Assembly: GCA_002723295.1 (NCBI GenBank)
Contig: PBNP01000008.1
Location: forward strand, 1 to 64,000
Direction of reading: 5' to 3'
Length of the DNA: 64,000 nucleotides
Source of the DNA: Flavobacteriaceae bacterium
GTDB taxonomy: Bacteria; Bacteroidota; Bacteroidia; Flavobacteriales; Flavobacteriaceae
Every line of letters starts with the position of its first letter. Position 1 is the stretch's first letter. A program made the translations under genes and the position numbers. The notes under the pieces are model-generated. The model saw nothing but the letters and a program-made list of their open reading frames with translations, did not search any database and was not told where the DNA came from. Positions 1-64,000 of this stretch are shown one piece after another.

Positions 1-139
1 TTATTACTCTTAAATAGGCTAAACTAACATTTATAGAAGAGTGCCCCATAGCCTTTTGCAGCTTGGTAATACTGCCTGTTCTCTGACAATGAGGGTTTTG
101 TTTTTTTGAGACCATAAGTCCGAGATTAATTAGTTGCAT
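1..139 (-). pseudogene. Tyrosine recombinase (integrase) C-terminal remnant
   Basis: The minus-strand frame is open from a stop just right of base 139 to the left window edge. It encodes a stretch containing LQKAMGHSSINVSLAYLR. The GHSS block followed by Tyr nine residues after the His is the spacing of the last His/Trp and nucleophile Tyr boxes of tyrosine recombinases (XerD, phage integrases). The HxxR box and everything upstream are absent, because a plus-strand promoter and gene begin immediately to the right. I infer a 5'-truncated, decayed integrase, possibly an insertion scar. The fragment is short, so chance similarity remains possible, and the true C-terminus lies outside the window. 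Confidence 0.5.
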
Positions 140-163
140 CTAATTGAGAGACTCTTAACTTTG
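133..163 (+). promoter_or_regulatory. Bacteroidota-type promoter
   Basis: A GTTG at 133-136 is followed after 19 bases by TAACTTTG at 156-163. This matches the Bacteroidota consensus TTTG / TAnnTTTG, with a full match in the -7 box. Transcription would begin about 10 bases before the ATG at 179. Confidence 0.5.
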
Positions 164-178
164 TATTATTAATCAAAA

Positions 179-550
179 ATGAAAAAAATGAAAATTTTAA
201 AAACCCCCAAAATCTGGCTCATAATACTTGCTTTACTTCATACAGGCCCTGGTGTTATTCTTCCCTATATAGAAATGGGGGGAGGCACTGAACATCTTGC
301 AACTATACTTATTTTCTTATGCTTCACTGTATATATATTATATATTGCATTTATGACAAAAGGACAAAATCAAGCTAGATTATCTGTAATGCTTTGCTCA
401 CCTGTTCTTGTGTTTTTTATTATTGGAGCAGTGATGAAATTAGAGATGATGGGATTACCTGTAGCTCCATTTCCAGAAGCTATATTTCCTTTCACAGTAT
501 GGTCATTACCAATTCTAACCGGCATTTTAAATTGTAATTCTGAAGCATAA
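179..550 (+). CDS. Small multi-pass membrane protein, unknown function
   Basis: This 123-residue protein is mostly hydrophobic, with about four predicted membrane segments (roughly residues 12-30, 38-58, 68-86 and 98-118) and a basic N-terminus (KKMKILKTPK) that should stay in the cytoplasm. I recognise no family motif. A good promoter lies just upstream. The next gene starts 26 bases downstream on the same strand, so the two may be cotranscribed. The coding assignment is supported by the uninterrupted hydrophobic pattern and the promoter. The function is unknown. Confidence 0.7.
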   Translation: MKKMKILKTPKIWLIILALLHTGPGVILPYIEMGGGTEHLATILIFLCFTVYILYIAFMTKGQNQARLSVMLCSPVLVFFIIGAVMKLEMMGLPVAPFPEAIFPFTVWSLPILTGILNCNSEA

Positions 551-576
551 AACAGATTATTCTTTAAGGAATATTT

Positions 577-1077
577 ATGACTTATTCCTCAGAAGATATA
601 TTAACATATAGATCAATGGAATTAGAGTTTGATTTACTTATTAAGTGTTTGTATAAATTAGATGTCAAGTCAACTGCAAATTGGGGTAAAATGAACTCTA
701 ACCAAATGTTACGTCACTGTAATAATTTTATAGAAGTTTCATTAGGATTAAAAAAAATAGGGTTAAAAACTAAAATTTTTGGCAAAGTGGGTGGAAAATT
801 GTTTTTGAGATATTTAACATCAATTAATTTTGAAATTAGTCGTTATCCTAGAAACTCTCCTACACTCAAAGAGTTTAAGCCAAAAGAGATAATTATAGAC
901 TTTGAAGAAGAAACCATGAAATTGGTAAAAAACATTAAACAGATTAAAAAAATCAAAACGAAATTTACTTATCATCAAATTTATGGAAAGATTACAACAG
1001 ACCTTTTTAAAAAGCTGATGTATTTTCACACTTCTTATCACCTTAATCAATTTGGACTTTTAAATAATAAAAGTTAA
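577..1077 (+). CDS. DUF1569 / DinB-like protein
   Basis: This 166-residue protein carries the pattern WGKMNSNQMLRHC near residues 36-48, then NSPTLKEF, and ends with HTSYHLNQFGLL. That order of a W.KM..QMLRHC block and a C-terminal H.xYHxxQ block is characteristic of DUF1569 proteins, which belong to the DinB-like four-helix-bundle superfamily with possible metal-binding His residues. The biochemical role of the family is not established. It follows the small membrane protein on the same strand and converges on the phosphatase gene, overlapping its stop by 4 bases. Confidence 0.75.
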   Translation: MTYSSEDILTYRSMELEFDLLIKCLYKLDVKSTANWGKMNSNQMLRHCNNFIEVSLGLKKIGLKTKIFGKVGGKLFLRYLTSINFEISRYPRNSPTLKEFKPKEIIIDFEEETMKLVKNIKQIKKIKTKFTYHQIYGKITTDLFKKLMYFHTSYHLNQFGLLNNKS

Positions 1078-2723
1078 TCCTCTTTTAAATTGACAATAAA
1101 GGGCCATCCCTTAAATTGTTTTGCCCCCTTTTTAGTCACATCTGTAAATCTTGGCCAACATTCAAACTTCACACTGTTTTTCTCTTTATCAAAAAGAATT
1201 ATCCCATAACCAGATCCATTTGAAAATGAATCAGGGTTAGCATAAGCGTGCATTGTAATTTTATTATTAAAGCCATCCAAATATCTGCCTGTCCAAGGTA
1301 ATTTTTTATTTGATTTTTTCCCAGGTTTTTCGTTTTTAGGCCACCACCATCTACTATAATAATTATTTACCAATGCGGGAACAATAAATTGATATGGTCC
1401 GTCTTCAAAATCATCAATTCCGTGATGGACAATTGACGCTAAATGCTGATCACCTCCAATGTGAACAGCATTAGCTTTTTTGATAACCTTTAATGCCTTT
1501 TTCCTTCCTGATTGAGGCCAGCCGTTGGAATCTAAATCTGCATGTAATCTATTCTGTTTATTTCCGTGTAAGTGAGCCGCACCACAAAAACTTGTTGCTG
1601 ACAAAACTGCTTTTATATTATTTTTTTTAGATTTCTTTGACCAATGGCTTAAAAAATTTAATTGTCTATTACCCAACAAGGTTAATCCATCTAAGTCAAT
1701 ATCATCTGGATTGTAATCTGGATCTATAATATGATCAGGTCTAGGCCCTTGTTGAGGAATCTTTCCTTTGGGACCGGATTTAAATTTTCTATCTTCTATA
1801 ATTGCAAAGTCTATTTCGCCATAGTTTAAACTTGTATAATAGACACCTATTCCTTGTTCAACCGGTGTTGGATCATAGGGGTCAGGCAAATGAGATGTTT
1901 GACATCTTTCAACCATCTTAACATACTCAGGATGGTAAAAATATCCTCCATCGTTACCTTTTCCCTCCTTAGCCAAAGGGTCTGCTTTTTTTCCGTTTTC
2001 TCCCCATAAATTGCCCTGTCCTATATCATGATCATCAGGGATTGTTATGCAGGGTCTGGTTCTAAACAACTCTCGGAATTGTAATCCAAATTTTATCCAA
2101 GCGGCAGTATGCTCTTTATGATCATAAGACTGATCTCCTCCAAAGAATAATAAATCAGGATCATGATGATTTACATTTTTAATATAATTATCTCTTCCGC
2201 CCCTATCTTTATTACTATTGCAAGAAAAAGCAGCCAACTTTATTATTTTTTTATCTACGGGATTTTTCCTAATTAATCCATAAAACATGGCCTTGTTTTC
2301 ATGCACCAGCCTGTACTCTTGATTAATTTCACCATTCCAATTTTTAATTCTAAAAACTGTAGACCATCCTATCTCGTTAATATTTTTTTGAGCAATTTCT
2401 TGCCATTTTGCATTTCTTTTAATTTCTAACCTTAAAGTTCTACTTTCATTAGGATACAATGGAAATGTTTGAGCTGAAATTTTTAAAATATTATTGGACA
2501 ACGTATAGATTCCAAATGCAATTATTTCTTTTCTGTCAACTTTTAAATTTACTATTGGATTAGATGGTCTATTCCACCAATCATTTACGCACAAAGTATC
2601 TAAATTTTTAAAGGGCGCTTCTTTATAATTAACATTTGTTTTGTTAAAAGATAAATTAAAAGGCAACAGGGAGCCACCTGTCACTAAAGCTGCATCTTTT
2701 AAGAATTTTCTTCTTTTAGTCAT
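1074..2723 (-). CDS. PhoD-like Tat-exported metallophosphatase
   Basis: This 549-residue protein starts MTKRRKFLKDAALV, a twin-arginine export signal. Metallophosphoesterase motifs follow in order: GGDQSYDH near residue 195, DDHDIGQGN near 229 and GGDQHLASIVHHG near 421. These fit the PhoD-like / calcineurin superfamily. The enzyme should act in the periplasm or at the surface and could release phosphate from organic esters, which suits a marine bacterium, although the substrate cannot be read from sequence. A promoter lies directly upstream. It is divergent from the VanX-type dipeptidase. Confidence 0.85.
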   Translation of the reverse strand: MTKRRKFLKDAALVTGGSLLPFNLSFNKTNVNYKEAPFKNLDTLCVNDWWNRPSNPIVNLKVDRKEIIAFGIYTLSNNILKISAQTFPLYPNESRTLRLEIKRNAKWQEIAQKNINEIGWSTVFRIKNWNGEINQEYRLVHENKAMFYGLIRKNPVDKKIIKLAAFSCNSNKDRGGRDNYIKNVNHHDPDLLFFGGDQSYDHKEHTAAWIKFGLQFRELFRTRPCITIPDDHDIGQGNLWGENGKKADPLAKEGKGNDGGYFYHPEYVKMVERCQTSHLPDPYDPTPVEQGIGVYYTSLNYGEIDFAIIEDRKFKSGPKGKIPQQGPRPDHIIDPDYNPDDIDLDGLTLLGNRQLNFLSHWSKKSKKNNIKAVLSATSFCGAAHLHGNKQNRLHADLDSNGWPQSGRKKALKVIKKANAVHIGGDQHLASIVHHGIDDFEDGPYQFIVPALVNNYYSRWWWPKNEKPGKKSNKKLPWTGRYLDGFNNKITMHAYANPDSFSNGSGYGIILFDKEKNSVKFECWPRFTDVTKKGAKQFKGWPFIVNLKED

Positions 2724-2731
2724 TATACTTT

Positions 2732-2762
2732 CAAAGATAACGAATAGTCTTTTTTTAATAAA
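2732..2762 (-). promoter_or_regulatory. Promoter of the PhoD-like phosphatase gene
   Basis: On the minus strand, TATCTTTG (2739-2732) matches the TAnnTTTG -7 box exactly. TTTA (2762-2759), one base off TTTG, lies 19 bases upstream. The predicted start of transcription is only a few bases before the ATG at 2723. Confidence 0.45.
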
Positions 2763-2773
2763 TTTATATTAAT

Positions 2774-3448
2774 ATGAGAACCCCACTGCTTTTCTTGCTA
2801 TTTGTTTGCGGATACCTTAAGTCTCAAAAAATACCACCTGGATTTATAGAATTAAAGAAAGCAGTTCCTGATTTGGTTATTGACTTAAGATATGCAACTT
2901 CAGAAAATTTTATTGGAACACCTGTTGATGGATATGGCTCTAAAAAAGCAGTAGGAACAATTGAAATGGCAGAAAGTATAAGAAAATCTCAAAACGTTTT
3001 AAAATCTTATGGCTTAGGCATTAAAGTTTATGACGCTTATCGCCCTCAAAAAGCTGTAAATCATTTTATTCGTTGGTCTAAAGTTCAAGATGATACAATT
3101 AATAAAATGACCTATTATCCTGAATTAAAGAAAAGTTTACTTTTTGAATTAGGATTTATCTCTGCAAAAAGTGGCCATAGCCGAGGAAGCACAATTGATC
3201 TAACGCTTATTTATCTTGAGGGAGAAAATAAAGGAAAAGAAGTCGATATGGGTGGGTCATGGGATTTTTTTGGAGATGCCTCTCACTATAATTTTTTAGA
3301 ACTATCAGAAGACCAAAAATATTATAGAAAACTTTTGAGAAAGACTTTATTATCCTTTGGGTTTATTCCTTATGAAAAAGAATGGTGGCATTTTACTCTA
3401 AAAAAAGAGCCCTTTCCAAACACATATTTTGACTTTATTGTACCATGA
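2774..3448 (+). CDS. D-alanyl-D-alanine dipeptidase (VanX/DdpX family, M15D)
   Basis: This 224-residue protein has a hydrophobic N-terminal signal (MRTPLLFLLFVCGYLKSQ) and then DLRYATSENF, YDAYRPQKAV near residue 86, SGHSRGSTIDL near 133 and EWWHF near 204. The His and Asp of the SGHSRGSTIDL block and the Glu and His of EWWH are the zinc ligands and catalytic base of M15D dipeptidases such as VanX. It should hydrolyse D-Ala-D-Ala in the periplasm, probably to salvage amino acids from peptidoglycan turnover; no vancomycin-resistance genes are nearby. It is followed by a terminator hairpin. Confidence 0.92.
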   Translation: MRTPLLFLLFVCGYLKSQKIPPGFIELKKAVPDLVIDLRYATSENFIGTPVDGYGSKKAVGTIEMAESIRKSQNVLKSYGLGIKVYDAYRPQKAVNHFIRWSKVQDDTINKMTYYPELKKSLLFELGFISAKSGHSRGSTIDLTLIYLEGENKGKEVDMGGSWDFFGDASHYNFLELSEDQKYYRKLLRKTLLSFGFIPYEKEWWHFTLKKEPFPNTYFDFIVP

Positions 3449-3459
3449 ACCTTTTAAAA

Positions 3460-3488
3460 AACCCTCTAAGGCATTTCCAAAGAGGGTT
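3460..3488. terminator. Terminator hairpin between convergent genes
   Basis: AACCCTCT (3460-3467) pairs with AGAGGGTT (3481-3488) across a 13-base loop. It is preceded by an A-run. It sits between the convergent dipeptidase and SnoaL-like genes and could serve both directions. Confidence 0.6.
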
Positions 3489-3513
3489 AAAGAGCTATAA
3501 AAACAATTGCTGT

Positions 3514-4056
3514 TTACTCCAATGCCTTTAAGGGGTCTTCATTTTCATAAAGATTAATAAGAAGACTTCTGTCATAATATGCAGCTAAAACTCTAATTTT
3601 ATTCTCTTCATTAAAAGCAATAGCTGTATGGAAATTCATTGTTACTTCTTTACCATTTAATGCCTTGTAATAAAAAGGGGACCATCTAAGCAACCAATTA
3701 CCATTTTCCTCACTGGTTGTTCCCATTATTATAGGGGGGAAGTCATCACCAGCAGCATTTTTTGGTGTATCCATAGTCATTATTTCAAAGCGACTAAAGA
3801 CATCTTCAAATACAGCTTTAGCTTGTTCTTTTCCTTGAATTACTTGATTGTTTGGAAGCCACCAAGTTAAATCATCAGTAAATAAATCAAGCATAGCGTC
3901 TACATCTTTATTTGCAAAGGCTAATTTCATTAATTGTGCTTGAGCTTCCATCTCAGTATGATCAATTATTCCTTCACTTTTAGGTTCAGGACAATCACAG
4001 TTCTCACAGGATAAAAGAAGAACAGGAAATATTAGCGTAAGTATAAATTTTTTCAT
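3514..4056 (-). CDS. SnoaL/NTF2-like lipoprotein
   Basis: I start the gene at 4056 because MKKFILTLIFPVLLLSCENC there is a textbook lipoprotein signal with lipobox LLSC. An ATG 42 bases further upstream would bury that signal. The mature part has ANKDVDAMLDLFTDDLTWWLP and a QGKEQAKAVF helix, a pattern typical of SnoaL-like / DUF4440 proteins of the NTF2-like cone fold. These proteins bind small ligands or act as isomerase-like enzymes, so no specific function can be given. It should be anchored in the periplasm or outer membrane. Confidence 0.75.
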   Translation of the reverse strand: MKKFILTLIFPVLLLSCENCDCPEPKSEGIIDHTEMEAQAQLMKLAFANKDVDAMLDLFTDDLTWWLPNNQVIQGKEQAKAVFEDVFSRFEIMTMDTPKNAAGDDFPPIIMGTTSEENGNWLLRWSPFYYKALNGKEVTMNFHTAIAFNEENKIRVLAAYYDRSLLINLYENEDPLKALE

Positions 4057-4123
4057 AATTGTATAATTTGTTTTTATAAAAGTATTAATGTTATTCAAAT
4101 CTTATATAATTTATTTAGAAAAA

Positions 4124-5329
4124 TTATTTTATACGATAAATTTTTCCATCACAGGATCCAAGAAAAATTTTATTTTGCCAATTTGCTATAGAGCAAAATT
4201 TATTTTTTCCTAAATCATATATTTTATTTATTGAATCAGGTCTTTGCTGGGTGAACTGATATATTTCAAAACTTTCATTTTTATTTCCATCACCAGTTAA
4301 AAGCAACCATTTTCCTTGAGTTGATTTATTTACATAAACTACTCGCAAGTTATCCCATGATGTTAATTCTAATAATTTATTAGAAGAAACAAAAAATGTT
4401 TTTGAAATTCCACCCCCAACATTTCCAATAATTAATCCTTGGTTGGATGAAAGTTGATAAGTTTTCCACACCAATAAGTCACTAAGTTTAGAATGGATTT
4501 TTGCTATTTTCATCTATTTATTAATTACAAGGTTTATTGGAGAGCGATTTAATCCATAGGGTTTTGGATCAAGATATCCAAAAACATAAAGCGCATTATC
4601 GGTTGATAAAAGAGCTCTAAATCTCGTATCACCAAAATTTTTTCTATCAAAAGTTTTTCTATAAAATGTTTTAAAATTTTTTCCACTGTCATCACTTTCC
4701 CATATATATCTGTAAACAAAACCGTTTTCCCATTCTTCTCTATTATCAGCACCTGAACCAACCGCAAAAAACTTTTTATTGAAAAATGCAATATCATGAA
4801 CATGTTCCCCGCCATTAATATTTCTATATTTTTTGAAAACATAATCTTCATTTAATTTTTCAAGTTTGAAAACATTTCCTTGAATTAACTTTTTTTCGCT
4901 TGGCAGAGATTGGGAATAAAGCTCATCTTGATTTGTTGAATCATATCCGGCTTGCCATAAAGTTCCATTTATCAACTTAAAAGGTATAACCCTTTCTTCT
5001 CCAGAGTCATATTCTGATCTTTGAGGAGTTTTGTGATTTTCATTTAGAACCTTTGTTTTTGAATAATTTGTGTTGTTAATAGATTCAAATTTTCTAAACT
5101 CAATAGGTGCAAGTGTCCCCATATTTACTCTAGTATCACCATATCCAAACCAAAGCATATTATCAAAAACTTCAAGTGTGCTAATACTTTTATCAAAAGT
5201 TTCACCAAAATTATCCTTTCCCAATTTTAGATAATCCTCTATTGGCTTCGCCCAAAGTGAAACTTTTTCTTCTACAACTGAACTACAGCTTACTAAGGAA
5301 AGAATGAATAAAAAGAAAAGAGTGCGCAT
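4124..5329 (-). pseudogene. Beta-propeller-like lipoprotein split by an in-frame TAG
   Basis: One reading frame encodes about 401 codons with a single TAG at 4516-4514. The first part (271 residues) starts with a lipoprotein signal (MRTLFFLFILSLVSCSS, lipobox LVSC) and has propeller-like repeats such as YIWESDDSGKNFKTFY, LSTDNALYVFGY and FFNKKFFAVGSG. The second part (129 residues) begins with ATG immediately after the TAG and continues the same pattern (IANWQNKIFLGSCDGKIYRIK). The halves look like one protein interrupted by a nonsense change, resembling exo-sialidase/BNR-type propellers. Stop-start reinitiation at TAGATG could still produce both parts. Confidence 0.65.
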
Positions 5330-5366
5330 AAAAGTTTATTATTCAAGTTAAAAAATTTTGTTTTAA

Positions 5367-5873
5367 ATGAATTTTACTTATTTTCTAATAATTTTAGTAA
5401 AATTATTAGAATTGAAAAACATAAAACGACGTGAATTTTTAAGCAATGTTTGTCCAACAGTTGCATTTGCGATAGCTGGAATTAGTATTATTGAGGCGTG
5501 TTCGAAAGACGAAAATGTTGATGTAAGTGAACAAATACAAGGGGGATTTACCGTAGAAGGGAACATTGTTAGGATTGATTTGGAGGACTCTTCATTTTCT
5601 TTATTGTCATCACAAGGATGGATGAATTTCACTTCTCAACAAATACTTCTCCTTAAGTTAGGGCCAAATAGTTACAGAGCATTTACCAATGAGTGTCCAC
5701 ATCGTGGTAATAGAAATAGTTGGACATATAATTCTGCAGAATCAAAATTTACATGTTCAAGTCACAATAACTCCTATCCTTCTGATTGTTTATCTGATGG
5801 AACAGCTGGAGGAGTTTTGAAATGTTATAGTACAACTTTAGAGGGAAATATTTTAACTGTGACTAAATCATAA
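5367..5873 (+). CDS. Rieske [2Fe-2S] lipoprotein with Tat-like signal
   Basis: This 168-residue protein has cluster motifs NECPHRGN (Cys-x-His) near residue 112 and CSSHNNSY (Cys-x-x-His) near 134, the two ligand pairs of a Rieske centre. The N-terminus has KRREFL followed by a hydrophobic stretch and a lipobox-like IIEAC, suggesting Tat export and lipidation. The ATG at 5367 adds about 15 residues before KRREFL, and a TTG at 5412 would give a more usual Tat signal, so the start is uncertain. It is the first of three consecutive genes (with the b561-like and YceI genes) that may form an envelope redox group. Confidence 0.82.
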   Translation: MNFTYFLIILVKLLELKNIKRREFLSNVCPTVAFAIAGISIIEACSKDENVDVSEQIQGGFTVEGNIVRIDLEDSSFSLLSSQGWMNFTSQQILLLKLGPNSYRAFTNECPHRGNRNSWTYNSAESKFTCSSHNNSYPSDCLSDGTAGGVLKCYSTTLEGNILTVTKS

Positions 5874-5913
5874 TTTTAATTATTGTTCATCACTAGTTAT
5901 ACTCAAAAAACCC

Positions 5914-6516
5914 ATGAATAAAATCCTTATAATTTTATTTTTTTTTAGTGCTTTCAAAATTAGCGCACAATCTGAGGAAGAATTATTTAGTTTAATTGAA
6001 GGAGAAACTTCAGTTGAACCCTCTTTGCTGCCTAAAAGGATGATCTTTACACAAAGGTTTTTTTGGGGAGAGAGAGGTGTTTTGCGCTCTACTGGGTTGG
6101 CACCATTAAACAAACAAAAAAGAGAGAAAGAGCTTAAATTAAGACGAGTTATGTTAACGACTCACCAAACTTTAGGATATGCAACTCTTTTAGCAATGAT
6201 AGCTCAGGGGATAATTGGAGGTAAACTTTATAATGGTCAAAGCGATCTTTATGAAACTCATAAAGCAATGGGAAAAATTGTTAATATTGGATATTTTACA
6301 GGCGCAGGCCTATCTTTGTTGTCTCCACCTCCATTAATAAACAAAAAAGTTAAGGGTTTAAATTCAATTAAGGCGCATAAATTTTTAGCTACAATTCATT
6401 TTTCTGCCATGTTATCAACAAATTATTTTTCTGATAAAGACAGAGGGGCACATAAAGCATCGGCATATACTGCTTTTGCTAGCTTTGCTACTGCTGTTTT
6501 AGTTTTTAAATTTTAA
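5914..6516 (+). CDS. Cytochrome b561-like four-helix membrane protein (putative)
   Basis: This 200-residue protein has a cleavable signal-like N-terminus (KILIILFFFSAFKISAQ) and a C-terminal half with four hydrophobic segments. Each segment carries or adjoins a His: THQTLGY, THKAMGK, AHKFLATIHF and AHKASAY. Paired His on a four-helix core is the pattern of b561-type cytochromes, so I infer haem-mediated electron transfer. The family call is based on topology, not a diagnostic motif. It lies between the Rieske and YceI genes, and its stop is one base from the next start, indicating an operon. Confidence 0.55.
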   Translation: MNKILIILFFFSAFKISAQSEEELFSLIEGETSVEPSLLPKRMIFTQRFFWGERGVLRSTGLAPLNKQKREKELKLRRVMLTTHQTLGYATLLAMIAQGIIGGKLYNGQSDLYETHKAMGKIVNIGYFTGAGLSLLSPPPLINKKVKGLNSIKAHKFLATIHFSAMLSTNYFSDKDRGAHKASAYTAFASFATAVLVFKF

Positions 6517-6517
6517 T

Positions 6518-7048
6518 ATGAGAACTCTTGCTTGTTTTTTTATTTCTTTTGTAATCTTTTCTCAAGAAAATCAAACTTGGACTATTGATAATTCAAGCTC
6601 ATCTATTTCATATAAGGGGAAACATTTATTGCATGAATGGATAGGTATAAATAATAATATAAAAGGATTAATAGTTTTTGAAGAAAACATTCCTAAAAAA
6701 TTAGCTGTTTTATCAAGCATTATTGAATTTGATAGTCAAAATTCTTCTCGCGATGCGCATGCCCTTGAAGTTTTAGATGGCTTAAATTATCCTCATGTAA
6801 AGTTTTATTCAGAAGCTCTAAATGTTAAGGACGATAGAATGAATATTGATGGCAAACTTACTTTTCATGGTATTTCAAAGCAATTAAATTTAAATGGAGT
6901 CTGGAAAAAAGAAGTAGACCAGATAATTTTATATGGAAGTTTTCAAATTAAACTCACAGATTTTAAAATAAAGCCACCTGTTTTTATGCTTGTCAATATG
7001 GATGAGCATGTAAACATAAAATATCAAATTATTTTTATTGCACAATAA
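6518..7048 (+). CDS. YceI family periplasmic protein
   Basis: This 176-residue protein has a short signal (MRTLACFFISFVIFSQ) followed by WTIDNSSSSISYKGKH, HALEVLDGLNYPHVKF and KLTFHGISKQLNLNG. These are hallmarks of the YceI lipocalin-like barrel, whose founding member binds polyisoprenoids in the periplasm. The ATG follows the previous stop by one base, so it is almost certainly cotranscribed with the b561-like gene, a pairing seen elsewhere with YceI. Its closeness to the proteorhodopsin and blh genes is suggestive for an isoprenoid-binding protein, but a link is only inferred. Confidence 0.88.
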   Translation: MRTLACFFISFVIFSQENQTWTIDNSSSSISYKGKHLLHEWIGINNNIKGLIVFEENIPKKLAVLSSIIEFDSQNSSRDAHALEVLDGLNYPHVKFYSEALNVKDDRMNIDGKLTFHGISKQLNLNGVWKKEVDQIILYGSFQIKLTDFKIKPPVFMLVNMDEHVNIKYQIIFIAQ

Positions 7049-7108
7049 ATAAAGGGGGCATATTTCTTAAATGAAGATAATCATAATGATTTATTATATG
7101 TTTAAAAT

Positions 7109-7141
7109 AAAAAAACCCTTGCTCTAGACAAGGGTTTTTTT
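7109..7141. terminator. Bidirectional intrinsic terminator
   Basis: AAAAAACCCTTG and CAAGGGTTTTTT form a 12-bp perfect stem around a CTCTAGA loop, with A and T runs on either side. It separates the convergent yceI-like and proteorhodopsin genes and should terminate both. Confidence 0.85.
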
Positions 7142-7161
7142 ATTCATAATATTAGTTTCTA

Positions 7162-7875
7162 TTATTTTGAATCGCAAGCTAATTGATAAACAACTAAACC
7201 AAATCCAATTTTGTTAATTGCATCACCAACGTTATAGATAACATCCATATCCAAACCACCAAAAATTCCACTATACCATCCTTCAGTACCAGCCATATAT
7301 CCAATAGGATAAATAGCCCAACCAACAAGAACAAACCAACAAAGGGCTTTGTGAGCTTTATGAACAGCGCCTCCAGCAGAAGCTGCTAGCTTAGAAGCTC
7401 CTCCTAGCCAGATTTCATATACTACCCAAAAATAAGCTAGTCCAGCAAGAAGACCCCATAATTGAGCGTTTGCAGGATCAATAGATTCACCAACATAACC
7501 AGCCACCAACATAACAGTTGATAACCAAATCATTTTCCACATTAAAGATTTCTGAGCCCCTGCAGCTTTAAGAATTAAATAAAACTCAACACACATTAAT
7601 GGTACAGTTAGTATCCAATCTACATATCTAAAGAATGTAGGAGAGGTTCCAGTTTCTATATAATATTCTCTCATGTACCAATAGTGCACTGCTGCAATAA
7701 AAGTGATTAGTCCAGAAACTAAAATGGAAGTCCTCCATTTTTTGTCATGCCCGTTCATTTCCAAAAAGAAAAATACTGAAGCGGCCATCATAGCCATACA
7801 GCCTATAAAGAAGGTAAATGTAACAACATTACCGCTTCCTACGGAGCCGTCTATTAATAAATTTAAAATGTTCAT
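7162..7875 (-). CDS. Proteorhodopsin, green-tuned proton pump
   Basis: This 237-residue seven-helix protein has the retinal Schiff-base Lys at K222 (INKIGFGLVVY). The helix C block RYVDWILTVPLMCVEFYLIL gives the DTE set of a proton pump: acceptor D86, T90 and donor E97. The proton-acceptor partner H64 lies in AAVHYWYMRE. The spectral-tuning position (105 in the reference numbering) is M94, which predicts green absorption, as is usual for flavobacterial proteorhodopsins. Light-driven proton export would supplement the proton-motive force. A promoter lies upstream, and the gene is divergent from blh, which supplies retinal. Confidence 0.98.
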   Translation of the reverse strand: MNILNLLIDGSVGSGNVVTFTFFIGCMAMMAASVFFFLEMNGHDKKWRTSILVSGLITFIAAVHYWYMREYYIETGTSPTFFRYVDWILTVPLMCVEFYLILKAAGAQKSLMWKMIWLSTVMLVAGYVGESIDPANAQLWGLLAGLAYFWVVYEIWLGGASKLAASAGGAVHKAHKALCWFVLVGWAIYPIGYMAGTEGWYSGIFGGLDMDVIYNVGDAINKIGFGLVVYQLACDSK

Positions 7876-7902
7876 ATAATTTTTTTTTATTGTTTGGTAT
7901 AC

Positions 7903-7932
7903 TAAATTTATGAAAATATTCTTAAATACAAA
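7903..7932 (-). promoter_or_regulatory. Proteorhodopsin promoter
   Basis: On the minus strand, TTTG (7932-7929), an 18-base spacer and TAAATTTA (7910-7903) match the Bacteroidota promoter consensus apart from the last base of the -7 box. Transcription would start about 20 bases before the ATG at 7875. Confidence 0.55.
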
Positions 7933-7950
7933 TAATCATCATCAATTAAT

Positions 7951-8826
7951 ATGCTATCAAAAGTTAAGATTATATTAACAGTTTTTATTATATGGATTTC
8001 TCTTTATTCTGATTCAACTACTGAAACCACTATTGCTAGCATATTAATCTTATCCTTAGGCTTAGTACATGGGGCATGCGATATTACTTTAATTACAACT
8101 AAATTAAATATTAGCTCAGTAAAAATCAAAGGACTAATTATCTCTAGTTATGTTTTAATTGCAATCATCTCATTTTTGTTTGTATACAATCAACCATTAA
8201 TTGGGTTTGTCATGTTCTTATTAATTAGCAGTTATCATTTTGGAGAACAACACCTACATTCTAAGTTGGAGTCTTCCAAAATTCGATTTTTGCATTTTTT
8301 ATTATATGGGATGGTAATTTTTATGTTAATGATTGAAACTCATAGAGAAACAGTAATTGATATATTAACCCCTTTGTTTAATAGTCAAATAGACATTATT
8401 CCAACTCAATTTATTGTTTATTTATTTATGGGGCTAACTTTATTATTGTGGGGAATCGATTATTCAAATATCAAATTTTCAGTTCTAAAGGAATTGTTTT
8501 ATTTATTTGCAATTTTTATACTTTTCTCTAACACCAACCTAATAGTTTCTTTTGCAGCATATTTCATAGTGTGGCATTCGATTCCTTCAATAAATGATCA
8601 AATTGAATTCCTTTATAAGGAAATCTCAAAAAAAACAGTTTTATTGTACCTAAAGAACAGTGGATCATATTGGGCTATTTCATTGTCAGGACTGATTTTT
8701 TTGTTTTCTTATGGAGAAATAATGGGCGAAAATTTTTATTTAATATTATATTCATTTGTTTTATCAATTACTATTCCACATATTTTCTTGATTCATAACA
8801 TTTTGTCTAAAGACATTGATATTTAA
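7951..8826 (+). CDS. blh: Brp/Blh family beta-carotene 15,15'-dioxygenase
   Basis: This 291-residue integral membrane protein contains the conserved His-bearing motifs of the Brp/Blh family: LVHGACDITL near residue 45, SSYHFGEQHLH near 88, FIVWHSIPS near 205 and IPHIFLIHNIL near the C-terminus. These His residues coordinate the iron that cleaves beta-carotene into two retinals. Its divergent position next to proteorhodopsin supports the role of providing the chromophore. The carotenoid biosynthesis genes (crtEBIY) needed upstream are not in the window. Confidence 0.95.
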   Translation: MLSKVKIILTVFIIWISLYSDSTTETTIASILILSLGLVHGACDITLITTKLNISSVKIKGLIISSYVLIAIISFLFVYNQPLIGFVMFLLISSYHFGEQHLHSKLESSKIRFLHFLLYGMVIFMLMIETHRETVIDILTPLFNSQIDIIPTQFIVYLFMGLTLLLWGIDYSNIKFSVLKELFYLFAIFILFSNTNLIVSFAAYFIVWHSIPSINDQIEFLYKEISKKTVLLYLKNSGSYWAISLSGLIFLFSYGEIMGENFYLILYSFVLSITIPHIFLIHNILSKDIDI

Positions 8827-8889
8827 GAAATGCTTTATCATTAAAGGCTTTTTATATATTAAAACAAAAAATATTTTTAAATTGTCTCT

Positions 8890-9951
8890 ATGTTTGAGCT
8901 TTCAATTCCTGGAAGAATTTGCTTTTATGGAGACCACCAAGATTATCTAGGCCTTCCTGTAATTGCTGGAACTATAAATCGCTATATATATTTAAAGGCC
9001 TTACCTATATCTTCGGCACATTTTCAAATTAATTTAAAGGACTACAATGAGTCTTTTATTGTCAATTTTCAAGAAGAGCCCTCTATGATTCGTCCTGGAG
9101 ATTATTTTCGAGCCGGCCTTTGTGTATTAAAAAAAGAGGGAATTATACCTAACAAAGGATTTTGTGTTGATATTTCAGGAGATCTTCCAAGTAATTCTGG
9201 TCTTTCAAGCTCATCTGCTCTCGTTGTATCGTGGATAAAGTTTTTGGTTAGTGTTTATGCGCCAAGATTGAATGCTAGTGATATTCAAATTGCAAAATGG
9301 GCATTTTCAACTGAAGTAGAGTTTTTTAATCAATCTGGAGGAATAATGGATCAATTTACTATTTCTTTACGAGGATTAATTTACATAAACACTAATAACA
9401 AGTCATACAAACGGCTTAACGGTGATTTTGGCAGTTTATTAATAATAGAATCAGGGATACCTAAAGACACTCAAGAATTGCTTAAACAAGCTAAGGAGAA
9501 ATCCCAAAAAGCAATTGATTTAATAAAAAATAATAATAAAAAGTTTGAAATATTAAAATCGGATAAAAATCATTATGAATTATACAAAAACTATTTGCCA
9601 AAAGATTTACAGCCATATTGGAAGGCAGCAATTCATAATTTTGTTATTACAAAAAAAGCAAAACAAATTTTGAATAAAAAAAAGACGTCTAAAATACTAT
9701 TAGGCAATTTGATGAATGCTCACCAAAAAATTTTACAAAATGAAATAAAGAATACGCCTTCCAAAATAATAAAACAATTAGAGGCTGGAAATAAAGCGGG
9801 GACATTTGGTTCTAAAATTGTTGGATCTGGCGGAGGCGGATGCATGGTTGCTATGTTAGATAAAAAAAATATTTTTGCAGTTAAAAAGGCTTTTATTGAT
9901 TCAGGGGCAAAAGCAGTCCATGAAGTAGAATTAATCTACCCAAAAAACTAA
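8890..9951 (+). CDS. GHMP-family sugar kinase (galactokinase-like)
   Basis: This 353-residue protein has the three GHMP motifs. The N-terminal PGRICFYGDHQDYLGLP resembles the galactokinase signature, the ATP-binding loop is LPSNSGLSSSSALV near residue 99, and the C-terminal glycine-rich block is KIVGSGGGGCMVAML near 311. GGIMDQFT near 153 matches the galactokinase-type sugar and catalytic Asp region. It probably phosphorylates a sugar at C1. The nucleotidyltransferase gene begins 4 bases after its stop, so the two likely form a kinase plus pyrophosphorylase salvage pair making an NDP-sugar. The exact sugar is unknown. Confidence 0.82.
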   Translation: MFELSIPGRICFYGDHQDYLGLPVIAGTINRYIYLKALPISSAHFQINLKDYNESFIVNFQEEPSMIRPGDYFRAGLCVLKKEGIIPNKGFCVDISGDLPSNSGLSSSSALVVSWIKFLVSVYAPRLNASDIQIAKWAFSTEVEFFNQSGGIMDQFTISLRGLIYINTNNKSYKRLNGDFGSLLIIESGIPKDTQELLKQAKEKSQKAIDLIKNNNKKFEILKSDKNHYELYKNYLPKDLQPYWKAAIHNFVITKKAKQILNKKKTSKILLGNLMNAHQKILQNEIKNTPSKIIKQLEAGNKAGTFGSKIVGSGGGGCMVAMLDKKNIFAVKKAFIDSGAKAVHEVELIYPKN

Positions 9952-9955
9952 AATT

Positions 9956-10786
9956 ATGGCAAACCTTATAATTATGGCAGCGGGGGCATCCTCAAGAATG
10001 AAAAAAAGTCTTGATGATATAAAGCTTTCTGAAAAAAGAAAAACAATTGCTGCAAATCAACATAAAACTTTAATTCCATTGACAGAGAAAGGAAAAAATC
10101 TTTTGTATTTCTTATGTTCAAATGCCAAATCAGCAGGATACAAGTCTATATATATATTAACGGCTCCTAATAATGAGGCTTTTAAAAATTGGGTTCAAGT
10201 AAATAAAAATGATTCATCAATTAGTGGAGTTAAAATTCACTTTCCTGTCCAATATGTTCCAAAAGAACGAGAAAAACCTTTAGGAACTGCCGATGGAATT
10301 GAACAAGCTTTATATCAATTTCCTCAACTATTAAATCAGAGATTTACAGTTTGTAATGCCGACAATCTATATTCAACAAATGTTTTAAAACAGCTTTTAG
10401 AACATAAAGATTCACCACATTCAATTATTGCATATAATAGAGATTATTTAAACTTTCCAGAAGAAAGAATTACCAAATTTGCATTAATGCATATTGATAA
10501 TGAAGGTTACTTAAAAGATATAGTTGAAAAACCCCCTATTAAAACCCATAATTCTTTTAGAAATCAAAAAGGAGAGCTGCTTGTAAGCATGAACATATTT
10601 AGTTTTACCGGCACTGAGATTTTTCCTTATTTAAAAAATTGCCCATTAAACCAAGAAAGAAACGAAAAGGAGCTTCCAGAAGCTGTTAGAATGCTTGTAA
10701 AAGATCAACCTAAATCCACATATACTTATATTGTTAAAGAGCATTTGCAAGATTTAACCTCAGCAAAGGACATAAATCAATTTTAG
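9956..10786 (+). CDS. Sugar-phosphate nucleotidyltransferase
   Basis: This 276-residue protein begins MANLIIMAAGASSRMKK, the nucleotide-binding GxG..SRM loop of NTP transferases. It also has KPLGTADGIEQAL near residue 104, VCNADNLYS near 130 (the catalytic metal-binding Asp) and DIVEKPP near 188, all arranged as in glucose-1-phosphate uridylyl- and thymidylyltransferases. It is translationally close to the GHMP kinase, which would supply the sugar-1-phosphate substrate. It converges on the CotH kinase gene, with 14 bases between the stops. The base and sugar specificities cannot be assigned. Confidence 0.8.
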   Translation: MANLIIMAAGASSRMKKSLDDIKLSEKRKTIAANQHKTLIPLTEKGKNLLYFLCSNAKSAGYKSIYILTAPNNEAFKNWVQVNKNDSSISGVKIHFPVQYVPKEREKPLGTADGIEQALYQFPQLLNQRFTVCNADNLYSTNVLKQLLEHKDSPHSIIAYNRDYLNFPEERITKFALMHIDNEGYLKDIVEKPPIKTHNSFRNQKGELLVSMNIFSFTGTEIFPYLKNCPLNQERNEKELPEAVRMLVKDQPKSTYTYIVKEHLQDLTSAKDINQF

Positions 10787-10800
10787 ACATCCTATTAAAA

Positions 10801-12288
10801 CTACAATTCATTAATTTCATTATCCATCCAATTTAACCTATTGTTAAGATAGCTTTTCAGATCAGCGATTACGCTTGGATAATCTACATTAATGCCACTC
10901 CACTTATTATAGTTTCTTTCTATAGCTCCATTAGAAATAAGATATTGACTTGTTTCATCAACAAAGGATAAAACACTATTATTTGAAAGTGTATTAGCTC
11001 TGAGTAATTCCCAACGAGTTTTAAGAGAGTTTTTAAATATAGGATCTTCAAGAAGTCTTTTCCACCAAAACGGAACTAACCATGGGTCATTAGGCACGTA
11101 TGAATTATAGTTTGCAATCCAATCATCAAAAGGCCCTCTGTCTTGTCGGTTATATCCAATATTCAAATCCCATATGGGCCCCATTTTAAGCTTCCCCCCT
11201 TTGTCCTTATGCATATATGTGCTTAGCCTGTAAGCATCTATATTTCCGGTTAGTTCATTAATTATAAAATAATCAATAAAGCTATCTAAATCAATGTAGT
11301 CTAAATAGCTTCTTGTTTGCGATGTAAAATCATCATATAATAGTGCGGTCTCAAAATCGTTTATAAAGCTCTGAATATAATTTTTTTGAGGGCTTGTTAT
11401 TTCTTCAGCTTTAGGATATTCATACAAAAAATATGTTTCTAACTTTTGATATTCATGATAAGGAGGTCCAAATGGAGGAAGAGAGGCAAGGCTATTTCCA
11501 TTTATATCATAATTTGATCTAAAACTTATACCTTCGTTATAAGATGCATCATCACTCCAGTTAGTTTCATAATATTCTAAGGGTTGGTTATCAGGGGCTA
11601 CATCTGAACCACCTGTTTTATCAATTTTAAGAATATATCCGCCGGTTATATCATCTGGCCCCTCATCAGAGGGAATTAATTTTGAAATATTTATTCGTTT
11701 TGAATCTCTTTTTAGTTTTTCCATAAAAACATAGATTCCTTTATAGTCACTTTCTCCATTATGTATATAGTCTATTTCCAGCTCAACAAATTTAGATCGA
11801 CTGGCATAATTACCCATTTGTCGATATAACTCATAACCTATATAGTGATTCATTAAGCTAGCATCAAAAATAATTTCAGGACTTCTAAATACGTGACCCA
11901 TTAATATCCAATCTTCTTCCTTTGGAAACCCAAATATTTCAACATCAACATCATTGCCTGATTCATCCCAGGTCTCTATGCCATAAGATTTTTTGTCAGA
12001 CATTCTGAAGGAGGTAACACCACGATATTCAATACCTATAGGATTTGAAAAAACTTTTTCACTATTTTGATAAATATCCATATGCGCTGAAACCTTTGGT
12101 TCATTTGTAATAAAATTTGAAGTAGTAATTTTTATATAGGGTAATTCAGATCCATCTAAATTAATTGCAAAAGAATTAATCCCAGACAGCCTTGTTTCGT
12201 CTTTGTTACAAGAGACCACAAATAATAAGGAGAACACGATAATGCCTAATAATTCAAATATTTTTAAGAGATTCTTATTGTTTCTCAT
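10801..12288 (-). CDS. CotH-type kinase family lipoprotein
   Basis: This 495-residue protein has a lipoprotein signal ending LLFVVSCNKD. The CotH features follow: IEYRGVTSFR, SKFVELEIDY, YKGIYVFMEKLKRD near residue 190 (the kinase Lys region), DSFIDYFIINELTGNIDAYR, and KMGPIWDLNIGYN near 372, whose Asp is the metal-binding residue. CotH proteins are atypical secreted kinases, known from spore coats. In Bacteroidota they are commonly found with VTC, DUF4956 and DUF2490 genes, the last two of which are divergent here. A role in phosphorylating envelope proteins is inferred. Confidence 0.85.
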   Translation of the reverse strand: MRNNKNLLKIFELLGIIVFSLLFVVSCNKDETRLSGINSFAINLDGSELPYIKITTSNFITNEPKVSAHMDIYQNSEKVFSNPIGIEYRGVTSFRMSDKKSYGIETWDESGNDVDVEIFGFPKEEDWILMGHVFRSPEIIFDASLMNHYIGYELYRQMGNYASRSKFVELEIDYIHNGESDYKGIYVFMEKLKRDSKRINISKLIPSDEGPDDITGGYILKIDKTGGSDVAPDNQPLEYYETNWSDDASYNEGISFRSNYDINGNSLASLPPFGPPYHEYQKLETYFLYEYPKAEEITSPQKNYIQSFINDFETALLYDDFTSQTRSYLDYIDLDSFIDYFIINELTGNIDAYRLSTYMHKDKGGKLKMGPIWDLNIGYNRQDRGPFDDWIANYNSYVPNDPWLVPFWWKRLLEDPIFKNSLKTRWELLRANTLSNNSVLSFVDETSQYLISNGAIERNYNKWSGINVDYPSVIADLKSYLNNRLNWMDNEINEL

Positions 12289-12400
12289 CCGACAAATATT
12301 TTAAAACCACGTAATATTAATAAATTGTTTTAGAATGATTATTTTTAGGCATACGAAATTTTCAATAAAAGTTATAAAAATCTATTAATAAGAAATCAAT

Positions 12401-13006
12401 ATGGATGAAGTAATAAATTATAATGAATTGATATTAATGCTAGCAAGGTTTTTCTTCAATCTTTTTTTCATTGGTATTATTATTAAAATAATTCATAGTC
12501 ATAGTTCGGAAATAAGCAGACACGATTCAACCTTCTTTATTATTAGTGTTATTGTTTTTTTCCTTTGTTTTACTTTAAAGCAGATAGATTTAAATTTTGG
12601 AATGGCACTTGGATTGTTTGCTATATTTGGAATAATTAGATACAGAACTGAAGCTGTTTTGCCTGAAGAAATAACGTATCTTTTTGTTACTATTGGATTG
12701 TCGGTAATAAACGCCCTAACAAGTTTAAGCTTTGGCTGGTTAACATTATTAACAATAAATGTTTTAGTTTGTTTTGCTGTTTTGTTTGCTGAGAAGTTTT
12801 TATTTCATGCTGATGATGTTTCAGACTCTCATAGGATTGTTTTAAATATACCTATTCAGCATAACGAAATGAATTCAATAGTGAAAAATGAAGTTGAAAA
12901 AGTTTCTAAAAACTTAAATATAAATGTGATAAATTATAATATTAATAGAATTGATTATAAAGGTGGGATAGTCAATGTTCATATTTTTTATCATAAGGAC
13001 AATTGA
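12401..13006 (+). CDS. DUF4956 membrane protein
   Basis: This 201-residue protein has about four membrane helices in its first 135 residues, with LFAIFGIIRYRTEAVLPEE and TYLFVTIGLSVINAL, the signature of DUF4956. A soluble C-terminal domain of about 65 residues follows. The family is often encoded beside polyphosphate polymerase (VTC) and CotH genes, and its function is not established. Its stop overlaps the TTG start of the next gene (TTGA), indicating translational coupling. Confidence 0.82.
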   Translation: MDEVINYNELILMLARFFFNLFFIGIIIKIIHSHSSEISRHDSTFFIISVIVFFLCFTLKQIDLNFGMALGLFAIFGIIRYRTEAVLPEEITYLFVTIGLSVINALTSLSFGWLTLLTINVLVCFAVLFAEKFLFHADDVSDSHRIVLNIPIQHNEMNSIVKNEVEKVSKNLNINVINYNINRIDYKGGIVNVHIFYHKDN

Positions 13007-13707
13007 AAAATCATCTGTGCTTACTCTTTCTTTTTACTTCAAACCTAATTATAGGTCAGGAAAACACTGAGTCTAAGTTCTGGACAACAGTAGGATATAT
13101 TTATCAGCCCCTGGAAAAACTTACGTTTGGAATACACCAACTATATAGACTAAAAGATAATTATAATGCAGTTGATACTTATATAACGGAATTTAATACA
13201 GATTATTCGTTAAAGAATAAGTTGAATTTGGAATTAGAACTTCGCTATTACTATAAAAATGATAATACTGGAAATGTTCAAGGGTATGAAAATTTATGGA
13301 GATATAGGTTAGGGGTAGAAAAAGAATGGAAGATAAAACCTTTTAAACTTTTTTTAAGAGCTGCATATCAAAATAGACAATCAATCGATAGGAATGATAA
13401 GACCACAAAATATTTTAGGACAAGATATGCTTTTGAATATGCGATAAAAAAATGGGATTGGGATCCATATTTTTCTTTTGAATATTTATCAAAACTTTCT
13501 GGGAATAAACTAAAAAAATATAGATTCGGATTTGGAAGTAGTAATAAAGTAAATGGAAGCAAATGGACATTTAGATATTATTTTGAAACTAATAAAAAGA
13601 GAACTATTCCTGACTACCATATTTTAAGTTTAAAATATCGTTATAAAGACAAGTCAAAAAAAATTAAAAAGAACAAGAAAAACCCTGAAACTAAAACTGA
13701 AGTTTAA
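13003..13707 (+). CDS. DUF2490 outer-membrane beta-barrel protein
   Basis: This 234-residue protein starts at a TTG that overlaps the preceding stop. No ATG or GTG start keeps the signal peptide (HLCLLFLFTSNLIIGQ). The mature part alternates aromatic and polar residues in strand-like segments (KLTFGIHQLYRLKD, LNLELELRYYYK, WTFRYYFETNKKR), with WxxxxYxYQP-type and RxRxR features of DUF2490 barrels. It ends in a Lys-rich tail. It probably sits in the outer membrane and works with the DUF4956 and CotH proteins, but its function is unknown. Confidence 0.75.
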   Translation: MKNHLCLLFLFTSNLIIGQENTESKFWTTVGYIYQPLEKLTFGIHQLYRLKDNYNAVDTYITEFNTDYSLKNKLNLELELRYYYKNDNTGNVQGYENLWRYRLGVEKEWKIKPFKLFLRAAYQNRQSIDRNDKTTKYFRTRYAFEYAIKKWDWDPYFSFEYLSKLSGNKLKKYRFGFGSSNKVNGSKWTFRYYFETNKKRTIPDYHILSLKYRYKDKSKKIKKNKKNPETKTEV

Positions 13708-13776
13708 TTATTAAATGGATATTATTTTATAGTGGATATTTTGTTGTAAATTCACGGCTGAAAAATTCGATTTATA

Positions 13777-14523
13777 ATGAATATTTTAGTTTGCATAAGT
13801 ATAGTTCCTGACACAACATCAAAAATTAAGTTTACTCAAGACCAAAAAAAATTTGATATAAATGGCATTCAGTTTATAATTAATCCAAATGATGAATTTG
13901 GATTAACAAGGGCGATATGGCTTCAACAAAAACATCAAGCTAATGTTGACATAGTAACGGTAGGACTTTCATCCTGTGAACCAATTTTAAGAAAATGTTT
14001 GGCTATTGGTGCAAATAAAGCTATTAGAATCGACACTGACCCTTTAGATGGATTTGCGGTTGCAAAAGAATTGAAAGAATTATGTTCAAAAGAGAAATAT
14101 GATCTTATAATTGGCGGGAGAGAATCTATAGATTATAATGGAGGGATGGTACCAGGAATGTTAGCTCAAATGTTACAAATGCCATTTGTAACTAACTGTA
14201 TTTCACTAGAGGTTAAGGATGATTTTGTAATAACTAAAAGAGAAATAGATGGTGGTATAGAAACAACTTCTTGTAGTTTACCTTTAGTAATTGCAGGACA
14301 AAAAGGATTAGTAGAGGAAACAGATTTGATTATACCAAACATGAGAGGAATAATGCAAGCAAGGCAAAAGCCATTAGAAGTAATTCCTTCAATCAAGAGT
14401 GTTTCTAAAAGCGAGATTCATAAATTTGAAGAACTTCCTCCTAAGAAAAGTGTTAAGCTTGTAGACAAAGATAACATTGATCAATTAATAGAGTTATTGC
14501 ATAGTGAAGCAAAAGTAATTTAA
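13777..14523 (+). CDS. etfB: Electron transfer flavoprotein beta subunit
   Basis: This 248-residue protein begins MNILVCISIVPDTTSKIKF and has INPNDEFGLTRAI near residue 35, RESIDYNGGMVPGMLAQML near 111 and the C-terminal DIIIPNMRGIMQARQKP-like block that forms the ETF-beta recognition region. EtfB binds AMP structurally and, with EtfA, accepts electrons from acyl-CoA dehydrogenases and passes them to ETF:quinone oxidoreductase. It is followed after 10 bases by etfA. The three acyl-CoA dehydrogenases at the right end of the window are plausible donors. Confidence 0.95.
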   Translation: MNILVCISIVPDTTSKIKFTQDQKKFDINGIQFIINPNDEFGLTRAIWLQQKHQANVDIVTVGLSSCEPILRKCLAIGANKAIRIDTDPLDGFAVAKELKELCSKEKYDLIIGGRESIDYNGGMVPGMLAQMLQMPFVTNCISLEVKDDFVITKREIDGGIETTSCSLPLVIAGQKGLVEETDLIIPNMRGIMQARQKPLEVIPSIKSVSKSEIHKFEELPPKKSVKLVDKDNIDQLIELLHSEAKVI

Positions 14524-14533
14524 AGTTAATATT

Positions 14534-15490
14534 ATGTCAGTCTTAGTTTATGCAGAAAACCAAAGCGGTAAATTTAAAAAAAGCACCTATGAGGTAGTTT
14601 CATACGCTCGTGAAGTGGCTGATAAATTAAAACAAAAGCTTATAGCTGATTCAATAAATTCTAAAGAAACAAATTTATTATCTAATTATGGGCCAGATAA
14701 AATCATTGAGTACAATAATCCTTTATTAAATGATTTTACACTTCAAAATTATTCCTCTATAATATCTGATTGCGCAAAATCAGAATGTGCTTCTTTAGTA
14801 GTTTTAAGTTCAACTGCTGACTCTAAATATTTAGCTCCGTCTTTATCTGTAAATCTAGATGCAGGCTTGGCTTCAAATGTTGTTTCAATTCCTGAGAGTT
14901 TTTCTCCCTTAACTATTAGACGCTCTTGTTTTACTAATAAGGCATTTAATTTAACTATACTTAAATCAGAGACTAATATTATTTGTGTTTCTAATAATTC
15001 TTATGGTGTGAAAGAGAATAAATCAAAAGCAGAAATTATTTCTAAAAAAATTGCTGTTAATCAAGATAAAATAAAAATTGAGAGCAAAAATAAAAGCAGC
15101 GGCGCAATAAGTATTGCAGATGCTGATATTGTAGTTTCTGGAGGAAGAGGATTAAAAGGACCTGAAAATTGGTATTTAGTTGAAAATTTAGCTTCAGCTT
15201 TAGGAGCGGCTATGGCATGTTCAAAACCTGTTTCTGATATGGGATGGAGGCCTCATAGTGAACATGTTGGACAAACTGGAAAACCTGTAGCGTCTAATTT
15301 ATATATTGCAATTGGGATTTCAGGAGCTATTCAACACCTTGCAGGAATAAATGCTTCAAAAGTAAAAGTTGTAATAAACAATGATCCAGAAGCTCCTTTT
15401 TTTAAAGCAGCTGATTATGGAATCGTTGGTGATGCTTTTGATGTTGTCCCAAAGCTTACAGAAACATTAAAAGCATTTAAATCTTCATAA
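14534..15490 (+). CDS. etfA: Electron transfer flavoprotein alpha subunit
   Basis: This 318-residue protein has the C-terminal FAD-binding domain SGGRGLKGPENWYLVENLA, then ALGAAMACSKPVSDMGWRP, HVGQTGKPVASNLYIAIG and SGAIQHLAGI, all diagnostic of EtfA. The N-terminal part is the usual divergent ETF domain. It pairs with the adjacent etfB to form the heterodimer in the cytoplasm. The length is normal for the family. No dehydrogenase or oxidoreductase partner gene is adjacent. Confidence 0.96.
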   Translation: MSVLVYAENQSGKFKKSTYEVVSYAREVADKLKQKLIADSINSKETNLLSNYGPDKIIEYNNPLLNDFTLQNYSSIISDCAKSECASLVVLSSTADSKYLAPSLSVNLDAGLASNVVSIPESFSPLTIRRSCFTNKAFNLTILKSETNIICVSNNSYGVKENKSKAEIISKKIAVNQDKIKIESKNKSSGAISIADADIVVSGGRGLKGPENWYLVENLASALGAAMACSKPVSDMGWRPHSEHVGQTGKPVASNLYIAIGISGAIQHLAGINASKVKVVINNDPEAPFFKAADYGIVGDAFDVVPKLTETLKAFKSS

Positions 15491-15565
15491 CAATATATAA
15501 TTTTATAATTCCGAGCATCATTTTTTAAAAAATTAAATTTATACCTAGATTAACTAAAATTATCA

Positions 15566-16819
15566 ATGAATAATAATTCTAAATATTTGATTAATTTTTT
15601 TCTCTATGGCACTTTTTTTATATTCATAAATAGTTGTGAAAAACATTTTAATCATAACCCATTAAATGATATTATATATAAAGATGTTCCTCAAATTAAA
15701 TCAATTGTTGAAAATCTTGAAAAACATAATTTACAAATTAGATATACTCAAATTGATACTACAAATAATAATAAAATTGAGCTACGAACCTATTCTTTTC
15801 AAGAGAACAATGAAGTATACTTTTATCCAGCAAGTACAGTAAAACTTCCAATTGTCATTTTAACTTTAGAAAAACTCAGACAGTTAAAAAAGGCTGGAAT
15901 TAACATATCTGGGAACACTCCTTTTCATATATACGATAGAAATGGAAACCCTATAAAAGTAGAAGATTCTTCAGGGGTAAATAAAACCCTTACTATAAAT
16001 CATCTAATTAAAAAAATTTTTTTGATAAGCGACAATAATGCTTATAATTATTTATTTGACTTTTTAGGAAAAGACTCTATTAATTCAGGATTGAAAAAAA
16101 GAGGAATTATTAATTCTCAAATCCATCATAAATTTCTTTTAAACGGAGATAATGTAAACACTTGGTCTTATTTTTTCTTTAAGAATAAAGACACCTTGTA
16201 TTATCAAAAAAGCAGAAAAACATCATTTTTAGAATCAAATAAAAATCTAAAAAAAATTATCGTTGGACAAGGAGTTTTATTAGATGATTCAATTCAAAAA
16301 AAACCTATGGATTTTACATATAAAAACAGAATACCGCTTAATGACCTTGAAGGAATTATTTTACGTGTAATTTTTCCGGATAATTTTGAAAAAGAAAAAC
16401 AATTTGATCTAGCTAGAGAAGACTATACTTTTTTAAAAGATTACATGAGCAGATCAACTTTAGAAAGCGAAGAACCTAATTATAATAATAATGAAAAGTA
16501 CTGGGATAGCTATGCAAAGTTTTTTATATGGGGCGATGTTAAAGGAAAAATGGACAACACTATAAGAAGTTATAACAAAGTAGGAGAGGCATATGGAACA
16601 TTGAGCGAATCTGCATATATTGAGAATAAAAATTTAGGAATTGGCTTCCTTTTGTCAGCCACTATATTAGTTAATAAAAATCAAATTTATAATGATGGTG
16701 TTTATGAATATGAGTCTTCAGGGATACCCTTTTTAGCTGAATTGGGACGTCAAATTTACAATTTTGAAAAGGAAAGGTCCAAAAAAAAACAGGCCCATCG
16801 ACCTGTTTTTTTTAAATAA
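15566..16819 (+). CDS. Class A beta-lactamase-like serine hydrolase lipoprotein
   Basis: This 417-residue protein has a lipoprotein-like signal ending FINSCEK. PASTVKLPIVIL near residue 91 contains the SxxK nucleophile motif, and LISDNNAYNYL near 152 is the SDN motif. A C-terminal NKVGEAYGTLSESAY stands in place of the KTG box. This set places it in the beta-lactamase2 / penicillin-binding-like hydrolase family. Many marine relatives are not antibiotic-inactivating, so resistance should not be assumed. Its last codons lie inside a terminator hairpin. Confidence 0.8.
   Translation: MNNNSKYLINFFLYGTFFIFINSCEKHFNHNPLNDIIYKDVPQIKSIVENLEKHNLQIRYTQIDTTNNNKIELRTYSFQENNEVYFYPASTVKLPIVILTLEKLRQLKKAGINISGNTPFHIYDRNGNPIKVEDSSGVNKTLTINHLIKKIFLISDNNAYNYLFDFLGKDSINSGLKKRGIINSQIHHKFLLNGDNVNTWSYFFFKNKDTLYYQKSRKTSFLESNKNLKKIIVGQGVLLDDSIQKKPMDFTYKNRIPLNDLEGIILRVIFPDNFEKEKQFDLAREDYTFLKDYMSRSTLESEEPNYNNNEKYWDSYAKFFIWGDVKGKMDNTIRSYNKVGEAYGTLSESAYIENKNLGIGFLLSATILVNKNQIYNDGVYEYESSGIPFLAELGRQIYNFEKERSKKKQAHRPVFFK
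16783..16813 (+). terminator. Intrinsic terminator overlapping the end of the serine hydrolase gene
   Basis: AAAAAAACAGG (16783-16793) pairs with CCTGTTTTTTT (from 16802) and ends in a T-run. The whole hairpin lies before the TAA at 16817-16819, so it encodes the last residues of the protein. Confidence 0.7.
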
Positions 16820-16987
16820 GAAAAATTACAGCAGAATAGAAATTAATGGTGTCTGCTGAGTGTTATTTCTTAAAAAATTGTAATAAAACATATGACACCC
16901 CCTTTCTCAAATTAGATTAAACTTTACTGTTGTCACAGCATTTTCTGACCTATATCAAATATATAACAGTTTTAATAAAAAGAAATT

Positions 16988-18250
16988 TTATTTAACTATT
17001 TTTTTAAGTGTTAATCCTTGAACCAAAATTGTAAATAGAACAACCATATAAGTCAAGAAAAGAATAAGGTCTTTACCTTGTCCAATTTGGTTTGGAAGAT
17101 TTAACGCTAATGCTATACTTAATCCTCCACGAAGTCCACCCCAAGTAATTATAAGTGCCGTCCTCTTCTCAAAAGTTTTAAAAAAAGAAAGGAATTTAAT
17201 TGGAATCCAAACCCCAACTCCTCTTGAGCAAACAACAAGTAAAATTGTTAATATTGATATTAAAAGATACGTAGTGTCAAAATTTTGGAATATTGGAATT
17301 ATTTCAAGCCCAATTAATATAAAAAGTATTGCGTTAAGAGTCTCATCTAATAAATGCCAAAACTTATAGACATACTCACCCATAGCCTTTTGAAGACCTT
17401 CTTCTTTTTTGTCAGTATCAATATTTCTGTTTAAAAATAACCCCATGACAACAACACCCAAAACACCTGAGAAGTGAAATTGATGTGATATAACAGAGAC
17501 TAGCAAAACAAGAGACAAAGTGATCAGAACCTCTAACTCTACATGTTCGTTTTCAATATATTTTACAAGTTTTAGTCCTAAGAAACCTATTAAAGCGCCA
17601 AGGGCTACACCACCAATTACTTCTTGTGCAAATAATAGACCTACACCTTCAACAGATGCGTTTCCTGTTAGCTTTACATTTAAAAGAGTAAGAAAAATAA
17701 CCACCCCAATTCCATCATTAAATAAGGATTCTCCTGCAATTCGAGTTTCAGTAATTCTAGATAAATTCATTTTTTTAACCATAGCAAGCACAGCAATAGG
17801 ATCAGTAGGAGCTATTAACGCACCAAATAATAAACAGTCTACATAGCTTAAACCAATAGAATTCAATCCTAAAAACGGTTGTTCAACAAGCCAATAAATT
17901 CCAGAGCCTACTACAAAAGTTGAAAATAAAACACCAAAAGAAGCTAACAAAAGAATAGTAACCTTATCCTTTAAAAGCTCGTGCACATCGACGCTAATTG
18001 CTCCTGCAAATAATAAAAAAGGAAGCATTACATCAATTAATAAAACTTGAAAATCAAAACTTTCTATCAGATTACTTACAGTTTCTAGAAATGGCGGTGA
18101 AATTACGCCGATAGTTAGAACACTAAATGAAAGCACTATTGCTAAAATCATTAAACCAATAGTTTGGGGCAACTTTAGTAGTCTCAAGTTTATAATTGAG
18201 AATACAGATGCTAATAAAAGTAGTATTGTAGTTAGCTCAAGGACATGCAT
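16988..18250 (-). CDS. CPA1-type Na+/H+ antiporter
   Basis: This 420-residue protein has about twelve hydrophobic helices and the CPA1 (NhaP/NHE) core motifs: LIAPTDPIAVLAMVKK near residue 145, AGESLFNDGIGVVIFL near 168 and ITWGGLRGGLSIALAL near 365. The ND pair in the FNDG motif is the cation-binding site of electroneutral exchangers. It would expel Na+ in exchange for H+ at the cytoplasmic membrane, complementing the proteorhodopsin proton pump in seawater. There is no C-terminal TrkA domain. It lies 20 bases downstream of ribE on the same strand. Confidence 0.92.
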   Translation of the reverse strand: MHVLELTTILLLLASVFSIINLRLLKLPQTIGLMILAIVLSFSVLTIGVISPPFLETVSNLIESFDFQVLLIDVMLPFLLFAGAISVDVHELLKDKVTILLLASFGVLFSTFVVGSGIYWLVEQPFLGLNSIGLSYVDCLLFGALIAPTDPIAVLAMVKKMNLSRITETRIAGESLFNDGIGVVIFLTLLNVKLTGNASVEGVGLLFAQEVIGGVALGALIGFLGLKLVKYIENEHVELEVLITLSLVLLVSVISHQFHFSGVLGVVVMGLFLNRNIDTDKKEEGLQKAMGEYVYKFWHLLDETLNAILFILIGLEIIPIFQNFDTTYLLISILTILLVVCSRGVGVWIPIKFLSFFKTFEKRTALIITWGGLRGGLSIALALNLPNQIGQGKDLILFLTYMVVLFTILVQGLTLKKIVK

Positions 18251-18270
18251 AATATTTATTTAAATAACAA

Positions 18271-18861
18271 TTAATTTGTGTTTTGATACATCTTGGATAT
18301 ATATTTTCCTAAAATGTCAAATTCTAAGTTAACAATTTCTCCTTTAATTAATTGATGAAATGTTGTGTTTTTATATGTGTGGGGTATAATTGCAACAGAA
18401 AAAGTATTTATTCCTGAATCTATTACAGTTAAACTAACACCATTTATAGTAATTGAGCCTTTTGCTATGGTTAAATTTTTTTCTTTTTTATCATATTTAA
18501 AATCAAATTTCCAGCTTCCATTTTCATTATTGATTTTTGTGCATATTCCTATTTGATCAACATGACCTTGTACAAAATGTCCGTCTAGCCTAGAATTAAT
18601 TGTCATAGCTCTCTCTAAATTTATCTTGCTTCCTGCCTTTAAAAAATTTAGATTGCTTCTTTTCAATGTTTCAGATATAGCAGTTACTGAATATAGGTTT
18701 TCATATACAGTTTCAATAGTTAAACAAACACCATTGTGGGATAAGCTTTGGTCAATTTTCAAATTTTTAGTTAGTGAACTTTTTACACTGAAAGTTTTAT
18801 TTGCACCAACTTTATTAATTGATATAATTTCTCCTATATCTTCAACAATACCTGTAAACAT
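18271..18861 (-). CDS. ribE: Riboflavin synthase, alpha subunit
   Basis: This 196-residue protein begins with the diagnostic MFTGIVEDIGEI. It has two lumazine-binding repeats: the first with SHNGVCLTIE near residue 42, the second with HFVQGHVDQIG near 95 and GSITINGVSLTVID near 137. It dismutates two 6,7-dimethyl-8-ribityllumazine molecules to riboflavin. It is divergent from pdxA, with 46 bases between them, and is followed on the same strand by the antiporter. No other riboflavin genes are nearby. Confidence 0.96.
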   Translation of the reverse strand: MFTGIVEDIGEIISINKVGANKTFSVKSSLTKNLKIDQSLSHNGVCLTIETVYENLYSVTAISETLKRSNLNFLKAGSKINLERAMTINSRLDGHFVQGHVDQIGICTKINNENGSWKFDFKYDKKEKNLTIAKGSITINGVSLTVIDSGINTFSVAIIPHTYKNTTFHQLIKGEIVNLEFDILGKYISKMYQNTN

Positions 18862-18907
18862 AACAGTTAAATTTAATTAACTTTGGTTGTAAAATTAGGA
18901 AATTCAT

Positions 18908-19924
18908 TTGATCAAAAACAAGCATATCAAAAAAATTAAGGTAGGGCTGTCTCTTGGAGATCCTAATGGAGTAGGGTTAGAGTTGATTCTTTCTATTTTC
19001 CAACACAAACAGTATTTTAAATTTTTTATACCTGTTCTTTTTGCGCCAATAAAAATAGTTCAAGAACAAAAGAAACACTTTGACTTTAAAACCAAATTAA
19101 TAAAAGTTACTGACTCACAATTATTAATTCCTGGGAAACTTAATGTTTTTGATATAAAAACCAAAGACATAAAATTAAAATTTGGTGAATATTCTGAAAA
19201 ATCTGGGGCAATTGCACTTCTTTCACTTGAAGCATCAAATGATGCGATAAAAAAAGGAAAAGTTGATATTTTGGTTACTGCTCCAATAAATAAAAAAACA
19301 ATTCATTCCAAAAAATTTCATTTCAAGGGACACACCGACTATTTTTCAAATAGCTTCTCAGGAGAATCACTTATGTTTATGGTTTCAAAAGATTTGAAAA
19401 TTGCACTTATAACAGACCATATTTCAATTAAGGAAGTTTCTGCCATATTTTCTAAAAAACTGCTTACCAAAAAAATTAAACAAGTGTTAAATTCTTTAAA
19501 GAATGATTTTGGTATAAAGAATGCTAAATTGGCAATATTGGGACTGAACCCTCACTCCGGGGAGAATGGCTTAATAGGGACTGAAGATGAATTAATTACT
19601 AAGCCAGTAATTAGAAATTATAATAATCAAGAAGAACTTGTTTCTGGACCATTTTCTGCAGATAGTTTTTTTGGTTCTGAAAATTACAAAAAATTTGATG
19701 CAGTACTTGCTATATATCATGATCAGGGTTTAATTCCTTTCAAAACATTAACTTTTGGTAAAGGAGTAAATTATACTGCAGGATTAGAAATAATTAGGAC
19801 ATCGCCTGACCATGGAAGCGCTTTTGATATAGCCGGAAAAGGGATAGCTTCATCCAGCTCATTTGAATCTGCTCTGATGATTGGAAGGGAAATCTTTAAT
19901 TTGAGAAAACATCCTAAATCTTAA
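18908..19924 (+). CDS. pdxA: 4-hydroxythreonine-4-phosphate dehydrogenase
   Basis: This 338-residue protein has LSLGDPNGVGLELI near residue 15, VTAPINKKTIH near 121, KGHTDYFS near 138 (a metal-ligand His), GLNPHSGENGLIG near 214 and AIYHDQGLIPFKTL near 273 (a further metal ligand), which are all PdxA signatures. It acts in the DXP-dependent pyridoxal phosphate pathway. No ATG precedes the first motif, so translation most likely starts at the TTG at 18908. A TAACTTTG box at 18878-18885 could be its -7 element, but no -33 box is visible. Confidence 0.95.
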   Translation: MIKNKHIKKIKVGLSLGDPNGVGLELILSIFQHKQYFKFFIPVLFAPIKIVQEQKKHFDFKTKLIKVTDSQLLIPGKLNVFDIKTKDIKLKFGEYSEKSGAIALLSLEASNDAIKKGKVDILVTAPINKKTIHSKKFHFKGHTDYFSNSFSGESLMFMVSKDLKIALITDHISIKEVSAIFSKKLLTKKIKQVLNSLKNDFGIKNAKLAILGLNPHSGENGLIGTEDELITKPVIRNYNNQEELVSGPFSADSFFGSENYKKFDAVLAIYHDQGLIPFKTLTFGKGVNYTAGLEIIRTSPDHGSAFDIAGKGIASSSSFESALMIGREIFNLRKHPKS

Positions 19925-19962
19925 TTCCAAGAAATAAAAATTAAGGTTTAAAAAAAATATTA

Positions 19963-19970
19963 TAAATTTG
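19963..19970 (+). promoter_or_regulatory. Probable -7 box of the DUF177-rpmF operon
   Basis: TAAATTTG at 19963-19970 matches TAnnTTTG exactly and lies 20 bases before the ATG at 19990. No clear -33 TTTG is seen at the right distance, so the call rests on the -7 box and its position. Confidence 0.35.
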
Positions 19971-19989
19971 CACGCTTATATGTTTGGCC

Positions 19990-20508
19990 ATGAAGAGTAA
20001 ACATTCATGTTTGATTAAACCCTTAAATTTAAAAAACGGGAATCATACATATAAATACAAGATTGATAATAAGTTCTTTGAAGGTTTTGAATATTTAGAT
20101 TTTGAAAATGTTCAACTGAAAACTTTTCTTGAAATAAAAAAAATAGATCAGGGTTTCTATTTGATTTTTCAAACAAAAGGTACGGTAAGGGTCCTTTGTG
20201 ATATTAGTAACGAATTATTTGATTTGCCTATTTCATGTAGTTTAAATCTAAACATAAAATTTGGACAGAGTTATTTTGATGATGACGAAATTTTAATTTT
20301 GCCATATGGCACTAACCAAATAGATATTTCAAAATACATTTATGAGATGGTAATTCTTTCATTGCCAATAAAAAAAATGCATCCAGGAATAATTGAAGGC
20401 AGTTTAAATTCTGATATTCTTCAAAAACTAGATTTTTTAAAACCCAAAAAAAACAGAATTTTATCTGGATATCATCCAAGATGGAAAAAACTAAAAGATT
20501 TATTATAA
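19990..20508 (+). CDS. DUF177 (YceD-like) protein
   Basis: I start at the ATG at 19990 rather than the TTG two codons earlier. This protein of about 172 residues has the DUF177 core GTVRVLCDISNELFDLPI near residue 60 (one Cys kept of the usual CxxC) and a YIYEMVILSLPIKKMHPG block near 113. DUF177 genes lie directly before rpmF in most bacteria and are linked to 23S rRNA accumulation (YceD). The rpmF start follows by 13 bases, so they are cotranscribed here as well. Confidence 0.85.
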   Translation: MKSKHSCLIKPLNLKNGNHTYKYKIDNKFFEGFEYLDFENVQLKTFLEIKKIDQGFYLIFQTKGTVRVLCDISNELFDLPISCSLNLNIKFGQSYFDDDEILILPYGTNQIDISKYIYEMVILSLPIKKMHPGIIEGSLNSDILQKLDFLKPKKNRILSGYHPRWKKLKDLL

Positions 20509-20521
20509 ATAACTATTAAAA

Positions 20522-20719
20522 ATGGCTCATCCTAAAAGGAAAATTTCTAAAACTAGAAGAGACAAAAGACGTACTCATTATAAAGCAAAAAAAAGACAAA
20601 TTGCAGTATGTAATGCAACTGGAGAAAGTCATTTATATCATCGTGCGCATTGGCACGAAGGAAAGCTTTATTACAGAGGGAAAGTTTTAGTTGATAGCAC
20701 TGAATTATCAGAAGACTAA
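20522..20719 (+). CDS. rpmF: 50S ribosomal protein L32
   Basis: This 65-residue basic protein begins [20 protein letters not shown] and continues with [18 protein letters not shown], the L32 pattern of Bacteroidota. It keeps a single Cys (IAVCNATGE) and so lacks the paired CxxC zinc ribbon, as is usual in this phylum. It is in an operon with DUF177. Many Flavobacteriia have fabH between rpmF and accB, but here the 142 bases up to accB contain no gene. Confidence 0.97.
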
Positions 20720-20861
20720 AGGGAATCAACTGCAATTAATTCCGAATAATTATTTTAAACGTTTTTTTCATAAAAAAACCTATCTTCACTAAAGATTTAA
20801 TAAAAAGTATTAGTCAAATGATTGAGGTAAGTAGATCTTTTAACAAAATAATTTTTATAAA

Positions 20862-21344
20862 ATGAATATTAAAGAAATTCAACATCTAATTAAGTTTGTT
20901 ACAAAATCAGGAGTAGATGAGGTTGAGATTGAAAAGAAAGATTTCAAAATAATAATTAGAACTAACGCTAATAGACAATCTAAAGAAATTAGCTCGACTG
21001 TTAAAACATCTAATTTTATATCTGAGCCAATCCTGGAAAATATTGATTCTGATTTAAAAATAGAAGAAAAAAACACTCAGGCTCTAGAGAATCAAAATAA
21101 AAAACATATTATTATTAAGTCTCCAATAATCGGCACTTTTTATAGAAAACCTTCCCCCGATAAGCCTAACTTTGTAGAAAAAGGATCTGAAGTAAAAAAA
21201 GGAGATCCACTATGTGTTATTGAGGCAATGAAGTTGTTTAATGAAATTGAGTGTGAAATTGATTGTAAAATCATTAAAATTTTAGTTGACGATGAAACTC
21301 CAGTTGAATTTGATCAACCACTATTTTTAGTTGATCCTTCATAA
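20862..21344 (+). CDS. accB: Biotin carboxyl carrier protein of acetyl-CoA carboxylase
   Basis: This 160-residue protein has a short N-terminal region (IKFVTKSGVDEVEIEKKD), a polar linker, and then the biotinyl domain PIIGTFYRKPSPDKP, GDPLCVIEAMKLFNEIE with biotin attached to K124, and PVEFDQPLFLVD. It carries the carboxyl group between biotin carboxylase and the transferase in malonyl-CoA synthesis. The accC start is 9 bases after its stop, so they form an accBC operon. Confidence 0.97.
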   Translation: MNIKEIQHLIKFVTKSGVDEVEIEKKDFKIIIRTNANRQSKEISSTVKTSNFISEPILENIDSDLKIEEKNTQALENQNKKHIIIKSPIIGTFYRKPSPDKPNFVEKGSEVKKGDPLCVIEAMKLFNEIECEIDCKIIKILVDDETPVEFDQPLFLVDPS

Positions 21345-21353
21345 TTTTTATTG

Positions 21354-22688
21354 ATGTTTAAAAAAATTCTTATAGCCAATAGAGGTGAAATTGCAATGCG
21401 AATTATTCGCACATGTAAAGAGATGGGCATTAAAACAGTTGCTATTTATTCAACTGCAGATAGTGAAAGTCTCCATGTGCGTTTTGCAGATGAGGCAGTA
21501 TGTGTTGGGCCTGCTCCGAGTAATGAGTCATATTTGAAAACGGCAAATATTATCGCAGCAGCAGAAATAACTAATGCGGATGCTATACACCCAGGATATG
21601 GGTTTCTATCAGAAAGCTCAAAATTCTCCAAACTTTGTGAAGAACACAATATAAAATTTATTGGAGACTCTTCTGAAATGATTAATAAAATGGGAGACAA
21701 GGCTTCTGCAATAGCAACGATGAAATCTGCAGGAGTCCCAACGATTCCTGGATCAGAAGGGCTATTAGAATCATTAGAAGAAGCTAAAAAAACAGCAAAA
21801 AAAATTGGATACCCAATTATGATTAAAGCAACTGCAGGTGGTGGAGGAAAAGGAATGCGTGCAATTTGGGGCCCCGATGAAATTGAAAAAGCGTGGGATA
21901 GCGCAAAGGCTGAATCACTAACTTCCTTTGGAAATGATGAAATGTATATGGAGAAATTAATTCAGAATCCAAGGCATATAGAAATTCAAATTGTTGGAGA
22001 TTCATATGGAAAAGCTTGTCATTTATCAGAGAGAGATTGTTCAATTCAAAGAAGACATCAAAAATTAATTGAAGAAACTCCCTCACCATTTATGACTGAG
22101 GAATTGAGGAAATCAATGGGAAAATCTGCTATTAAAGCAGCAAAGTTTATTAAATATGAGGGGGCAGGAACTATTGAATTCCTAGTTGATAATAAAAGGA
22201 ACTATTATTTTATGGAGATGAATACACGGATACAGGTAGAGCATCCAATAACAGAACAAGTAATTGATTTTGACCTTATTCGAGAGCAAATTAAAGTTGC
22301 AGCTGGAATTCATATAAGCGGAAAAAGCTATTTACCAAAAATGCATTCAATTGAATGTAGAATAAATGCTGAAGATCCAGACAATGATTTTCGTCCATGT
22401 CCTGGCCAAATTCAAACACTTCATTTTCCTGGGGGCCATGGAGTTAGGGTTGACACACATGTTTACAGTGGGTATATCATCCCTCCCTTTTATGACTCTA
22501 TGATTGCTAAACTTATAACAACAGCTCAAAGCCGTGAAGAAGCTATTAACAAAATGAAAAGAGCTCTAGATGAATTTCTTATAGAAGGAATAAAAACAAC
22601 AATCCCTTTTCATAGAAATTTAATGGATAATCCTGATTTTATTAAAGGGAATTATACCACAAGATTTATAGAGAGTTTATCTTCTTGA
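21354..22688 (+). CDS. accC: Biotin carboxylase subunit of acetyl-CoA carboxylase
   Basis: Translation starts at the ATG at 21354, one codon after an in-frame TTG. The protein of about 444 residues has [18 protein letters not shown] at the N-terminus, the ATP-grasp glycine loop [15 protein letters not shown] near residue 158, [10 protein letters not shown] near 240 and [17 protein letters not shown] near 282. The length and motifs are those of AccC, not of longer pyruvate or propionyl carboxylases. It follows accB and acts in fatty-acid synthesis. Confidence 0.97.
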
Positions 22689-22839
22689 TTTTAAAGAGAT
22701 CCAGAATTTAGCATATCATAATTTCACTTTTCGCAACTCTTTTTCATAAGCTTAAAAAAATCAGAATTATCTAAAAACATTTTGTAAATTTCAAAGTAAA
22801 CAATTTTGTATTAGATAATTTTGATAAAGCTATAATAGA

Positions 22840-23490
22840 ATGGATATCAGAGAATCATTATTTTTAGAAATTATTTCATTGGCAAAACAAATTTCAAAGC
22901 TGAAAAATTATCAGTCTTCTCATGATTTAGATGAATTATCTTTAGCTCTTTTTGAAAAGGCGCTCTTACTTAAAAATTTAGCTAAAGATGATTTTTTGCA
23001 AAAAGAATCAGAGCTTAAAGCCCAATTAGATGTAAATAAACTTTCTTTTATTCCTAAAGATCAGTCTGGAAACATTCAAAATAATAAGCAAGCAATTACT
23101 CCATTAATTGAAACAATTAAAGAAATGATACCTGAAATGCCTGAAAATAATTTACAAAGTAATTTATTTGAAGAAGATATACAGGCTTCAAAAGGCAAAA
23201 AAAATGAAGAGATTATTTATAAAAGAAATTTAAAGCATAAAAAATTAAATGATCACTTTTCTGAGAAATTAAAGATTGATTTAAATGATAAATCAGCCTT
23301 TATTCAAAAATTATTTGACAATAAACCTAAAATTTACAACAAAGCTATTAGAGAGATTTTTAATTTTAAAGACTGGGAATCTGCACGTGATTTCATAGAA
23401 AAAAAAATACAATACAAAAATAATTTATGGGGCAAAAACCCCTCTATAGCTAAGAGGTTTTATGAATTAGTAAAAAAACAATTTGAATAA
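22840..23490 (+). CDS. Conserved hypothetical helical protein
   Basis: This 216-residue protein is mostly alpha-helical and charged, with Leu/Lys-rich N-terminal helices (residues 1-60), a polar middle of about 80 residues and a more conserved-looking C-terminus (KSAFIQKLFDNKPKIYNKAI, then FNFKDWESARDFIEKKI and WGKNPSIAKRFYELVKKQF). I do not recognise a named domain, though such proteins commonly precede rsmI in Flavobacteriia. It has no signal peptide or membrane helix. It lies 20 bases before rsmI on the same strand. A TAATTTTG at 22816-22823 might be a -7 box. Confidence 0.7.
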   Translation: MDIRESLFLEIISLAKQISKLKNYQSSHDLDELSLALFEKALLLKNLAKDDFLQKESELKAQLDVNKLSFIPKDQSGNIQNNKQAITPLIETIKEMIPEMPENNLQSNLFEEDIQASKGKKNEEIIYKRNLKHKKLNDHFSEKLKIDLNDKSAFIQKLFDNKPKIYNKAIREIFNFKDWESARDFIEKKIQYKNNLWGKNPSIAKRFYELVKKQFE

Positions 23491-23510
23491 AATAAACATC
23501 AAATTTTATA

Positions 23511-24188
23511 ATGACTTTGTATATAGTGCCGACACCTATTGGTAATTTATTAGATATAACATACAGGGCAGTTGATGTTTTAAATAATGTTGACTTAATT
23601 TTAGCGGAAGACACTAGAACAAGCAAGAAACTATTAAACAAATATTCAATTAAAACAAGGGTTGAAAGCTTTCATAGCTATAATGAACATTCTAAATTAG
23701 AATCAATCATCAAAAAATTAAAAAGCGGCAATACAATTGCCCTTATTTCTGACGCGGGGACTCCTAGTATTTCAGACCCTGGATTTTTATTGATTCGGGA
23801 GTCTATATCAAGAGGAATTAATGTTTATTGCCTTCCAGGCCCTACTGCATTAATTCCTGCTCTTGTACAAAGCGGGTTTTCTTCTGATCGTTTTATTTTT
23901 GAAGGATTTTTACCTCATAAAAAGGGCAGAAAATCCAGATTAGAAAATTTGTCAGAAGAGAAAAGAACAATAATAATTTATGAATCACCATATAGAATTA
24001 TTAAAACACTTAATCAGCTTTTAGTCATTTTTGGTAATGATCGAAAAATAAGTATTGTTAGGGAGCTTACAAAAAAATTTGAAAATCAATTTAGAGGGTC
24101 AATAAAAGAATCAATTAATTATTATAATAAAAACTTACCTAAGGGGGAATTTGTAATTGTAATTTCACCTCCTGCAAAAAAGACATGA
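23511..24188 (+). CDS. rsmI: 16S rRNA (cytidine1402-2'-O)-methyltransferase
   Basis: This 225-residue protein begins MTLYIVPTPIGNLLDIT and has ILAEDTRTSKKLL near residue 31, LISDAGTPSISDPGF near 78 and VYCLPGPTALIPAL near 103. These are the SAM-binding motifs of the tetrapyrrole-methylase fold used by RsmI. It methylates the 2'-OH of C1402 in the decoding centre. The recJ start overlaps its stop (ATGA), a sign of translational coupling. It is somewhat shorter than the E. coli enzyme because the C-terminal extension is absent. Confidence 0.95.
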   Translation: MTLYIVPTPIGNLLDITYRAVDVLNNVDLILAEDTRTSKKLLNKYSIKTRVESFHSYNEHSKLESIIKKLKSGNTIALISDAGTPSISDPGFLLIRESISRGINVYCLPGPTALIPALVQSGFSSDRFIFEGFLPHKKGRKSRLENLSEEKRTIIIYESPYRIIKTLNQLLVIFGNDRKISIVRELTKKFENQFRGSIKESINYYNKNLPKGEFVIVISPPAKKT

Positions 24189-25897
24189 TTAAAAAAAATT
24201 GGAAAAAAATTGAAGCTCCTGATTTAGTCAAATCTAAAAATTTGCAAAACGAATTAAATGTACCTAAACTTATAGCTCAATTATTAGTCCAAAGAGGAAT
24301 TGAATTATTTTCAGAAGCAAGAGAATTTTTTAGACCTGAATTAAAAGATTTGATTGATCCATTTTTAATGAAAGGAATGAAAAAAGCAATAGATAAAATT
24401 ATTTTTTCAATAGAAAATAAAGAAACAATAATGATTTATGGTGATTATGATGTAGATGGAACTACTTCTGTTGCTCTGCTTTATTCTTTTTTAAAAAAAC
24501 AAGGGGGAATAGTTATTCCTTATATACCAGACAGATATAAGGAAGGATATGGTGTATCAGTAACAGGGATAAATGCAGCTAAAGAAAAAAAAGTTTCCTT
24601 AATTATAATTATTGATTGTGGAATTAAAGCGATAAAAGAAATTGAGTTGGCTAATTCTTATGGAATCGACACAATCATTTGTGATCATCATATACCAGGA
24701 AAAGTTTTACCAAATGCAGTATCAATTTTAAATCCAAAACAAGAAGATTGTTCGTATCCTTATAAAGAATTATGTGCTTGTGGAATTGGATTTAAAGTAA
24801 TTCAAGCTTTTGAACAAAAAAAAGGAAATTCATTTGATAACATAAAAGCATATCTGGATTTGGTTGCAATTGCAATTGCTGCAGATATTGTTCCCATTAC
24901 TGGAGAAAATAGAGTATTAACATTTCTTGGTTTAAAAAGATTAAATTCAGATATCAGAATAGGATTAAAACATTTAATAAACAATCAATATAAAAAGCTT
25001 AATATTTATGATTTGATTTATAAAATTGCACCAAGGATTAATGCTGCTGGAAGAATGAAACATGGCATGTATGCTGTTGATCTTTTGGTCTCGACTTTTG
25101 ATCAAGAGGCAATTTCAAAATCTAGAACTATTGAATTATTTAATAGTGAAAGAAAAATGATTGATGAAAGAATAACTAAAGAAGCTTTAGAGCAAATAGA
25201 GTTAATTGGAAGTGTTGAAGCAAAAACAACTGTTGTTTATAGACCTGACTGGCACAAGGGTGTTATAGGGATTGTTGCTTCAAGATTAATGGAATTTCAT
25301 TATAGACCAACTATAGTATTTACTAAGGAAGGGGAATTTATTGTTGGATCAGCAAGATCAGTAAAAGGCTTCAATATCTACGAAGCACTATCTTCTTGTT
25401 CTAAATATTTGATACAATATGGAGGACATAAATATGCCGCAGGATTAAAAATAGAACCTGAAAAATTTACCGAATTTAAAATTGCTTTTGAGTCTGCGGT
25501 TTCTAAAAAAATCTTATCACATCAACTTATCCCAAGTTTAACATATGACCTTGAAATCACTTTAGATAAATTAACAAGTACTACATTCAGAATTATAAAT
25601 CAAATGAGACCATTTGGACCATATAATAGAGAACCTGTTTTTTGTGTTAACAATTGTTTAGATAATGGAGGCACTAGAAAAGTGGGTAAAGAGAATAATC
25701 ATCTCAAATTAGAAATTATAGATAAATCTGGAACCTCTTTTTCAGGAATTGGGTTTAATATGGCAGAATATTTAAGTGAAATTAAATCAAAAAATGATTT
25801 TTCTATTTTGGCGAACCTAATAAAAAATGATTATAATGATAGATCTGAACTTCAATTATTAATAAAATCAATTTCTTTTGATAAAAATCCTACCTAG
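24185..25897 (+). CDS. recJ: Single-stranded-DNA-specific exonuclease RecJ
   Basis: This 570-residue protein has the DHH motifs MIYGDYDVDGTTSVALLY near residue 82 and IICDHHIPGK near 163, then APRINAAGRMKHGM near 283 and the DHHA1 motif YGGHKYAAGLKI near 416. These residues form the two-metal site for 5'-3' degradation of single-stranded DNA in recombination and mismatch repair. The length fits the family. It overlaps rsmI by 4 bases and converges on pgi. Confidence 0.96.
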   Translation: MIKKNWKKIEAPDLVKSKNLQNELNVPKLIAQLLVQRGIELFSEAREFFRPELKDLIDPFLMKGMKKAIDKIIFSIENKETIMIYGDYDVDGTTSVALLYSFLKKQGGIVIPYIPDRYKEGYGVSVTGINAAKEKKVSLIIIIDCGIKAIKEIELANSYGIDTIICDHHIPGKVLPNAVSILNPKQEDCSYPYKELCACGIGFKVIQAFEQKKGNSFDNIKAYLDLVAIAIAADIVPITGENRVLTFLGLKRLNSDIRIGLKHLINNQYKKLNIYDLIYKIAPRINAAGRMKHGMYAVDLLVSTFDQEAISKSRTIELFNSERKMIDERITKEALEQIELIGSVEAKTTVVYRPDWHKGVIGIVASRLMEFHYRPTIVFTKEGEFIVGSARSVKGFNIYEALSSCSKYLIQYGGHKYAAGLKIEPEKFTEFKIAFESAVSKKILSHQLIPSLTYDLEITLDKLTSTTFRIINQMRPFGPYNREPVFCVNNCLDNGGTRKVGKENNHLKLEIIDKSGTSFSGIGFNMAEYLSEIKSKNDFSILANLIKNDYNDRSELQLLIKSISFDKNPT

Positions 25898-25941
25898 AAT
25901 TTAGAGAGTTATAGGCTTAACCAATAAATAGATTTATTTTA

Positions 25942-27579
25942 TTAAAATCTATAAAGGTTAATTAATTGTTCTGTAGATTTGTTCTGAATGTTATTTGAGC
26001 GAGAATTTATAGTTATCAAGATTTTATTTGCCAACTCTTTACCTAACTCTACACCCCATTGGTCATAACTAAAAATATTCCAAAGAATTCCCTGAGTAAA
26101 AATTTTGGATTCATATAGTGAAATTAATGCCCCAAGATTATAAGGAGTAAGCTCTTTGATAAGAATTGAGTTCGTAGGACAATTGCCTTTAAAAATTTTA
26201 AAAGGCAATAACCTGTCTATTGATTTTGAAGAATAATTAGCTAATTCAAGTTCACGTATAACTTCAGATTTCTTTTTGCCTTTCATAAGCGCTTCAGTCT
26301 GTGCAAAAAAGTTTGCTATTAATTGATCTTGGTGTTCTTTTTCTTTATAAAGTGAATTTTTGAAACCAATAAAATCAGCTGGAATAAGCCTTGTCCCCTG
26401 ATGAATTAATTGAAAGAACGCATGTTGGGCATTTGTTCCTGTAGAGCCCCATATTATCGTGCCAGTTTGATAGGTTACATTTTCTCCATTTCGATCAACA
26501 CTTTTACCATTACTCTCCATTGAAGCTTGTTGGAGGTAATTTGGAAAACTTCTCAGGTATTGTGTATAAGGAATTATTACTTCAGTTTCAGCATTATAAA
26601 AGTTGTTGTACCAGACCCCTATAAAACTAAGAATCAAAGGCATGTTTTTTTCAAAGGGAGTTTTTTTAAAGTGAATATCCATAGCCTCTGCACCTTTCAA
26701 CAATTTTTCAAAATTTTCATATCCGATTGAAAGACAGATGCTTAATCCAGCTGAACTCCATAAGGAAAATCTTCCGCCAGTCCAGTTTTTCATTAAAAAA
26801 ACATTTTCTTTTGTAAGCCCATATTCTTTAATCTTTTGCGTGTTAGAGGATATGGCTATAAAATGTTTTGATAAACTTACCTCAGAAGAATTACTCAAAA
26901 ACCATTTTTTAATAGTTTTGGCATTTGTTATAGTTTCTTGGGTATTAAATGATTTAGAAACAATCAGAAATAGAGTTGTTTCTATAGGACATTTTTTAAG
27001 AACCTCATTTACATGATCTCCATCTACATTAGAGATAAAAAATGTAGTGAGATGATTTTTGTAAAACTCTAATGCCTCAGTTACCATTAAAGGACCTAGG
27101 TCGGATCCGCCAATTCCAACATTTACTATATGGGTAATACTTTTCCCTGTAAAGCCCTTCCATTCTCCAGAGATAATCTTATTCGAAAAAAGCTTCATTT
27201 TTTTTCTAACTGCATGAATTTCCGGAATGATATTTTTATTATCTATAAGTAATGAATCCATAGAAAAATTTCTTAGCGCAGTATGTAAAACAGCTCTATT
27301 TTCAGTTTGATTAATTTTTTCTCCTTCAAAGTATGCGTTGATTGCTTTTTCAAGACCAGCTTCTTTTGCAAACTCACACATGAGCAAAATTGTTTTTGAG
27401 TTTAATCTGTTTTTAGAATAATCAATAAAAAAATCCTCCCATTTTAAACTCATTCTTTTAGCTCTATCTGGATCATTCGTGAAATGGGTTTCAATAGAAG
27501 TCATTTTAATTTCGTCAAAATGACGCATTAGTGTTTTCCAGGATTTTAATTTTAGAGGGTTATTATTTGGTAGTTTCAT
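25942..27579 (-). CDS. pgi: Glucose-6-phosphate isomerase
   Basis: Starting at the ATG at 27579 gives about 545 residues. Key motifs are GIGGSDLGPLMVTEAL near residue 148, WTGGRFSLWSSAGLSI near 262, ESNGKSVDRNGE near 348 and WGSTGTNAQHAFFQLIHQGT near 370, with a Lys near residue 509 in the SYDQWGVELGKELANKI block. This is the classic PGI active site, interconverting glucose 6-phosphate and fructose 6-phosphate. The start lies inside the end of the M23 peptidase gene (17-base overlap), so it is probably coupled to it. A further ATG at 27597 is possible. Confidence 0.96.
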   Translation of the reverse strand: MKLPNNNPLKLKSWKTLMRHFDEIKMTSIETHFTNDPDRAKRMSLKWEDFFIDYSKNRLNSKTILLMCEFAKEAGLEKAINAYFEGEKINQTENRAVLHTALRNFSMDSLLIDNKNIIPEIHAVRKKMKLFSNKIISGEWKGFTGKSITHIVNVGIGGSDLGPLMVTEALEFYKNHLTTFFISNVDGDHVNEVLKKCPIETTLFLIVSKSFNTQETITNAKTIKKWFLSNSSEVSLSKHFIAISSNTQKIKEYGLTKENVFLMKNWTGGRFSLWSSAGLSICLSIGYENFEKLLKGAEAMDIHFKKTPFEKNMPLILSFIGVWYNNFYNAETEVIIPYTQYLRSFPNYLQQASMESNGKSVDRNGENVTYQTGTIIWGSTGTNAQHAFFQLIHQGTRLIPADFIGFKNSLYKEKEHQDQLIANFFAQTEALMKGKKKSEVIRELELANYSSKSIDRLLPFKIFKGNCPTNSILIKELTPYNLGALISLYESKIFTQGILWNIFSYDQWGVELGKELANKILITINSRSNNIQNKSTEQLINLYRF

Positions 27580-28876
27580 TATTCTTAGTTTGTTCATCTA
27601 CATTAGTCAAACTATTTAAAAATTCTGGCTCAAACGGCACACAATCAAGATCTAATTTTAGAGGCTCCATCAAAGATAAGTATTGTTTTTTTAGTTTGTT
27701 AGAAATTGGTTTTGCTTGCGGCAGTTTTTGTCTAAAAGGATCTACTTGTCTTCCATTTTTCCAGAACCTATAGCATACATGTGGCCCAGATGTATAACCT
27801 GTCATTCCTACCCATCCAATCACATCTCCTTGTTTTACATTTTGCCCACGCTTAACCTTTCTTTTTTTCATATGTAAATATTGGGTTTTATAAGTATTAT
27901 TATGTTTGATTGTAACATAATTGCCATTCGCTTTTGAGTATGAAGATTTAATAACTTTACCATTAGCAGTCGCCATAATGGGTGTCCCAACACTAGCGGC
28001 AAAGTCTGTGCCTTTATGTGGTCTAACCCTATTACCATAATATGCAATTCGCCGTTTAAGATTATATCGTGAAGAAATTCTGCTATATTTAACAGGGGCT
28101 TTTAAAAAAGCCCTTCTAAGATTATTTGCGTTTTCATCAAAATAGTCGATAATTCCTTTTTTGGTATCTGTTTCAAACTCAAAAGCATAAAGACCTCTAT
28201 TGTTATGCTCAAAATAAGCTGCTTTTATTTTTTCAATGCCTAAAGAAATGGAGTCATCTACAAATTTTTCGGTATATATAACCTTAAATCTGTTGCCTTT
28301 TTGAAGTCTAAAAAAATCGATAGTCCATGCATATACGTCTGATAAGTAATATGTTAATTGCTCATTTAGACCATTTTCTAGCATTGTTTCATATAATGAA
28401 CTGTTTATAACTCCTGCTGCTTCAAGTGTTACAATTCTTATAGATTTTTTGATTGTTTCTCCAAAAATGCTATCACGCAGCTGAATTCTCCAGTATGTTG
28501 CTAAGTCTGGCTCATAAATAATGGCATAAGGGACAGACAGAGAATCGTTTGAATAAAGCAAAGTATATGATTTTCCAATTTTTAATTTACGTGTGTTGAC
28601 TTGTTTTTTTGTTTTCTCTAAAATATCATGAACATCTGGATAATCAATCCCCTCCTTTTCCATGATGCTTCCAAATGTATCACCACGTTTAATTTTTTTT
28701 GTCTTTATATGAAAGTTGTTTAAGTCATATCCATAACGGAAATTTGGAATTAGCTTAACATTATCAATATCGGACGAAACATAATTTGAACTTTCATTAA
28801 ATTGGCATCCCATAAGCAGAATTAATATGGAGAAAACTTTAAATGATTTACTATAATTCAAATACTTTTTTTTCAA
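27563..28876 (-). CDS. M23-family peptidoglycan metallopeptidase lipoprotein
   Basis: This 437-residue protein has a lipoprotein signal ending ILLMGCQFNES. A LysM-like, OapA-type region around residues 55-105 includes KRGDTFGSIMEKEGI. The C-terminal M23 domain has PHKGTDFAASVGTPI near residue 288 (zinc-ligand His and Asp). The motif that is usually HxH reads SGPHVCYRFWKNGRQVDP, so the second His is replaced by Cys, a variant I believe is common in Flavobacteriia. It should cleave or remodel peptidoglycan cross-links in the periplasm. It is followed by the overlapping pgi gene. Confidence 0.88.
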   Translation of the reverse strand: MKKKYLNYSKSFKVFSILILLMGCQFNESSNYVSSDIDNVKLIPNFRYGYDLNNFHIKTKKIKRGDTFGSIMEKEGIDYPDVHDILEKTKKQVNTRKLKIGKSYTLLYSNDSLSVPYAIIYEPDLATYWRIQLRDSIFGETIKKSIRIVTLEAAGVINSSLYETMLENGLNEQLTYYLSDVYAWTIDFFRLQKGNRFKVIYTEKFVDDSISLGIEKIKAAYFEHNNRGLYAFEFETDTKKGIIDYFDENANNLRRAFLKAPVKYSRISSRYNLKRRIAYYGNRVRPHKGTDFAASVGTPIMATANGKVIKSSYSKANGNYVTIKHNNTYKTQYLHMKKRKVKRGQNVKQGDVIGWVGMTGYTSGPHVCYRFWKNGRQVDPFRQKLPQAKPISNKLKKQYLSLMEPLKLDLDCVPFEPEFLNSLTNVDEQTKNNETTK

Positions 28877-28937
28877 AGTTCTTAAAAATGAATTGAAAAA
28901 ATTAAATTCATTATTAAAGTTATTAAAAGATTATCCT

Positions 28938-29783
28938 TTAATTCACTTTAACTTTAAATGGATGTTTAATATTTTTAAAATTTTCTAGATCACATTTTAT
29001 AGATCCAATTACTAAATTGGCCTGCATCCTTATAGGAATTCTGTTACGATCATTGGATACCCATAGAACTATCCCCTCATCTTCTCTAAAAACTCGCCCC
29101 TTTTGAACTACAGGAATTAATTTCATGCATTCTATTTTCCCAAATTTTGTTTCCAAATTTTCAACACCTAAATATTTGAGATTAAACTCATAATTTTCTT
29201 TATCAAAAAACATATTTACCTTAAAAGTTTGGTTCAAAAAATTTTTTGATGGATAATAATTTCTTAAATAATAGAATGTAGATAATAAATCTTGTGTGTT
29301 TTCCTTAATTGAATAAAATGACTTTTCTTTATTTTTTATATCATTTACAAATGCCAAATGATTTTGTTGGTCAAATTCAATAGTTAAATTTTTTGTATAC
29401 CCCCCTTCATCAATATTTCTAATAAATTTTAAAGGCTGAGTAAATTTAGTGTCAAAGAATGTATCATAATGGTCTTCTACACGAAAGAAAAAGCGAAGTA
29501 AACCAGTAGATTTTCCATATCCTTTTGCATGAATAACTGGAGTCCCTTTAATAGTATCAGCTTTAAGAGTTACAGATGCGTAACTTGCATTAAAGATTCC
29601 ATAGTGAATTCTAAATTGAAGCCATTCTCCATCTTTAAAAGCACTTTTTGATGAAATTGGCTTTTTTAGAACCATAGTATCTTCAACTATTTGTCCACAG
29701 ATGTCTAATCCAAAGAACAAACATGAAAACATAAATATTCTTGAAATCTTAAAACAGATAAATTTAAATTGCATTTTCATCAA
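28938..29783 (-). CDS. DUF3108 periplasmic protein
   Basis: This 281-residue protein has an N-terminal hydrophobic signal (ISRIFMFSCLFFGLDICGQ). The mature part is rich in beta strands: FKDGEWLQFRIHYGIFNASY, a VEDHYDTFFD block, IRNIDEGGYTKN, and the C-terminal GIVLWVSNDRNRIPIRM. This is the DUF3108 pattern of envelope proteins with a LolA-like barrel character. Its function is not known. The start follows the uvrC stop by 8 bases on the same strand, and the M23 peptidase gene lies downstream, consistent with an envelope operon. Confidence 0.82.
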   Translation of the reverse strand: MMKMQFKFICFKISRIFMFSCLFFGLDICGQIVEDTMVLKKPISSKSAFKDGEWLQFRIHYGIFNASYASVTLKADTIKGTPVIHAKGYGKSTGLLRFFFRVEDHYDTFFDTKFTQPLKFIRNIDEGGYTKNLTIEFDQQNHLAFVNDIKNKEKSFYSIKENTQDLLSTFYYLRNYYPSKNFLNQTFKVNMFFDKENYEFNLKYLGVENLETKFGKIECMKLIPVVQKGRVFREDEGIVLWVSNDRNRIPIRMQANLVIGSIKCDLENFKNIKHPFKVKVN

Positions 29784-29791
29784 ATATAATG

Positions 29792-31549
29792 TTAAATGAT
29801 AGTTTTTTTATTTGTTAATGTTTGATGTATTTTTTTAATTAGATTTGTTGCCTTGGAAACCCCTATTATTTCTGTTATTTCGTTCTTAGTTGCATTCTTA
29901 ATGTTCTTAAAAGACTTGAATTTTTTTATAAGTTTAATGCGAGTTTTTGGCCCAATTCCTTCAATATCATCTAAAACAGAAGATAAAGCAGCCTTACTTC
30001 TCTTTGATCTATGAAAATTTAATCCAAACCTATGAGCTTCATTTCGCAAACGCTGAATAACCTTTAAAGTCTCTGACCTTTTATCAAGATATAAAGGAAT
30101 AGAATCCCCAGGATAATAAATTTCTTCTAATCTTTTTGCAATACCAATTACAGCGATTTTATCCCTTAAACCTAATTTGTCAATACTTTTCATGGCAGAT
30201 GATAGCTGTCCTTTTCCTCCGTCAACAATTATTAATTGTGGCAGAGATCTTTTCTCATTTAAGATGCGGGTGTATCTTCTAAAAACCACCTCCTGTATTG
30301 AGGCAAAATCATTAATTCCCCGTACAGATTTTATATTAAAACATCGGTATTCTTTTTTTTGTGGTTTAATATTATTAAAAACAACACAAGCAGCAACAGC
30401 ATTAGCCCCATTAATATTAGAGATATCAAAGCATTCTATATGATAAGGATCTTGACTCAATTTTAAATCTAATTTCATTTGCGAGAGGATTCTTATAGCA
30501 TGCCTTTCTGGATCCAGAATTTTCGTTTGTTTAAATCTTTCAACCCTATATGCTTTGGCATTTTTTAAAGACAGATCAAGTAGTTTTCTTTTTTCTCCAA
30601 TTTTTGGAATTATAGTTTTAATATTTCCTCCAAGATTAATATAAAATGGGAGAATAAGCTTGATAGATTTAGACTTAAATCTCTTCCTTAATTCAATTAT
30701 TGAAAGTCTTAGAATTTCTTTATTAGATTCATTCAAAGTTTTTTTAAGCTCTATATTATAAGAGCTAGTTATAGAGCCAAAGGCGATTTGCATAAAATTT
30801 ACATAAGCAAAGGCATCATCTGAGCAAATTGAAAAAATATCTATATCAGAAATTTTAGGATTTACAATTGTTGACTTAGCCTGATAATTATATAAAATTT
30901 CAAGTTTTTCCTTTATTTCTTGAGCTTTTTCAAATTCCATGGAATCAGAATAAGTTTTCATTTGACTTTTAAAATCATCTATTGAATTTTTAAAATTTCC
31001 ATTAATAATAAATTTTATTGAATCTATGTCCATTTCAATTTGCTTTGAACTTATCTTTGTTTTTTCTTTTTTTAACAGATGAATTAGTTCATGATTTAAA
31101 AAGGGGTATAAATCTTTTATTAATTTGATTAAGAGCTTAACGCTTTTAACACTGGTAAAGGGACCAAAATATTCATCATCATTTTTTGTGGGACTTCTTG
31201 TATAAAATATTTTTGGAGCAGGATTCTTTTTTATACAAATCCATGGATATGTTTTATCGTCTTTTAAATGAATATTGTATTTGGGTTTAAATTTTTTTAT
31301 AAGTGTATTTTCTAGAAGTAAAGCATCCGTTTCAGTTTCAACAACAATATTTTCAATACTTACAATTTGTTTAACAAGCAATTTTGTTTTATAATGAGTA
31401 TGAACCCTATTAAAATATGATGCCACCCTTTTTTTTATGTTTTTCGCCTTTCCTATATAAATAATTTGATTATTCTTGTTTAAAAATTTATATATCCCTG
31501 GGTTATCTGGCAATGTTTTTATTTGTATGTTGAGAGCAGAAACTTTCAT
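29792..31549 (-). CDS. uvrC: UvrABC system protein C
   Basis: This 585-residue protein has, in order, the GIY-YIG nuclease domain (PGIYKF and IIYIGKAK, residues 18-37), the UVR helical hairpin (DSMEFEKAQEIKEKLEIL near 205), the RNase H-like nuclease domain (ECFDISNINGANAVAACV near 372 and LIIVDGGKGQLSSA near 440) and a C-terminal helix-hairpin-helix (VLDDIEGIGPKTRIKLIK). It makes the dual incisions in nucleotide excision repair. The length is normal. It is divergent from the broken cyclo-ligase gene. Confidence 0.97.
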   Translation of the reverse strand: MKVSALNIQIKTLPDNPGIYKFLNKNNQIIYIGKAKNIKKRVASYFNRVHTHYKTKLLVKQIVSIENIVVETETDALLLENTLIKKFKPKYNIHLKDDKTYPWICIKKNPAPKIFYTRSPTKNDDEYFGPFTSVKSVKLLIKLIKDLYPFLNHELIHLLKKEKTKISSKQIEMDIDSIKFIINGNFKNSIDDFKSQMKTYSDSMEFEKAQEIKEKLEILYNYQAKSTIVNPKISDIDIFSICSDDAFAYVNFMQIAFGSITSSYNIELKKTLNESNKEILRLSIIELRKRFKSKSIKLILPFYINLGGNIKTIIPKIGEKRKLLDLSLKNAKAYRVERFKQTKILDPERHAIRILSQMKLDLKLSQDPYHIECFDISNINGANAVAACVVFNNIKPQKKEYRCFNIKSVRGINDFASIQEVVFRRYTRILNEKRSLPQLIIVDGGKGQLSSAMKSIDKLGLRDKIAVIGIAKRLEEIYYPGDSIPLYLDKRSETLKVIQRLRNEAHRFGLNFHRSKRSKAALSSVLDDIEGIGPKTRIKLIKKFKSFKNIKNATKNEITEIIGVSKATNLIKKIHQTLTNKKTII

Positions 31550-31611
31550 TAAATTAGGTTGGTTTTTCTTTTTATAAAATAAGTTCTAAATTTTAAATAT
31601 ATAATCGTTCA

Positions 31612-32177
31612 ATGCAAAATTTTAAAAAAAATATAAGAAAAAAATATCAGCTTAAACGAAATGCTTTATCCTCTAATAATATTAAAGAATTGAGCCTGCA
31701 AATAGCAAATAAATGTTTAGAGATTCCAATTTGGAAAAAAAATTTTTATCATATATTTTTAAGTATAAAACAGAAAAATGAAGTTGACACTGAGCCTTTG
31801 CTCTCTTTGTTGATGGGCAAGAATAAGAAAATCATTATTCCTAAGATAAACAAAAAAATACTTTAGATAATATTTTATTGGACGAAAACACCATTATAAA
31901 AACTAATGATTTTGGAATTCCTGAACCTCAAAATGGAGTTTTGTTGATAAATAGAAAAATTGAAGTAGTATTTGTTCCATTGTATGCTTTTGATCTAAAG
32001 GGTCATAGAGTTGGATATGGTAAGGGGTTTTATGATAAACTTTTAGCCAATTGTAGACCAGAAACTATAAAAGTTGGAGTATGTTTTTTTAATGCAGTTA
32101 ATAAAATATCTGATATCTCTAAACATGATATATCTTTAAATTATGTTGTGACACCTAACGCTACTTTTGATTTTTAG
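31612..32177 (+). pseudogene. 5-formyltetrahydrofolate cyclo-ligase, frameshifted
   Basis: The N-terminal part (31612-31866) encodes FKKNIRKKYQLKRNALSS and stops prematurely at TAG. The C-terminal part, in another frame from about 31860, encodes LDENTIIKTNDFGIPEP, FVPLYAFDLKGHRVGYGKG and FYDKLLANC, which is the MTHFS active-site region. The break falls at seven A residues (31852-31858). One extra A would restore a single protein of about 188 residues, the normal family length. The enzyme converts 5-formyl-THF to methenyl-THF. The gene is truly frameshifted, miscalled, or read by frameshifting. Confidence 0.85.
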
Positions 32178-32820
32178 AAAATATATTTTTGTTAAAAAAA
32201 ATTAATATTGCTACTCCAATGCTTATAGCTGAATCAGCAATATTAAAGATGTATTGAAAGAAAAGATAATTCTTTCCACCGATAAAAGGCATCCATCCTG
32301 GCCAAGTCCATTCAATTAATGGAAATTGAATCATGTCAACTACATTTCCATAAAATATTGGGGCATAACCTTTACTTGGTAAAAATGTAGAGATTTGCTG
32401 ATAACTATGATCAAATATTACACCATAAAACACAGAGTCAATAATGTTACCAATTGCTCCAGCCAAAATTAAACATAATGACCAACGCAAATAAATAGAA
32501 CTTTTATTTATATAAATATTCCTCATCCAAAAACCAATAAATAGAATTGCAATTAGACGAAAAACGGTTAGAAATAATTTTGCTGATTTTTCAGTAAGAA
32601 AAGGGATAATATCGTTAAGTTTCGCCCCCATAGCCATTCCTTTATTTTCGACAAAAAGAATTTTGAAAAACCCCCAATCAAGTATGGCCTGATCAAAGAA
32701 AATAGTAAGAGGATAATTTAATTTTATATAAAATTTTGTCGATTGATCAATCAAGATGATTATTATCACTATAATAAAACCGTGAATAAGTCTATTATTA
32801 TTTAGAAGTGGGAAATTCAT
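32161..32820 (-). CDS. lspA: Lipoprotein signal peptidase (signal peptidase II)
   Basis: This 219-residue membrane protein has four main hydrophobic helices and the LspA motifs DQSTKFYIKLN near residue 25, FVENKGMAMGAKL near 56, YGNVVDMIQFPL near 158 and FNIADSAISIGVAILI near 190. The two catalytic Asp residues lie in the VVDM and NIAD blocks. It cleaves prolipoproteins after diacylglyceryl transfer, relevant to the many lipoproteins encoded here. It has an insertion compared with the E. coli enzyme, as is usual in this phylum. Its 3' end overlaps the cyclo-ligase gene by 17 bases. Confidence 0.96.
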   Translation of the reverse strand: MNFPLLNNNRLIHGFIIVIIIILIDQSTKFYIKLNYPLTIFFDQAILDWGFFKILFVENKGMAMGAKLNDIIPFLTEKSAKLFLTVFRLIAILFIGFWMRNIYINKSSIYLRWSLCLILAGAIGNIIDSVFYGVIFDHSYQQISTFLPSKGYAPIFYGNVVDMIQFPLIEWTWPGWMPFIGGKNYLFFQYIFNIADSAISIGVAILIFFNKNIFSKNQK

Positions 32821-32891
32821 TTACTCATAAAAAGGGTTAAATTACTTTTTGAAAGATTCTGTTTGTGATAATTATTATGAAAAACAAAATA

Positions 32892-33272
32892 TCACTTTTG
32901 CATGTTTTTTGCCTCAATGCTAAGAGTAGCATGAGGAACTAAAAATAAACGTTTTTTATTTATTAATTTTCCAGTTATCCGACAGACACCATATGTTTTG
33001 TTTTCTATTCGCACTAAAGCATTTTTCAAATCACGAATAAACTTTTCTTGTCTAAGGGCAAGCTGTGTATTTGCCTCTTTAGACATAGTCTCAGACCCCT
33101 CTTCAAAAGCTTTGAATGTAGGAGAAGTGTCTTCTGTTCCATTATTCCCATCATTCATATAAGAGCTTTTAAGCAAGCCTAAATCAGCTTTGGCCTTGAC
33201 AATCTTTTCTTCAATTACTTTTTTAAAATTTTCTAAATCTTTATCAGAATATTTATTTTTAGATGTTTTCAT
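32892..33272 (-). CDS. DksA/TraR-like protein without a zinc finger
   Basis: This 126-residue protein has a coiled-coil N-terminal half, an acidic region (NNGTEDTSPTFKAFEEG) and the C-terminal block YGVCRITGKLINKKRLFLVP followed by HATLSIEAK. The layout is that of Bacteroidota DksA/TraR family members, but only one of the four zinc-binding Cys residues is kept. It may bind RNA polymerase through the secondary channel, though this is unproven. It overlaps the ileS stop by 4 bases (ATGA), so its expression is tied to ileS, and lspA follows. Confidence 0.85.
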   Translation of the reverse strand: MKTSKNKYSDKDLENFKKVIEEKIVKAKADLGLLKSSYMNDGNNGTEDTSPTFKAFEEGSETMSKEANTQLALRQEKFIRDLKNALVRIENKTYGVCRITGKLINKKRLFLVPHATLSIEAKNMQK

Positions 33273-36200
33273 TCGTTTATTTTTTTAATAAAAACTCGAG
33301 AATTTATTTTATCAAAACTCAACTTAATTCCCCCATCTACAATATCAGCAAACTTAATTGAACTTGCAAGTGTTTCATTTTTTATGTAATCTTTATAGGT
33401 TTTAATTACATTATATAAAACGGAATCGTTTTCTATAACAATTTCAATTTTATCTATTACTTCTAGCCCTATATCTTTTCTTTGATTTTGAACTCTATTT
33501 ACAAACTCTCTAGCAATTCCTTCTTCAATCAAATTATTATCTAGCCTAATGTCTAAAGCTACAGTATGTCCATCACCGTAAGCAACTAACCAACCTTCTA
33601 TATCTTTGGAACTAATTTCAACATCAGGCCGAGCTAATTTAATGCTTTTTTTATTAATTATTAATTCAAATTCTCCAGTATCTTCAAGTAATTGTATTTG
33701 CTTTGAAGACATTTTTTGAATTGCTTTTCCAATATTTTTTAGTTCTTTTCCAAATTTAGGTCCAAGAATTTTATAATTAGGACGAATTTCTTTAATCAAA
33801 AGAGCGCTAGTATTATCAAGAATTTCAATTTCTTTTACATTGATTTCAGACTTTAATTGGTCTTCAATTAACTTAATGGTTGTGATTTCTTTTTTTGATT
33901 TTACAGGAACAAGTAACTTGCGGAGAGGCTGACGAACTTTAATTTGTTCTTTTTTTCGAAGAGAAAGTGCTAATGATGAAATAGTCCTAGCTGAGTTAAT
34001 TCTCTTTTGAAGGGCTAGATTAATTAGAGATTCATTGGCAACAGGAAAATCTGTTAAGTGGACTGAAATAGGCAATTTTTCTTTTGAAGACTTTGTTAAA
34101 TCAATATAGAGATGATCCATATAAAACGGCGCAATCGGAGCGGCTAATTTTGTAAGTGTTATTAAACATTCATAGAGAGTTTGATAAGCGGCCAATTTTT
34201 CATTACCATATGCCCCTTTCCAAAATTTTCTCCGACTTAATCTGACATACCAATTACTTAATTTTTCTTGCACAAAGTCAGAAATAAATCGAGCTGCTTT
34301 AGTAGGCTCATAATTTTCATATGAATTTTCAACATCTTTAATTAAAGTATTAAGTTCAGATAATATCCAATTGTCTAGCTCGTCTCTTTTTGTAATCAAG
34401 ATTTGTTTTTCATCTGGAGAAAACCCATCAATATTTGCATATAAACTGAAAAACGAATATGTATTGTAAAGAGTTCCAAAAAATTTTCTTTGAACTTCAG
34501 CAATCCCATTTATATCAAATTTTAAATTGTCCCATGGATTTGAATTAGAAATCATATACCAGCGAGTAGCATCTGGACCAAAATTATTTATAGTATCAAA
34601 AGGGTCAACAGCGTTCCCAAGTCTTTTTGACATTTTGTGCCCTTTCTTATCTAAAACTAAACCATTTGAAATAACATTTTTGTAAGAAAGGTTGTTAAAG
34701 ACAATTGTACTAATTGTGTGTAAAGTGTAAAACCATCCTCTTGTTTGGTCAACCCCTTCAGCGATATAGTCAGCTGGAAAAGCTATTTTGTCATCTATTT
34801 TTTCTTTGTTTTCAAAAGGATAATGCCATTGGGCATATGGCATTGAGCCTGAATCAAACCAAACATCAATCAAATCATTTTCACGATAAAGAGGGGTTTT
34901 TTTATCATCACTTACTAAAATAATTGAATCAACAACGTTTTTATGAAGATCAATTTTTTTATAATTTTCATCACTCATCTCATCTATAATAAACCCTTCA
35001 AAAGGGTTCTCCTTTGCAAATCCAGAATTTACTGAAAGTAAAATCTCGTTTATTAATTCTTTAACAGAGCCAATTACTTTAATAATTGATCTGTCTTCAG
35101 AACACCATATAGGAAGAGGAATGCCCCAGAATCTTGACCTAGAAAGATTCCAGTCATTTGCATTAGAAACCCAATTTCCAAAACGTCCTTCTCCAGTTGA
35201 TTCTGGTTTCCAATTAATTTTATTATTTAAGTCAACCATTCTTTTTCTAACATCACTTACTTTGATAAACCAAGAATTTAAAGGATAGTATAGTAAAGGT
35301 TTATCTGTTCTCCAACAATTAGGATATGAGTGCACATGCTTTTCAACTTTAAATGCAAGATTTTCTTTTTTAAGTTTAATTGCTATTTCAACATCCACAG
35401 AATATTCAGGGATTTGATTTTTTTCATAATATTCGTTTTTTACATATTTTCCTCCGAGACTTCCTAATTCTTTCCTGAATTTTCCATTAAGATCAACTAA
35501 AGGGACATGTTGATCCTTTTCATCAAGAACTAACAATGGGGGTATTTCTGGAACAGCTTGTTTTGCCGCTTTAGCATCATCAGCACCAAAAGTTGGAGCA
35601 GCATGAACAATTCCAGTGCCTTCATCTGTAGTGACAAAATTAGCAGAAATAACTCTGAAGGCATTTTCAGGATTTGAAATTGGCTGTGGAGACGATTTCC
35701 AAATTTTTTCATATCTAATACCTATTAATTCTTCACCAAAATGTTCACTATCTATATAGAAAGGAATTTTTTTGTCTTTTGGAGTATAATTATTAAGTTC
35801 TTTAATTTCTTTCACCTTTTCAAATTTACCGCCAAATTGTTTTGCAATAAGAGAAGTTGCAATTATGATTCTAATAGGCAAGAAAGTATACTGATTAAAA
35901 GTTTTAATTATTGAATATTTTATTTGAGAACCAACAATTAATGCGGTATTAGAAGGCAAAGTCCATGGAGTAGTTGTCCAAGCTAAAAAGTATATGTTTT
36001 CATTCTTATTTATAGAAGGGGGTAAAGTAGTATTAATTACTTTAAACATAGCAGTAATTGATGTGTCACTTACATCTTTGTAAGTTCCAGGCTGATTGAG
36101 CTCATGTGAACTTATGCCTGTTCCAGCTTTTGGAGAATAGGGCTGGACACTGTAGCCCTTATATAATAGTCCTTTGTTATAAATTTGTTTAATTAACCAC

Positions 36201-36679
36201 CAAACGCTTTCCATATATTTAGACTCATAGGTAACGTAAGGATTCTTAATATCAACCCAATAACCAATTTTTTTGGTTAGATCATTCCATAACCCAGTAT
36301 AACGCATAACAGTATTCTTGCAAGCAATATTGTAATCTTTAATAGTAATAGTCTTTCCTATAGAATCTTTAGTAATACCTAATTCTTTTTCAACTTCTAA
36401 TTCAACTGGCAGTCCATGAGTGTCCCAGCCTGCTTTTCTGTCTACATGAAATCCTTTTTGGGTTTTAAATCGACAAAAAATATCTTTAATGGTTCTGGCC
36501 ATTACATGATGGATTCCAGGAATTCCATTAGCTGAGGGAGGGCCTTCATAAAAAATAAAATGTGGACCTTTATTTCTAAAATCAACACTTTTTTCAAATA
36601 CAGATTCTTTTTCCCAAAAGGCTAAAATTTCTTCTGATATTGAAGGAAGTTCAAGTTTTTCATATTCTTTAAATCCCAT
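33269..36679 (-). CDS. ileS: Isoleucyl-tRNA synthetase
   Basis: This 1136-residue protein has the HIGH-type motif PPSANGIPGIHHVMART near residue 47 and KKGHKMSKRLGNAVDPFD near 683. Editing-domain elements (WTTTPWTLPSNTAL and DEGTGIVHAAPTFG) lie between them, and an anticodon-binding C-terminal domain follows. The length fits the long bacterial and eukaryote-like IleS form found in Bacteroidota. It charges tRNA-Ile and edits valine. The dksA-like gene overlaps its 3' end. A weak TAACTTTC box lies just upstream, but no convincing -33 box was found. Confidence 0.98.
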   Translation of the reverse strand: MGFKEYEKLELPSISEEILAFWEKESVFEKSVDFRNKGPHFIFYEGPPSANGIPGIHHVMARTIKDIFCRFKTQKGFHVDRKAGWDTHGLPVELEVEKELGITKDSIGKTITIKDYNIACKNTVMRYTGLWNDLTKKIGYWVDIKNPYVTYESKYMESVWWLIKQIYNKGLLYKGYSVQPYSPKAGTGISSHELNQPGTYKDVSDTSITAMFKVINTTLPPSINKNENIYFLAWTTTPWTLPSNTALIVGSQIKYSIIKTFNQYTFLPIRIIIATSLIAKQFGGKFEKVKEIKELNNYTPKDKKIPFYIDSEHFGEELIGIRYEKIWKSSPQPISNPENAFRVISANFVTTDEGTGIVHAAPTFGADDAKAAKQAVPEIPPLLVLDEKDQHVPLVDLNGKFRKELGSLGGKYVKNEYYEKNQIPEYSVDVEIAIKLKKENLAFKVEKHVHSYPNCWRTDKPLLYYPLNSWFIKVSDVRKRMVDLNNKINWKPESTGEGRFGNWVSNANDWNLSRSRFWGIPLPIWCSEDRSIIKVIGSVKELINEILLSVNSGFAKENPFEGFIIDEMSDENYKKIDLHKNVVDSIILVSDDKKTPLYRENDLIDVWFDSGSMPYAQWHYPFENKEKIDDKIAFPADYIAEGVDQTRGWFYTLHTISTIVFNNLSYKNVISNGLVLDKKGHKMSKRLGNAVDPFDTINNFGPDATRWYMISNSNPWDNLKFDINGIAEVQRKFFGTLYNTYSFFSLYANIDGFSPDEKQILITKRDELDNWILSELNTLIKDVENSYENYEPTKAARFISDFVQEKLSNWYVRLSRRKFWKGAYGNEKLAAYQTLYECLITLTKLAAPIAPFYMDHLYIDLTKSSKEKLPISVHLTDFPVANESLINLALQKRINSARTISSLALSLRKKEQIKVRQPLRKLLVPVKSKKEITTIKLIEDQLKSEINVKEIEILDNTSALLIKEIRPNYKILGPKFGKELKNIGKAIQKMSSKQIQLLEDTGEFELIINKKSIKLARPDVEISSKDIEGWLVAYGDGHTVALDIRLDNNLIEEGIAREFVNRVQNQRKDIGLEVIDKIEIVIENDSVLYNVIKTYKDYIKNETLASSIKFADIVDGGIKLSFDKINSRVFIKKINE

Positions 36680-36756
36680 AAACTAAGAGTAACTACTAAA
36701 GTTGCGAAAGTTAACAATTTATAAAAAAAAAAGAGTTAATTGAAACAGAAAAAAAC

Positions 36757-39252
36757 TTAGAAATCTATACTTAGCCCCAGCTCGAGACTTCTTCCAGGTT
36801 GGGAAATCCCTGAGGCAAAAGTTCGATATTGCACATCAAAAATATTAGAAAGCCCAAAATTTAGTTCAATTTTATCATTGTATTTGTAATTGGAAGAAAG
36901 GGATAATATTTGCCAAGAAGGTGTGCCTGCATATTTATTTTCTTCAAGCGATGTATTAAAATAGCCTATTAATGGAGTTTCTTCTAGACCATCTTCTCCG
37001 CCATAACTGTACTCAGTTGGATTTTTTGAACGACTAAAGCTCCATATAAGTCTTGATTGAAGACGTGAGTTTTTAAAATGAGCTGAAAATTGACCAAATA
37101 ATGGAGGAATAGATGGCATAGGGCCATATTTTGAGTTTTTGTTCCCCTTGGTATATGTTATGCTATATTGTGTAAAAACATTTTCATTTATTGAAAAACG
37201 CCCTTGAAACGAACCGCCATAAATATATCTATTTCCTAAGTTTTTGTTTGCTAAAGTAGGCAGTTCTTCGCCATCATATAGAATTGTAGATAGACTTTCA
37301 GTGCTAGTATCTGCAAAAATTTCATAATCAGATCTTACAATATGTCTAGAAATCACCGAAATAAAACCCCTTAAGGATAAATTGTTAAGGTTATTACTGG
37401 AACTATATGAAAAGCCAGAGTCAAGATTATAAGCATATTCAGGCTTTAAAAATGGGTTTGGAACAATAAGATAACCTCCACTTTCTCTAATTTTACCTAT
37501 ATCGTCAATATTTGGGTTTCTAAATCCGCTAGAAAGAACCACATTGATCTGTGAATTTTTTAATACTTTATGTGTAAGAGCTAAAGTACTTGTTAGCGCC
37601 CAATTATTAATAGAAACTTTAGAGAGTAAAGTATTTATAAGCGCTTTTTCTTTCCACGATCCTCCTAAGTCAGTATAAGTTAATCTTGAACCAGCATTTA
37701 GTGTGGTGGATGAATTCAAAGTCCAAATAAAATTGAAGTAAGCAGCTGCGGTATTATAATGACTTCCTTTACTTGGATAACGCGCAGGAATATCCATTTG
37801 ACTTATAAGGTCAATAATTTTGTTATTATTTACTACTAATCTTCTTGTAAAAGCATTGGATTCAACTTTGTTTTTAACAAACTCGAATCCATATGATGCA
37901 CTTGTGATATTTGTTGGTCTTGCTGTAAAATCTCCATTTAGACTTAGAACCTCCACTTTTTCATTTTGATAACGCCTAGTAAAACTGTTAAATCGTCTAT
38001 CAACTCTTGATTCTCCAATTTTTTGAATGGCAAAAGTTATAGTTCCTTTTCTTAGCCACTTATATCCATTAAAAAATTCAAGCTTAGGAGAAATCATAAA
38101 ATGTTCTTGAGGCCCATAATACCATTCAGCATATCGCAATTCACCATTTCTGATTTCGTTTAATTTATCATAACGGCTTATATCTGATGATTTTGAAGAC
38201 TGAATATTTAGGGTTAAATAACTTTGACCAGTAATTATAAAACGAAATTTTTGTAAAATATCCCATTGACTATAAGCTGTGTTTTTTTGTATTAATGGAT
38301 TGGGATTTAAAGTTGGTGTTGCCTTATAATAATTTCTAGTATTTTGAGAATAAAAGTTTGTCAAGCCCCAGTTAGGGTATCCATTATAATTATTACCCCC
38401 CATTCTTATATCCCCAAAGCTAGAAAAATTCATACTTGTAATACTACCCCATTTTTTAAAACTCCATTCAGAGAAAAGATTATTAATGCTAGCATTGTTT
38501 GCAGAATTAAAATCTGAATGAAATATATTTTTATTCTTGATGTCACTATTAATATTTGGATTTTTGGTATAATAATGCACTACCCCGCCTAAGGCATCAG
38601 AACCATATCCAACGGAAGAGGATCCAAATACCACTTCAACTCTTTCCAATGTGTGAGGAGCTATTGTTATAGCATTTTGTAGATGACCTGAACGATAAAT
38701 TGCATTATTCATTCTTACTCCATCCACAACTAAAAGCACTCTGTTTGCTTCAAATCCTCTAATAACAGGACTTCCTCCTCCTCCCTGAGATTTTTGAATT
38801 CTTATGCCAGGACTTAATTCTAGGATTTCAGCGCCAGTTAGAAAAGAATTTTGTTTAATTTTTTCAGCACTAATTATATTTACCTTTTCTGCGACCTTAT
38901 TTTTTGTAGCCCTTGATCTTGCAACTGAAAGAATCACATTGTCTAAGTTTTCAACTTTAGGCTCCATTTGAATAATGAAAGCCTCCCTACTTTTGTTAAG
39001 GTCTAAAGTAATTGTCTTATATCCATTTATTTGAAAAACTATTGGAGTAAGTTTTGAGAAATGGTCAATAGTTGCTTTGCCAAGAGAATCAGTTATGACA
39101 CTTTCTTTTTTGTCCAATGAAAAAACTGCAACATTCTCAATAGGGGCTCCTGTATTAGAGTCTTTAATAAAAATATTTTGACAATATAGTTCAATACCTG
39201 AAAAAACAAAAACTGAAAAAACAATAATTATATTTTTATTTAAAAAGATCAT
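36757..39252 (-). CDS. TonB-dependent receptor with carboxypeptidase-like domain
   Basis: This 831-residue protein has a signal peptide, an N-terminal carboxypeptidase-like regulatory domain (about residues 28-95) and the plug domain with GSPVIRGFEANRVLLVVDGV and RMNNAIYRSGHLQNA near residue 175, followed by a GSDALGGVVHYYTKNP block. A 22-strand barrel ends in FDVQYRTFASGISQPGRSLE and a terminal Phe. It imports a large or scarce ligand across the outer membrane. The plug resembles receptors annotated for haem or cobalamin, but no specificity can be assigned. Its start overlaps recO by 17 bases. Confidence 0.9.
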   Translation of the reverse strand: MIFLNKNIIIVFSVFVFSGIELYCQNIFIKDSNTGAPIENVAVFSLDKKESVITDSLGKATIDHFSKLTPIVFQINGYKTITLDLNKSREAFIIQMEPKVENLDNVILSVARSRATKNKVAEKVNIISAEKIKQNSFLTGAEILELSPGIRIQKSQGGGGSPVIRGFEANRVLLVVDGVRMNNAIYRSGHLQNAITIAPHTLERVEVVFGSSSVGYGSDALGGVVHYYTKNPNINSDIKNKNIFHSDFNSANNASINNLFSEWSFKKWGSITSMNFSSFGDIRMGGNNYNGYPNWGLTNFYSQNTRNYYKATPTLNPNPLIQKNTAYSQWDILQKFRFIITGQSYLTLNIQSSKSSDISRYDKLNEIRNGELRYAEWYYGPQEHFMISPKLEFFNGYKWLRKGTITFAIQKIGESRVDRRFNSFTRRYQNEKVEVLSLNGDFTARPTNITSASYGFEFVKNKVESNAFTRRLVVNNNKIIDLISQMDIPARYPSKGSHYNTAAAYFNFIWTLNSSTTLNAGSRLTYTDLGGSWKEKALINTLLSKVSINNWALTSTLALTHKVLKNSQINVVLSSGFRNPNIDDIGKIRESGGYLIVPNPFLKPEYAYNLDSGFSYSSSNNLNNLSLRGFISVISRHIVRSDYEIFADTSTESLSTILYDGEELPTLANKNLGNRYIYGGSFQGRFSINENVFTQYSITYTKGNKNSKYGPMPSIPPLFGQFSAHFKNSRLQSRLIWSFSRSKNPTEYSYGGEDGLEETPLIGYFNTSLEENKYAGTPSWQILSLSSNYKYNDKIELNFGLSNIFDVQYRTFASGISQPGRSLELGLSIDF

Positions 39253-39958
39253 TTAAAACGTCTATAGATTTTGGAGTTTTAAAACTTTGTAAATGTAAAC
39301 TATAATAGGTCAAAATTGAACGCAATAAATTTTTCCGCAAACTTTGATTCCAATTCAACATCTTTAAATCATCAAAAGTCATGCCTAATATAGTTTTAAA
39401 ACCTTTTAAATCAATTCCTGATAAAATATACTTTTTTTTATAATCATTAGTAAAACATCCAGAGCGCAAATCAAAGTAGTTTTTATTCATATTAGATGTA
39501 TTCGGATAAAAACCAATATGTTTTGTTAATTCAATTAAAAATTTAATATGAAAATTTGCAGAATTACCATTTTTATCAAGCAAAATTATCGATGTTTTGA
39601 GAAAGTTATATAAGGATAAATTTTGCTGACGATCCTCTTTTAAAACACTCTTAAGTATTTCTGAAATGAAGAGAGCAATACTTGTTTTATGTATAGAGTT
39701 ATGAATTGAATTGAATGAGGTGTTTATCTTAACTTCTTTTATATAATTTAATTTATCGTCTTTAAGGTGATTTGTAACTAGATTAAGTAATGTTAATGGC
39801 TGGAAATAAGCGGCACTATGTGAAACGTTCTTCGAATTAAAAATGTTTTTTAAAAAATAACCCTTAAGACCACAACACTCAGTATAGCAATTGGCAATAA
39901 CACTTGAATCACCATATTTCGAGGTCCATATTACTATGGCAGAAGTTTTTACTAGCAT
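39236..39958 (-). CDS. recO: DNA repair protein RecO
   Basis: This 240-residue protein starts with the OB-fold segment MLVKTSAIVIWTSKYGDSS and VIANCYTECCGLKGYFLKN. A helical region follows with SIALFISEILKSVLKEDRQQ, which is the RecO pattern. It lacks the four-Cys zinc finger present in some orthologues, keeping only LRSGCF. It helps load RecA onto SSB-coated DNA. It sits between gdhA and the TonB receptor, overlapping the latter by 17 bases. The split recombination gene radA is less than 2 kb away. Confidence 0.92.
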   Translation of the reverse strand: MLVKTSAIVIWTSKYGDSSVIANCYTECCGLKGYFLKNIFNSKNVSHSAAYFQPLTLLNLVTNHLKDDKLNYIKEVKINTSFNSIHNSIHKTSIALFISEILKSVLKEDRQQNLSLYNFLKTSIILLDKNGNSANFHIKFLIELTKHIGFYPNTSNMNKNYFDLRSGCFTNDYKKKYILSGIDLKGFKTILGMTFDDLKMLNWNQSLRKNLLRSILTYYSLHLQSFKTPKSIDVLNDLFK

Positions 39959-39967
39959 TATTAGGGG

Positions 39968-41308
39968 TTAAACAACACCTTGAGCTAGCATAGCATCAGC
40001 TACTTTTACAAAACCAGCAATATTTGCTCCTTTAACGTAATCAACCTCTGTTTTTTCTGTCCCATATTTTAGACAAGAGTGATGTATTTCAGACATGATG
40101 TTTTTCAGCCTAGAATCTACTTCTTCACGAGACCAATTGTAACGAAGAGAGTTTTGGGCCATTTCTAGTCCAGACACAGCAACGCCTCCAGCATTAGAAG
40201 CTTTTCCTGGTGCAAAAAGAATGGAATTCAATTTAAAATACTCTACTGCTTCTGGAGTTGTAGGCATATTTGCTCCCTCTCCAACACAAATACAATTATT
40301 TTTTTTCAATAATTTTGCATCTTCTAATAATAATTCATTTTGAGTTGCACAAGGTAAAGCAATTGAACAAGGGATATTCCAAGGTTTTGAGTTTGGAGAA
40401 TAAGTAGTTTTCGGATATTTTTTGATAAACTCCGAAATTCTTGCTCGATTAATGTTTTTCAATAATTTTATATAGTCTAATTTTTCTTCATTTAGACCAT
40501 CCGAATCATATATGTATCCAGAAGAATCTGATAGAGATAGAACTTTTGCTCCTAATTGAATACACTTTTCTGCAGCAAATTGGGCAACATTTCCAGATCC
40601 AGAAATAACAACAGATTTTCCTTTAATTGATTCTCCTATATGGTTTAACATTTGAACAGTAAAATAGACTACACCATAACCAGTTGCTTCTGGTCTAATT
40701 AATGATCCACCCCAAGAAATACCCTTTCCAGTTAAGACTCCTGTAAATTCATTTCTTAAACGTTTATATTGACCAAACAAATAACCAATTTCTCTAGCAC
40801 CTACACCTATATCACCAGCGGGGACATCATTGTTTGGGCCAATATGTCGAAAAAGCTCAGACATAAAACTTTGGCAAAATCTCATAACTTCTGTGTCAGA
40901 TTTTCCCTTAGGGTTAAAGTCAGAGCCGCCTTTACCACCACCCATAGGAAGCGTTGTAAGACTGTTTTTAAAAATTTGTTCAAAAGCTAAGAATTTCAAA
41001 ATACTTAAATTTACACTTGGGTGAAAACGCAAACCACCCTTATATGGTCCAATTGCTGAATTCATTTGAACCCTATAACCTCTGTTAACTTGAATTTCTT
41101 CTTTATCATCAATCCAAGCAACCCTAAATGAAGTTACCCTTTCTGGCTCTACCATTCTTAATAAAATATTTTGACCATAATAGATATCTTTTTTAACTAT
41201 ATAAGGAATTACATTTTCAGCAACCTCAGTCACTGCCTGCATAAATTCTGGCTCATTTTGATTTCGAGCACTAACTTTACTCAAAAATTGGTTGATAATT
41301 TTTTTCAT
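39968..41308 (-). CDS. gdhA: NADP-type glutamate dehydrogenase
   Basis: I choose the ATG at 41308, because MKKIINQFLSKVSARNQNEP is the usual hexameric GDH N-terminus; an ATG six codons upstream is also possible. The protein of about 446 residues has LTTLPMGGGKGGSDFNPKGK near residue 110 (catalytic Lys region), NDVPAGDIGVGAREIGY near 160, SWGGSLIRPEATGYGVVYF near 198 and the nucleotide-binding SGSGNVAQFAAEKCIQLG near 232. It assimilates ammonium into glutamate. It lies 9 bases from recO on the same strand. Confidence 0.96.
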   Translation of the reverse strand: MKKIINQFLSKVSARNQNEPEFMQAVTEVAENVIPYIVKKDIYYGQNILLRMVEPERVTSFRVAWIDDKEEIQVNRGYRVQMNSAIGPYKGGLRFHPSVNLSILKFLAFEQIFKNSLTTLPMGGGKGGSDFNPKGKSDTEVMRFCQSFMSELFRHIGPNNDVPAGDIGVGAREIGYLFGQYKRLRNEFTGVLTGKGISWGGSLIRPEATGYGVVYFTVQMLNHIGESIKGKSVVISGSGNVAQFAAEKCIQLGAKVLSLSDSSGYIYDSDGLNEEKLDYIKLLKNINRARISEFIKKYPKTTYSPNSKPWNIPCSIALPCATQNELLLEDAKLLKKNNCICVGEGANMPTTPEAVEYFKLNSILFAPGKASNAGGVAVSGLEMAQNSLRYNWSREEVDSRLKNIMSEIHHSCLKYGTEKTEVDYVKGANIAGFVKVADAMLAQGVV

Positions 41309-41360
41309 TGAATTAAAATTTGACACTTAAATTTAAAGTTTTAAATTCTTTTCACTTAAT

Positions 41361-42728
41361 TTAATTAATGTTTTTGGAAAAAAACTTTTTTACAACATCC
41401 TCAATTTCTTTCATATAATTAATTTTTATTCCTGTTTTAGGCAATTCAATTTTACTGTTTTTAGCAACATATATTGATTCGAAACCTAATTTATAAGCTT
41501 CTTGAACGCGTAGATTGATTTTTGATACAGGTCGCAGTTCACCAGAAAGACCTATTTCAGCAGCAAAACAAAAAGAGCTATTAATACTAATATCGTAATG
41601 ACTAGAAAGAATAGCAATTATTACAGCTAAATCCATAGCAGGATCATCTATAGAAATTCCACCAGTTATATTTATAAAGACATCCTTTGAACCTAAAGCA
41701 AATCCAGCTTTCTTTTCTAGAACAGCTAAAAGCATATTAAGTCTTTTTGTGTTAAATCCAGTGCTGCTTCTTTGGGGCGTTCCATAAACTGCAGAACTAA
41801 CTAAGGCCTGTATTTCTACTAAAAAGGGCCGAATTCCCTCTACAGTAGGTCCTATAGCTTGACCGATTAATTTATCCTTATTGTTGGAAAGGAGCAGTTC
41901 ACTAGGATTTTTTACTCCTTTAAGACCCTCAGAAACCATTTCATAAATACCTATTTCATCAGTTGGACCAAAACGATTTTTTTTAGCTCGTAATATTCTA
42001 AAAATATTATTGGTATCACCTTCAAAGTGAATAACAGTATCAACCATATGCTCCAAAATTTTTGGACCTGCTATATCTCCACCTTTAGTTATATGTCCAA
42101 TGAGAAAAACAGGAATGTTTGTGATTTTAGCAAAACTAATAAGCTCTGACGCGGTTTGTTTTATTTGTGAAACACTTCCTGCACTATTGGGAATAATTTC
42201 ACTTTCCAAAGTTTGAATAGAATCTACAATTAATAATTTTGGTTTTAGTTGTTTGATTTGATGAAAAATATTTTTTGTATTAGTTTCACATAAAATATAG
42301 CATTAACTGTTTTTGTATGCCATTCTAGAAGCTCTAAGCTTAATTTGATTTTGACTTTCTTCACCTGAAACATAAACAATATTAAAATTTAATTGGAGAG
42401 CAATTTGTAACATTAATGTTGATTTCCCAATTCCAGGATCCCCACCTAAAAGAAGTACTGATCCAGGAACAATACCGCCTCCTAAAACTCTATTAAACTC
42501 ATGGTCAAGAAGCTTAATTCTTTTCTCTTTATTAGAAAGTATTTCATTTAATTTCAAGGGCTTGTTTGTTTTTGAAAAATCATTAGATGTTTCCCAAACT
42601 TTAACAGCTTTCATTTCAATTACTTCTTCATTTAATGTGTTCCACTTTTTACAGGAATTACATTGGCCTTTCCATTTAGAGTGTTGTGTTCCGCAATTTT
42701 GACAGAAATAAGAAGTTTTTGCAGCCAT
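41361..42728 (-). pseudogene. radA: DNA repair protein RadA interrupted by an in-frame TAA
   Basis: The frame encodes a complete RadA of about 455 codons with one TAA near 42305. The first part (141 residues) has the N-terminal zinc finger FCQNCGTQHSKWKGQCNSC and the Walker A motif LGGDPGIGKSTLM, and ends RMAYKNS. After the stop, CYILCETN, LLIVDSIQT and GSVSQIKQTASELI continue without a shift, and the Lon-like C-terminal domain (KAGFALGSKDVFIN, then AEIGLSGELRPV) follows. A single substitution therefore splits the gene. Both fragments are unlikely to function as one branch-migration helicase unless the stop is read through. Confidence 0.88.
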
Positions 42729-42740
42729 TATATATTAAAG

Positions 42741-43733
42741 TTATGATTTTCGATTAAAGAAAGGAATGGCTAAAAAAGAAATTGCTCCAAGAAGTATAAT
42801 CATAAACGTTTGTGATGTCCATAGTATCCATCCAAATGTTAAACCGTCATCATTTCCATATCCAAAAGCATTTAAAATAACAGCTATACTAAATGGAAAG
42901 ATTCCTATTCCCCCATTTGTAGCAGAAATTGTTAGACTACCTGCAACAAATGCAAGGAGAAGTATTTGAAAAGGAAGATTATGTGTTTCAGGAATGGTCC
43001 ATTTTATTACAGTAAACATTAGAAAGTACATAGTCCAAATAAAAACAGTGTGTAAAACAAAAGGGATTTTGTTTTGAATTTTAGTAATTGAAATAACCCC
43101 TTCCCAAAATCCTTTTATGATAAGCTTTAGTTTTTTTATCAAAGTGCTTTTAGAATTATAAAATAAATGTCGAAGAAAAGCTAGAATCAGTATTAAAATT
43201 AAAAAACATGCAACTAATTCGCTTGCATTATTTTGTTCTTTATTAATTAAAGAAAACAGCAAGTCATATTGAAGAAATAAGGCTAAACAAATAAAACTTA
43301 AAAGCATAATTAAATCAACAGCTCTTTCTGCAACAATAGTTCCAAATGCTTTTTCAAAAGGAATCTTTTCATAGTTTGATAAGGCAGAAGCTCTTAGGAG
43401 TTCCCCTGATCTGGGAACTCCTAAGTTTGCAAGGTAACCAATGAATACAGAAAAAACTGAATTTATAAATTTAGGCTTATACCCTAGGGGGGAAAGCAAA
43501 AAGTTCCATCTATAAGCTCTAGATAAGTGACTTAGGATTCCAAAAATTATAGAAACAAGAGCAAATTTATAATCAGCATTTTTTATTGAAAAAAGGATCA
43601 TTCTTCTATCATCAGCAGAAGTTATATTTATAGATAAAAAAATAAAAAACAGCCCCACTAAAAGGGGAAAGATTATTTTTATAAAGGATTTAAATTTCAC
43701 AAAAATTTGTTTAAATCTTACCCTGTAAATCAA
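42741..43733 (-). CDS. Lysylphosphatidylglycerol synthase transmembrane-like (UPF0104/YbhN) protein
   Basis: This 330-residue protein has about eight membrane helices and the family pattern ILSHLSRAYRWNFLLSPLGY near residue 64, IGYLANLGVPRSGELLRASA near 95, FGTIVAERAVDLIMLL near 130 and SLTISATNGGIGIFPFSIAV near 262. It is the flippase-like membrane domain without the aminoacyl-transferase part, and its substrate is not known. It lies between panC and radA, as it commonly does in Flavobacteriia, but the panD gene often seen next to it is absent. Confidence 0.85.
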   Translation of the reverse strand: MIYRVRFKQIFVKFKSFIKIIFPLLVGLFFIFLSINITSADDRRMILFSIKNADYKFALVSIIFGILSHLSRAYRWNFLLSPLGYKPKFINSVFSVFIGYLANLGVPRSGELLRASALSNYEKIPFEKAFGTIVAERAVDLIMLLSFICLALFLQYDLLFSLINKEQNNASELVACFLILILILAFLRHLFYNSKSTLIKKLKLIIKGFWEGVISITKIQNKIPFVLHTVFIWTMYFLMFTVIKWTIPETHNLPFQILLLAFVAGSLTISATNGGIGIFPFSIAVILNAFGYGNDDGLTFGWILWTSQTFMIILLGAISFLAIPFFNRKS

Positions 43734-43783
43734 ATAAATAAATTTTGATTTTTAGTTAAAATTTATATTTCACAAAGGTAAGC

Positions 43784-44617
43784 TTAATAAAGAGATAAAT
43801 TATCAATTAGTCTAATTTTACCAATCTTTGCAGCAATAAATGCTCTAATTTTTTTGTTTGTTTTTTTATTTACAATAGAAAGATTTTTTTCATCTCTAAT
43901 GTCAAAATATTCAAGATCAAGATTTGAAATTTTTTTAAAATTTTTTTCAATAGTTTTCATAATTTGCTCTGGACTATTATTTCTTAATAATTTTTTAGCA
44001 AGGTTTAATTGTTCAAAAATTAAACTGCAAGTGTTTCTTTGTTCTTTAGTTAAAAAAGTATTCCTAGAACTATAAGCTAAGCCATTTTTTTCTCTAATTA
44101 TTGGACAACTTATAATTTTAGTAGGAATTTTTTTTTGACCTACTAATGATTTTATAATTTGTATTTGCTGAAAATCCTTTTCGCCAAAATATGCATTATT
44201 AGGTAAAAAAGCCCATAAAAGTCTTTCAACTATTGTTGCAACTCCTTGAAAATGATTAGGCCTGTAAATGCCTTCCATTACAGAATCTAAACCATCAAAT
44301 TTATATATTGAGGCTTGTATTTTATTATTATATAAATCTTTAGGTTTAGGAGAATATACATTTATTTTAGTTGATATATCTTTTATCAATTTGATATCTT
44401 TATCAAAAGTTCTAGGATATTTTTTTAAGTCTTCAAAATTATTGAATTGAGTTGGATTCACAAAAATACTTACTATAACTTGACCATTTTCTTTGAGAGC
44501 TTTCTCAATCAGTGAAGTATGTCCTTTATGAAGAGCGCCCATAGTAGGAATTAGCCCTGTAGTATAATTTTTATTTAATTGAGCATTTAAAATTGAGAAC
44601 TTATTGAAAATATTCAT
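43784..44617 (-). CDS. panC: Pantothenate synthetase (pantoate-beta-alanine ligase)
   Basis: This 277-residue protein has GLIPTMGALHKGHTSLI near residue 21 (ATP-binding HxGH), VSIFVNPTQFN near 48, YFGEKDFQQIQI near 145 and SSRNTFLTKEQR near 186. It joins pantoate and beta-alanine to form pantothenate for coenzyme A. Aspartate decarboxylase (panD), which supplies beta-alanine and often neighbours panC in relatives, is not in this cluster. The gene is divergent from the glycogen-synthase-like gene. Confidence 0.96.
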   Translation of the reverse strand: MNIFNKFSILNAQLNKNYTTGLIPTMGALHKGHTSLIEKALKENGQVIVSIFVNPTQFNNFEDLKKYPRTFDKDIKLIKDISTKINVYSPKPKDLYNNKIQASIYKFDGLDSVMEGIYRPNHFQGVATIVERLLWAFLPNNAYFGEKDFQQIQIIKSLVGQKKIPTKIISCPIIREKNGLAYSSRNTFLTKEQRNTCSLIFEQLNLAKKLLRNNSPEQIMKTIEKNFKKISNLDLEYFDIRDEKNLSIVNKKTNKKIRAFIAAKIGKIRLIDNLSLY

Positions 44618-44717
44618 TTTAGGAAAATATTAACGCTGCAAAATAGTAATATTTTAAATCATTCATTAGAAATTTTGTAATTTCGCAAGACTTATAGATT
44701 AATGGCCTGTATTTTTC

Positions 44718-45521
44718 ATGAAAGACAAGCGAGTCCTTATCATATCTCCAGAAGTTGTCCCATATTTACCCCAAACGGATCAAGCAATTAATTCATTTAA
44801 AATACCTAAGAGTATTAATGATAATGGAGGACAGATAAGAATTTTTATGCCTAGATATGGTTTAATAAATGAAAGAAGACATCAGTTACATGAAGTAATA
44901 AGGCTTTCAGGAATGAATTTAGTAATTAATGATATGGATACGCCATTAATTATAAAAGTAGCATCTATTCCTAAGGAAAGAATACAAGTTTATTTTATTG
45001 ACAATGAAGATTATTTTAAACGAAGAGCAATTTTGCGTGATAAAAACGGCAAACTCTTTGCAGATAATGATGAAAGAATGATATTTTTTACAAAAGGAGT
45101 GATTGAAACTGTAAAAAAGCTTAATTGGGCCCCTGATATAATTCATTTACAAGGATGGTTCACCTCTTTATTCCCATTATATTTAAAAACTTATTTCAAG
45201 GATGACGGAATATTTCATGACAGTAAAATAATAAGTTCTATTTATGCTAAAGACTTTAATGGAGTTATTTCAAAGAGCTTTAAGAAAAAGGTTGCATTTG
45301 ATGATATTGAAGAGAATCAAATTTTAGATTTAAAGAATGCTAACTATCTTAATTTAACCAAACTAACTATTGAACATTCGGATGCTTTCGTGTTTCATAG
45401 CCAGAATATTGATAAAGAAATAATTGAAGAGGTTAAAAAAACTAAAAAGCCTTATATGTTATATCATCAAACTCAAGAATCTAACTCATATGTGGCTTTT
45501 TATAAAAAGAATCTGATTTAA
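44718..45521 (+). CDS. Glycogen/starch synthase-like N-terminal domain protein
   Basis: This 267-residue protein resembles only the N-terminal (GT5) Rossmann domain of glycogen synthases. It has VLIISPEVVPYLPQTDQAIN, IRIFMPRYGLINERRHQLHE, VYFIDNEDYFKRR and WAPDIIHLQGWFTSLFPLYL. The usual KxGGLGD loop is absent, and there is no C-terminal nucleotide-sugar domain, so it is probably not a standalone glycogen synthase. Short proteins of this type are common in Flavobacteriia beside panC, and their function is unresolved. A DUF4270 lipoprotein follows after 12 bases and may be cotranscribed. Confidence 0.8.
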   Translation: MKDKRVLIISPEVVPYLPQTDQAINSFKIPKSINDNGGQIRIFMPRYGLINERRHQLHEVIRLSGMNLVINDMDTPLIIKVASIPKERIQVYFIDNEDYFKRRAILRDKNGKLFADNDERMIFFTKGVIETVKKLNWAPDIIHLQGWFTSLFPLYLKTYFKDDGIFHDSKIISSIYAKDFNGVISKSFKKKVAFDDIEENQILDLKNANYLNLTKLTIEHSDAFVFHSQNIDKEIIEEVKKTKKPYMLYHQTQESNSYVAFYKKNLI

Positions 45522-45533
45522 ATTTGATTAATA

Positions 45534-47363
45534 ATGCAGCTTAAATTTTATTTTATCTATTGTATAACTGCAATCTTATATCTTACTTCATGTAATCCAG
45601 AATATCATAGTGTGGGCTCCAGTTTTTTTAGTACTGAAACTTTTTATTCAGAGATTTATAGAGCTCCAGTTTTTGTTTTTCAAGATCAAGTAAAATCTGT
45701 GCAATCAGATGGATTACCATCAGTGCAACTAGGAAAAATTAATCATTCCTTTTTTGGAGAATCTTCTGCAAGTATAACTGCTCAGTTAGCTATTAGCAAT
45801 AATCCAATTTTTGGAAATTACTCTCAAGAGCAAGAAGATTTGGCCGATGGAACAGAACCGTCCATTATTCAAGAAAATGAGAGAGTAACCTCGGTGTTTT
45901 TTGAAGTACCATTCTATAACAATCAAAATGATTTTGATCAAGATGGTGTTATCGATTATCTTGATATAGACCCTAAAGATCCAGATAGTGATTCAGACTC
46001 AGATGGTTTATCAGATTTTTCTGAAAATGCAGTTGGCACTAACCCTCTGAGCAATGACAGTGATAATGATGGAATTTTGGATAATGAAGATACTGATAGC
46101 TCAAGTTATGATCCTGAAAATAAAGTTTATGAAATTGATTCTGTTTATGGAAATAAAGACTCAAAATTTAATATAAAAATTCATGAGCTTACATATTATT
46201 TAAACTTGTTGGATCCTTATAATAACTTTGAAACTTATCAACAGTTTTTTTCCGATGCAAATTATTTTGATCAGGGATTTTATTCAACGGAATTTTTTAA
46301 TGATGAAGTAGTGCTTAATTATGAAGAATTGAGATACAATTATTTGGAGGACATTCCAGAGACAGAAGATATTGATGAGACTACTAAAGTTGAGTTTCGC
46401 TATTCTCCACGCATAAGACTAGAGTTAAAACCTGATTATTTTCAAGAAAATTTTATTGACCTTGAAGGCTCGACTAATTTAAAAAACATAGCTAATTTTC
46501 AGCAACATATTAAAGGCGTTATTATTCAAACTACAAATTTTACAGACGACATATATTTATTGTTAAACTTTGACAATGCAGCTATTAAAGTTAATTATGA
46601 ATATGACTCTTATAATGATAAGGGGACTACTACTGATGCTAGTGATGATGAGATTATTAGAGAATCTTCAAGTTATGATATAACACTTGGAGGAATTAGA
46701 ATAAACAATTTGAATAAATCTGGACATGACCCTATTATCTCTTTAGCAATTGCTGAAAGCAACTCAGGAATACCTCAAGAAAAAATTGTAATACAAGGAG
46801 GACAATTTTTTTCTAGAATAAACTTATTTGACGCAATCACTCTAAATGATAATAATGAGCTATTACAATTAAAAAATAATAATTGGCTTATTAACGAGGC
46901 TAATCTTATTTTCTATATTGATAAAAATCAACAAAGTTATTATGATGCATATGTGCCTGAACGTTTATACCTATATAATCTTGATTCTGGGGAGCCAATT
47001 AATGATTTCATAATTGATAATACAATTAATACTAGAGCAACTAACGCTGGGAAAGAAATTTTTAGTGGATTATTAGAATATGATTCTAATGATATTCCTT
47101 GGAGATATAAGTTTAGAATTACAGATCATATTAATAAAATTATTAGAAAAGACTCGTTGAATCAATCTCTTGGACTTGTTTCTGGAGCAAATGTGAGTTA
47201 TAATAATCTAATTAAAGCATATAACTCAAAAGATGAAAAAATTAAGTTTCCAGCAACAGGAGTGCTAAATCCTTTTGGTGTTGTTTTAATTGGGTCTCAT
47301 CCTTTAGAGTCTTCATTAGAAGATAAAAAAGCAGAACTTGAAATTTACTATACTAAATATTAA
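45534..47363 (+). CDS. DUF4270 lipoprotein with calcium-binding-like repeats
   Basis: This 609-residue protein has a lipoprotein signal ending LYLTSCNPEYHS. Its fold follows the DUF4270 plan, with an early ASITAQLAISNNPIFGNYSQ segment and a C-terminal TGVLNPFGVVLIGSHPLESS block. Residues about 137-190 contain Asp-rich repeats (DFDQDGVIDYLDIDPKDPDS and DSDNDGILDNEDTD) like TSP3/EF-type calcium loops. DUF4270 proteins are surface or periplasmic lipoproteins of Bacteroidota with unknown roles. Its stop overlaps the convergent permease gene by 4 bases. Confidence 0.82.
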   Translation: MQLKFYFIYCITAILYLTSCNPEYHSVGSSFFSTETFYSEIYRAPVFVFQDQVKSVQSDGLPSVQLGKINHSFFGESSASITAQLAISNNPIFGNYSQEQEDLADGTEPSIIQENERVTSVFFEVPFYNNQNDFDQDGVIDYLDIDPKDPDSDSDSDGLSDFSENAVGTNPLSNDSDNDGILDNEDTDSSSYDPENKVYEIDSVYGNKDSKFNIKIHELTYYLNLLDPYNNFETYQQFFSDANYFDQGFYSTEFFNDEVVLNYEELRYNYLEDIPETEDIDETTKVEFRYSPRIRLELKPDYFQENFIDLEGSTNLKNIANFQQHIKGVIIQTTNFTDDIYLLLNFDNAAIKVNYEYDSYNDKGTTTDASDDEIIRESSSYDITLGGIRINNLNKSGHDPIISLAIAESNSGIPQEKIVIQGGQFFSRINLFDAITLNDNNELLQLKNNNWLINEANLIFYIDKNQQSYYDAYVPERLYLYNLDSGEPINDFIIDNTINTRATNAGKEIFSGLLEYDSNDIPWRYKFRITDHINKIIRKDSLNQSLGLVSGANVSYNNLIKAYNSKDEKIKFPATGVLNPFGVVLIGSHPLESSLEDKKAELEIYYTKY

Positions 47364-48685
47364 AAACTAAAGAAACTTATTATAGAAAAAAATATACCTA
47401 TGAGAAATATTCCTGTTATACCTTGAATAAATGTTGCTAAAGTATGAGTTCTATAGGCAGTCTTAATATCAATGCCGCCTAACTGGGAAACTATCCAAAA
47501 GTATGAATCATTAGAATGTGATACCGTCATTGATCCAACTCCGATTGATAGAATTGCAAGAACTTTACCCATTTCATTATCTAACCCAAAAACATAAAGG
47601 ATTGGAGCAACAATTGATGAAGCAGTTATAATTGCTACTGTTGAAGATCCTTGCGCTGTTTTCAATGTAGCTGCAATAATAAAAGGAATTATAATGCCCA
47701 TAGTACTAATTGAAGAAATTTCATTAAACCATGATGCGATATTTATATTTTGAATTATAGATCCTAATGCACCTCCCATTCCTGTAATTCCAATTATAGG
47801 AATAGAAAGTTTTATAGATGGGAAAAAGATATCCATTAAGCTGTTTTTTTTAAATGAAATCCATAAAGAAATAATAGCTCCAATAAATAATGCAAATGTT
47901 GGATTGCTTATAAGATTTAAGTAATCGTTAAAATCCTTAACTAAAGGGCCTAATGCCATTAAAACAATAGGAACCCAAATTGGAGAAGAAGCCATTTTAA
48001 AATCGAGAGTATTATGGTCTGCAACCGAAATCTTTTTTAAATCTTTTAAATTAAGCATGTTATTTGATGAGAATTTTACTTTTTCAATAAAATATTCAGA
48101 GAATAAAGCCCCAGTTAATGCAAGAATTAATGCCAATATGCCACCAAAAAGAAAAAGATATAAGATATTTTCTAGGTTTAATATTGATGCAGCAGCAATA
48201 GGCCCAGGAGTAGGAGGGACTAAAACATGTGGCGCAAATAATCCAGTGGAAAGAGCTACTGTTAAAGAAGTTTTAGAGCGGCTTGTTATTTCAGATAATT
48301 TTTTATTTAATGTTGAAAGTATAACAAAGGCTGCATCGCAAAAAACAGGAATTGAAACAATAAAACCAATTAAACTAATTGTATATGTTATAGGAATTTT
48401 TATGAAATATTTGAGAATACTAACTGCAATAACCTTGGTTGCATGACTTTTCTCCAAAGCTATTCCAATTATAGCTCCAAAAAGAATTAGTAAGCCGATA
48501 CTTCTTATTGTTTTTATGAACCCTTTTATAATTTCAAAAGGCACATCTCTTGGATCTATTTTTATTGTAAAGCTTAAAAAAACACATCCTGCAAGTAAAA
48601 CATAAAAAGGATGCCATTTAAATAATGAGCATCCAATGATTATCCAGAATATAGTTAATAATAAAAAGCTAATTTCTAGAAACAT
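47360..48685 (-). CDS. GntP-family permease, probably for glycerate or a sugar acid
   Basis: This 441-residue protein has about twelve membrane helices and the GntP-family motifs GLFAPHVLVPPTPGPIAAAS near residue 150, ATLKTAQGSSTVAIITASSI near 338 and SVGSMTVSHSNDSYFWIVSQ near 384. The family imports gluconate and related acids with H+. The glycerate kinase gene directly upstream (6 bases) suggests that glycerate is the substrate. It depends on proton-motive force, which proteorhodopsin could help supply. Confidence 0.88.
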   Translation of the reverse strand: MFLEISFLLLTIFWIIIGCSLFKWHPFYVLLAGCVFLSFTIKIDPRDVPFEIIKGFIKTIRSIGLLILFGAIIGIALEKSHATKVIAVSILKYFIKIPITYTISLIGFIVSIPVFCDAAFVILSTLNKKLSEITSRSKTSLTVALSTGLFAPHVLVPPTPGPIAAASILNLENILYLFLFGGILALILALTGALFSEYFIEKVKFSSNNMLNLKDLKKISVADHNTLDFKMASSPIWVPIVLMALGPLVKDFNDYLNLISNPTFALFIGAIISLWISFKKNSLMDIFFPSIKLSIPIIGITGMGGALGSIIQNINIASWFNEISSISTMGIIIPFIIAATLKTAQGSSTVAIITASSIVAPILYVFGLDNEMGKVLAILSIGVGSMTVSHSNDSYFWIVSQLGGIDIKTAYRTHTLATFIQGITGIFLIGIFFSIISFFSF

Positions 48686-48691
48686 ATTTAA

Positions 48692-49819
48692 TTAATTCAA
48701 GTGGGATTTAATAGCTTTTTCTGTTGTTCTTTCAATTAAACCTGGAGTTTTAGAAATAATCGTTTTTATTGACATTTTTTTTGGATTTATTGACCAAGCA
48801 CTTGTAATCCCAATTTTTTCTATTTTACTTTTAGGCAATTTTATTTCTCCTGCAATACATATCAATGGTTTGTTATGTTTTATAGCTAGTTCACCTACCT
48901 TTTGAGGTAATTTTCCATAAACACTTTGATTATCTAAACAGCCTTCGCCTGTTATAATCAAATCAGAAGTAATTATTTCTTTTTCCAAGCTAACAATTTC
49001 ACTTAATAAATCAAACCCACTTTTAATTTCTGCATTTAATAGACCATAAAGGCCAGCCCCAGCACCACCTGCTGCTGCTCCTCCTTTAATTTTATCTATT
49101 ACCTTACCAGTTTTATTATATATTACAGATGCAATTTTACTTGATCCCTTTTCAAGAATTTTAATCATTTTAGGAGTTGCTCCTTTTTGAGAGCCATAAA
49201 CTTTTGCAGCACCTTTTTTTCCTAATAATTTGTTTTGTACGTCAACACCTAAAATTATTTTACAGCCTAAGAGTTTACGAGTAAGTGTAGAAAGAATAAT
49301 TTTTTCACAATCTATCAAGCCTTGCCCACCTTTTTTAATTGGACTCGAATTTTTATCTAATAATTTTCCCCCTAGTGCTGAAAAAATTCCGGTGCCTAAA
49401 TCATGTGTTGAGCTGCCCCCTAATCCAATATATAATTTTTTACAGCCTTTTTCTAGTGCTTTCATTATTTGAATTCCAGTTCCATAAGTGCTAGTTTTCA
49501 TTGGGTTTTTCATGTTATCAGACAGTTGGCTTATGCCTGAGCATTGAGATAGTTCAATCCATGCGATTTTATTTTTATCAATCCAAAAAAGTGGAGCTTC
49601 TATAGGAGCTCTAACTGAATTTATGGTATTAACTTTAATCACCTTTCCGTTTAATCTTTTTCTTAATAGTGAAATAGCCCCTTCTCCTCCATCTGAAAAA
49701 GGAAGGAGTTTAGTTGTTGATTCTGAAAATGCTTTTTTGACACCCTTAGACATTGATTTAGCAACATTTTTAGCAGATAAAGTTCCTTTAAATGAATCTG
49801 GAATTATTAGTACATTCAT
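48692..49819 (-). CDS. Glycerate kinase
   Basis: This 375-residue protein starts MNVLIIPDSFKGTLSAKNVA and has LLPFSDGGEGAISLLRK near residue 40, LYIGLGGSSTHDLGTGIFSA near 129, GGAAAGGAGAGLYGLL near 245 and ITGEGCLDNQSVYGKLPQKV near 293. These are the signatures of the GlxK/GarK family. It phosphorylates D-glycerate to a phosphoglycerate, feeding glycolysis. It is in an operon with the GntP permease. Glycerate is a plausible nutrient from phytoplankton photorespiration, but that is inference. Confidence 0.94.
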   Translation of the reverse strand: MNVLIIPDSFKGTLSAKNVAKSMSKGVKKAFSESTTKLLPFSDGGEGAISLLRKRLNGKVIKVNTINSVRAPIEAPLFWIDKNKIAWIELSQCSGISQLSDNMKNPMKTSTYGTGIQIMKALEKGCKKLYIGLGGSSTHDLGTGIFSALGGKLLDKNSSPIKKGGQGLIDCEKIILSTLTRKLLGCKIILGVDVQNKLLGKKGAAKVYGSQKGATPKMIKILEKGSSKIASVIYNKTGKVIDKIKGGAAAGGAGAGLYGLLNAEIKSGFDLLSEIVSLEKEIITSDLIITGEGCLDNQSVYGKLPQKVGELAIKHNKPLICIAGEIKLPKSKIEKIGITSAWSINPKKMSIKTIISKTPGLIERTTEKAIKSHLN

Positions 49820-49837
49820 GGTTTATAGTTAACTTAT

Positions 49838-50806
49838 TTATTTTACTAGGTTTTTGTAAACACTATCAATTATTTTTCTTCCATGTTCTCTTGAATTTTC
49901 AATGAACCACTTGTTTGTTTTCAAACCACCACATACTACTCCTGCTAAATAAAGCCCTTCTACTTTAGATTCCATTGTTTTTTTATTATAAACGGGAGTC
50001 TTATACTGATCTTTTTTATAAGTCACACCCAGGCTTGTTAGCATATTAAAATTTGGCTTATATCCTGTCATAGCTAACACAAAATCATTTTTTATTTTCT
50101 TTTTCCCTTTAGGAGTTTTAATAAGGACTTCTTTTTCCTTGATTTCAATAATATTCGAGTTAAAGTATGCTTTGATCTCTCCATCCTTAATTCTATTAAC
50201 TATATCTGGCCTTACCCAATATTTTACATTCTTGCTTATGCTATTTTCTCTGATTACTAATGTTACGCTTTTTGCACCTTTTCTATAATTTTCAAGAGCA
50301 GCATCCACAGCAGAATTTGCTCCTCCAACTATAATTAAATCCATTCCAAAAAAAGGATGAGGCTCTGAGTAATAGTGCCTAACCTTTGTAAGGGTTTCTC
50401 CGGGAACATTTAAAAGATATGGTGAATCATAAAAGCCGGTTGCTATTACAATATTTTTTGATTTGTATTGTCCTTTTAAAGTTTTAACATTGAAATAGTT
50501 TTTATGCTTTTTTATTTCACTAACCTCCTCATATAATTTAACTTTTAAGTTTTTTAAAATGGCAACTTTTCTATAATATTCTAGAGCCTCAGTTCTTGTT
50601 GGTTTATTTTGTTGGGAAATAAATGGGATTTGACCAATTTCCAATCTATCAGATGTTGAAAAAAAAGTCATGTTTAATGGGTAATTAAATATAGAGTTTA
50701 CCAATACGCCTTTTTCAATAATATAATAATCTAGATCCCTTTTTTCACAAGCCAAACCGCAAGCCATACCTATTGGACCACCTCCTATAATAATTATATC
50801 TTTCAT
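49838..50806 (-). CDS. YpdA-like FAD/NAD(P)-dependent disulfide reductase
   Basis: This 322-residue protein has the FAD-binding motif IIIGGGPIGMACGLACEKRD at the N-terminus, NIVIATGFYDSPYLLNVPGE near residue 122, a second dinucleotide fold MDLIIVGGANSAVDAALENY near 155 and DFVLAMTGYKPNFNMLTSLG near 246. It matches YpdA, the putative bacillithiol disulfide reductase, which resembles thioredoxin reductase but lacks the CxxC pair. Bacillithiol synthesis genes are not in the window. A promoter with little or no 5' leader lies directly upstream. Confidence 0.88.
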   Translation of the reverse strand: MKDIIIIGGGPIGMACGLACEKRDLDYYIIEKGVLVNSIFNYPLNMTFFSTSDRLEIGQIPFISQQNKPTRTEALEYYRKVAILKNLKVKLYEEVSEIKKHKNYFNVKTLKGQYKSKNIVIATGFYDSPYLLNVPGETLTKVRHYYSEPHPFFGMDLIIVGGANSAVDAALENYRKGAKSVTLVIRENSISKNVKYWVRPDIVNRIKDGEIKAYFNSNIIEIKEKEVLIKTPKGKKKIKNDFVLAMTGYKPNFNMLTSLGVTYKKDQYKTPVYNKKTMESKVEGLYLAGVVCGGLKTNKWFIENSREHGRKIIDSVYKNLVK

Positions 50807-50811
50807 TTAAA

Positions 50812-50844
50812 CAAATGTACAAATCAATACAATTTAAAAACAAA
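50812..50844 (-). promoter_or_regulatory. Promoter of the YpdA-like gene, possibly leaderless
   Basis: On the minus strand, TTTG (50844-50841), 21 bases and TACATTTG (50819-50812) match both consensus boxes exactly. The expected start site falls at or within a few bases of the ATG at 50806. Confidence 0.5.
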
Positions 50845-51072
50845 CAAACTAAATATCATTTAAATCAATAATAAAATATTTATCAATAGTTTTTAGCTAT
50901 TTAATATTCAAATAATATAGTTTAGAAATGTATAAAAACTAAATATAATAGATATTATCTATTAAAAATTGTATTAATATAGAATTTATTAATTAAACGT
51001 ATATTAAGTTTAAAATATTAGAAAAGTTTTCTGTTTCCACTATATTTAATACATAAAACATCAAACAATAAA

Positions 51073-52746
51073 ATGAAAACTAACGATAACTTTAATTTTA
51101 AATTTTATGAATTAGAGAAAAATTTAAGCGATAAGCCTTTTCTTAGACAACCTTTTGGAGATAATTGGGAAGAGTATACTTGGGAACAAACTGGCCAAAT
51201 GGCGCGTAAACTGGCTACTGGTTTAAAATCTCTTGGCTTAAAAGAAAATGCACATATCGGCTTAATTTCAAAAAACTGCCGTGAATGGGTAATTTCTGAT
51301 CTTGCAATTATAATGGCTGGGTATATTTCAGTTCCCTTTTTTGCTACATTAACTGGAAAGGAATTAGGTAATTTACTAGATTTTGGTGATGTGGATGCTT
51401 TATTTGTTGGAAAAATTGAACATTGGGATGAAATTAAATCATTTATTCCAAAAGAAATGCCAATTATTTCTTTTCCAGCATATAATGAACATTCATTCGT
51501 TGATAGAGGATATTCTTGGGATGATTTTATTAACTCTCATCAAGCGCTTGAAACCCCTCATGTTCCAAAGATGTCTGATACTTGGACAATAATTTTCACC
51601 TCTGGTACAACTGGAACCCCGAAAGGCGTGGTATTATCATATAGGGCAAATAATGGCACTAAAGTTATCTCTGAAAACACTAATCCTCTCAAAATTGATC
51701 ACAATGGGAACAATCACTTTTTTTCATATTTACCTATGAATCATATAGCGGAAAGAATAGTTGTAGAGTATACAGCCTTTAACTATGGGGGAACTATATC
51801 ATTTGTTGAATCTATTGATACATTCGGAGATAATTTAAATTCTGTTCAACCAACTGTTTTTTTTGCTGTTCCTAGAATTTGGACAAAATTTCAGACGGGA
51901 ATACTAAGTAAATTTTCTCAAAAAAAATTAAATACACTTTTGAGCATTCCTTTAGTTAGCTCAATAATAAAAAAGGCACTGATTAAAAAGCTTGGATTAA
52001 GTCGAGCTAGAGCAAAGGTTTCGGGTGCAGCTCCGATGCTAACTTCTCAAAGAGAGTGGTATCGTAAAATTGGAATAAATATCATAAATGGTTATGGCAT
52101 GACAGAAAACTGTGCCATAAGTAATCAACTTGCTGATGATATATGGGACAGACCAGGTTCTGTTGGAATTCCTCAAGAAGGAGTTTCTATAAAAATTAAT
52201 CCTAAAAACGGTGAAATTTTAATGAAAGGAATATTTTTAATGGAAGGATATTATAAAGACCCTAAAACAACTAATGAAACTCTTATTAATGGATGGCTGC
52301 ATACAGGCGATCAAGGCCATGTAGATAATGATGGATTTCTTTATATAACAGGAAGAGTGAAAGATCTTTTCAAAACATCAAAAGGAAAATATATTGAACC
52401 TCTTTTATTAGAGGACTATTTTGGAAAATACTCAGAGTTTGAGCAAATCTGTATAGCTGGGCTTGGAAATCCTCAGCCTATTTTACTAGTTGTTCTTTCA
52501 GATGTCGGAAAAAGTATTGATAAAGATGAATTTGAAAACAAGTTTAAAGAAGATTTGAAAAAAATTAATTCAGGCCTAGAAGGATATAAAAAAATATCAA
52601 CAATTATTGTAGTAAAAGACTCATGGACTGTAGATAATGGATTAGTTACACCAACTCTTAAGGTAAAACGACCTATGATTGATAAAAAATATGGAGAACA
52701 TTACCTGAAATGGGATGAGAATCCATCATCTGTAATTTGGGAATAA
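51073..52746 (+). CDS. Long-chain acyl-CoA synthetase (AMP-binding)
   Basis: This 557-residue protein has the AMP-binding P-loop WTIIFTSGTTGTPKGVVLSY near residue 176, the NGYGMTENCAISNQLADD block near 340, GWLHTGDQGHVDNDGFLYI near 410 and the hinge region GRVKDLFKTSKGKYIEPLL near 430. It activates a carboxylic acid to its CoA ester, and its length fits FadD/FACL-like enzymes. It precedes the large TonB receptor and the beta-oxidation operon and is the natural entry enzyme for that pathway. The 266 bases before it hold only AT-rich sequence, with a possible TATATTTA -7 box near 51045. Confidence 0.92.
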   Translation: MKTNDNFNFKFYELEKNLSDKPFLRQPFGDNWEEYTWEQTGQMARKLATGLKSLGLKENAHIGLISKNCREWVISDLAIIMAGYISVPFFATLTGKELGNLLDFGDVDALFVGKIEHWDEIKSFIPKEMPIISFPAYNEHSFVDRGYSWDDFINSHQALETPHVPKMSDTWTIIFTSGTTGTPKGVVLSYRANNGTKVISENTNPLKIDHNGNNHFFSYLPMNHIAERIVVEYTAFNYGGTISFVESIDTFGDNLNSVQPTVFFAVPRIWTKFQTGILSKFSQKKLNTLLSIPLVSSIIKKALIKKLGLSRARAKVSGAAPMLTSQREWYRKIGINIINGYGMTENCAISNQLADDIWDRPGSVGIPQEGVSIKINPKNGEILMKGIFLMEGYYKDPKTTNETLINGWLHTGDQGHVDNDGFLYITGRVKDLFKTSKGKYIEPLLLEDYFGKYSEFEQICIAGLGNPQPILLVVLSDVGKSIDKDEFENKFKEDLKKINSGLEGYKKISTIIVVKDSWTVDNGLVTPTLKVKRPMIDKKYGEHYLKWDENPSSVIWE

Positions 52747-52876
52747 GCTCTGATTTATAAATTAAAGTTTAAAGCCTTGATATTCAATAATTTAAATAAT
52801 ATTTGAGCCTGATAAATCATTGAAAAAAACATCTAAAATTTCATTTGAAGGCTAAAAAATATTATATTCACACTAC

Positions 52877-52897
52877 GGGACATGATATATCTGTCCC
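52877..52897. promoter_or_regulatory. Inverted repeat upstream of the TonB receptor, possible operator
   Basis: GGGACA and TGTCCC flank TGATATATC, a palindromic-type core of 9 bases. The element is conspicuous in surrounding AT-rich DNA and lies about 80 bases before the receptor ATG. Dyads of this kind are typical for dimeric regulators, but no regulator is encoded nearby. Confidence 0.35.
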
Positions 52898-52975
52898 AAT
52901 TTTAAAACAAATGATAAATAAAATATTTAGTTTTTTATCTACGTATAAAACCAAAACTTAACAATCAAACAAATT

Positions 52976-55900
52976 ATGAAAACATCGTTTATTAAAACAT
53001 TTTTGTCTTTGACTTTCTGTTTATTAGCGAATCTGGTTATAGCCCAGTCAACTATAACAGGAACTATCCAAGATGAAAATAGTGATCCAATCCCAGGAGT
53101 TAATATTGTAATAGAAGGAACATCTGAAGGTGTAGTCTCTGATTTTGATGGTAATTTTACAATTACTACTAATCAAGCACTACCTTTTAATATTACTGTT
53201 AGCTCTGTAGGATTTAGCTCTCAAACAATTGAAGTAACAAACGCAGAGCAATCTATTAGTGTATCGTTGGCGTCAGGGACTAGGCTAGATGAAGTCATTA
53301 TTTCTGCTTCTCGTAAAAGAGAAAAAGTACAGGAAGCCCCTGCTTCGGTAACCTTAATCACTGCTAGAGATATTGAAAACTCACCCTATGTTAATGACCC
53401 AGTTACTCAATTGGTTAATGTGCCTGGGGTTCAAATTCAACAACAATCTGCACAAACAATAAATATTGAGATGCGTGCTGGCTCTGGGGTATTTGGAACA
53501 AGTACTTTCCCAATTTTAGATTACAGATATTTAGTAACTCCTGCTGCAGGATCATTTTTAACTTACCAATCTGGTATGAGTAATTTAGATATTGCACAGA
53601 TTGAAGTTGTTCGAGGAGCTGCTTCTGCACTTTATGGTCCCGGTGTTACATCTGGTGTTGTGCACTTTATTACTAAAAATCCAATTGATTATCCAGGCAC
53701 TGCAGTTGAAATGTTTGGAGGAACTCAAAGCACTTATGGTGGAGCAGTTCGTTATGCGCAAGCAAATTCAGGCAAAACATTTGGATTTAAAATAAATGCA
53801 AGGTTTGCCAGAGGTGATGAATTTGAATTAGACCAATATGAAGACCAAGATATTATTGATACTTTTTCTACAACAATTAGTCAACCTGCCATAACTAATC
53901 AAATGGTAGACGCTACTCAACCTGGTACAGTTTTACTAGATCGCTCAGATTTAGATCCTGATGGGGATAACAATATGTTAGCATCTGAGTATCAAAACTA
54001 TGCTGTTAATGCTCATTTGGAGTTTCGCCCATCTACTAATACTCAGGCATTTTTATCTGGAGGATTAAACAATGGAGGTGGCTTATTCTTCAATTCTCAA
54101 GGACATGGGTTTACCCAGGGAAATGATTATTGGACTCAAGCTCGAATTCAATCAGGTGGATTTTTTGCGCAAGCATATTGGAATCACAATGATGGAGGAG
54201 ATGCAGAAAACCCTACCTTTTTATACGCCAGTGGGTTCCGTCAGGTTGCAGAACGCACTTCTTTGGAAGCACAATTACAATACAATTTTGATGTAAGCGC
54301 TCTTAATACTGAAATTACAGTTGGTATGGATTATAGAGACACTGCATCAAATTCTGATTACACCCTTTTTGGGCGAAATGATGACGATGATCCATATACA
54401 ATAACAGGGGTTTATGGTCAAGGAACAACAGTCTTAAATGATCAGGTAGACTTGACTTATGCTATGCGATATGATCAATTTAATTTAGTTGATGAAGGTG
54501 CTTGGGCCCCTAGGATTGCTTTGGTATATAAGGTGGATGAAAGAAACACATTTAGGGTTTCTTATAATGTTGCCACCTTTGGTCCTTCTGCTCTTGAGGC
54601 TTATATCGATTTCCCTGTTAATACTATTGCACCAGGTATTCTTGATATATGGTTGGCTGGACAAGTTTCACCGCAAACCTTTGCTGCTCCAGAAGCACAA
54701 ATGATGGAATTAGCTGCACTAGGAATATCTATCCCTGCTGCTACACCAGGATTGCCTCTTAATATTGTTTATCAAGCTGTTTCCTCACTTTCAACACCTG
54801 GAGCTATAGCTCTCTTACCTGGTTATGGACTGGGAGATTTTGCCCCTATACTTCAAGGAGTTATGGATGCTTATCCTGGACCTCAAGGAATGACAGGACA
54901 GTTTATTGGTTCCAATTTATTTAATGGTGACTCTATGGCATTTGCTACTGATACACCACAAGCGTCTATTGGAACGTTGTCATCATGGGAAGTTGGATAT
55001 AAAGGACTAATAGCTGACAAATGGGCTATAGGTCTTGATATTTATAGCTACAACAGAAAAGGATTTACGCAATTTACTGCTTTAGCTCCTTCTTATGCTC
55101 TAGTTGGATTTGACCCTCAAGATCTTGGAGATGAAGTTGGTGCTTACGTTGCTGGAGCTGTTCAAGATCCGGTCACTGCTGCAGTAACACCATTGGTTCA
55201 AGCTGGAATTGAAGCTGCAACTCTTGATGCAGTTACAGGAGGAGTAACACAAGCTTATCAAGATGCAGCTAATCTATTAGCTGGCGCTGGAATTGATTTT
55301 GCAACTTTATCAGCTAACGGATTAGATGTTGCAACTGCGGCGGCTATTTCTGCAGCAGTTGGATTTACTGTAGACCCAATGCCAGATTTGGCAACAGCTA
55401 TTGCAGGCACTTATGCTACATCAATTGGACCAGCTCTCGCTGCTAATCTTGATAGTGCAGTTGGTGCTCAAGTAGCCCAAATTGTTGGAGGTCTTTCTGG
55501 AATCGCTGGAGGTGCTTATGTTGCTGGAGCTGAAGGATTTCAGGGACAAGCAGGTCAACTTTTCCCAGTTCTTGGAACAGTAGAGTCTAATCGAACTCCT
55601 CAAGGAGATGGAATGACACATATTCCTGCTGGATATCGTCGCTTTGGTGATTCTGAAAGAAGTCACTATGGAGCTGACCTTGCTGTAGAATATTTTGCCT
55701 CGAAAAATCTTAGTTTATGGGGTAATGCATCATGGTTGAGTCAGAATGTATGGACTCCTGGACAATATGGTGATGACGGATTACAGTTTTCATCTTTTTT
55801 AAATGCTCCTATGTGGAAATATAGATTAGGAATGAAGTATACTGGTCAGAATGGATTTAGAACAAGCGTTTCATTTCAACATGATGATTCATTTGACTCT

Positions 55901-56086
55901 AATCAAGGTATGTTTTCTGGAGTTGTTCAAGAGAAAAACTTATTTGATGTTAGTGTAGGAAGAAAATTTGGAAAGATTCAAGTTGATTTAGCAGGAAGGA
56001 ATATATTTGATCAAAAATATAGAGCATTTCCTGGTATGCCTATTATTGGAAGACAAGTATTGCTAAAAGCTAATTTTAACTTTTAA
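52976..56086 (+). CDS. TonB-dependent receptor with Ala-rich insertions
   Basis: This 1036-residue protein has a signal peptide (LLANLVIAQ), a carboxypeptidase-like regulatory domain (residues 24-105, with VNIVIEGTSEGVVSDFDGNF), a plug with RLDEVIISASRKREKVQEAP and IAQIEVVRGAASALYGPGV near 213, and a barrel ending in IFDQKYRAFPGMPIIGRQVL and a C-terminal Phe. Residues about 540-660 and 714-862 are insertions rich in Ala, Gly, Pro and Leu that ordinary receptors lack, probably extracellular loops or a secreted domain. Richer GC than its neighbours suggests high expression. It sits between an acyl-CoA synthetase and a fatty-acid-type operon, so it may import a hydrophobic acid. Confidence 0.9.
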   Translation: MKTSFIKTFLSLTFCLLANLVIAQSTITGTIQDENSDPIPGVNIVIEGTSEGVVSDFDGNFTITTNQALPFNITVSSVGFSSQTIEVTNAEQSISVSLASGTRLDEVIISASRKREKVQEAPASVTLITARDIENSPYVNDPVTQLVNVPGVQIQQQSAQTINIEMRAGSGVFGTSTFPILDYRYLVTPAAGSFLTYQSGMSNLDIAQIEVVRGAASALYGPGVTSGVVHFITKNPIDYPGTAVEMFGGTQSTYGGAVRYAQANSGKTFGFKINARFARGDEFELDQYEDQDIIDTFSTTISQPAITNQMVDATQPGTVLLDRSDLDPDGDNNMLASEYQNYAVNAHLEFRPSTNTQAFLSGGLNNGGGLFFNSQGHGFTQGNDYWTQARIQSGGFFAQAYWNHNDGGDAENPTFLYASGFRQVAERTSLEAQLQYNFDVSALNTEITVGMDYRDTASNSDYTLFGRNDDDDPYTITGVYGQGTTVLNDQVDLTYAMRYDQFNLVDEGAWAPRIALVYKVDERNTFRVSYNVATFGPSALEAYIDFPVNTIAPGILDIWLAGQVSPQTFAAPEAQMMELAALGISIPAATPGLPLNIVYQAVSSLSTPGAIALLPGYGLGDFAPILQGVMDAYPGPQGMTGQFIGSNLFNGDSMAFATDTPQASIGTLSSWEVGYKGLIADKWAIGLDIYSYNRKGFTQFTALAPSYALVGFDPQDLGDEVGAYVAGAVQDPVTAAVTPLVQAGIEAATLDAVTGGVTQAYQDAANLLAGAGIDFATLSANGLDVATAAAISAAVGFTVDPMPDLATAIAGTYATSIGPALAANLDSAVGAQVAQIVGGLSGIAGGAYVAGAEGFQGQAGQLFPVLGTVESNRTPQGDGMTHIPAGYRRFGDSERSHYGADLAVEYFASKNLSLWGNASWLSQNVWTPGQYGDDGLQFSSFLNAPMWKYRLGMKYTGQNGFRTSVSFQHDDSFDSNQGMFSGVVQEKNLFDVSVGRKFGKIQVDLAGRNIFDQKYRAFPGMPIIGRQVLLKANFNF

Positions 56087-56124
56087 TTATATAGTCTCCT
56101 TTTAAAAGGAAACCTTAAATTTTT

Positions 56125-56152
56125 AGAAAGAGCAACGAGAGTTGCTCTTTCT
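56125..56152 (+). terminator. Terminator hairpin after the TonB receptor
   Basis: AGAAAGAGCAAC and GTTGCTCTTTCT form a perfect 12-bp stem around GAGA, followed by a T-rich stretch (TATTTT). It should separate the receptor transcript from the operon that starts at 56301. Confidence 0.75.
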
Positions 56153-56300
56153 TATTTTAAAGAAATAGACTTTTTAACTTTCAAGACTTATAGGTCGAAC
56201 AAATTGGTTAACTTCAGCAATTGAACAACAAGAATATGTATGAAGGGGATGCTAATTCTAAAATATAACATATATTGATATATAAAAAAACAAAATAATT

Positions 56301-57044
56301 ATGTATAGTTTAAAAGGGCAAATAGCTATTATAACAGGTGGAGCCAGAGGTATTGGTGAAGGAATTTGTGAAATATTTTGTAATGCTGGAGCAACTGTTG
56401 CATTATGGGATATTTTAGATTTAGGAAAAGAAACAGCTGATAGAATTTCTTCTAATAGCGGATCTGTATTTTTTCAAAAAGTTGATGTCACAGATAATAA
56501 AAGCGTTGGAAATGCTGTTGAAAAAATTATTTCAAAATATGGAAAGATTGATATTTTAATAAATAATGCTGGTGTTATTAGAGACCGTTCTTTTTTAAAA
56601 ATGTCACCTGAAGAATGGAATACAGTAATTAATGTTAATTTAAATAGCCTTTATATAACAACAAAAGCTGTTCTTCCTCATATGAGAGAGGCTGGATACG
56701 GAAGAATTATTTCAGCATCATCTATTAATGGATACCAAGGAGCTTTTGGTCAAGCCAATTATGCTGCAACTAAAGCGGGAGTATCCGGTTTTACCCGAGC
56801 TCTTTGTAAAGAAGTTGGCAGATTTGGAGTAACAGTTAATGCTGTTGCGCCTGGATTTATCAAATCAGAAATGTCTGATTCAATGCCAGAAGAAATTATC
56901 AAAGCAGCAATTGAGCAAATTCCTGTAAAAAGAATTGGAACTACTGAGGATATGGGATATTGTTATCTTTTTCTTGCCTCAAAAGAAGCAGGATTTGTTA
57001 CCGGAATAACCTTACATGCTAATGGTGGCTCGATGCCAATGTAA
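56301..57044 (+). CDS. Short-chain dehydrogenase/reductase, FabG-like
   Basis: This 247-residue protein has the NAD(P)-binding TGGARGIGEGICE at residues 12-24, DILINNAGVIRDRSF near 88 and the catalytic Ser-Tyr-Lys set ISASSINGYQGAFGQANYAA followed by TKAG near 138-160. It also has VTVNAVAPGFIKSEM near 181. It is most like 3-oxoacyl reductases or 3-hydroxyacyl-CoA dehydrogenases. It is the first gene of an eight-gene operon, with 2 bases to the next gene. In this setting I expect oxidation of a hydroxyacyl-CoA intermediate. Confidence 0.9.
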   Translation: MYSLKGQIAIITGGARGIGEGICEIFCNAGATVALWDILDLGKETADRISSNSGSVFFQKVDVTDNKSVGNAVEKIISKYGKIDILINNAGVIRDRSFLKMSPEEWNTVINVNLNSLYITTKAVLPHMREAGYGRIISASSINGYQGAFGQANYAATKAGVSGFTRALCKEVGRFGVTVNAVAPGFIKSEMSDSMPEEIIKAAIEQIPVKRIGTTEDMGYCYLFLASKEAGFVTGITLHANGGSMPM

Positions 57045-57046
57045 TT

Positions 57047-57823
57047 ATGAGTTTAAAGAATAACAATTTGTTTAATTTAAAAGATAAAGTTGCTATAGTT
57101 ACAGGTGCTAGTAAAGGTATTGGTCTAGCTATTTCTAGGGGTTTTGCTGAATTTGGCGCCAAAGTTGTAATTAGTAGTAGATCACAAGAAGCTCTGGAAT
57201 TAGCAGCATCTGATTTGCAGAAAGAAGGGCTTGATGTTTTTGCTCAAGCTTGTCATGTTGGAGATTCAAATCAAAGAAAAGTATTAGTTAAAAAAACTAT
57301 TGATGAATTTGGTTCTATAGATATTTTAGTTAATAATGCAGCAATTAACCCTATACAGGATTCTATACAAAATTTTTCTAGTGAATTATTCGATAAGATG
57401 CTAAACGTAAATTTGAAAGCTGCTTTTGATTTAAGTAATCTATGTTTTCCATATTTAAAAGCTAAAAAGGAAGGATCAATAATAAACATATCTAGTGTTG
57501 AAGGTCTAAAGCCAAGCTTAGGCTTAGGAATATACAGCGTTACCAAGGCTTCTTTAAATATGCTGACACAAGTTCAGGCTAAAGAATGGGGAATATATGG
57601 AATACGCTCAAATGCAATTTGCCCTGGGTTGATAAAAACCAAATTTAGCTCTGCATTATGGAAAAATGAACAACTGATGAAACATATAAAAAATCAATTG
57701 CCCCTGGGAAGAGCTGCTGAACCAATAGAAATAAGTGGCTTAGCTGTTTATTTAGCTTCTTCTGCTGGAAGTTATTCAACAGGTGGAATTTACACTGTCG
57801 ATGGAGGGCATATGACAATTTAA
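57047..57823 (+). CDS. Short-chain dehydrogenase/reductase (second of pair)
   Basis: This 258-residue protein has TGASKGIGLAISRG near residue 20, DILVNNAAINPIQDS near 92, the active-site series NISSVEGLKPSLGLGIYSVT near 145 with K following, and RSNAICPGLIKTKF near 185. It is a classical SDR with 2 bases between it and the previous gene and 12 to the MaoC gene. Two different SDRs in one operon suggest two oxidation steps, or (R)- and (S)-specific alcohol oxidation. The substrate is unknown. Confidence 0.9.
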   Translation: MSLKNNNLFNLKDKVAIVTGASKGIGLAISRGFAEFGAKVVISSRSQEALELAASDLQKEGLDVFAQACHVGDSNQRKVLVKKTIDEFGSIDILVNNAAINPIQDSIQNFSSELFDKMLNVNLKAAFDLSNLCFPYLKAKKEGSIINISSVEGLKPSLGLGIYSVTKASLNMLTQVQAKEWGIYGIRSNAICPGLIKTKFSSALWKNEQLMKHIKNQLPLGRAAEPIEISGLAVYLASSAGSYSTGGIYTVDGGHMTI

Positions 57824-57835
57824 TTTTTAATAATA

Positions 57836-58321
57836 ATGGAATCAAAAAATCAAAAAGCATACAAATCAAAATTTAATTCTATTGATGAATTTGGAACCAA
57901 TGTTGGCACTGAATTAGGTTTAACTGAATGGAATAAAATGGATCAGGAAAAGATAAATTTTTTTGCTGACCTTACTGAAGATAGGCAATGGATTCATATT
58001 GATCAGGAAAGATCTGAAAAAGAATCACCATATAAAACTACTATAGCTCATGGATTTCTAATGCTGTCAATGTGTTCTAAGCTTATGTTTGAAAGCTATG
58101 AGTTGCATAATGTTAGAATGGTTATAAATTATGGACTAGATAAAGTTCGTTTTACAAATGCAACAGCCTCAGGGTCTGAATATAGAGGAAGAGTTACCCT
58201 CTTAGAATTTCATCCTAATCCTAATGGAGCAAAATATAAATTACAGGTTATAATTGAGTTAAAAGGACAAGAAAAACCTGCTTGCATTGCTGAATTTTTA
58301 GCGCTTGCATATAAGAAATAG
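57836..58321 (+). CDS. MaoC-like dehydratase / (R)-specific enoyl-CoA hydratase
   Basis: This 161-residue hot-dog-fold protein has NVGTELGLTEWNKMDQEKIN, then FADLTEDRQWIHIDQERS near residue 44 (the catalytic Asp and His of the D-x(4)-H pattern) and TTIAHGFLMLSMCSKL near 70. These are the conserved parts of the MaoC/PhaJ hydratase family. It should hydrate an enoyl-CoA to the (R)-3-hydroxyacyl-CoA. The enoyl-CoA hydratase gene begins 3 bases after its stop. Its neighbourhood supports a beta-oxidation variant. Confidence 0.9.
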   Translation: MESKNQKAYKSKFNSIDEFGTNVGTELGLTEWNKMDQEKINFFADLTEDRQWIHIDQERSEKESPYKTTIAHGFLMLSMCSKLMFESYELHNVRMVINYGLDKVRFTNATASGSEYRGRVTLLEFHPNPNGAKYKLQVIIELKGQEKPACIAEFLALAYKK

Positions 58322-58324
58322 AAT

Positions 58325-59107
58325 ATGGGAAAAGTCGTATTATATAATACAACGGAAGGTGTTGCAATTATAACATTAAATCGACCTGAAAGATATAATG
58401 CTGTAAATCAAGGTTTAATTGATGGGATTAATGAATCTTTAGATAAAGCAAGCGAAGACAAACATGTTAGAGCTATAGTAATAACTGGAGCTGGTAAAGG
58501 CTTCTGTGCAGGAGCAGACATGAGCGTTTTTGGAACCAATGTTACTCCTGAGCAGAGAAGAGATTATTTAATTAATCAATATCGGCCTTTGATAAATAAG
58601 TTTTATTCATTGAAGAAACCTATTATTGGAGCTATTAATGGAACTGCAGCTGGAGTAGGAGCTGCAATTGCCTTAGCTTGTGATTTAAGAATTATGAGTG
58701 AAAATAGCTCATTATTGTTTGCATTCATAAATATTGGCCTAGGTCCTGATGGAGGTGCTAGCTGGTTGCTTTCAAGACAGGTAGGATATAGTAAGGCCTT
58801 TGAAATAGCTATTAGTGGAAAAAAGATTTTGGGTAATGAATGTAAAGAATTAGGATTAACCAATAGAGTAGTTCAAGATCAAAATATTGTTGATGAGGCT
58901 ATATCATGGGCTAAAGAACTAGTTCAGAAACCAACTTTAGCAATAGGAATAACAAAACAAGATATGTTTTATTCAATGACTAATGATTTAAATGAAACAA
59001 TTGCTTTTGAAGCAAAATGTCAAGTTGCTGCATTTAATAGCTATGATTTAAAAGAAGGAGTAACTGCATTCATAGAAAAACGAAAACCAAAATTTAAAGG
59101 AAAATAA
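58325..59107 (+). CDS. Enoyl-CoA hydratase/isomerase
   Basis: This 260-residue crotonase-fold protein has VAIITLNRPERYNAVNQGL near residue 13, GAGKGFCAGADMSVFG near 57 (an oxyanion-hole segment), INGTAAGVGAAIALACDLRI near 99 and FINIGLGPDGGASWLL near 130. The position of the usual second catalytic Glu is occupied by Asp or Gly in GPDGG, which suggests a PaaG/EchA-type isomerase or hydratase rather than the standard FadB type. It lies between MaoC and the first acyl-CoA dehydrogenase, each at close spacing. Confidence 0.9.
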   Translation: MGKVVLYNTTEGVAIITLNRPERYNAVNQGLIDGINESLDKASEDKHVRAIVITGAGKGFCAGADMSVFGTNVTPEQRRDYLINQYRPLINKFYSLKKPIIGAINGTAAGVGAAIALACDLRIMSENSSLLFAFINIGLGPDGGASWLLSRQVGYSKAFEIAISGKKILGNECKELGLTNRVVQDQNIVDEAISWAKELVQKPTLAIGITKQDMFYSMTNDLNETIAFEAKCQVAAFNSYDLKEGVTAFIEKRKPKFKGK

Positions 59108-59117
59108 ACAATCACTA

Positions 59118-60302
59118 ATGAATTTTGAAGAAATAAAATTAAAAGCTCAGAAGTTTGTAAAAGAAGAGCTTTACAGTTTAGAGCCATGGATTTTAAATTG
59201 CGAATGGGATGAAAAACTTCCAAAGTTGAATGAAATGCGAGAAAAAGTTAAATCTTTAGGATTATGGCTACCTCAAATATCTAAAGAATATGGAGGCCTT
59301 GGTTTAACAAATGCTCAACATGGTGAAGTCAGTGAAATTCTTGGATCAAGCCCTTATGGACATTATGTTTTTAATTGCCAGGCGCCTGATGCAGGAAATA
59401 TGGAGATTTTAATAGAGTTTGGAACAAAGGAACAAAAGGAAAAATACTTGTATCCTCTACTAAATGGGGATATTCGAAGTTGTTTTGCCATGACTGAACC
59501 TGATTATGCTGGATCGAATCCTGTAAATATGGGGACTATTTCAATTAAAAAAGATGGAAAATATATAATTAATGGACATAAATGGTTTACCTCCGGTTTT
59601 GATGGTTCTGAATTTGCAATTGTAATGCTTATTTCAAATCCAAACTCAGATAATCCATATAAAAAAGCTAGTCAAGTAATTGTGCCTTCAAAATCCAAAG
59701 GCCTAGAGTTAATTAGAAATATTCAGATAATGGGACATTCTGGAGGTGGATGGGAAAGTCATTCTGAGATAAAATTTGATAATGTTGAAGTCCCTGTTTC
59801 AAACGTATTAGGCGGTGATGGAGAAGGTTTTTCAATAGCTCAAAAGAGATTAGGGCCTGGAAGAATTCATCATTGTATGAGATGGATTGGAATCTGTGAA
59901 AGATCATTTGATTTAATGTGCAAAAGAGCATTATCAAGAGAACTAGATCATGGCAAAACACTTTCAGAGAAACAAACAATACAAAATTGGATTTCAGAAT
60001 GTAGGGCTGAAATTAATGCAGCACGTTTATTAGTTCAAGATGCTGCTCATAAAATTGATATTCAAGGAGCATATAAATCCCGAAATGAAATTTCTATTAT
60101 TAAGTTTTATTGCGCAAATGTTCTACAAAAAGTTGTTGATTGTGCAATTCAAGTTCATGGAGCAAAGGGAATTACTGATGACACAATCCTAGCTACATAT
60201 TATAGACATGAACGTGCAGCAAGAATATATGATGGAGCTGATGAAGTGCATAAAAGTAGATTAGCTAGAAATATTTTAAAGGAATATAATATCAACAATT
60301 AA
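59118..60302 (+). CDS. ACAD10/11-like acyl-CoA dehydrogenase
   Basis: This 394-residue protein has LPQISKEYGGLGLTNAQHGE near residue 51, SCFAMTEPDYAGSNPVNMG near 119 (FAD and substrate loop), GHKWFTSGFDGSEFAIVML near 154 and a C-terminal QVHGAKGITDDTILATYYR followed by HERAARIYDGADEVHKS. The CFAMTEP form and EVHKS tail are those of the ACAD10/11 group. The next gene is an APH-type kinase, matching the kinase plus dehydrogenase domains fused in mammalian ACAD10/11. It probably passes electrons to EtfAB. Confidence 0.9.
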   Translation: MNFEEIKLKAQKFVKEELYSLEPWILNCEWDEKLPKLNEMREKVKSLGLWLPQISKEYGGLGLTNAQHGEVSEILGSSPYGHYVFNCQAPDAGNMEILIEFGTKEQKEKYLYPLLNGDIRSCFAMTEPDYAGSNPVNMGTISIKKDGKYIINGHKWFTSGFDGSEFAIVMLISNPNSDNPYKKASQVIVPSKSKGLELIRNIQIMGHSGGGWESHSEIKFDNVEVPVSNVLGGDGEGFSIAQKRLGPGRIHHCMRWIGICERSFDLMCKRALSRELDHGKTLSEKQTIQNWISECRAEINAARLLVQDAAHKIDIQGAYKSRNEISIIKFYCANVLQKVVDCAIQVHGAKGITDDTILATYYRHERAARIYDGADEVHKSRLARNILKEYNINN

Positions 60303-60313
60303 TAATAAATAAA

Positions 60314-61402
60314 ATTAAATCAATAGTATATAAAACAGATAGGCCTATTGAGGTTCGCAAAGATGAAGCTTTGGATGTAATTTCTTTAAGAAAATTTTTA
60401 TTAGAGAAATTGGGGAAAATATCAAAGTTTGAAGTATTACAATTTCCTTATGGATATTCAAATTTGACTTATTTTATAAAAACTGAAAACAAGAAAATGG
60501 TATTAAGAAGACCACCATACGGATCCACTGTTAAATCTGGGCATGATATGAAAAGAGAATTTAACATTCTTAGTTCTTTAAAAAAGCATTTTAATAAAGT
60601 TCCTTTACCAATTATTTATTGTAATGACAAATCAATAATTGGTGATGAATTTTATATAATGGAAAAAGTTGACGGGGTAATATTTAGAGGATCAAAACCA
60701 CCTTTTGAATGGCCTAAACCTAACTTAATGCCTTCACTAGTAAACTCTTTTATTGACTCTTTTACAAAACTACATTCTTTAAATATTAAGAAAATAGGAC
60801 TTGAAAATTTTGGAAAACCAAAAGGATATGTTAATCGTCAAGTAAATGGATGGATAAAACGTTATAATAATGCTAAAACTCATAATTTTAATGGAATTAA
60901 TAAAACAATAAGTTGGTTGTCAAATCATTTGCCTAAGAAATCTAAAACAGCTATTATTCATAATGATTTTAAATTTGATAATATTATGTTCAGAATTCAC
61001 AATAATAAAGCTCAAGTGAATGCTATTCTAGATTGGGAAATGTCTACTATTGGTGACCCGCTTATGGATTTAGGAACAAGCTTGGGATATTGGATACATT
61101 ATACGGATCCAGAGAAACTCCAAAATTTAAATTTAAATATAACTACAGTTAAAGGGACTCCTTCAAGAGAAAAACTAGTTCAATTATATTGCGAAAAAAC
61201 GGGGAGTTCAGTTAATAATATAGTTTTTTATTTTGTTTTTGGATTATTTAAAATTGCAGTTATTATTCAGCAAATTTATTTTCGTTATGTAAATGGTTTC
61301 ACCAAAGACCTGCGATTCAAAAATTTAGATAAAGGCGTTGAATTATTGGGCATTATGGCATTACAAGCCATACAGAAAAAAAAGATTGATTATTTATTTT
61401 AG
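60314..61402 (+). CDS. APH-family kinase (ACAD10/11 kinase-domain-like)
   Basis: The protein has KTDRPIEVRKDEALD then an LRKFLLEKLG helix, FPYGYSNLTYFIKTENK, VLRRPPYGSTVKSGHDMKRE, AIIHNDFKFDNIMF (catalytic Asp, Asn) and ILDWEMSTIGDPLMDLG (metal Asp). This is the aminoglycoside-phosphotransferase fold seen in ACAD10/11 and LvaA. The homologous N-terminus extends left of the TTG at 60371, and no ATG, GTG or TTG lies in frame before it. I place the start at an ATT at 60314, with low certainty. It probably phosphorylates a hydroxyacyl-CoA, not an antibiotic. Confidence 0.85.
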   Translation: MKSIVYKTDRPIEVRKDEALDVISLRKFLLEKLGKISKFEVLQFPYGYSNLTYFIKTENKKMVLRRPPYGSTVKSGHDMKREFNILSSLKKHFNKVPLPIIYCNDKSIIGDEFYIMEKVDGVIFRGSKPPFEWPKPNLMPSLVNSFIDSFTKLHSLNIKKIGLENFGKPKGYVNRQVNGWIKRYNNAKTHNFNGINKTISWLSNHLPKKSKTAIIHNDFKFDNIMFRIHNNKAQVNAILDWEMSTIGDPLMDLGTSLGYWIHYTDPEKLQNLNLNITTVKGTPSREKLVQLYCEKTGSSVNNIVFYFVFGLFKIAVIIQQIYFRYVNGFTKDLRFKNLDKGVELLGIMALQAIQKKKIDYLF

Positions 61403-61420
61403 ATAAGAATTATAAAATAT

Positions 61421-62614
61421 ATGGATACAAAATTAAATATAGACTTGGAGAACTTTAGACTGGAAACCAGAGCATGGCTAGAAGTAAATTGTCCTGCAAG
61501 TATGCGAAAACCAATTAAAGACTCAAGTGAAATGTTTTGGGGAGGACGAAACCCCGAATTTACAAGTCAAGATCAAAAAATATGGTTTGAGAATATGTTG
61601 GAAAAAAAGTGGATTGTTCCATATTGGGAAAAAAAATATGGTGGAGGAGGTCTTTCTGCAGAGGAAAATATTATTTTGACTCAAGAGATGAGCAGATTGG
61701 GTTGTCGAAGACCTTTATTTAGCTTTGGTATTGCAATGTTAGGTCCTGCTCTATTAAAATTTGCAACTGAAGAACAAAAATTAAATTATCTGCCTGAGAT
61801 TGTTGAAGGTAAAATTTGGTGGTGCCAAGGTTATAGTGAACCTGGAGCTGGAAGTGACTTGGCTGGACTTCAAACAAAAGCTGAAGACATGGGAGAATAT
61901 TATTTAATCAATGGATCAAAAGTTTGGACAACATATGCTAATAAAGCTGATTGGATGTTTTGTTTGGTAAGAACTGACAATAAAGTATCAAAACACAATG
62001 GAATCAGTTTTATTTTAATTGACATGTCAACTAAAGGCGTAAGTGTAAGACCTATTAAACTTATTAGTGGAAAATCTCCATTTTGTGAAACATTTTTTGA
62101 AAATGTGAGAGTTCCAAAATCTAATTTGGTTGGAAATTTAAATGAAGGATGGACTATAGCAAAATATTTATTGAGTCATGAAAGAAAAATGATAGGTGGT
62201 GTTGGAGTAACTGAAACTAAAAAAGAAGTACATGAATTAGCAAAACTCAATCTGGAATGCTCATCAGGACAGTTAAATAATTCTTTACTTAGAGCTGATA
62301 TAGCTAAATTTGAGATGGATGAGACTATTTTTGAATTAACAATTCAGAGAATTATAGATGAAGATAAGAGCGGCAAAAAAGCTTCTCAGCTTTCATCTTT
62401 TTTTAAATATTATGGAACAGAACTTAATATTAAACGTGAAGAGTTATTAATTCAAATAGGTGGTAATAATTCTTTAGTATGGACTCCCACTGAAGAAAAT
62501 GACGGAAATGCAGCAAGAAAATTTTGTCGTTCAAAAGGCAACACTATTGAAGGAGGAACATCGGAAATTCAACTAAATATAATTGCAAAAAGAATACTTA
62601 ATTTGCCTACTTAA
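61421..62614 (+). CDS. Acyl-CoA dehydrogenase, alpha-like subunit
   Basis: This 397-residue protein has VPYWEKKYGGGGLSAEENI near residue 67, WWCQGYSEPGAGSDLAGLQ near 131 (FAD/substrate loop), GSKVWTTYANKADWMFCLVR near 165 and a C-terminal SKGNTIEGGTSEIQLNIIAK. The CQGYSEPGAGSDLA and IEGGTSEIQ forms resemble the larger-motif subunits of heterotetrameric dehydrogenases such as those in steroid side-chain degradation. The next gene encodes a partner-like protein with degenerate motifs. It likely acts on a bulky acyl-CoA and donates electrons to EtfAB. Confidence 0.88.
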   Translation: MDTKLNIDLENFRLETRAWLEVNCPASMRKPIKDSSEMFWGGRNPEFTSQDQKIWFENMLEKKWIVPYWEKKYGGGGLSAEENIILTQEMSRLGCRRPLFSFGIAMLGPALLKFATEEQKLNYLPEIVEGKIWWCQGYSEPGAGSDLAGLQTKAEDMGEYYLINGSKVWTTYANKADWMFCLVRTDNKVSKHNGISFILIDMSTKGVSVRPIKLISGKSPFCETFFENVRVPKSNLVGNLNEGWTIAKYLLSHERKMIGGVGVTETKKEVHELAKLNLECSSGQLNNSLLRADIAKFEMDETIFELTIQRIIDEDKSGKKASQLSSFFKYYGTELNIKREELLIQIGGNNSLVWTPTEENDGNAARKFCRSKGNTIEGGTSEIQLNIIAKRILNLPT

Positions 62615-62622
62615 AAAAAAAT

Positions 62623-63741
62623 ATGCCATTAATTTTAACAGATGAAGAGAAAATGCTTAAAGAGGCTGCTAATGAATTTTTAGCCTCTAACTCTTCTTTG
62701 AAAAGCTTTAGAAAACTAAGAGACAATAATTATCAATCATTTGACCAAGATTTATGGAAAGGAATGATTGAAATGGGATGGACGGCTTTAACTATTCCAG
62801 AAGCATATGGAGGATTAGATTTTGGATATACAGGATTGGGTCAGATTTTGGAGGAAACTGGTAAGACTCTGGCAAAATCTCCTTTAATTTCATCTATTTT
62901 GTTTTCGGCAACAGCAATTAGATTATGTGACAATGAAAACCTCAAATCAAAATGGCTTCCAGAATTAATGAAAGGAAATATTTTGATGGCGCTTGCTTTA
63001 GATGAGAAAGCTCACTTTGATCCTAATAACATTAATTCAACAGCCAAATTATCTGGCAATAAATATGTTATTAATGGTAAGAAAAAAATGGTTCTTGATG
63101 GATCTAATGCTGATTATTTTATAGTAGTAGTTAATGAAGCTAATATGACCAGTTTTTTTTTAATTGATGTCAAATCTAAGGGGATTGAAATTAAATCAGA
63201 TATCTTAATGGATACTGGAGAGTACTCTTCTGTTGTTTTTAATAAAGTTTCTGTTGCATCTGAAAATAAACTTAATATTAAAACAAATGGAGATTCAATT
63301 TTACAATCCTTGTTAAATATCACTTCGGCTGGACTTGCTTCTGAAATGTTAGGAAGTATGCAAGCAGCTTTTGAAAAAACAATGGATTATATTAAAGAAA
63401 GAGAACAATTTGGCAATAAAATTGGAAAAAATCAAAGCTTACAGCATCGAGCAGCTCTTCTTTTTTGTGAAATAGAATTGTGTAAATCAATTGTTTTAAA
63501 AGCACTTAAAGCTATTGATAATGATGAAACAAAAAAGATTGAGTTTTCTCACCTAGCTAAGGCCAAACTTGGAGAGGTTTTAAAACTTACTACCAATGAA
63601 GCTATTCAAATGCATGGAGGTATAGGCGTAACAGATGATGCTGATATTGGATTTTATCTTAAAAGAGCAAGAGTAATTCAACATCTTATGGGGGACAAAA
63701 ACTATCACCTAAATTGCATTGCCAAAATCAAAGGGTATTGA
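62623..63741 (+). CDS. Acyl-CoA dehydrogenase, beta-like subunit with degenerate loop
   Basis: This 372-residue protein has the acyl-CoA dehydrogenase fold: MGWTALTIPEAYGGLDFGYT near residue 50, REQFGNKIGKNQSLQHRAAL near 260 and AIQMHGGIGVTDDADIGFYL near 327, with KRARVIQHLMGD after it. The usual TEPxxGSD substrate loop is replaced by LMALALDEKAHFDPNN. Loss of that loop together with the preceding gene suggests it is the second subunit of a heteromeric dehydrogenase. The gap to the previous gene is 8 bases. It is the last gene of the operon. Confidence 0.88.
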   Translation: MPLILTDEEKMLKEAANEFLASNSSLKSFRKLRDNNYQSFDQDLWKGMIEMGWTALTIPEAYGGLDFGYTGLGQILEETGKTLAKSPLISSILFSATAIRLCDNENLKSKWLPELMKGNILMALALDEKAHFDPNNINSTAKLSGNKYVINGKKKMVLDGSNADYFIVVVNEANMTSFFLIDVKSKGIEIKSDILMDTGEYSSVVFNKVSVASENKLNIKTNGDSILQSLLNITSAGLASEMLGSMQAAFEKTMDYIKEREQFGNKIGKNQSLQHRAALLFCEIELCKSIVLKALKAIDNDETKKIEFSHLAKAKLGEVLKLTTNEAIQMHGGIGVTDDADIGFYLKRARVIQHLMGDKNYHLNCIAKIKGY

Positions 63742-63743
63742 AT

Positions 63744-63771
63744 AAAAAAAAGCTAATAATTTTAGCCTTTT
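63744..63771 (+). terminator. Weak terminator-like hairpin after the operon
   Basis: An A-run is followed by GCTAA (63752-63756), a short loop, TTAGC (63762-63766), one C and TTTT. The stem is short and imperfect, so termination here is only possible. Confidence 0.35.
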
Positions 63772-63785
63772 AATTGATCATATTT

Positions 63786-63793
63786 TATATTTG
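63786..63793 (+). promoter_or_regulatory. Probable -7 box of atpD
   Basis: TATATTTG matches TAnnTTTG exactly and lies 47 bases before the atpD ATG. A TTTA at 63761-63764, 21 bases upstream, could be a one-mismatch -33 box. Confidence 0.45.
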
Positions 63794-63840
63794 CATTCTT
63801 ATGAAAATGGTTAAATTGATAAAATCTTAATCCTCAAACT

Positions 63841-64000
63841 ATGTCAAATAATATTGGAAAAGTTTCTCAAATAATTGGACCTGTTGTAGATGTTGATTTT
63901 TCTGGAAAAAACATTAACCTTCCCAAAATTTATGAGGCATTAGAGATTAAGAATAATGATGGAAGTATTTTAACTCTTGAAGTTCAATCTCATATTGGAG
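63841..64000 (+). CDS. atpD: ATP synthase F1 subunit beta (partial, 5' end)
   Basis: The frame from the ATG at 63841 to the window edge (53 codons) encodes [20 protein letters not shown] and later LEVQSHIG. This is the N-terminal beta-barrel domain of the F1 beta subunit. The remainder, with the Walker motifs, is outside the window. AtpD is part of the F1 motor that uses the proton gradient to make ATP, and so is the consumer of the gradient that proteorhodopsin can build. A probable promoter precedes it. Confidence 0.95.

Follow-up and report, generated by a model that had tools for sequence, protein, structure and literature searches.

A predicted ACAD10/11-type kinase–dehydrogenase pair from a sister lineage in a Flavobacteriaceae operon

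4-Hydroxybutyryl-CoA dehydratase acts on 4-hydroxybutyryl-CoA, a 4-hydroxyacyl-CoA, by a radical mechanism that is unrelated to phosphorylation–elimination. A route that phosphorylates the 4-hydroxyl in order to remove it was reportedly linked to a Pseudomonas operon in 2017. For the mammalian acyl-CoA dehydrogenases (ACADs) ACAD10 and ACAD11, this link dates only from 2024–2025 (PMC11342911, PMC12440821).

Here, we describe a gene pair of this kind in a 64,000-nucleotide stretch, hereafter the window, of the genome of a Flavobacteriaceae bacterium that is probably marine. The preliminary description of the locus reported an ACAD with CFAMTEP and EVHKS features, followed by an APH-fold kinase with HNDFKFDN and DWE motifs. 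The open reading frames and the Pfam APH match of the kinase (130.8 bits) confirm this arrangement, in which the kinase is the next gene after the ACAD on the same strand:

59118..60302, + strand: ACAD10/11-type acyl-CoA dehydrogenase, 394 aa; proposed to eliminate phosphate from 4-phosphoacyl-CoA (LvaC role)
60326..61402 (about), + strand: kinase with an APH fold; proposed to phosphorylate 4-hydroxyacyl-CoA (LvaA role)

Active-site residues and phylogeny of the pair

The translated ACAD frame contains both CFAMTEP and DGADEVHKS. As named motifs, these turned out not to be diagnostic; the diagnostic residues are R244, HHCMR (residues 251–255), D372 and P90, all of which are present. A PDB sequence search returned human ACAD11 (2wbi, E 4.5e-82) and mouse ACAD11 (8v3u, 1e-81), with the best ordinary ACAD far behind at 7.7e-38. 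The window ACAD is 40% identical to human ACAD11 and has R244, R249, H252, C253, M254, R255, D372 and P90. R244, H252 and R255 correspond to the phosphate-binding Arg626, His634 and Arg637 (HCMR) of mouse ACAD11, a match made via 8v3u, whose chain numbering is shifted by one. D372 stands in place of the catalytic Glu, which 22 of 24 ordinary ACADs retain, and P90 lies within NCQAPDAGNME. Asp is found at the former position in 114 of 114 relatives and Pro at the latter in 113 (0/24 in ordinary ACADs), counts in which 80 relatives, the best 80 of 588 confirmed, were retrieved with patterns containing the Asp motif and are therefore biased as to motif conservation. The fair set for this purpose is the 34 relatives from the protein search. 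Here, 33 have all six residues of the signature P-R-R-H-R-D, and the remaining one has unreadable codons at two of the six places. R, H, R, D and P occur at the signature places in none of the 24 ordinary ACADs. D372, P90 and the R244/H252/R255 set distinguish the window ACAD from ordinary acyl-CoA dehydrogenases. The window ACAD has every active-site residue whose change abolishes the ACAD step in ACAD11 (PMC12440821), and the conserved proline, Pro463 of the human enzyme, widens the pocket (PMC11342911). The AlphaFold2 model of the window ACAD (pLDDT 92.5) has 4hr3, 2wbi and 8v3u as its top fold matches.

The kinase carries a REF motif and R175 besides HNDFKFDN and DWE (residues numbered from the codon at 60314). 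Its PDB sequence matches include 9o56 (1.7e-80), mouse ACAD11 (8v3v, 1.7e-51; 33% identity) and 3dxp (8.5e-43). D218 and N223 are the counterparts of Asp220 and Asn225, the catalytic residues in mouse ACAD11, and R175 is that of the CoA-contacting Arg176. R81 is the arginine beside the helix-C Glu; by count it falls two places before the published R86, the other CoA-contacting arginine, so the two are matched by motif only. These arginines and the catalytic residues are identical in every kinase that aligns (82 to 85 of 85, depending on the position). By sequence, the kinase is of the ACAD11 type. Among the 50 best fold matches of the kinase model were neither 9o56 nor the ACAD11 kinase domain.

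Trees were built from 70 and 46 of 141 alignment rows, hand-chosen for spread. Both place the window ACAD apart from ordinary ACADs, as the preliminary description had expected, and the 46-row tree supports the split between ACAD10/11-type and ordinary enzymes at 99/97; in this tree the long branch of the PimC-like neighbour meets the ACAD10/11-type union (program warning). On active-site residues and trees, we reject an ordinary SCAD or MCAD. The window ACAD falls inside a clade (99/94) that is sister to the ACAD11 clade (100/99), and not within the latter. Identity served as the first definition of the clades: sequences at 50% or more to the window ACAD formed one, and of the others those at 52% or more to human ACAD11 formed the second. 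Seventeen of the 80 named rows, which are the top 80 out of 588 relatives, fit neither definition. The 46-row tree omits these 17; the 70-row tree holds seven of them, with one in the window clade, one beside the ACAD11 clade and five outside both. The kinase tree, rooted on the long branch of 9fsg, groups incompletely by ACAD clade (9 changes against a minimum of 2), so inheritance of kinase and ACAD as a unit may not be strict. By sequence and phylogeny, the pair is a true member of the known ACAD10/11 system, from a sister lineage. Given the 40% identity and the separate clade, its substrate may differ from that of ACAD11. Among the open-licence papers listed for ACAD10/11, for the lva genes, for Bacteroidetes or for fitness data, none gave a recognisable account of the window clade. 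To that extent it is fair to call the niche uncharacterised, as had been proposed, and we know of no activity for any member of the clade.

The two genes also occur together. Across 395 genomes of the window's phylum, ACAD and kinase were found in the same 27 and neither in the other 368 at the thresholds used; at most four and five candidates per genome were scored in the two surveys, which bounds any statement of one match per genome, and the co-occurrence P values ignore shared ancestry. The genes lie within 200 bases of each other in 16 of the 27 genomes, within 3 kb in 21 and within 10 kb in 22. In the remaining five they are unlinked, 101 kb apart in one genome and on different contigs in four. 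Both genes are also present in culturable members of the window clade such as Aquiflexum, Lunatibacter and Spirosoma. As a control, none of 22 ordinary-ACAD loci (21 from other genomes, one from the window's, with flanks of at most about 1.5 kb) matched a panel of 90 such kinases. The 80 named loci, again the top 80 out of 588, divide into 48 with a kinase no more than 3 kb away and 32 with none at this distance; the flank is shorter than 3 kb on one side in 22 of the 80, and only 10 of these are among the 32.

Operon context and proposed pathway

The pair belongs to an eight-gene operon that is kept in all seven genomes of the genus. The surrounding features are:

51073..52746, + strand: acyl-CoA ligase (FadD-like), proposed to activate the acid; PRK06187 217.5 bits, under the cut-off of 476
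52976..56086, + strand: TonB-dependent receptor, 1036 aa; PF13715, PF13620, PF07715, PF00593
56125..56152, + strand: terminator-like stem-loop (12 pairs, T-rich tail) 3' of the receptor gene, from a consensus scan
56301..57044, + strand: SDR1, FabG-like; putative (R)-3-hydroxyacyl-CoA dehydrogenase
57047..57823, + strand: SDR2, short-chain dehydrogenase; putative 4-oxo/4-hydroxyacyl-CoA oxidoreductase (LvaD role)
57836..58321, + strand: MaoC-like hydratase, putatively (R)-specific for enoyl-CoA; PF01575 66.7 bits
58325..59107, + strand: PaaG-like crotonase, proposed enoyl-CoA isomerase
61421..62614, + strand: PimC/Tcur3483-kind ACAD, putative large subunit of an acyl-CoA dehydrogenase encoded by two genes
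62623..63741, + strand: PimD-kind ACAD, proposed second subunit of the same enzyme

Linkage of the receptor gene to the operon holds for the window and six of six congeners, that of the ligase gene for the window and, within the stretches covered, five of six. The operon would begin after the stem-loop, which is weak evidence since the region holds 8 such sites with 6.1 expected by chance; a promoter scan gave 53 sites, fewer than the 62.8 in shuffled sequence. Gaps within the operon are 2–18 bases, with the kinase frame taken from 60314.

The neighbours are assigned by family. SDR1 scores 254–267 bits with five FabG/acetoacetyl-CoA reductase models, all under cut-off, and passes the FabG subfamily model NF009466 (231 vs 222). 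SDR2 has PRK07035 as its top model (258 bits, under the cut-off of 373) and passes the broad PRK07231 ‘glucose 1-dehydrogenase’ model (237 vs 215). Its nearest solved chains are DHRS4. It recurs by the ACAD at distant loci, and 43 of 114 loci have a gene of at least 40% identity to SDR2 no more than 3 kb from the ACAD, which makes it a frequent and not a constant neighbour. In the MaoC-like protein, FADLTEDRQWIHID includes the Asp and the His that characterise the MaoC motif. The crotonase has the Asp in GPDGG and presumably lacks the hydratase glutamates; its closest PDB chains are 6slb/6sl9, 3hrx, 2ej5 and the 1,2-epoxyphenylacetyl-CoA isomerase 4fzw_C, and none of the 25 NCBIfam models listed passes its cut-off. 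The PimC-kind ACAD scores 288.8 bits with TIGR03204 (cut-off 623.85), with 6wy9, 6wy8 and 4x28 as top PDB matches. The PimD-kind ACAD scores 189.4 bits with TIGR03203 (cut-off 652.7) and finds ordinary ACADs first, with Tcur3481 at 6e-23. Thiolase_C has no match in the window's 68.8% complete assembly and is present in five of the seven genus genomes; two weak Thiolase_N matches lie just at cut-off.

A close relative carries a further clue to the substrate. In AG-390-P11, a gene for 4-hydroxybutyryl-CoA dehydratase (6vjr, 2.7e-228; 1u8v, 1.5e-166) lies between the ACAD and the kinase of the same operon, which provides an independent sign of a 4-hydroxyacyl-CoA. This dehydratase occurs in two of the 395 phylum genomes, both among the 27 with the pair (chance 0.0045 if independent). 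In three other carriers (G024, G227 and G291), dehydratase and ACAD are on different contigs.

Gene content, gene order, residues, phylogeny and co-occurrence were observed directly, and we infer both reactions from homologues. On this basis, kinase and ACAD very probably form a two-step system that strips the 4-hydroxyl from an acyl-CoA. The kinase would use ATP to phosphorylate a 4-hydroxyacyl-CoA at its 4-hydroxyl. Asp372 of the ACAD would then abstract the alpha-proton, and the phosphate, gripped by Arg244, His252 and Arg255, would be expelled to give a 2-enoyl-CoA, with FAD taking part without net reduction. Upstream, the FadD-like ligase may activate the acid, and SDR2 may interconvert 4-oxo- and 4-hydroxyacyl-CoA. 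The crotonase may shift double bonds, MaoC and SDR1 would carry the enoyl-CoA through (R)-type beta-oxidation, and the PimC/D-like pair would introduce double bonds, with a thiolase encoded elsewhere. The preliminary description had named 4-hydroxy acids or lactone-derived acids as substrates. The ACAD11 active-site residues and the co-occurrence over 395 genomes point to the former; the latter gained no support, with no lactonase in the Pfam and NCBIfam assignments of the scanned products.

Alternative readings

A quite improbable alternative is that the same chemistry serves another hydroxyl on a bulky substrate, such as a sterol or terpenoid side chain, with a kinase resembling the 25-hydroxy steroid kinase. 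In the kinase fold search this enzyme (9fsg/9ft5) and Rv3168 follow directly after 3dxp, and antibiotic kinases rank behind 3dxp, 9fsg/9ft5 and 3ats. Tcur3483 and 4x28, which are steroid side-chain dehydrogenases, are the nearest relatives of the PimC-like neighbour, and a TonB receptor is linked to the operon. However, the kinase matches 9fsg at E 3e-05 only, as against 1.7e-51 for ACAD11, and 9fsg shares the RQV arginine but lacks the next Gln and the catalytic-loop His of the window kinase. The REF arginine lies beyond the 9fsg segment compared. The phosphate-binding residues of the ACAD suit a 4-phosphate attached to CoA, and 4-hydroxybutyryl-CoA is the substrate of the dehydratase encoded in the sister operon. 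Both this reading and 4-hydroxyl removal by the pair would be compatible with a steroid acid whose side chain is a 4-hydroxyacyl-CoA.

That the ACAD is an ordinary FAD/ETF enzyme and merely shares the operon with an unrelated kinase for small molecules or resistance is extremely improbable and already contradicted. Pfam does assign the two proteins no further than to acyl-CoA dehydrogenase and APH-type families, no NCBIfam cut-off is passed by either, and 9o56, the chain nearest to the kinase, was deposited as an aminoglycoside phosphotransferase; yet the catalytic Glu of the ACAD is replaced by Asp in a pocket with R/H/R, and co-occurrence is complete even in the five genomes with unlinked genes. 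Resistance-kinase models reach 20–24 bits against cut-offs of 205–550, and the sequence search returns ACAD11 and its like; on these scores and matches we reject an antibiotic-resistance or choline kinase, in agreement with the preliminary description; no resistance enzyme is among the six PDB chains at E ≤ 0.001, in which 9o56 and 9fsg have deposited names of the aminoglycoside phosphotransferase(-like) kind. A defence-system kinase is rejected, with no PADLOC model matching. It is likewise very improbable that the family function is right and the system is broken in this genome for want of a usable kinase start. The window has GTA at 60326–60328, where the congeners have GTG (three) or TTG (three) in six of six cases. 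The next standard start in frame, an internal TTG at 60371 (frame 60371–61402), would lose the conserved VRK segment of the N-terminus VRKDEALDV, which lies before or across it. But the frame stays open upstream of this TTG (370 codons in all), the motifs are intact, the difference is a single base in a draft assembly, and the rarer start codons ATA and ATT lie just upstream. We set the start at the position of the congeners' GTG/TTG; depending on which codon serves as the start, 11 to 68 bases separate the kinase from the ACAD.

Comparison with known systems

A broader reading is conceivable, though less likely than not. The window clade may be a second, old lineage of phosphorylation–elimination; its members may occur across Bacteroidota, Chloroflexota, Myxococcota, Thermodesulfobacteriota and further groups and may have their own substrate range; the genus island may be self-contained, with receptor, ligase, 4-oxo reductase, the pair and R-type beta-oxidation; and the radical dehydratase of the sister lineage may be a companion for C4 substrates. 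If this last part is true, one operon would handle both primary and secondary 4-hydroxy acids. With a separate clade, the same active site and a kinase in each of the 27 ACAD-bearing phylum genomes, these proteins constitute an independent enzyme set, which could address the residues that govern chain length, why kinase and ACAD pair, and which 4-hydroxy or 4-oxo acids are used.

4-Hydroxybutyryl-CoA dehydratase (1u8v, 6vjr) shares an operon with the pair in AG-390-P11 and was not found in the seven genus genomes, the window's included. The 25-hydroxy steroid kinase of Sterolibacterium denitrificans (9fsg) is alike in its APH fold and in the ATP-dependent dehydration of a hydroxyl (PMC8449060). 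It is 20% identical to the window kinase over 234 aligned positions, and its substrate is the tertiary alcohol of a steroid, unlike the proposed 4-hydroxyacyl-CoA. To our knowledge, it has no ACAD10/11-type partner.

In Pseudomonas putida, too, the kinase LvaA and the ACAD LvaC have a gene each, with genes for an SDR and a CoA ligase close by, and their expected chemistry is the one proposed here (PMC6692424). The P. putida operon also has LvaB, a small partner of LvaA, whereas the eight genes of the window leave no room for lvaB; the P. citronellolis LA18 cluster lacks it too (PMC6692424). Unlike the Pseudomonas operon, that of the window has a TonB receptor and beta-oxidation genes alongside. 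With a reported 56–62% identity to ACAD10/11 (PMC11342911), LvaC should belong to the ACAD11-side clade and not to the window's.

Mammalian ACAD10 and ACAD11 share the active-site residues of the window ACAD (Asp base, HCMR, upstream Arg and Pro) and the kind of kinase. They are single polypeptides; here, as the preliminary description had it, the two domains are separate genes, two reading frames in different phases of a bacterial operon, with the ACAD stop codon at 60300–60302.

Locus layout across the genus

The preliminary description had placed an acyl-CoA dehydrogenase directly beside an APH-fold kinase, as separate genes, and the window ORFs and family models bear this out. The ACAD10/11-type dehydrogenase gene (ACAD, 59118-60302) is followed directly by the kinase gene, which ends at 61402. 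They are the fifth and sixth of eight closely spaced + strand genes (56301-63741), in the order SDR1, SDR2, MaoC, crotonase, ACAD, kinase and two more ACADs, with gaps of 2, 12, 3, 10, 11, 18 and 8 bases if the kinase frame is counted from 60314. Upstream of this operon lie:

51073-52746, CoA ligase
52976-56086, TonB-dependent receptor
56125-56152, terminator-like stem-loop between receptor and operon

The window comes from a draft genome of 1.27 Mb with a completeness of 68.8%; going by its nearest named relative, it probably belongs to the Bacteroidota. All eight genes occur in the same order in the window and in six of six congeners, with ACAD identities of 72-87%. The receptor was found in seven of seven genus genomes and the ligase in six of seven. 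Ligase and receptor are reversed in three congeners; the block (window 51073-56086) is inverted relative to the operon at loci L043, L044 and L045, with linkage kept. Receptor conservation among congeners (48-61%) is lower than that of the enzymes. Adjoining the ligase, 49838-50806 (- strand) encodes a pyridine nucleotide-disulphide oxidoreductase (Pyr_redox_3, 314 bits), presumably YpdA-like, a relative of which lies at the stretch edge in three of six congeners. About 100 bases past the operon, on the same strand, is an ATP synthase beta-like sequence (L039:3842-5356; contig 8, from ~63841 in the window), with similar genes near the ACAD in seven other loci.

The dehydrogenase and its lineage

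Among solved structures, the ACAD is best matched by human and mouse ACAD11 (2wbi, 4.5e-82; 8v3u, 1e-81; 8v3v, 5.2e-81) and by 4hr3 of Mycobacterium abscessus (4.5e-79); the first ordinary ACAD follows at 7.7e-38. Its AlphaFold2 model (pLDDT 92.5) has 4hr3, 2wbi and 8v3u as best fold matches. For mouse ACAD11, R626, R631, H634, R637 and D753 have been named, with the ACAD step ablated by changing R626, H634 or R637 (PMC12440821); a conserved Pro was added to this ACAD10/11 set elsewhere (PMC11342911). In our alignment, the window ACAD holds R244, R249, H252, R255, D372 and P90 at these places. In 24 ordinary ACADs (21 of related genomes, one of the window genome and the operon's PimC-like and PimD-like proteins) the six places are mostly T, R, I, Q, E and N, R249 alone being common to both. 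A protein search gave 34 relatives, of which 33 have the complete signature and the 34th has unreadable codons at two places. Among the best 80 of 588 relatives from a motif-pattern search the signature is complete in 78, a count that is not independent, as the search used two of the signature's motifs.

In a careful tree of 46 rows, the sequences fall cleanly into ordinary ACADs (7 rows), split from the others at 99/97, the window's clade (25 rows, 99/94) and a clade of 14 rows (100/99) that includes human ACAD11 and 4hr3. The dehydrogenase is placed apart from ordinary ACADs, in a sister clade of that with human ACAD11; the operon's PimC-like protein forms a long branch beside the ACAD10/11-type union in this tree, with a program warning. 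Both clades returned in a quick tree of 70 rows (19 rows at 100, 39 rows at 99), where six rows, including actinobacterial and Aneurinibacillus proteins, fell outside both, which means that further branches of the family exist. In the quick tree, the window's clade spans Bacteroidota, Chloroflexota, Planctomycetota, Myxococcota, Thermodesulfobacteriota, Spirochaetota, Acidobacteriota and Pseudomonadota; rows assigned to it by identity share 50-87% with the window ACAD and 36-43% with ACAD11. LvaC of the Pseudomonas putida levulinate operon is reported to be 62% identical to ACAD10 and 56% to ACAD11 (PMC11342911) and, going by these published identities rather than by a tree, should therefore belong on the ACAD11 side and not in the window's clade.

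The kinase and its co-occurrence with the dehydrogenase

Six solved chains match the kinase at E <= 0.001: 9o56 (1.7e-80), mouse ACAD11 twice (1.7e-51 and 2.3e-50), 3dxp of Ralstonia eutropha (8.5e-43), 9fsg, by its title a 25-hydroxy steroid kinase (3e-05), and Rv3168 (3ats, 6e-04). Deposited as an aminoglycoside phosphotransferase, 9o56 groups in a tree of 90 kinases with those of Bacillaceae loci that carry an ACAD11-clade ACAD. The kinase shares 41% identity with 9o56, 33% with the ACAD11 kinase domain and, across 234 aligned positions, 20% with 9fsg. The kinase model (pLDDT 89.9) is nearest in fold to 3dxp, then 9fsg/9ft5 and Rv3168, followed by sugar, homoserine and antibiotic kinases; 9o56 and the ACAD11 kinase domain are absent among the best 50 fold matches listed. 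The catalytic H-x-D-x(4)-N and RQV arginine are present, as is the helix-C REF arginine, which we count two places before R86 of the ACAD11 paper. At 60326-60328 the window reads GTA, where the six congeners have GTG (three) or TTG (three); the first standard start further along the frame (TTG, 60371) comes only after the conserved VRK segment. This GTA could reflect an error in the assembly, an unusual start or a genuine lesion.

In an even sample of 395 genomes from the window's phylum, the identical 27, the window genome among them, carry ACAD (E <= 1e-50) and kinase (E <= 1e-35), with a single match of each per genome among the up to four ACAD and five kinase candidates scored. Excluding the window's own genome, agreement of this kind (26 of 394) would have a chance of 3e-41 under independence of the genomes, an assumption that does not hold. 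The genes lie within 200 bases in 16 of the 27, within 3 kb in 21 and within 10 kb in 22; one further pair is 101 kb apart, and four genomes have the genes on different contigs, at least 8 kb from contig ends except for one kinase at 3.4 kb. In these four the genes sit well inside separate contigs, so the match cannot be put down to linkage alone. The 26 other genomes divide into 19 with an ACAD of the window's kind and seven of the ACAD11 kind, with none carrying both among up to four candidates scored per genome, which fits one role being filled by two ACAD lineages. A panel of 90 such kinases gave no hit in 22 ordinary-ACAD control loci (up to ~1.5 kb per side). Counting against the pair going together, no kinase was seen within 3 kb in 32 of the 80 named loci, 10 of these being short-flanked.

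Neighbouring genes and the proposed reactions

Label-free clustering of the ORFs up to 8 kb away from each of 114 ACADs (the 80 named plus the 34 from protein search), with names read from one representative per family, gave the kinase (in 61 loci) and SDRs (in 51) as the largest families, followed by crotonase (15), 3-hydroxyacyl-CoA dehydrogenase (13) and MaoC (11). Of the 114 loci, 43 have an SDR2-like gene no more than 3 kb away (8/8 of genus or family, 21/80 named, 14/26 of the phylum), against 0/22 control loci. The best model for SDR2, PRK07035, scored 258 bits, under its cut-off of 373; the broad PRK07231 model passed. LvaD is the P. putida reductase that makes 4-hydroxyvaleryl-CoA from levulinyl-CoA, and in P. 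citronellolis an SDR 67% identical to LvaD adjoins LvaA and LvaC homologues (PMC6692424). By this analogy, SDR2 is a candidate for an LvaD-like reduction. Among other neighbours, the gene at L178:7058-8734, which stands between the kinase and the ACAD10/11-type ACAD, encodes an AidB-like ACAD whose C-terminus has an ACDH-11-like Pfam match; similar genes occur in six loci. Five of the 114 loci have a histidine phosphatase-like gene (YFIRHGQAS, read from sequence; e.g. L067:1784-2572) close to the ACAD, and the levulinate cluster of P. citronellolis LA18 is described with a histidine phosphatase (PMC6692424).

Judging from homologues, the kinase would most likely make a 4-phosphoacyl-CoA, from which the ACAD would eliminate phosphate to give a 2-enoyl-CoA, the sequence of steps reported for ACAD10/11 (PMC12440821, PMC11342911). 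MaoC would then probably hydrate and SDR1 oxidise, an (R)-type route. We assign these steps to them because the crotonase is PaaG-like, carrying Asp in its GPDGG motif and lacking the hydratase glutamates. A bulky substrate is conceivable, if unlikely, as the PimC-like protein is nearest to Tcur3483 and 4x28, two-gene ACADs of steroid catabolism. Thiolase_C occurs in five of seven genus genomes; it was not found in the 68.8% complete window draft, which has two weak Thiolase_N matches right at the cut-off.

A 4-hydroxyacyl-CoA is suggested by a sister operon. In AG-390-P11, whose ACAD is 80% identical and in both ACAD trees sits next to, but not within, the group of seven genus genomes, the operon is complete and has one extra gene (L048:11197-12708) between ACAD and kinase. 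Its sequence identifies it as a 4-hydroxybutyryl-CoA dehydratase/vinylacetyl-CoA isomerase, matching 6vjr (2.7e-228) and 1u8v (1.5e-166) ahead of the next chains at 5.9e-26; NCBIfam returned HpaB models alone, far under their cut-offs. A search of the seven genus genomes did not find the dehydratase. It occurs in two of the 395 phylum genomes, both among the 27 pair carriers (chance 0.0045, kinship uncorrected), and in one of 40 relatives (G024), which also has the pair; in all three it is on a different contig from the ACAD. Small as these numbers are, its position inside the AG-390-P11 operon is a telling, independent sign of a 4-hydroxyacyl-CoA.

In the literature searched, we found no experimentally tested member of the window's own clade, the sister of the ACAD11 clade. 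As far as sequence tells, the preliminary description was right in its gene identities and in the proposed 4-hydroxyacyl-CoA phosphorylation-elimination role, and the window pair belongs, as a member of a sister lineage, to the already known ACAD10/11-type system.
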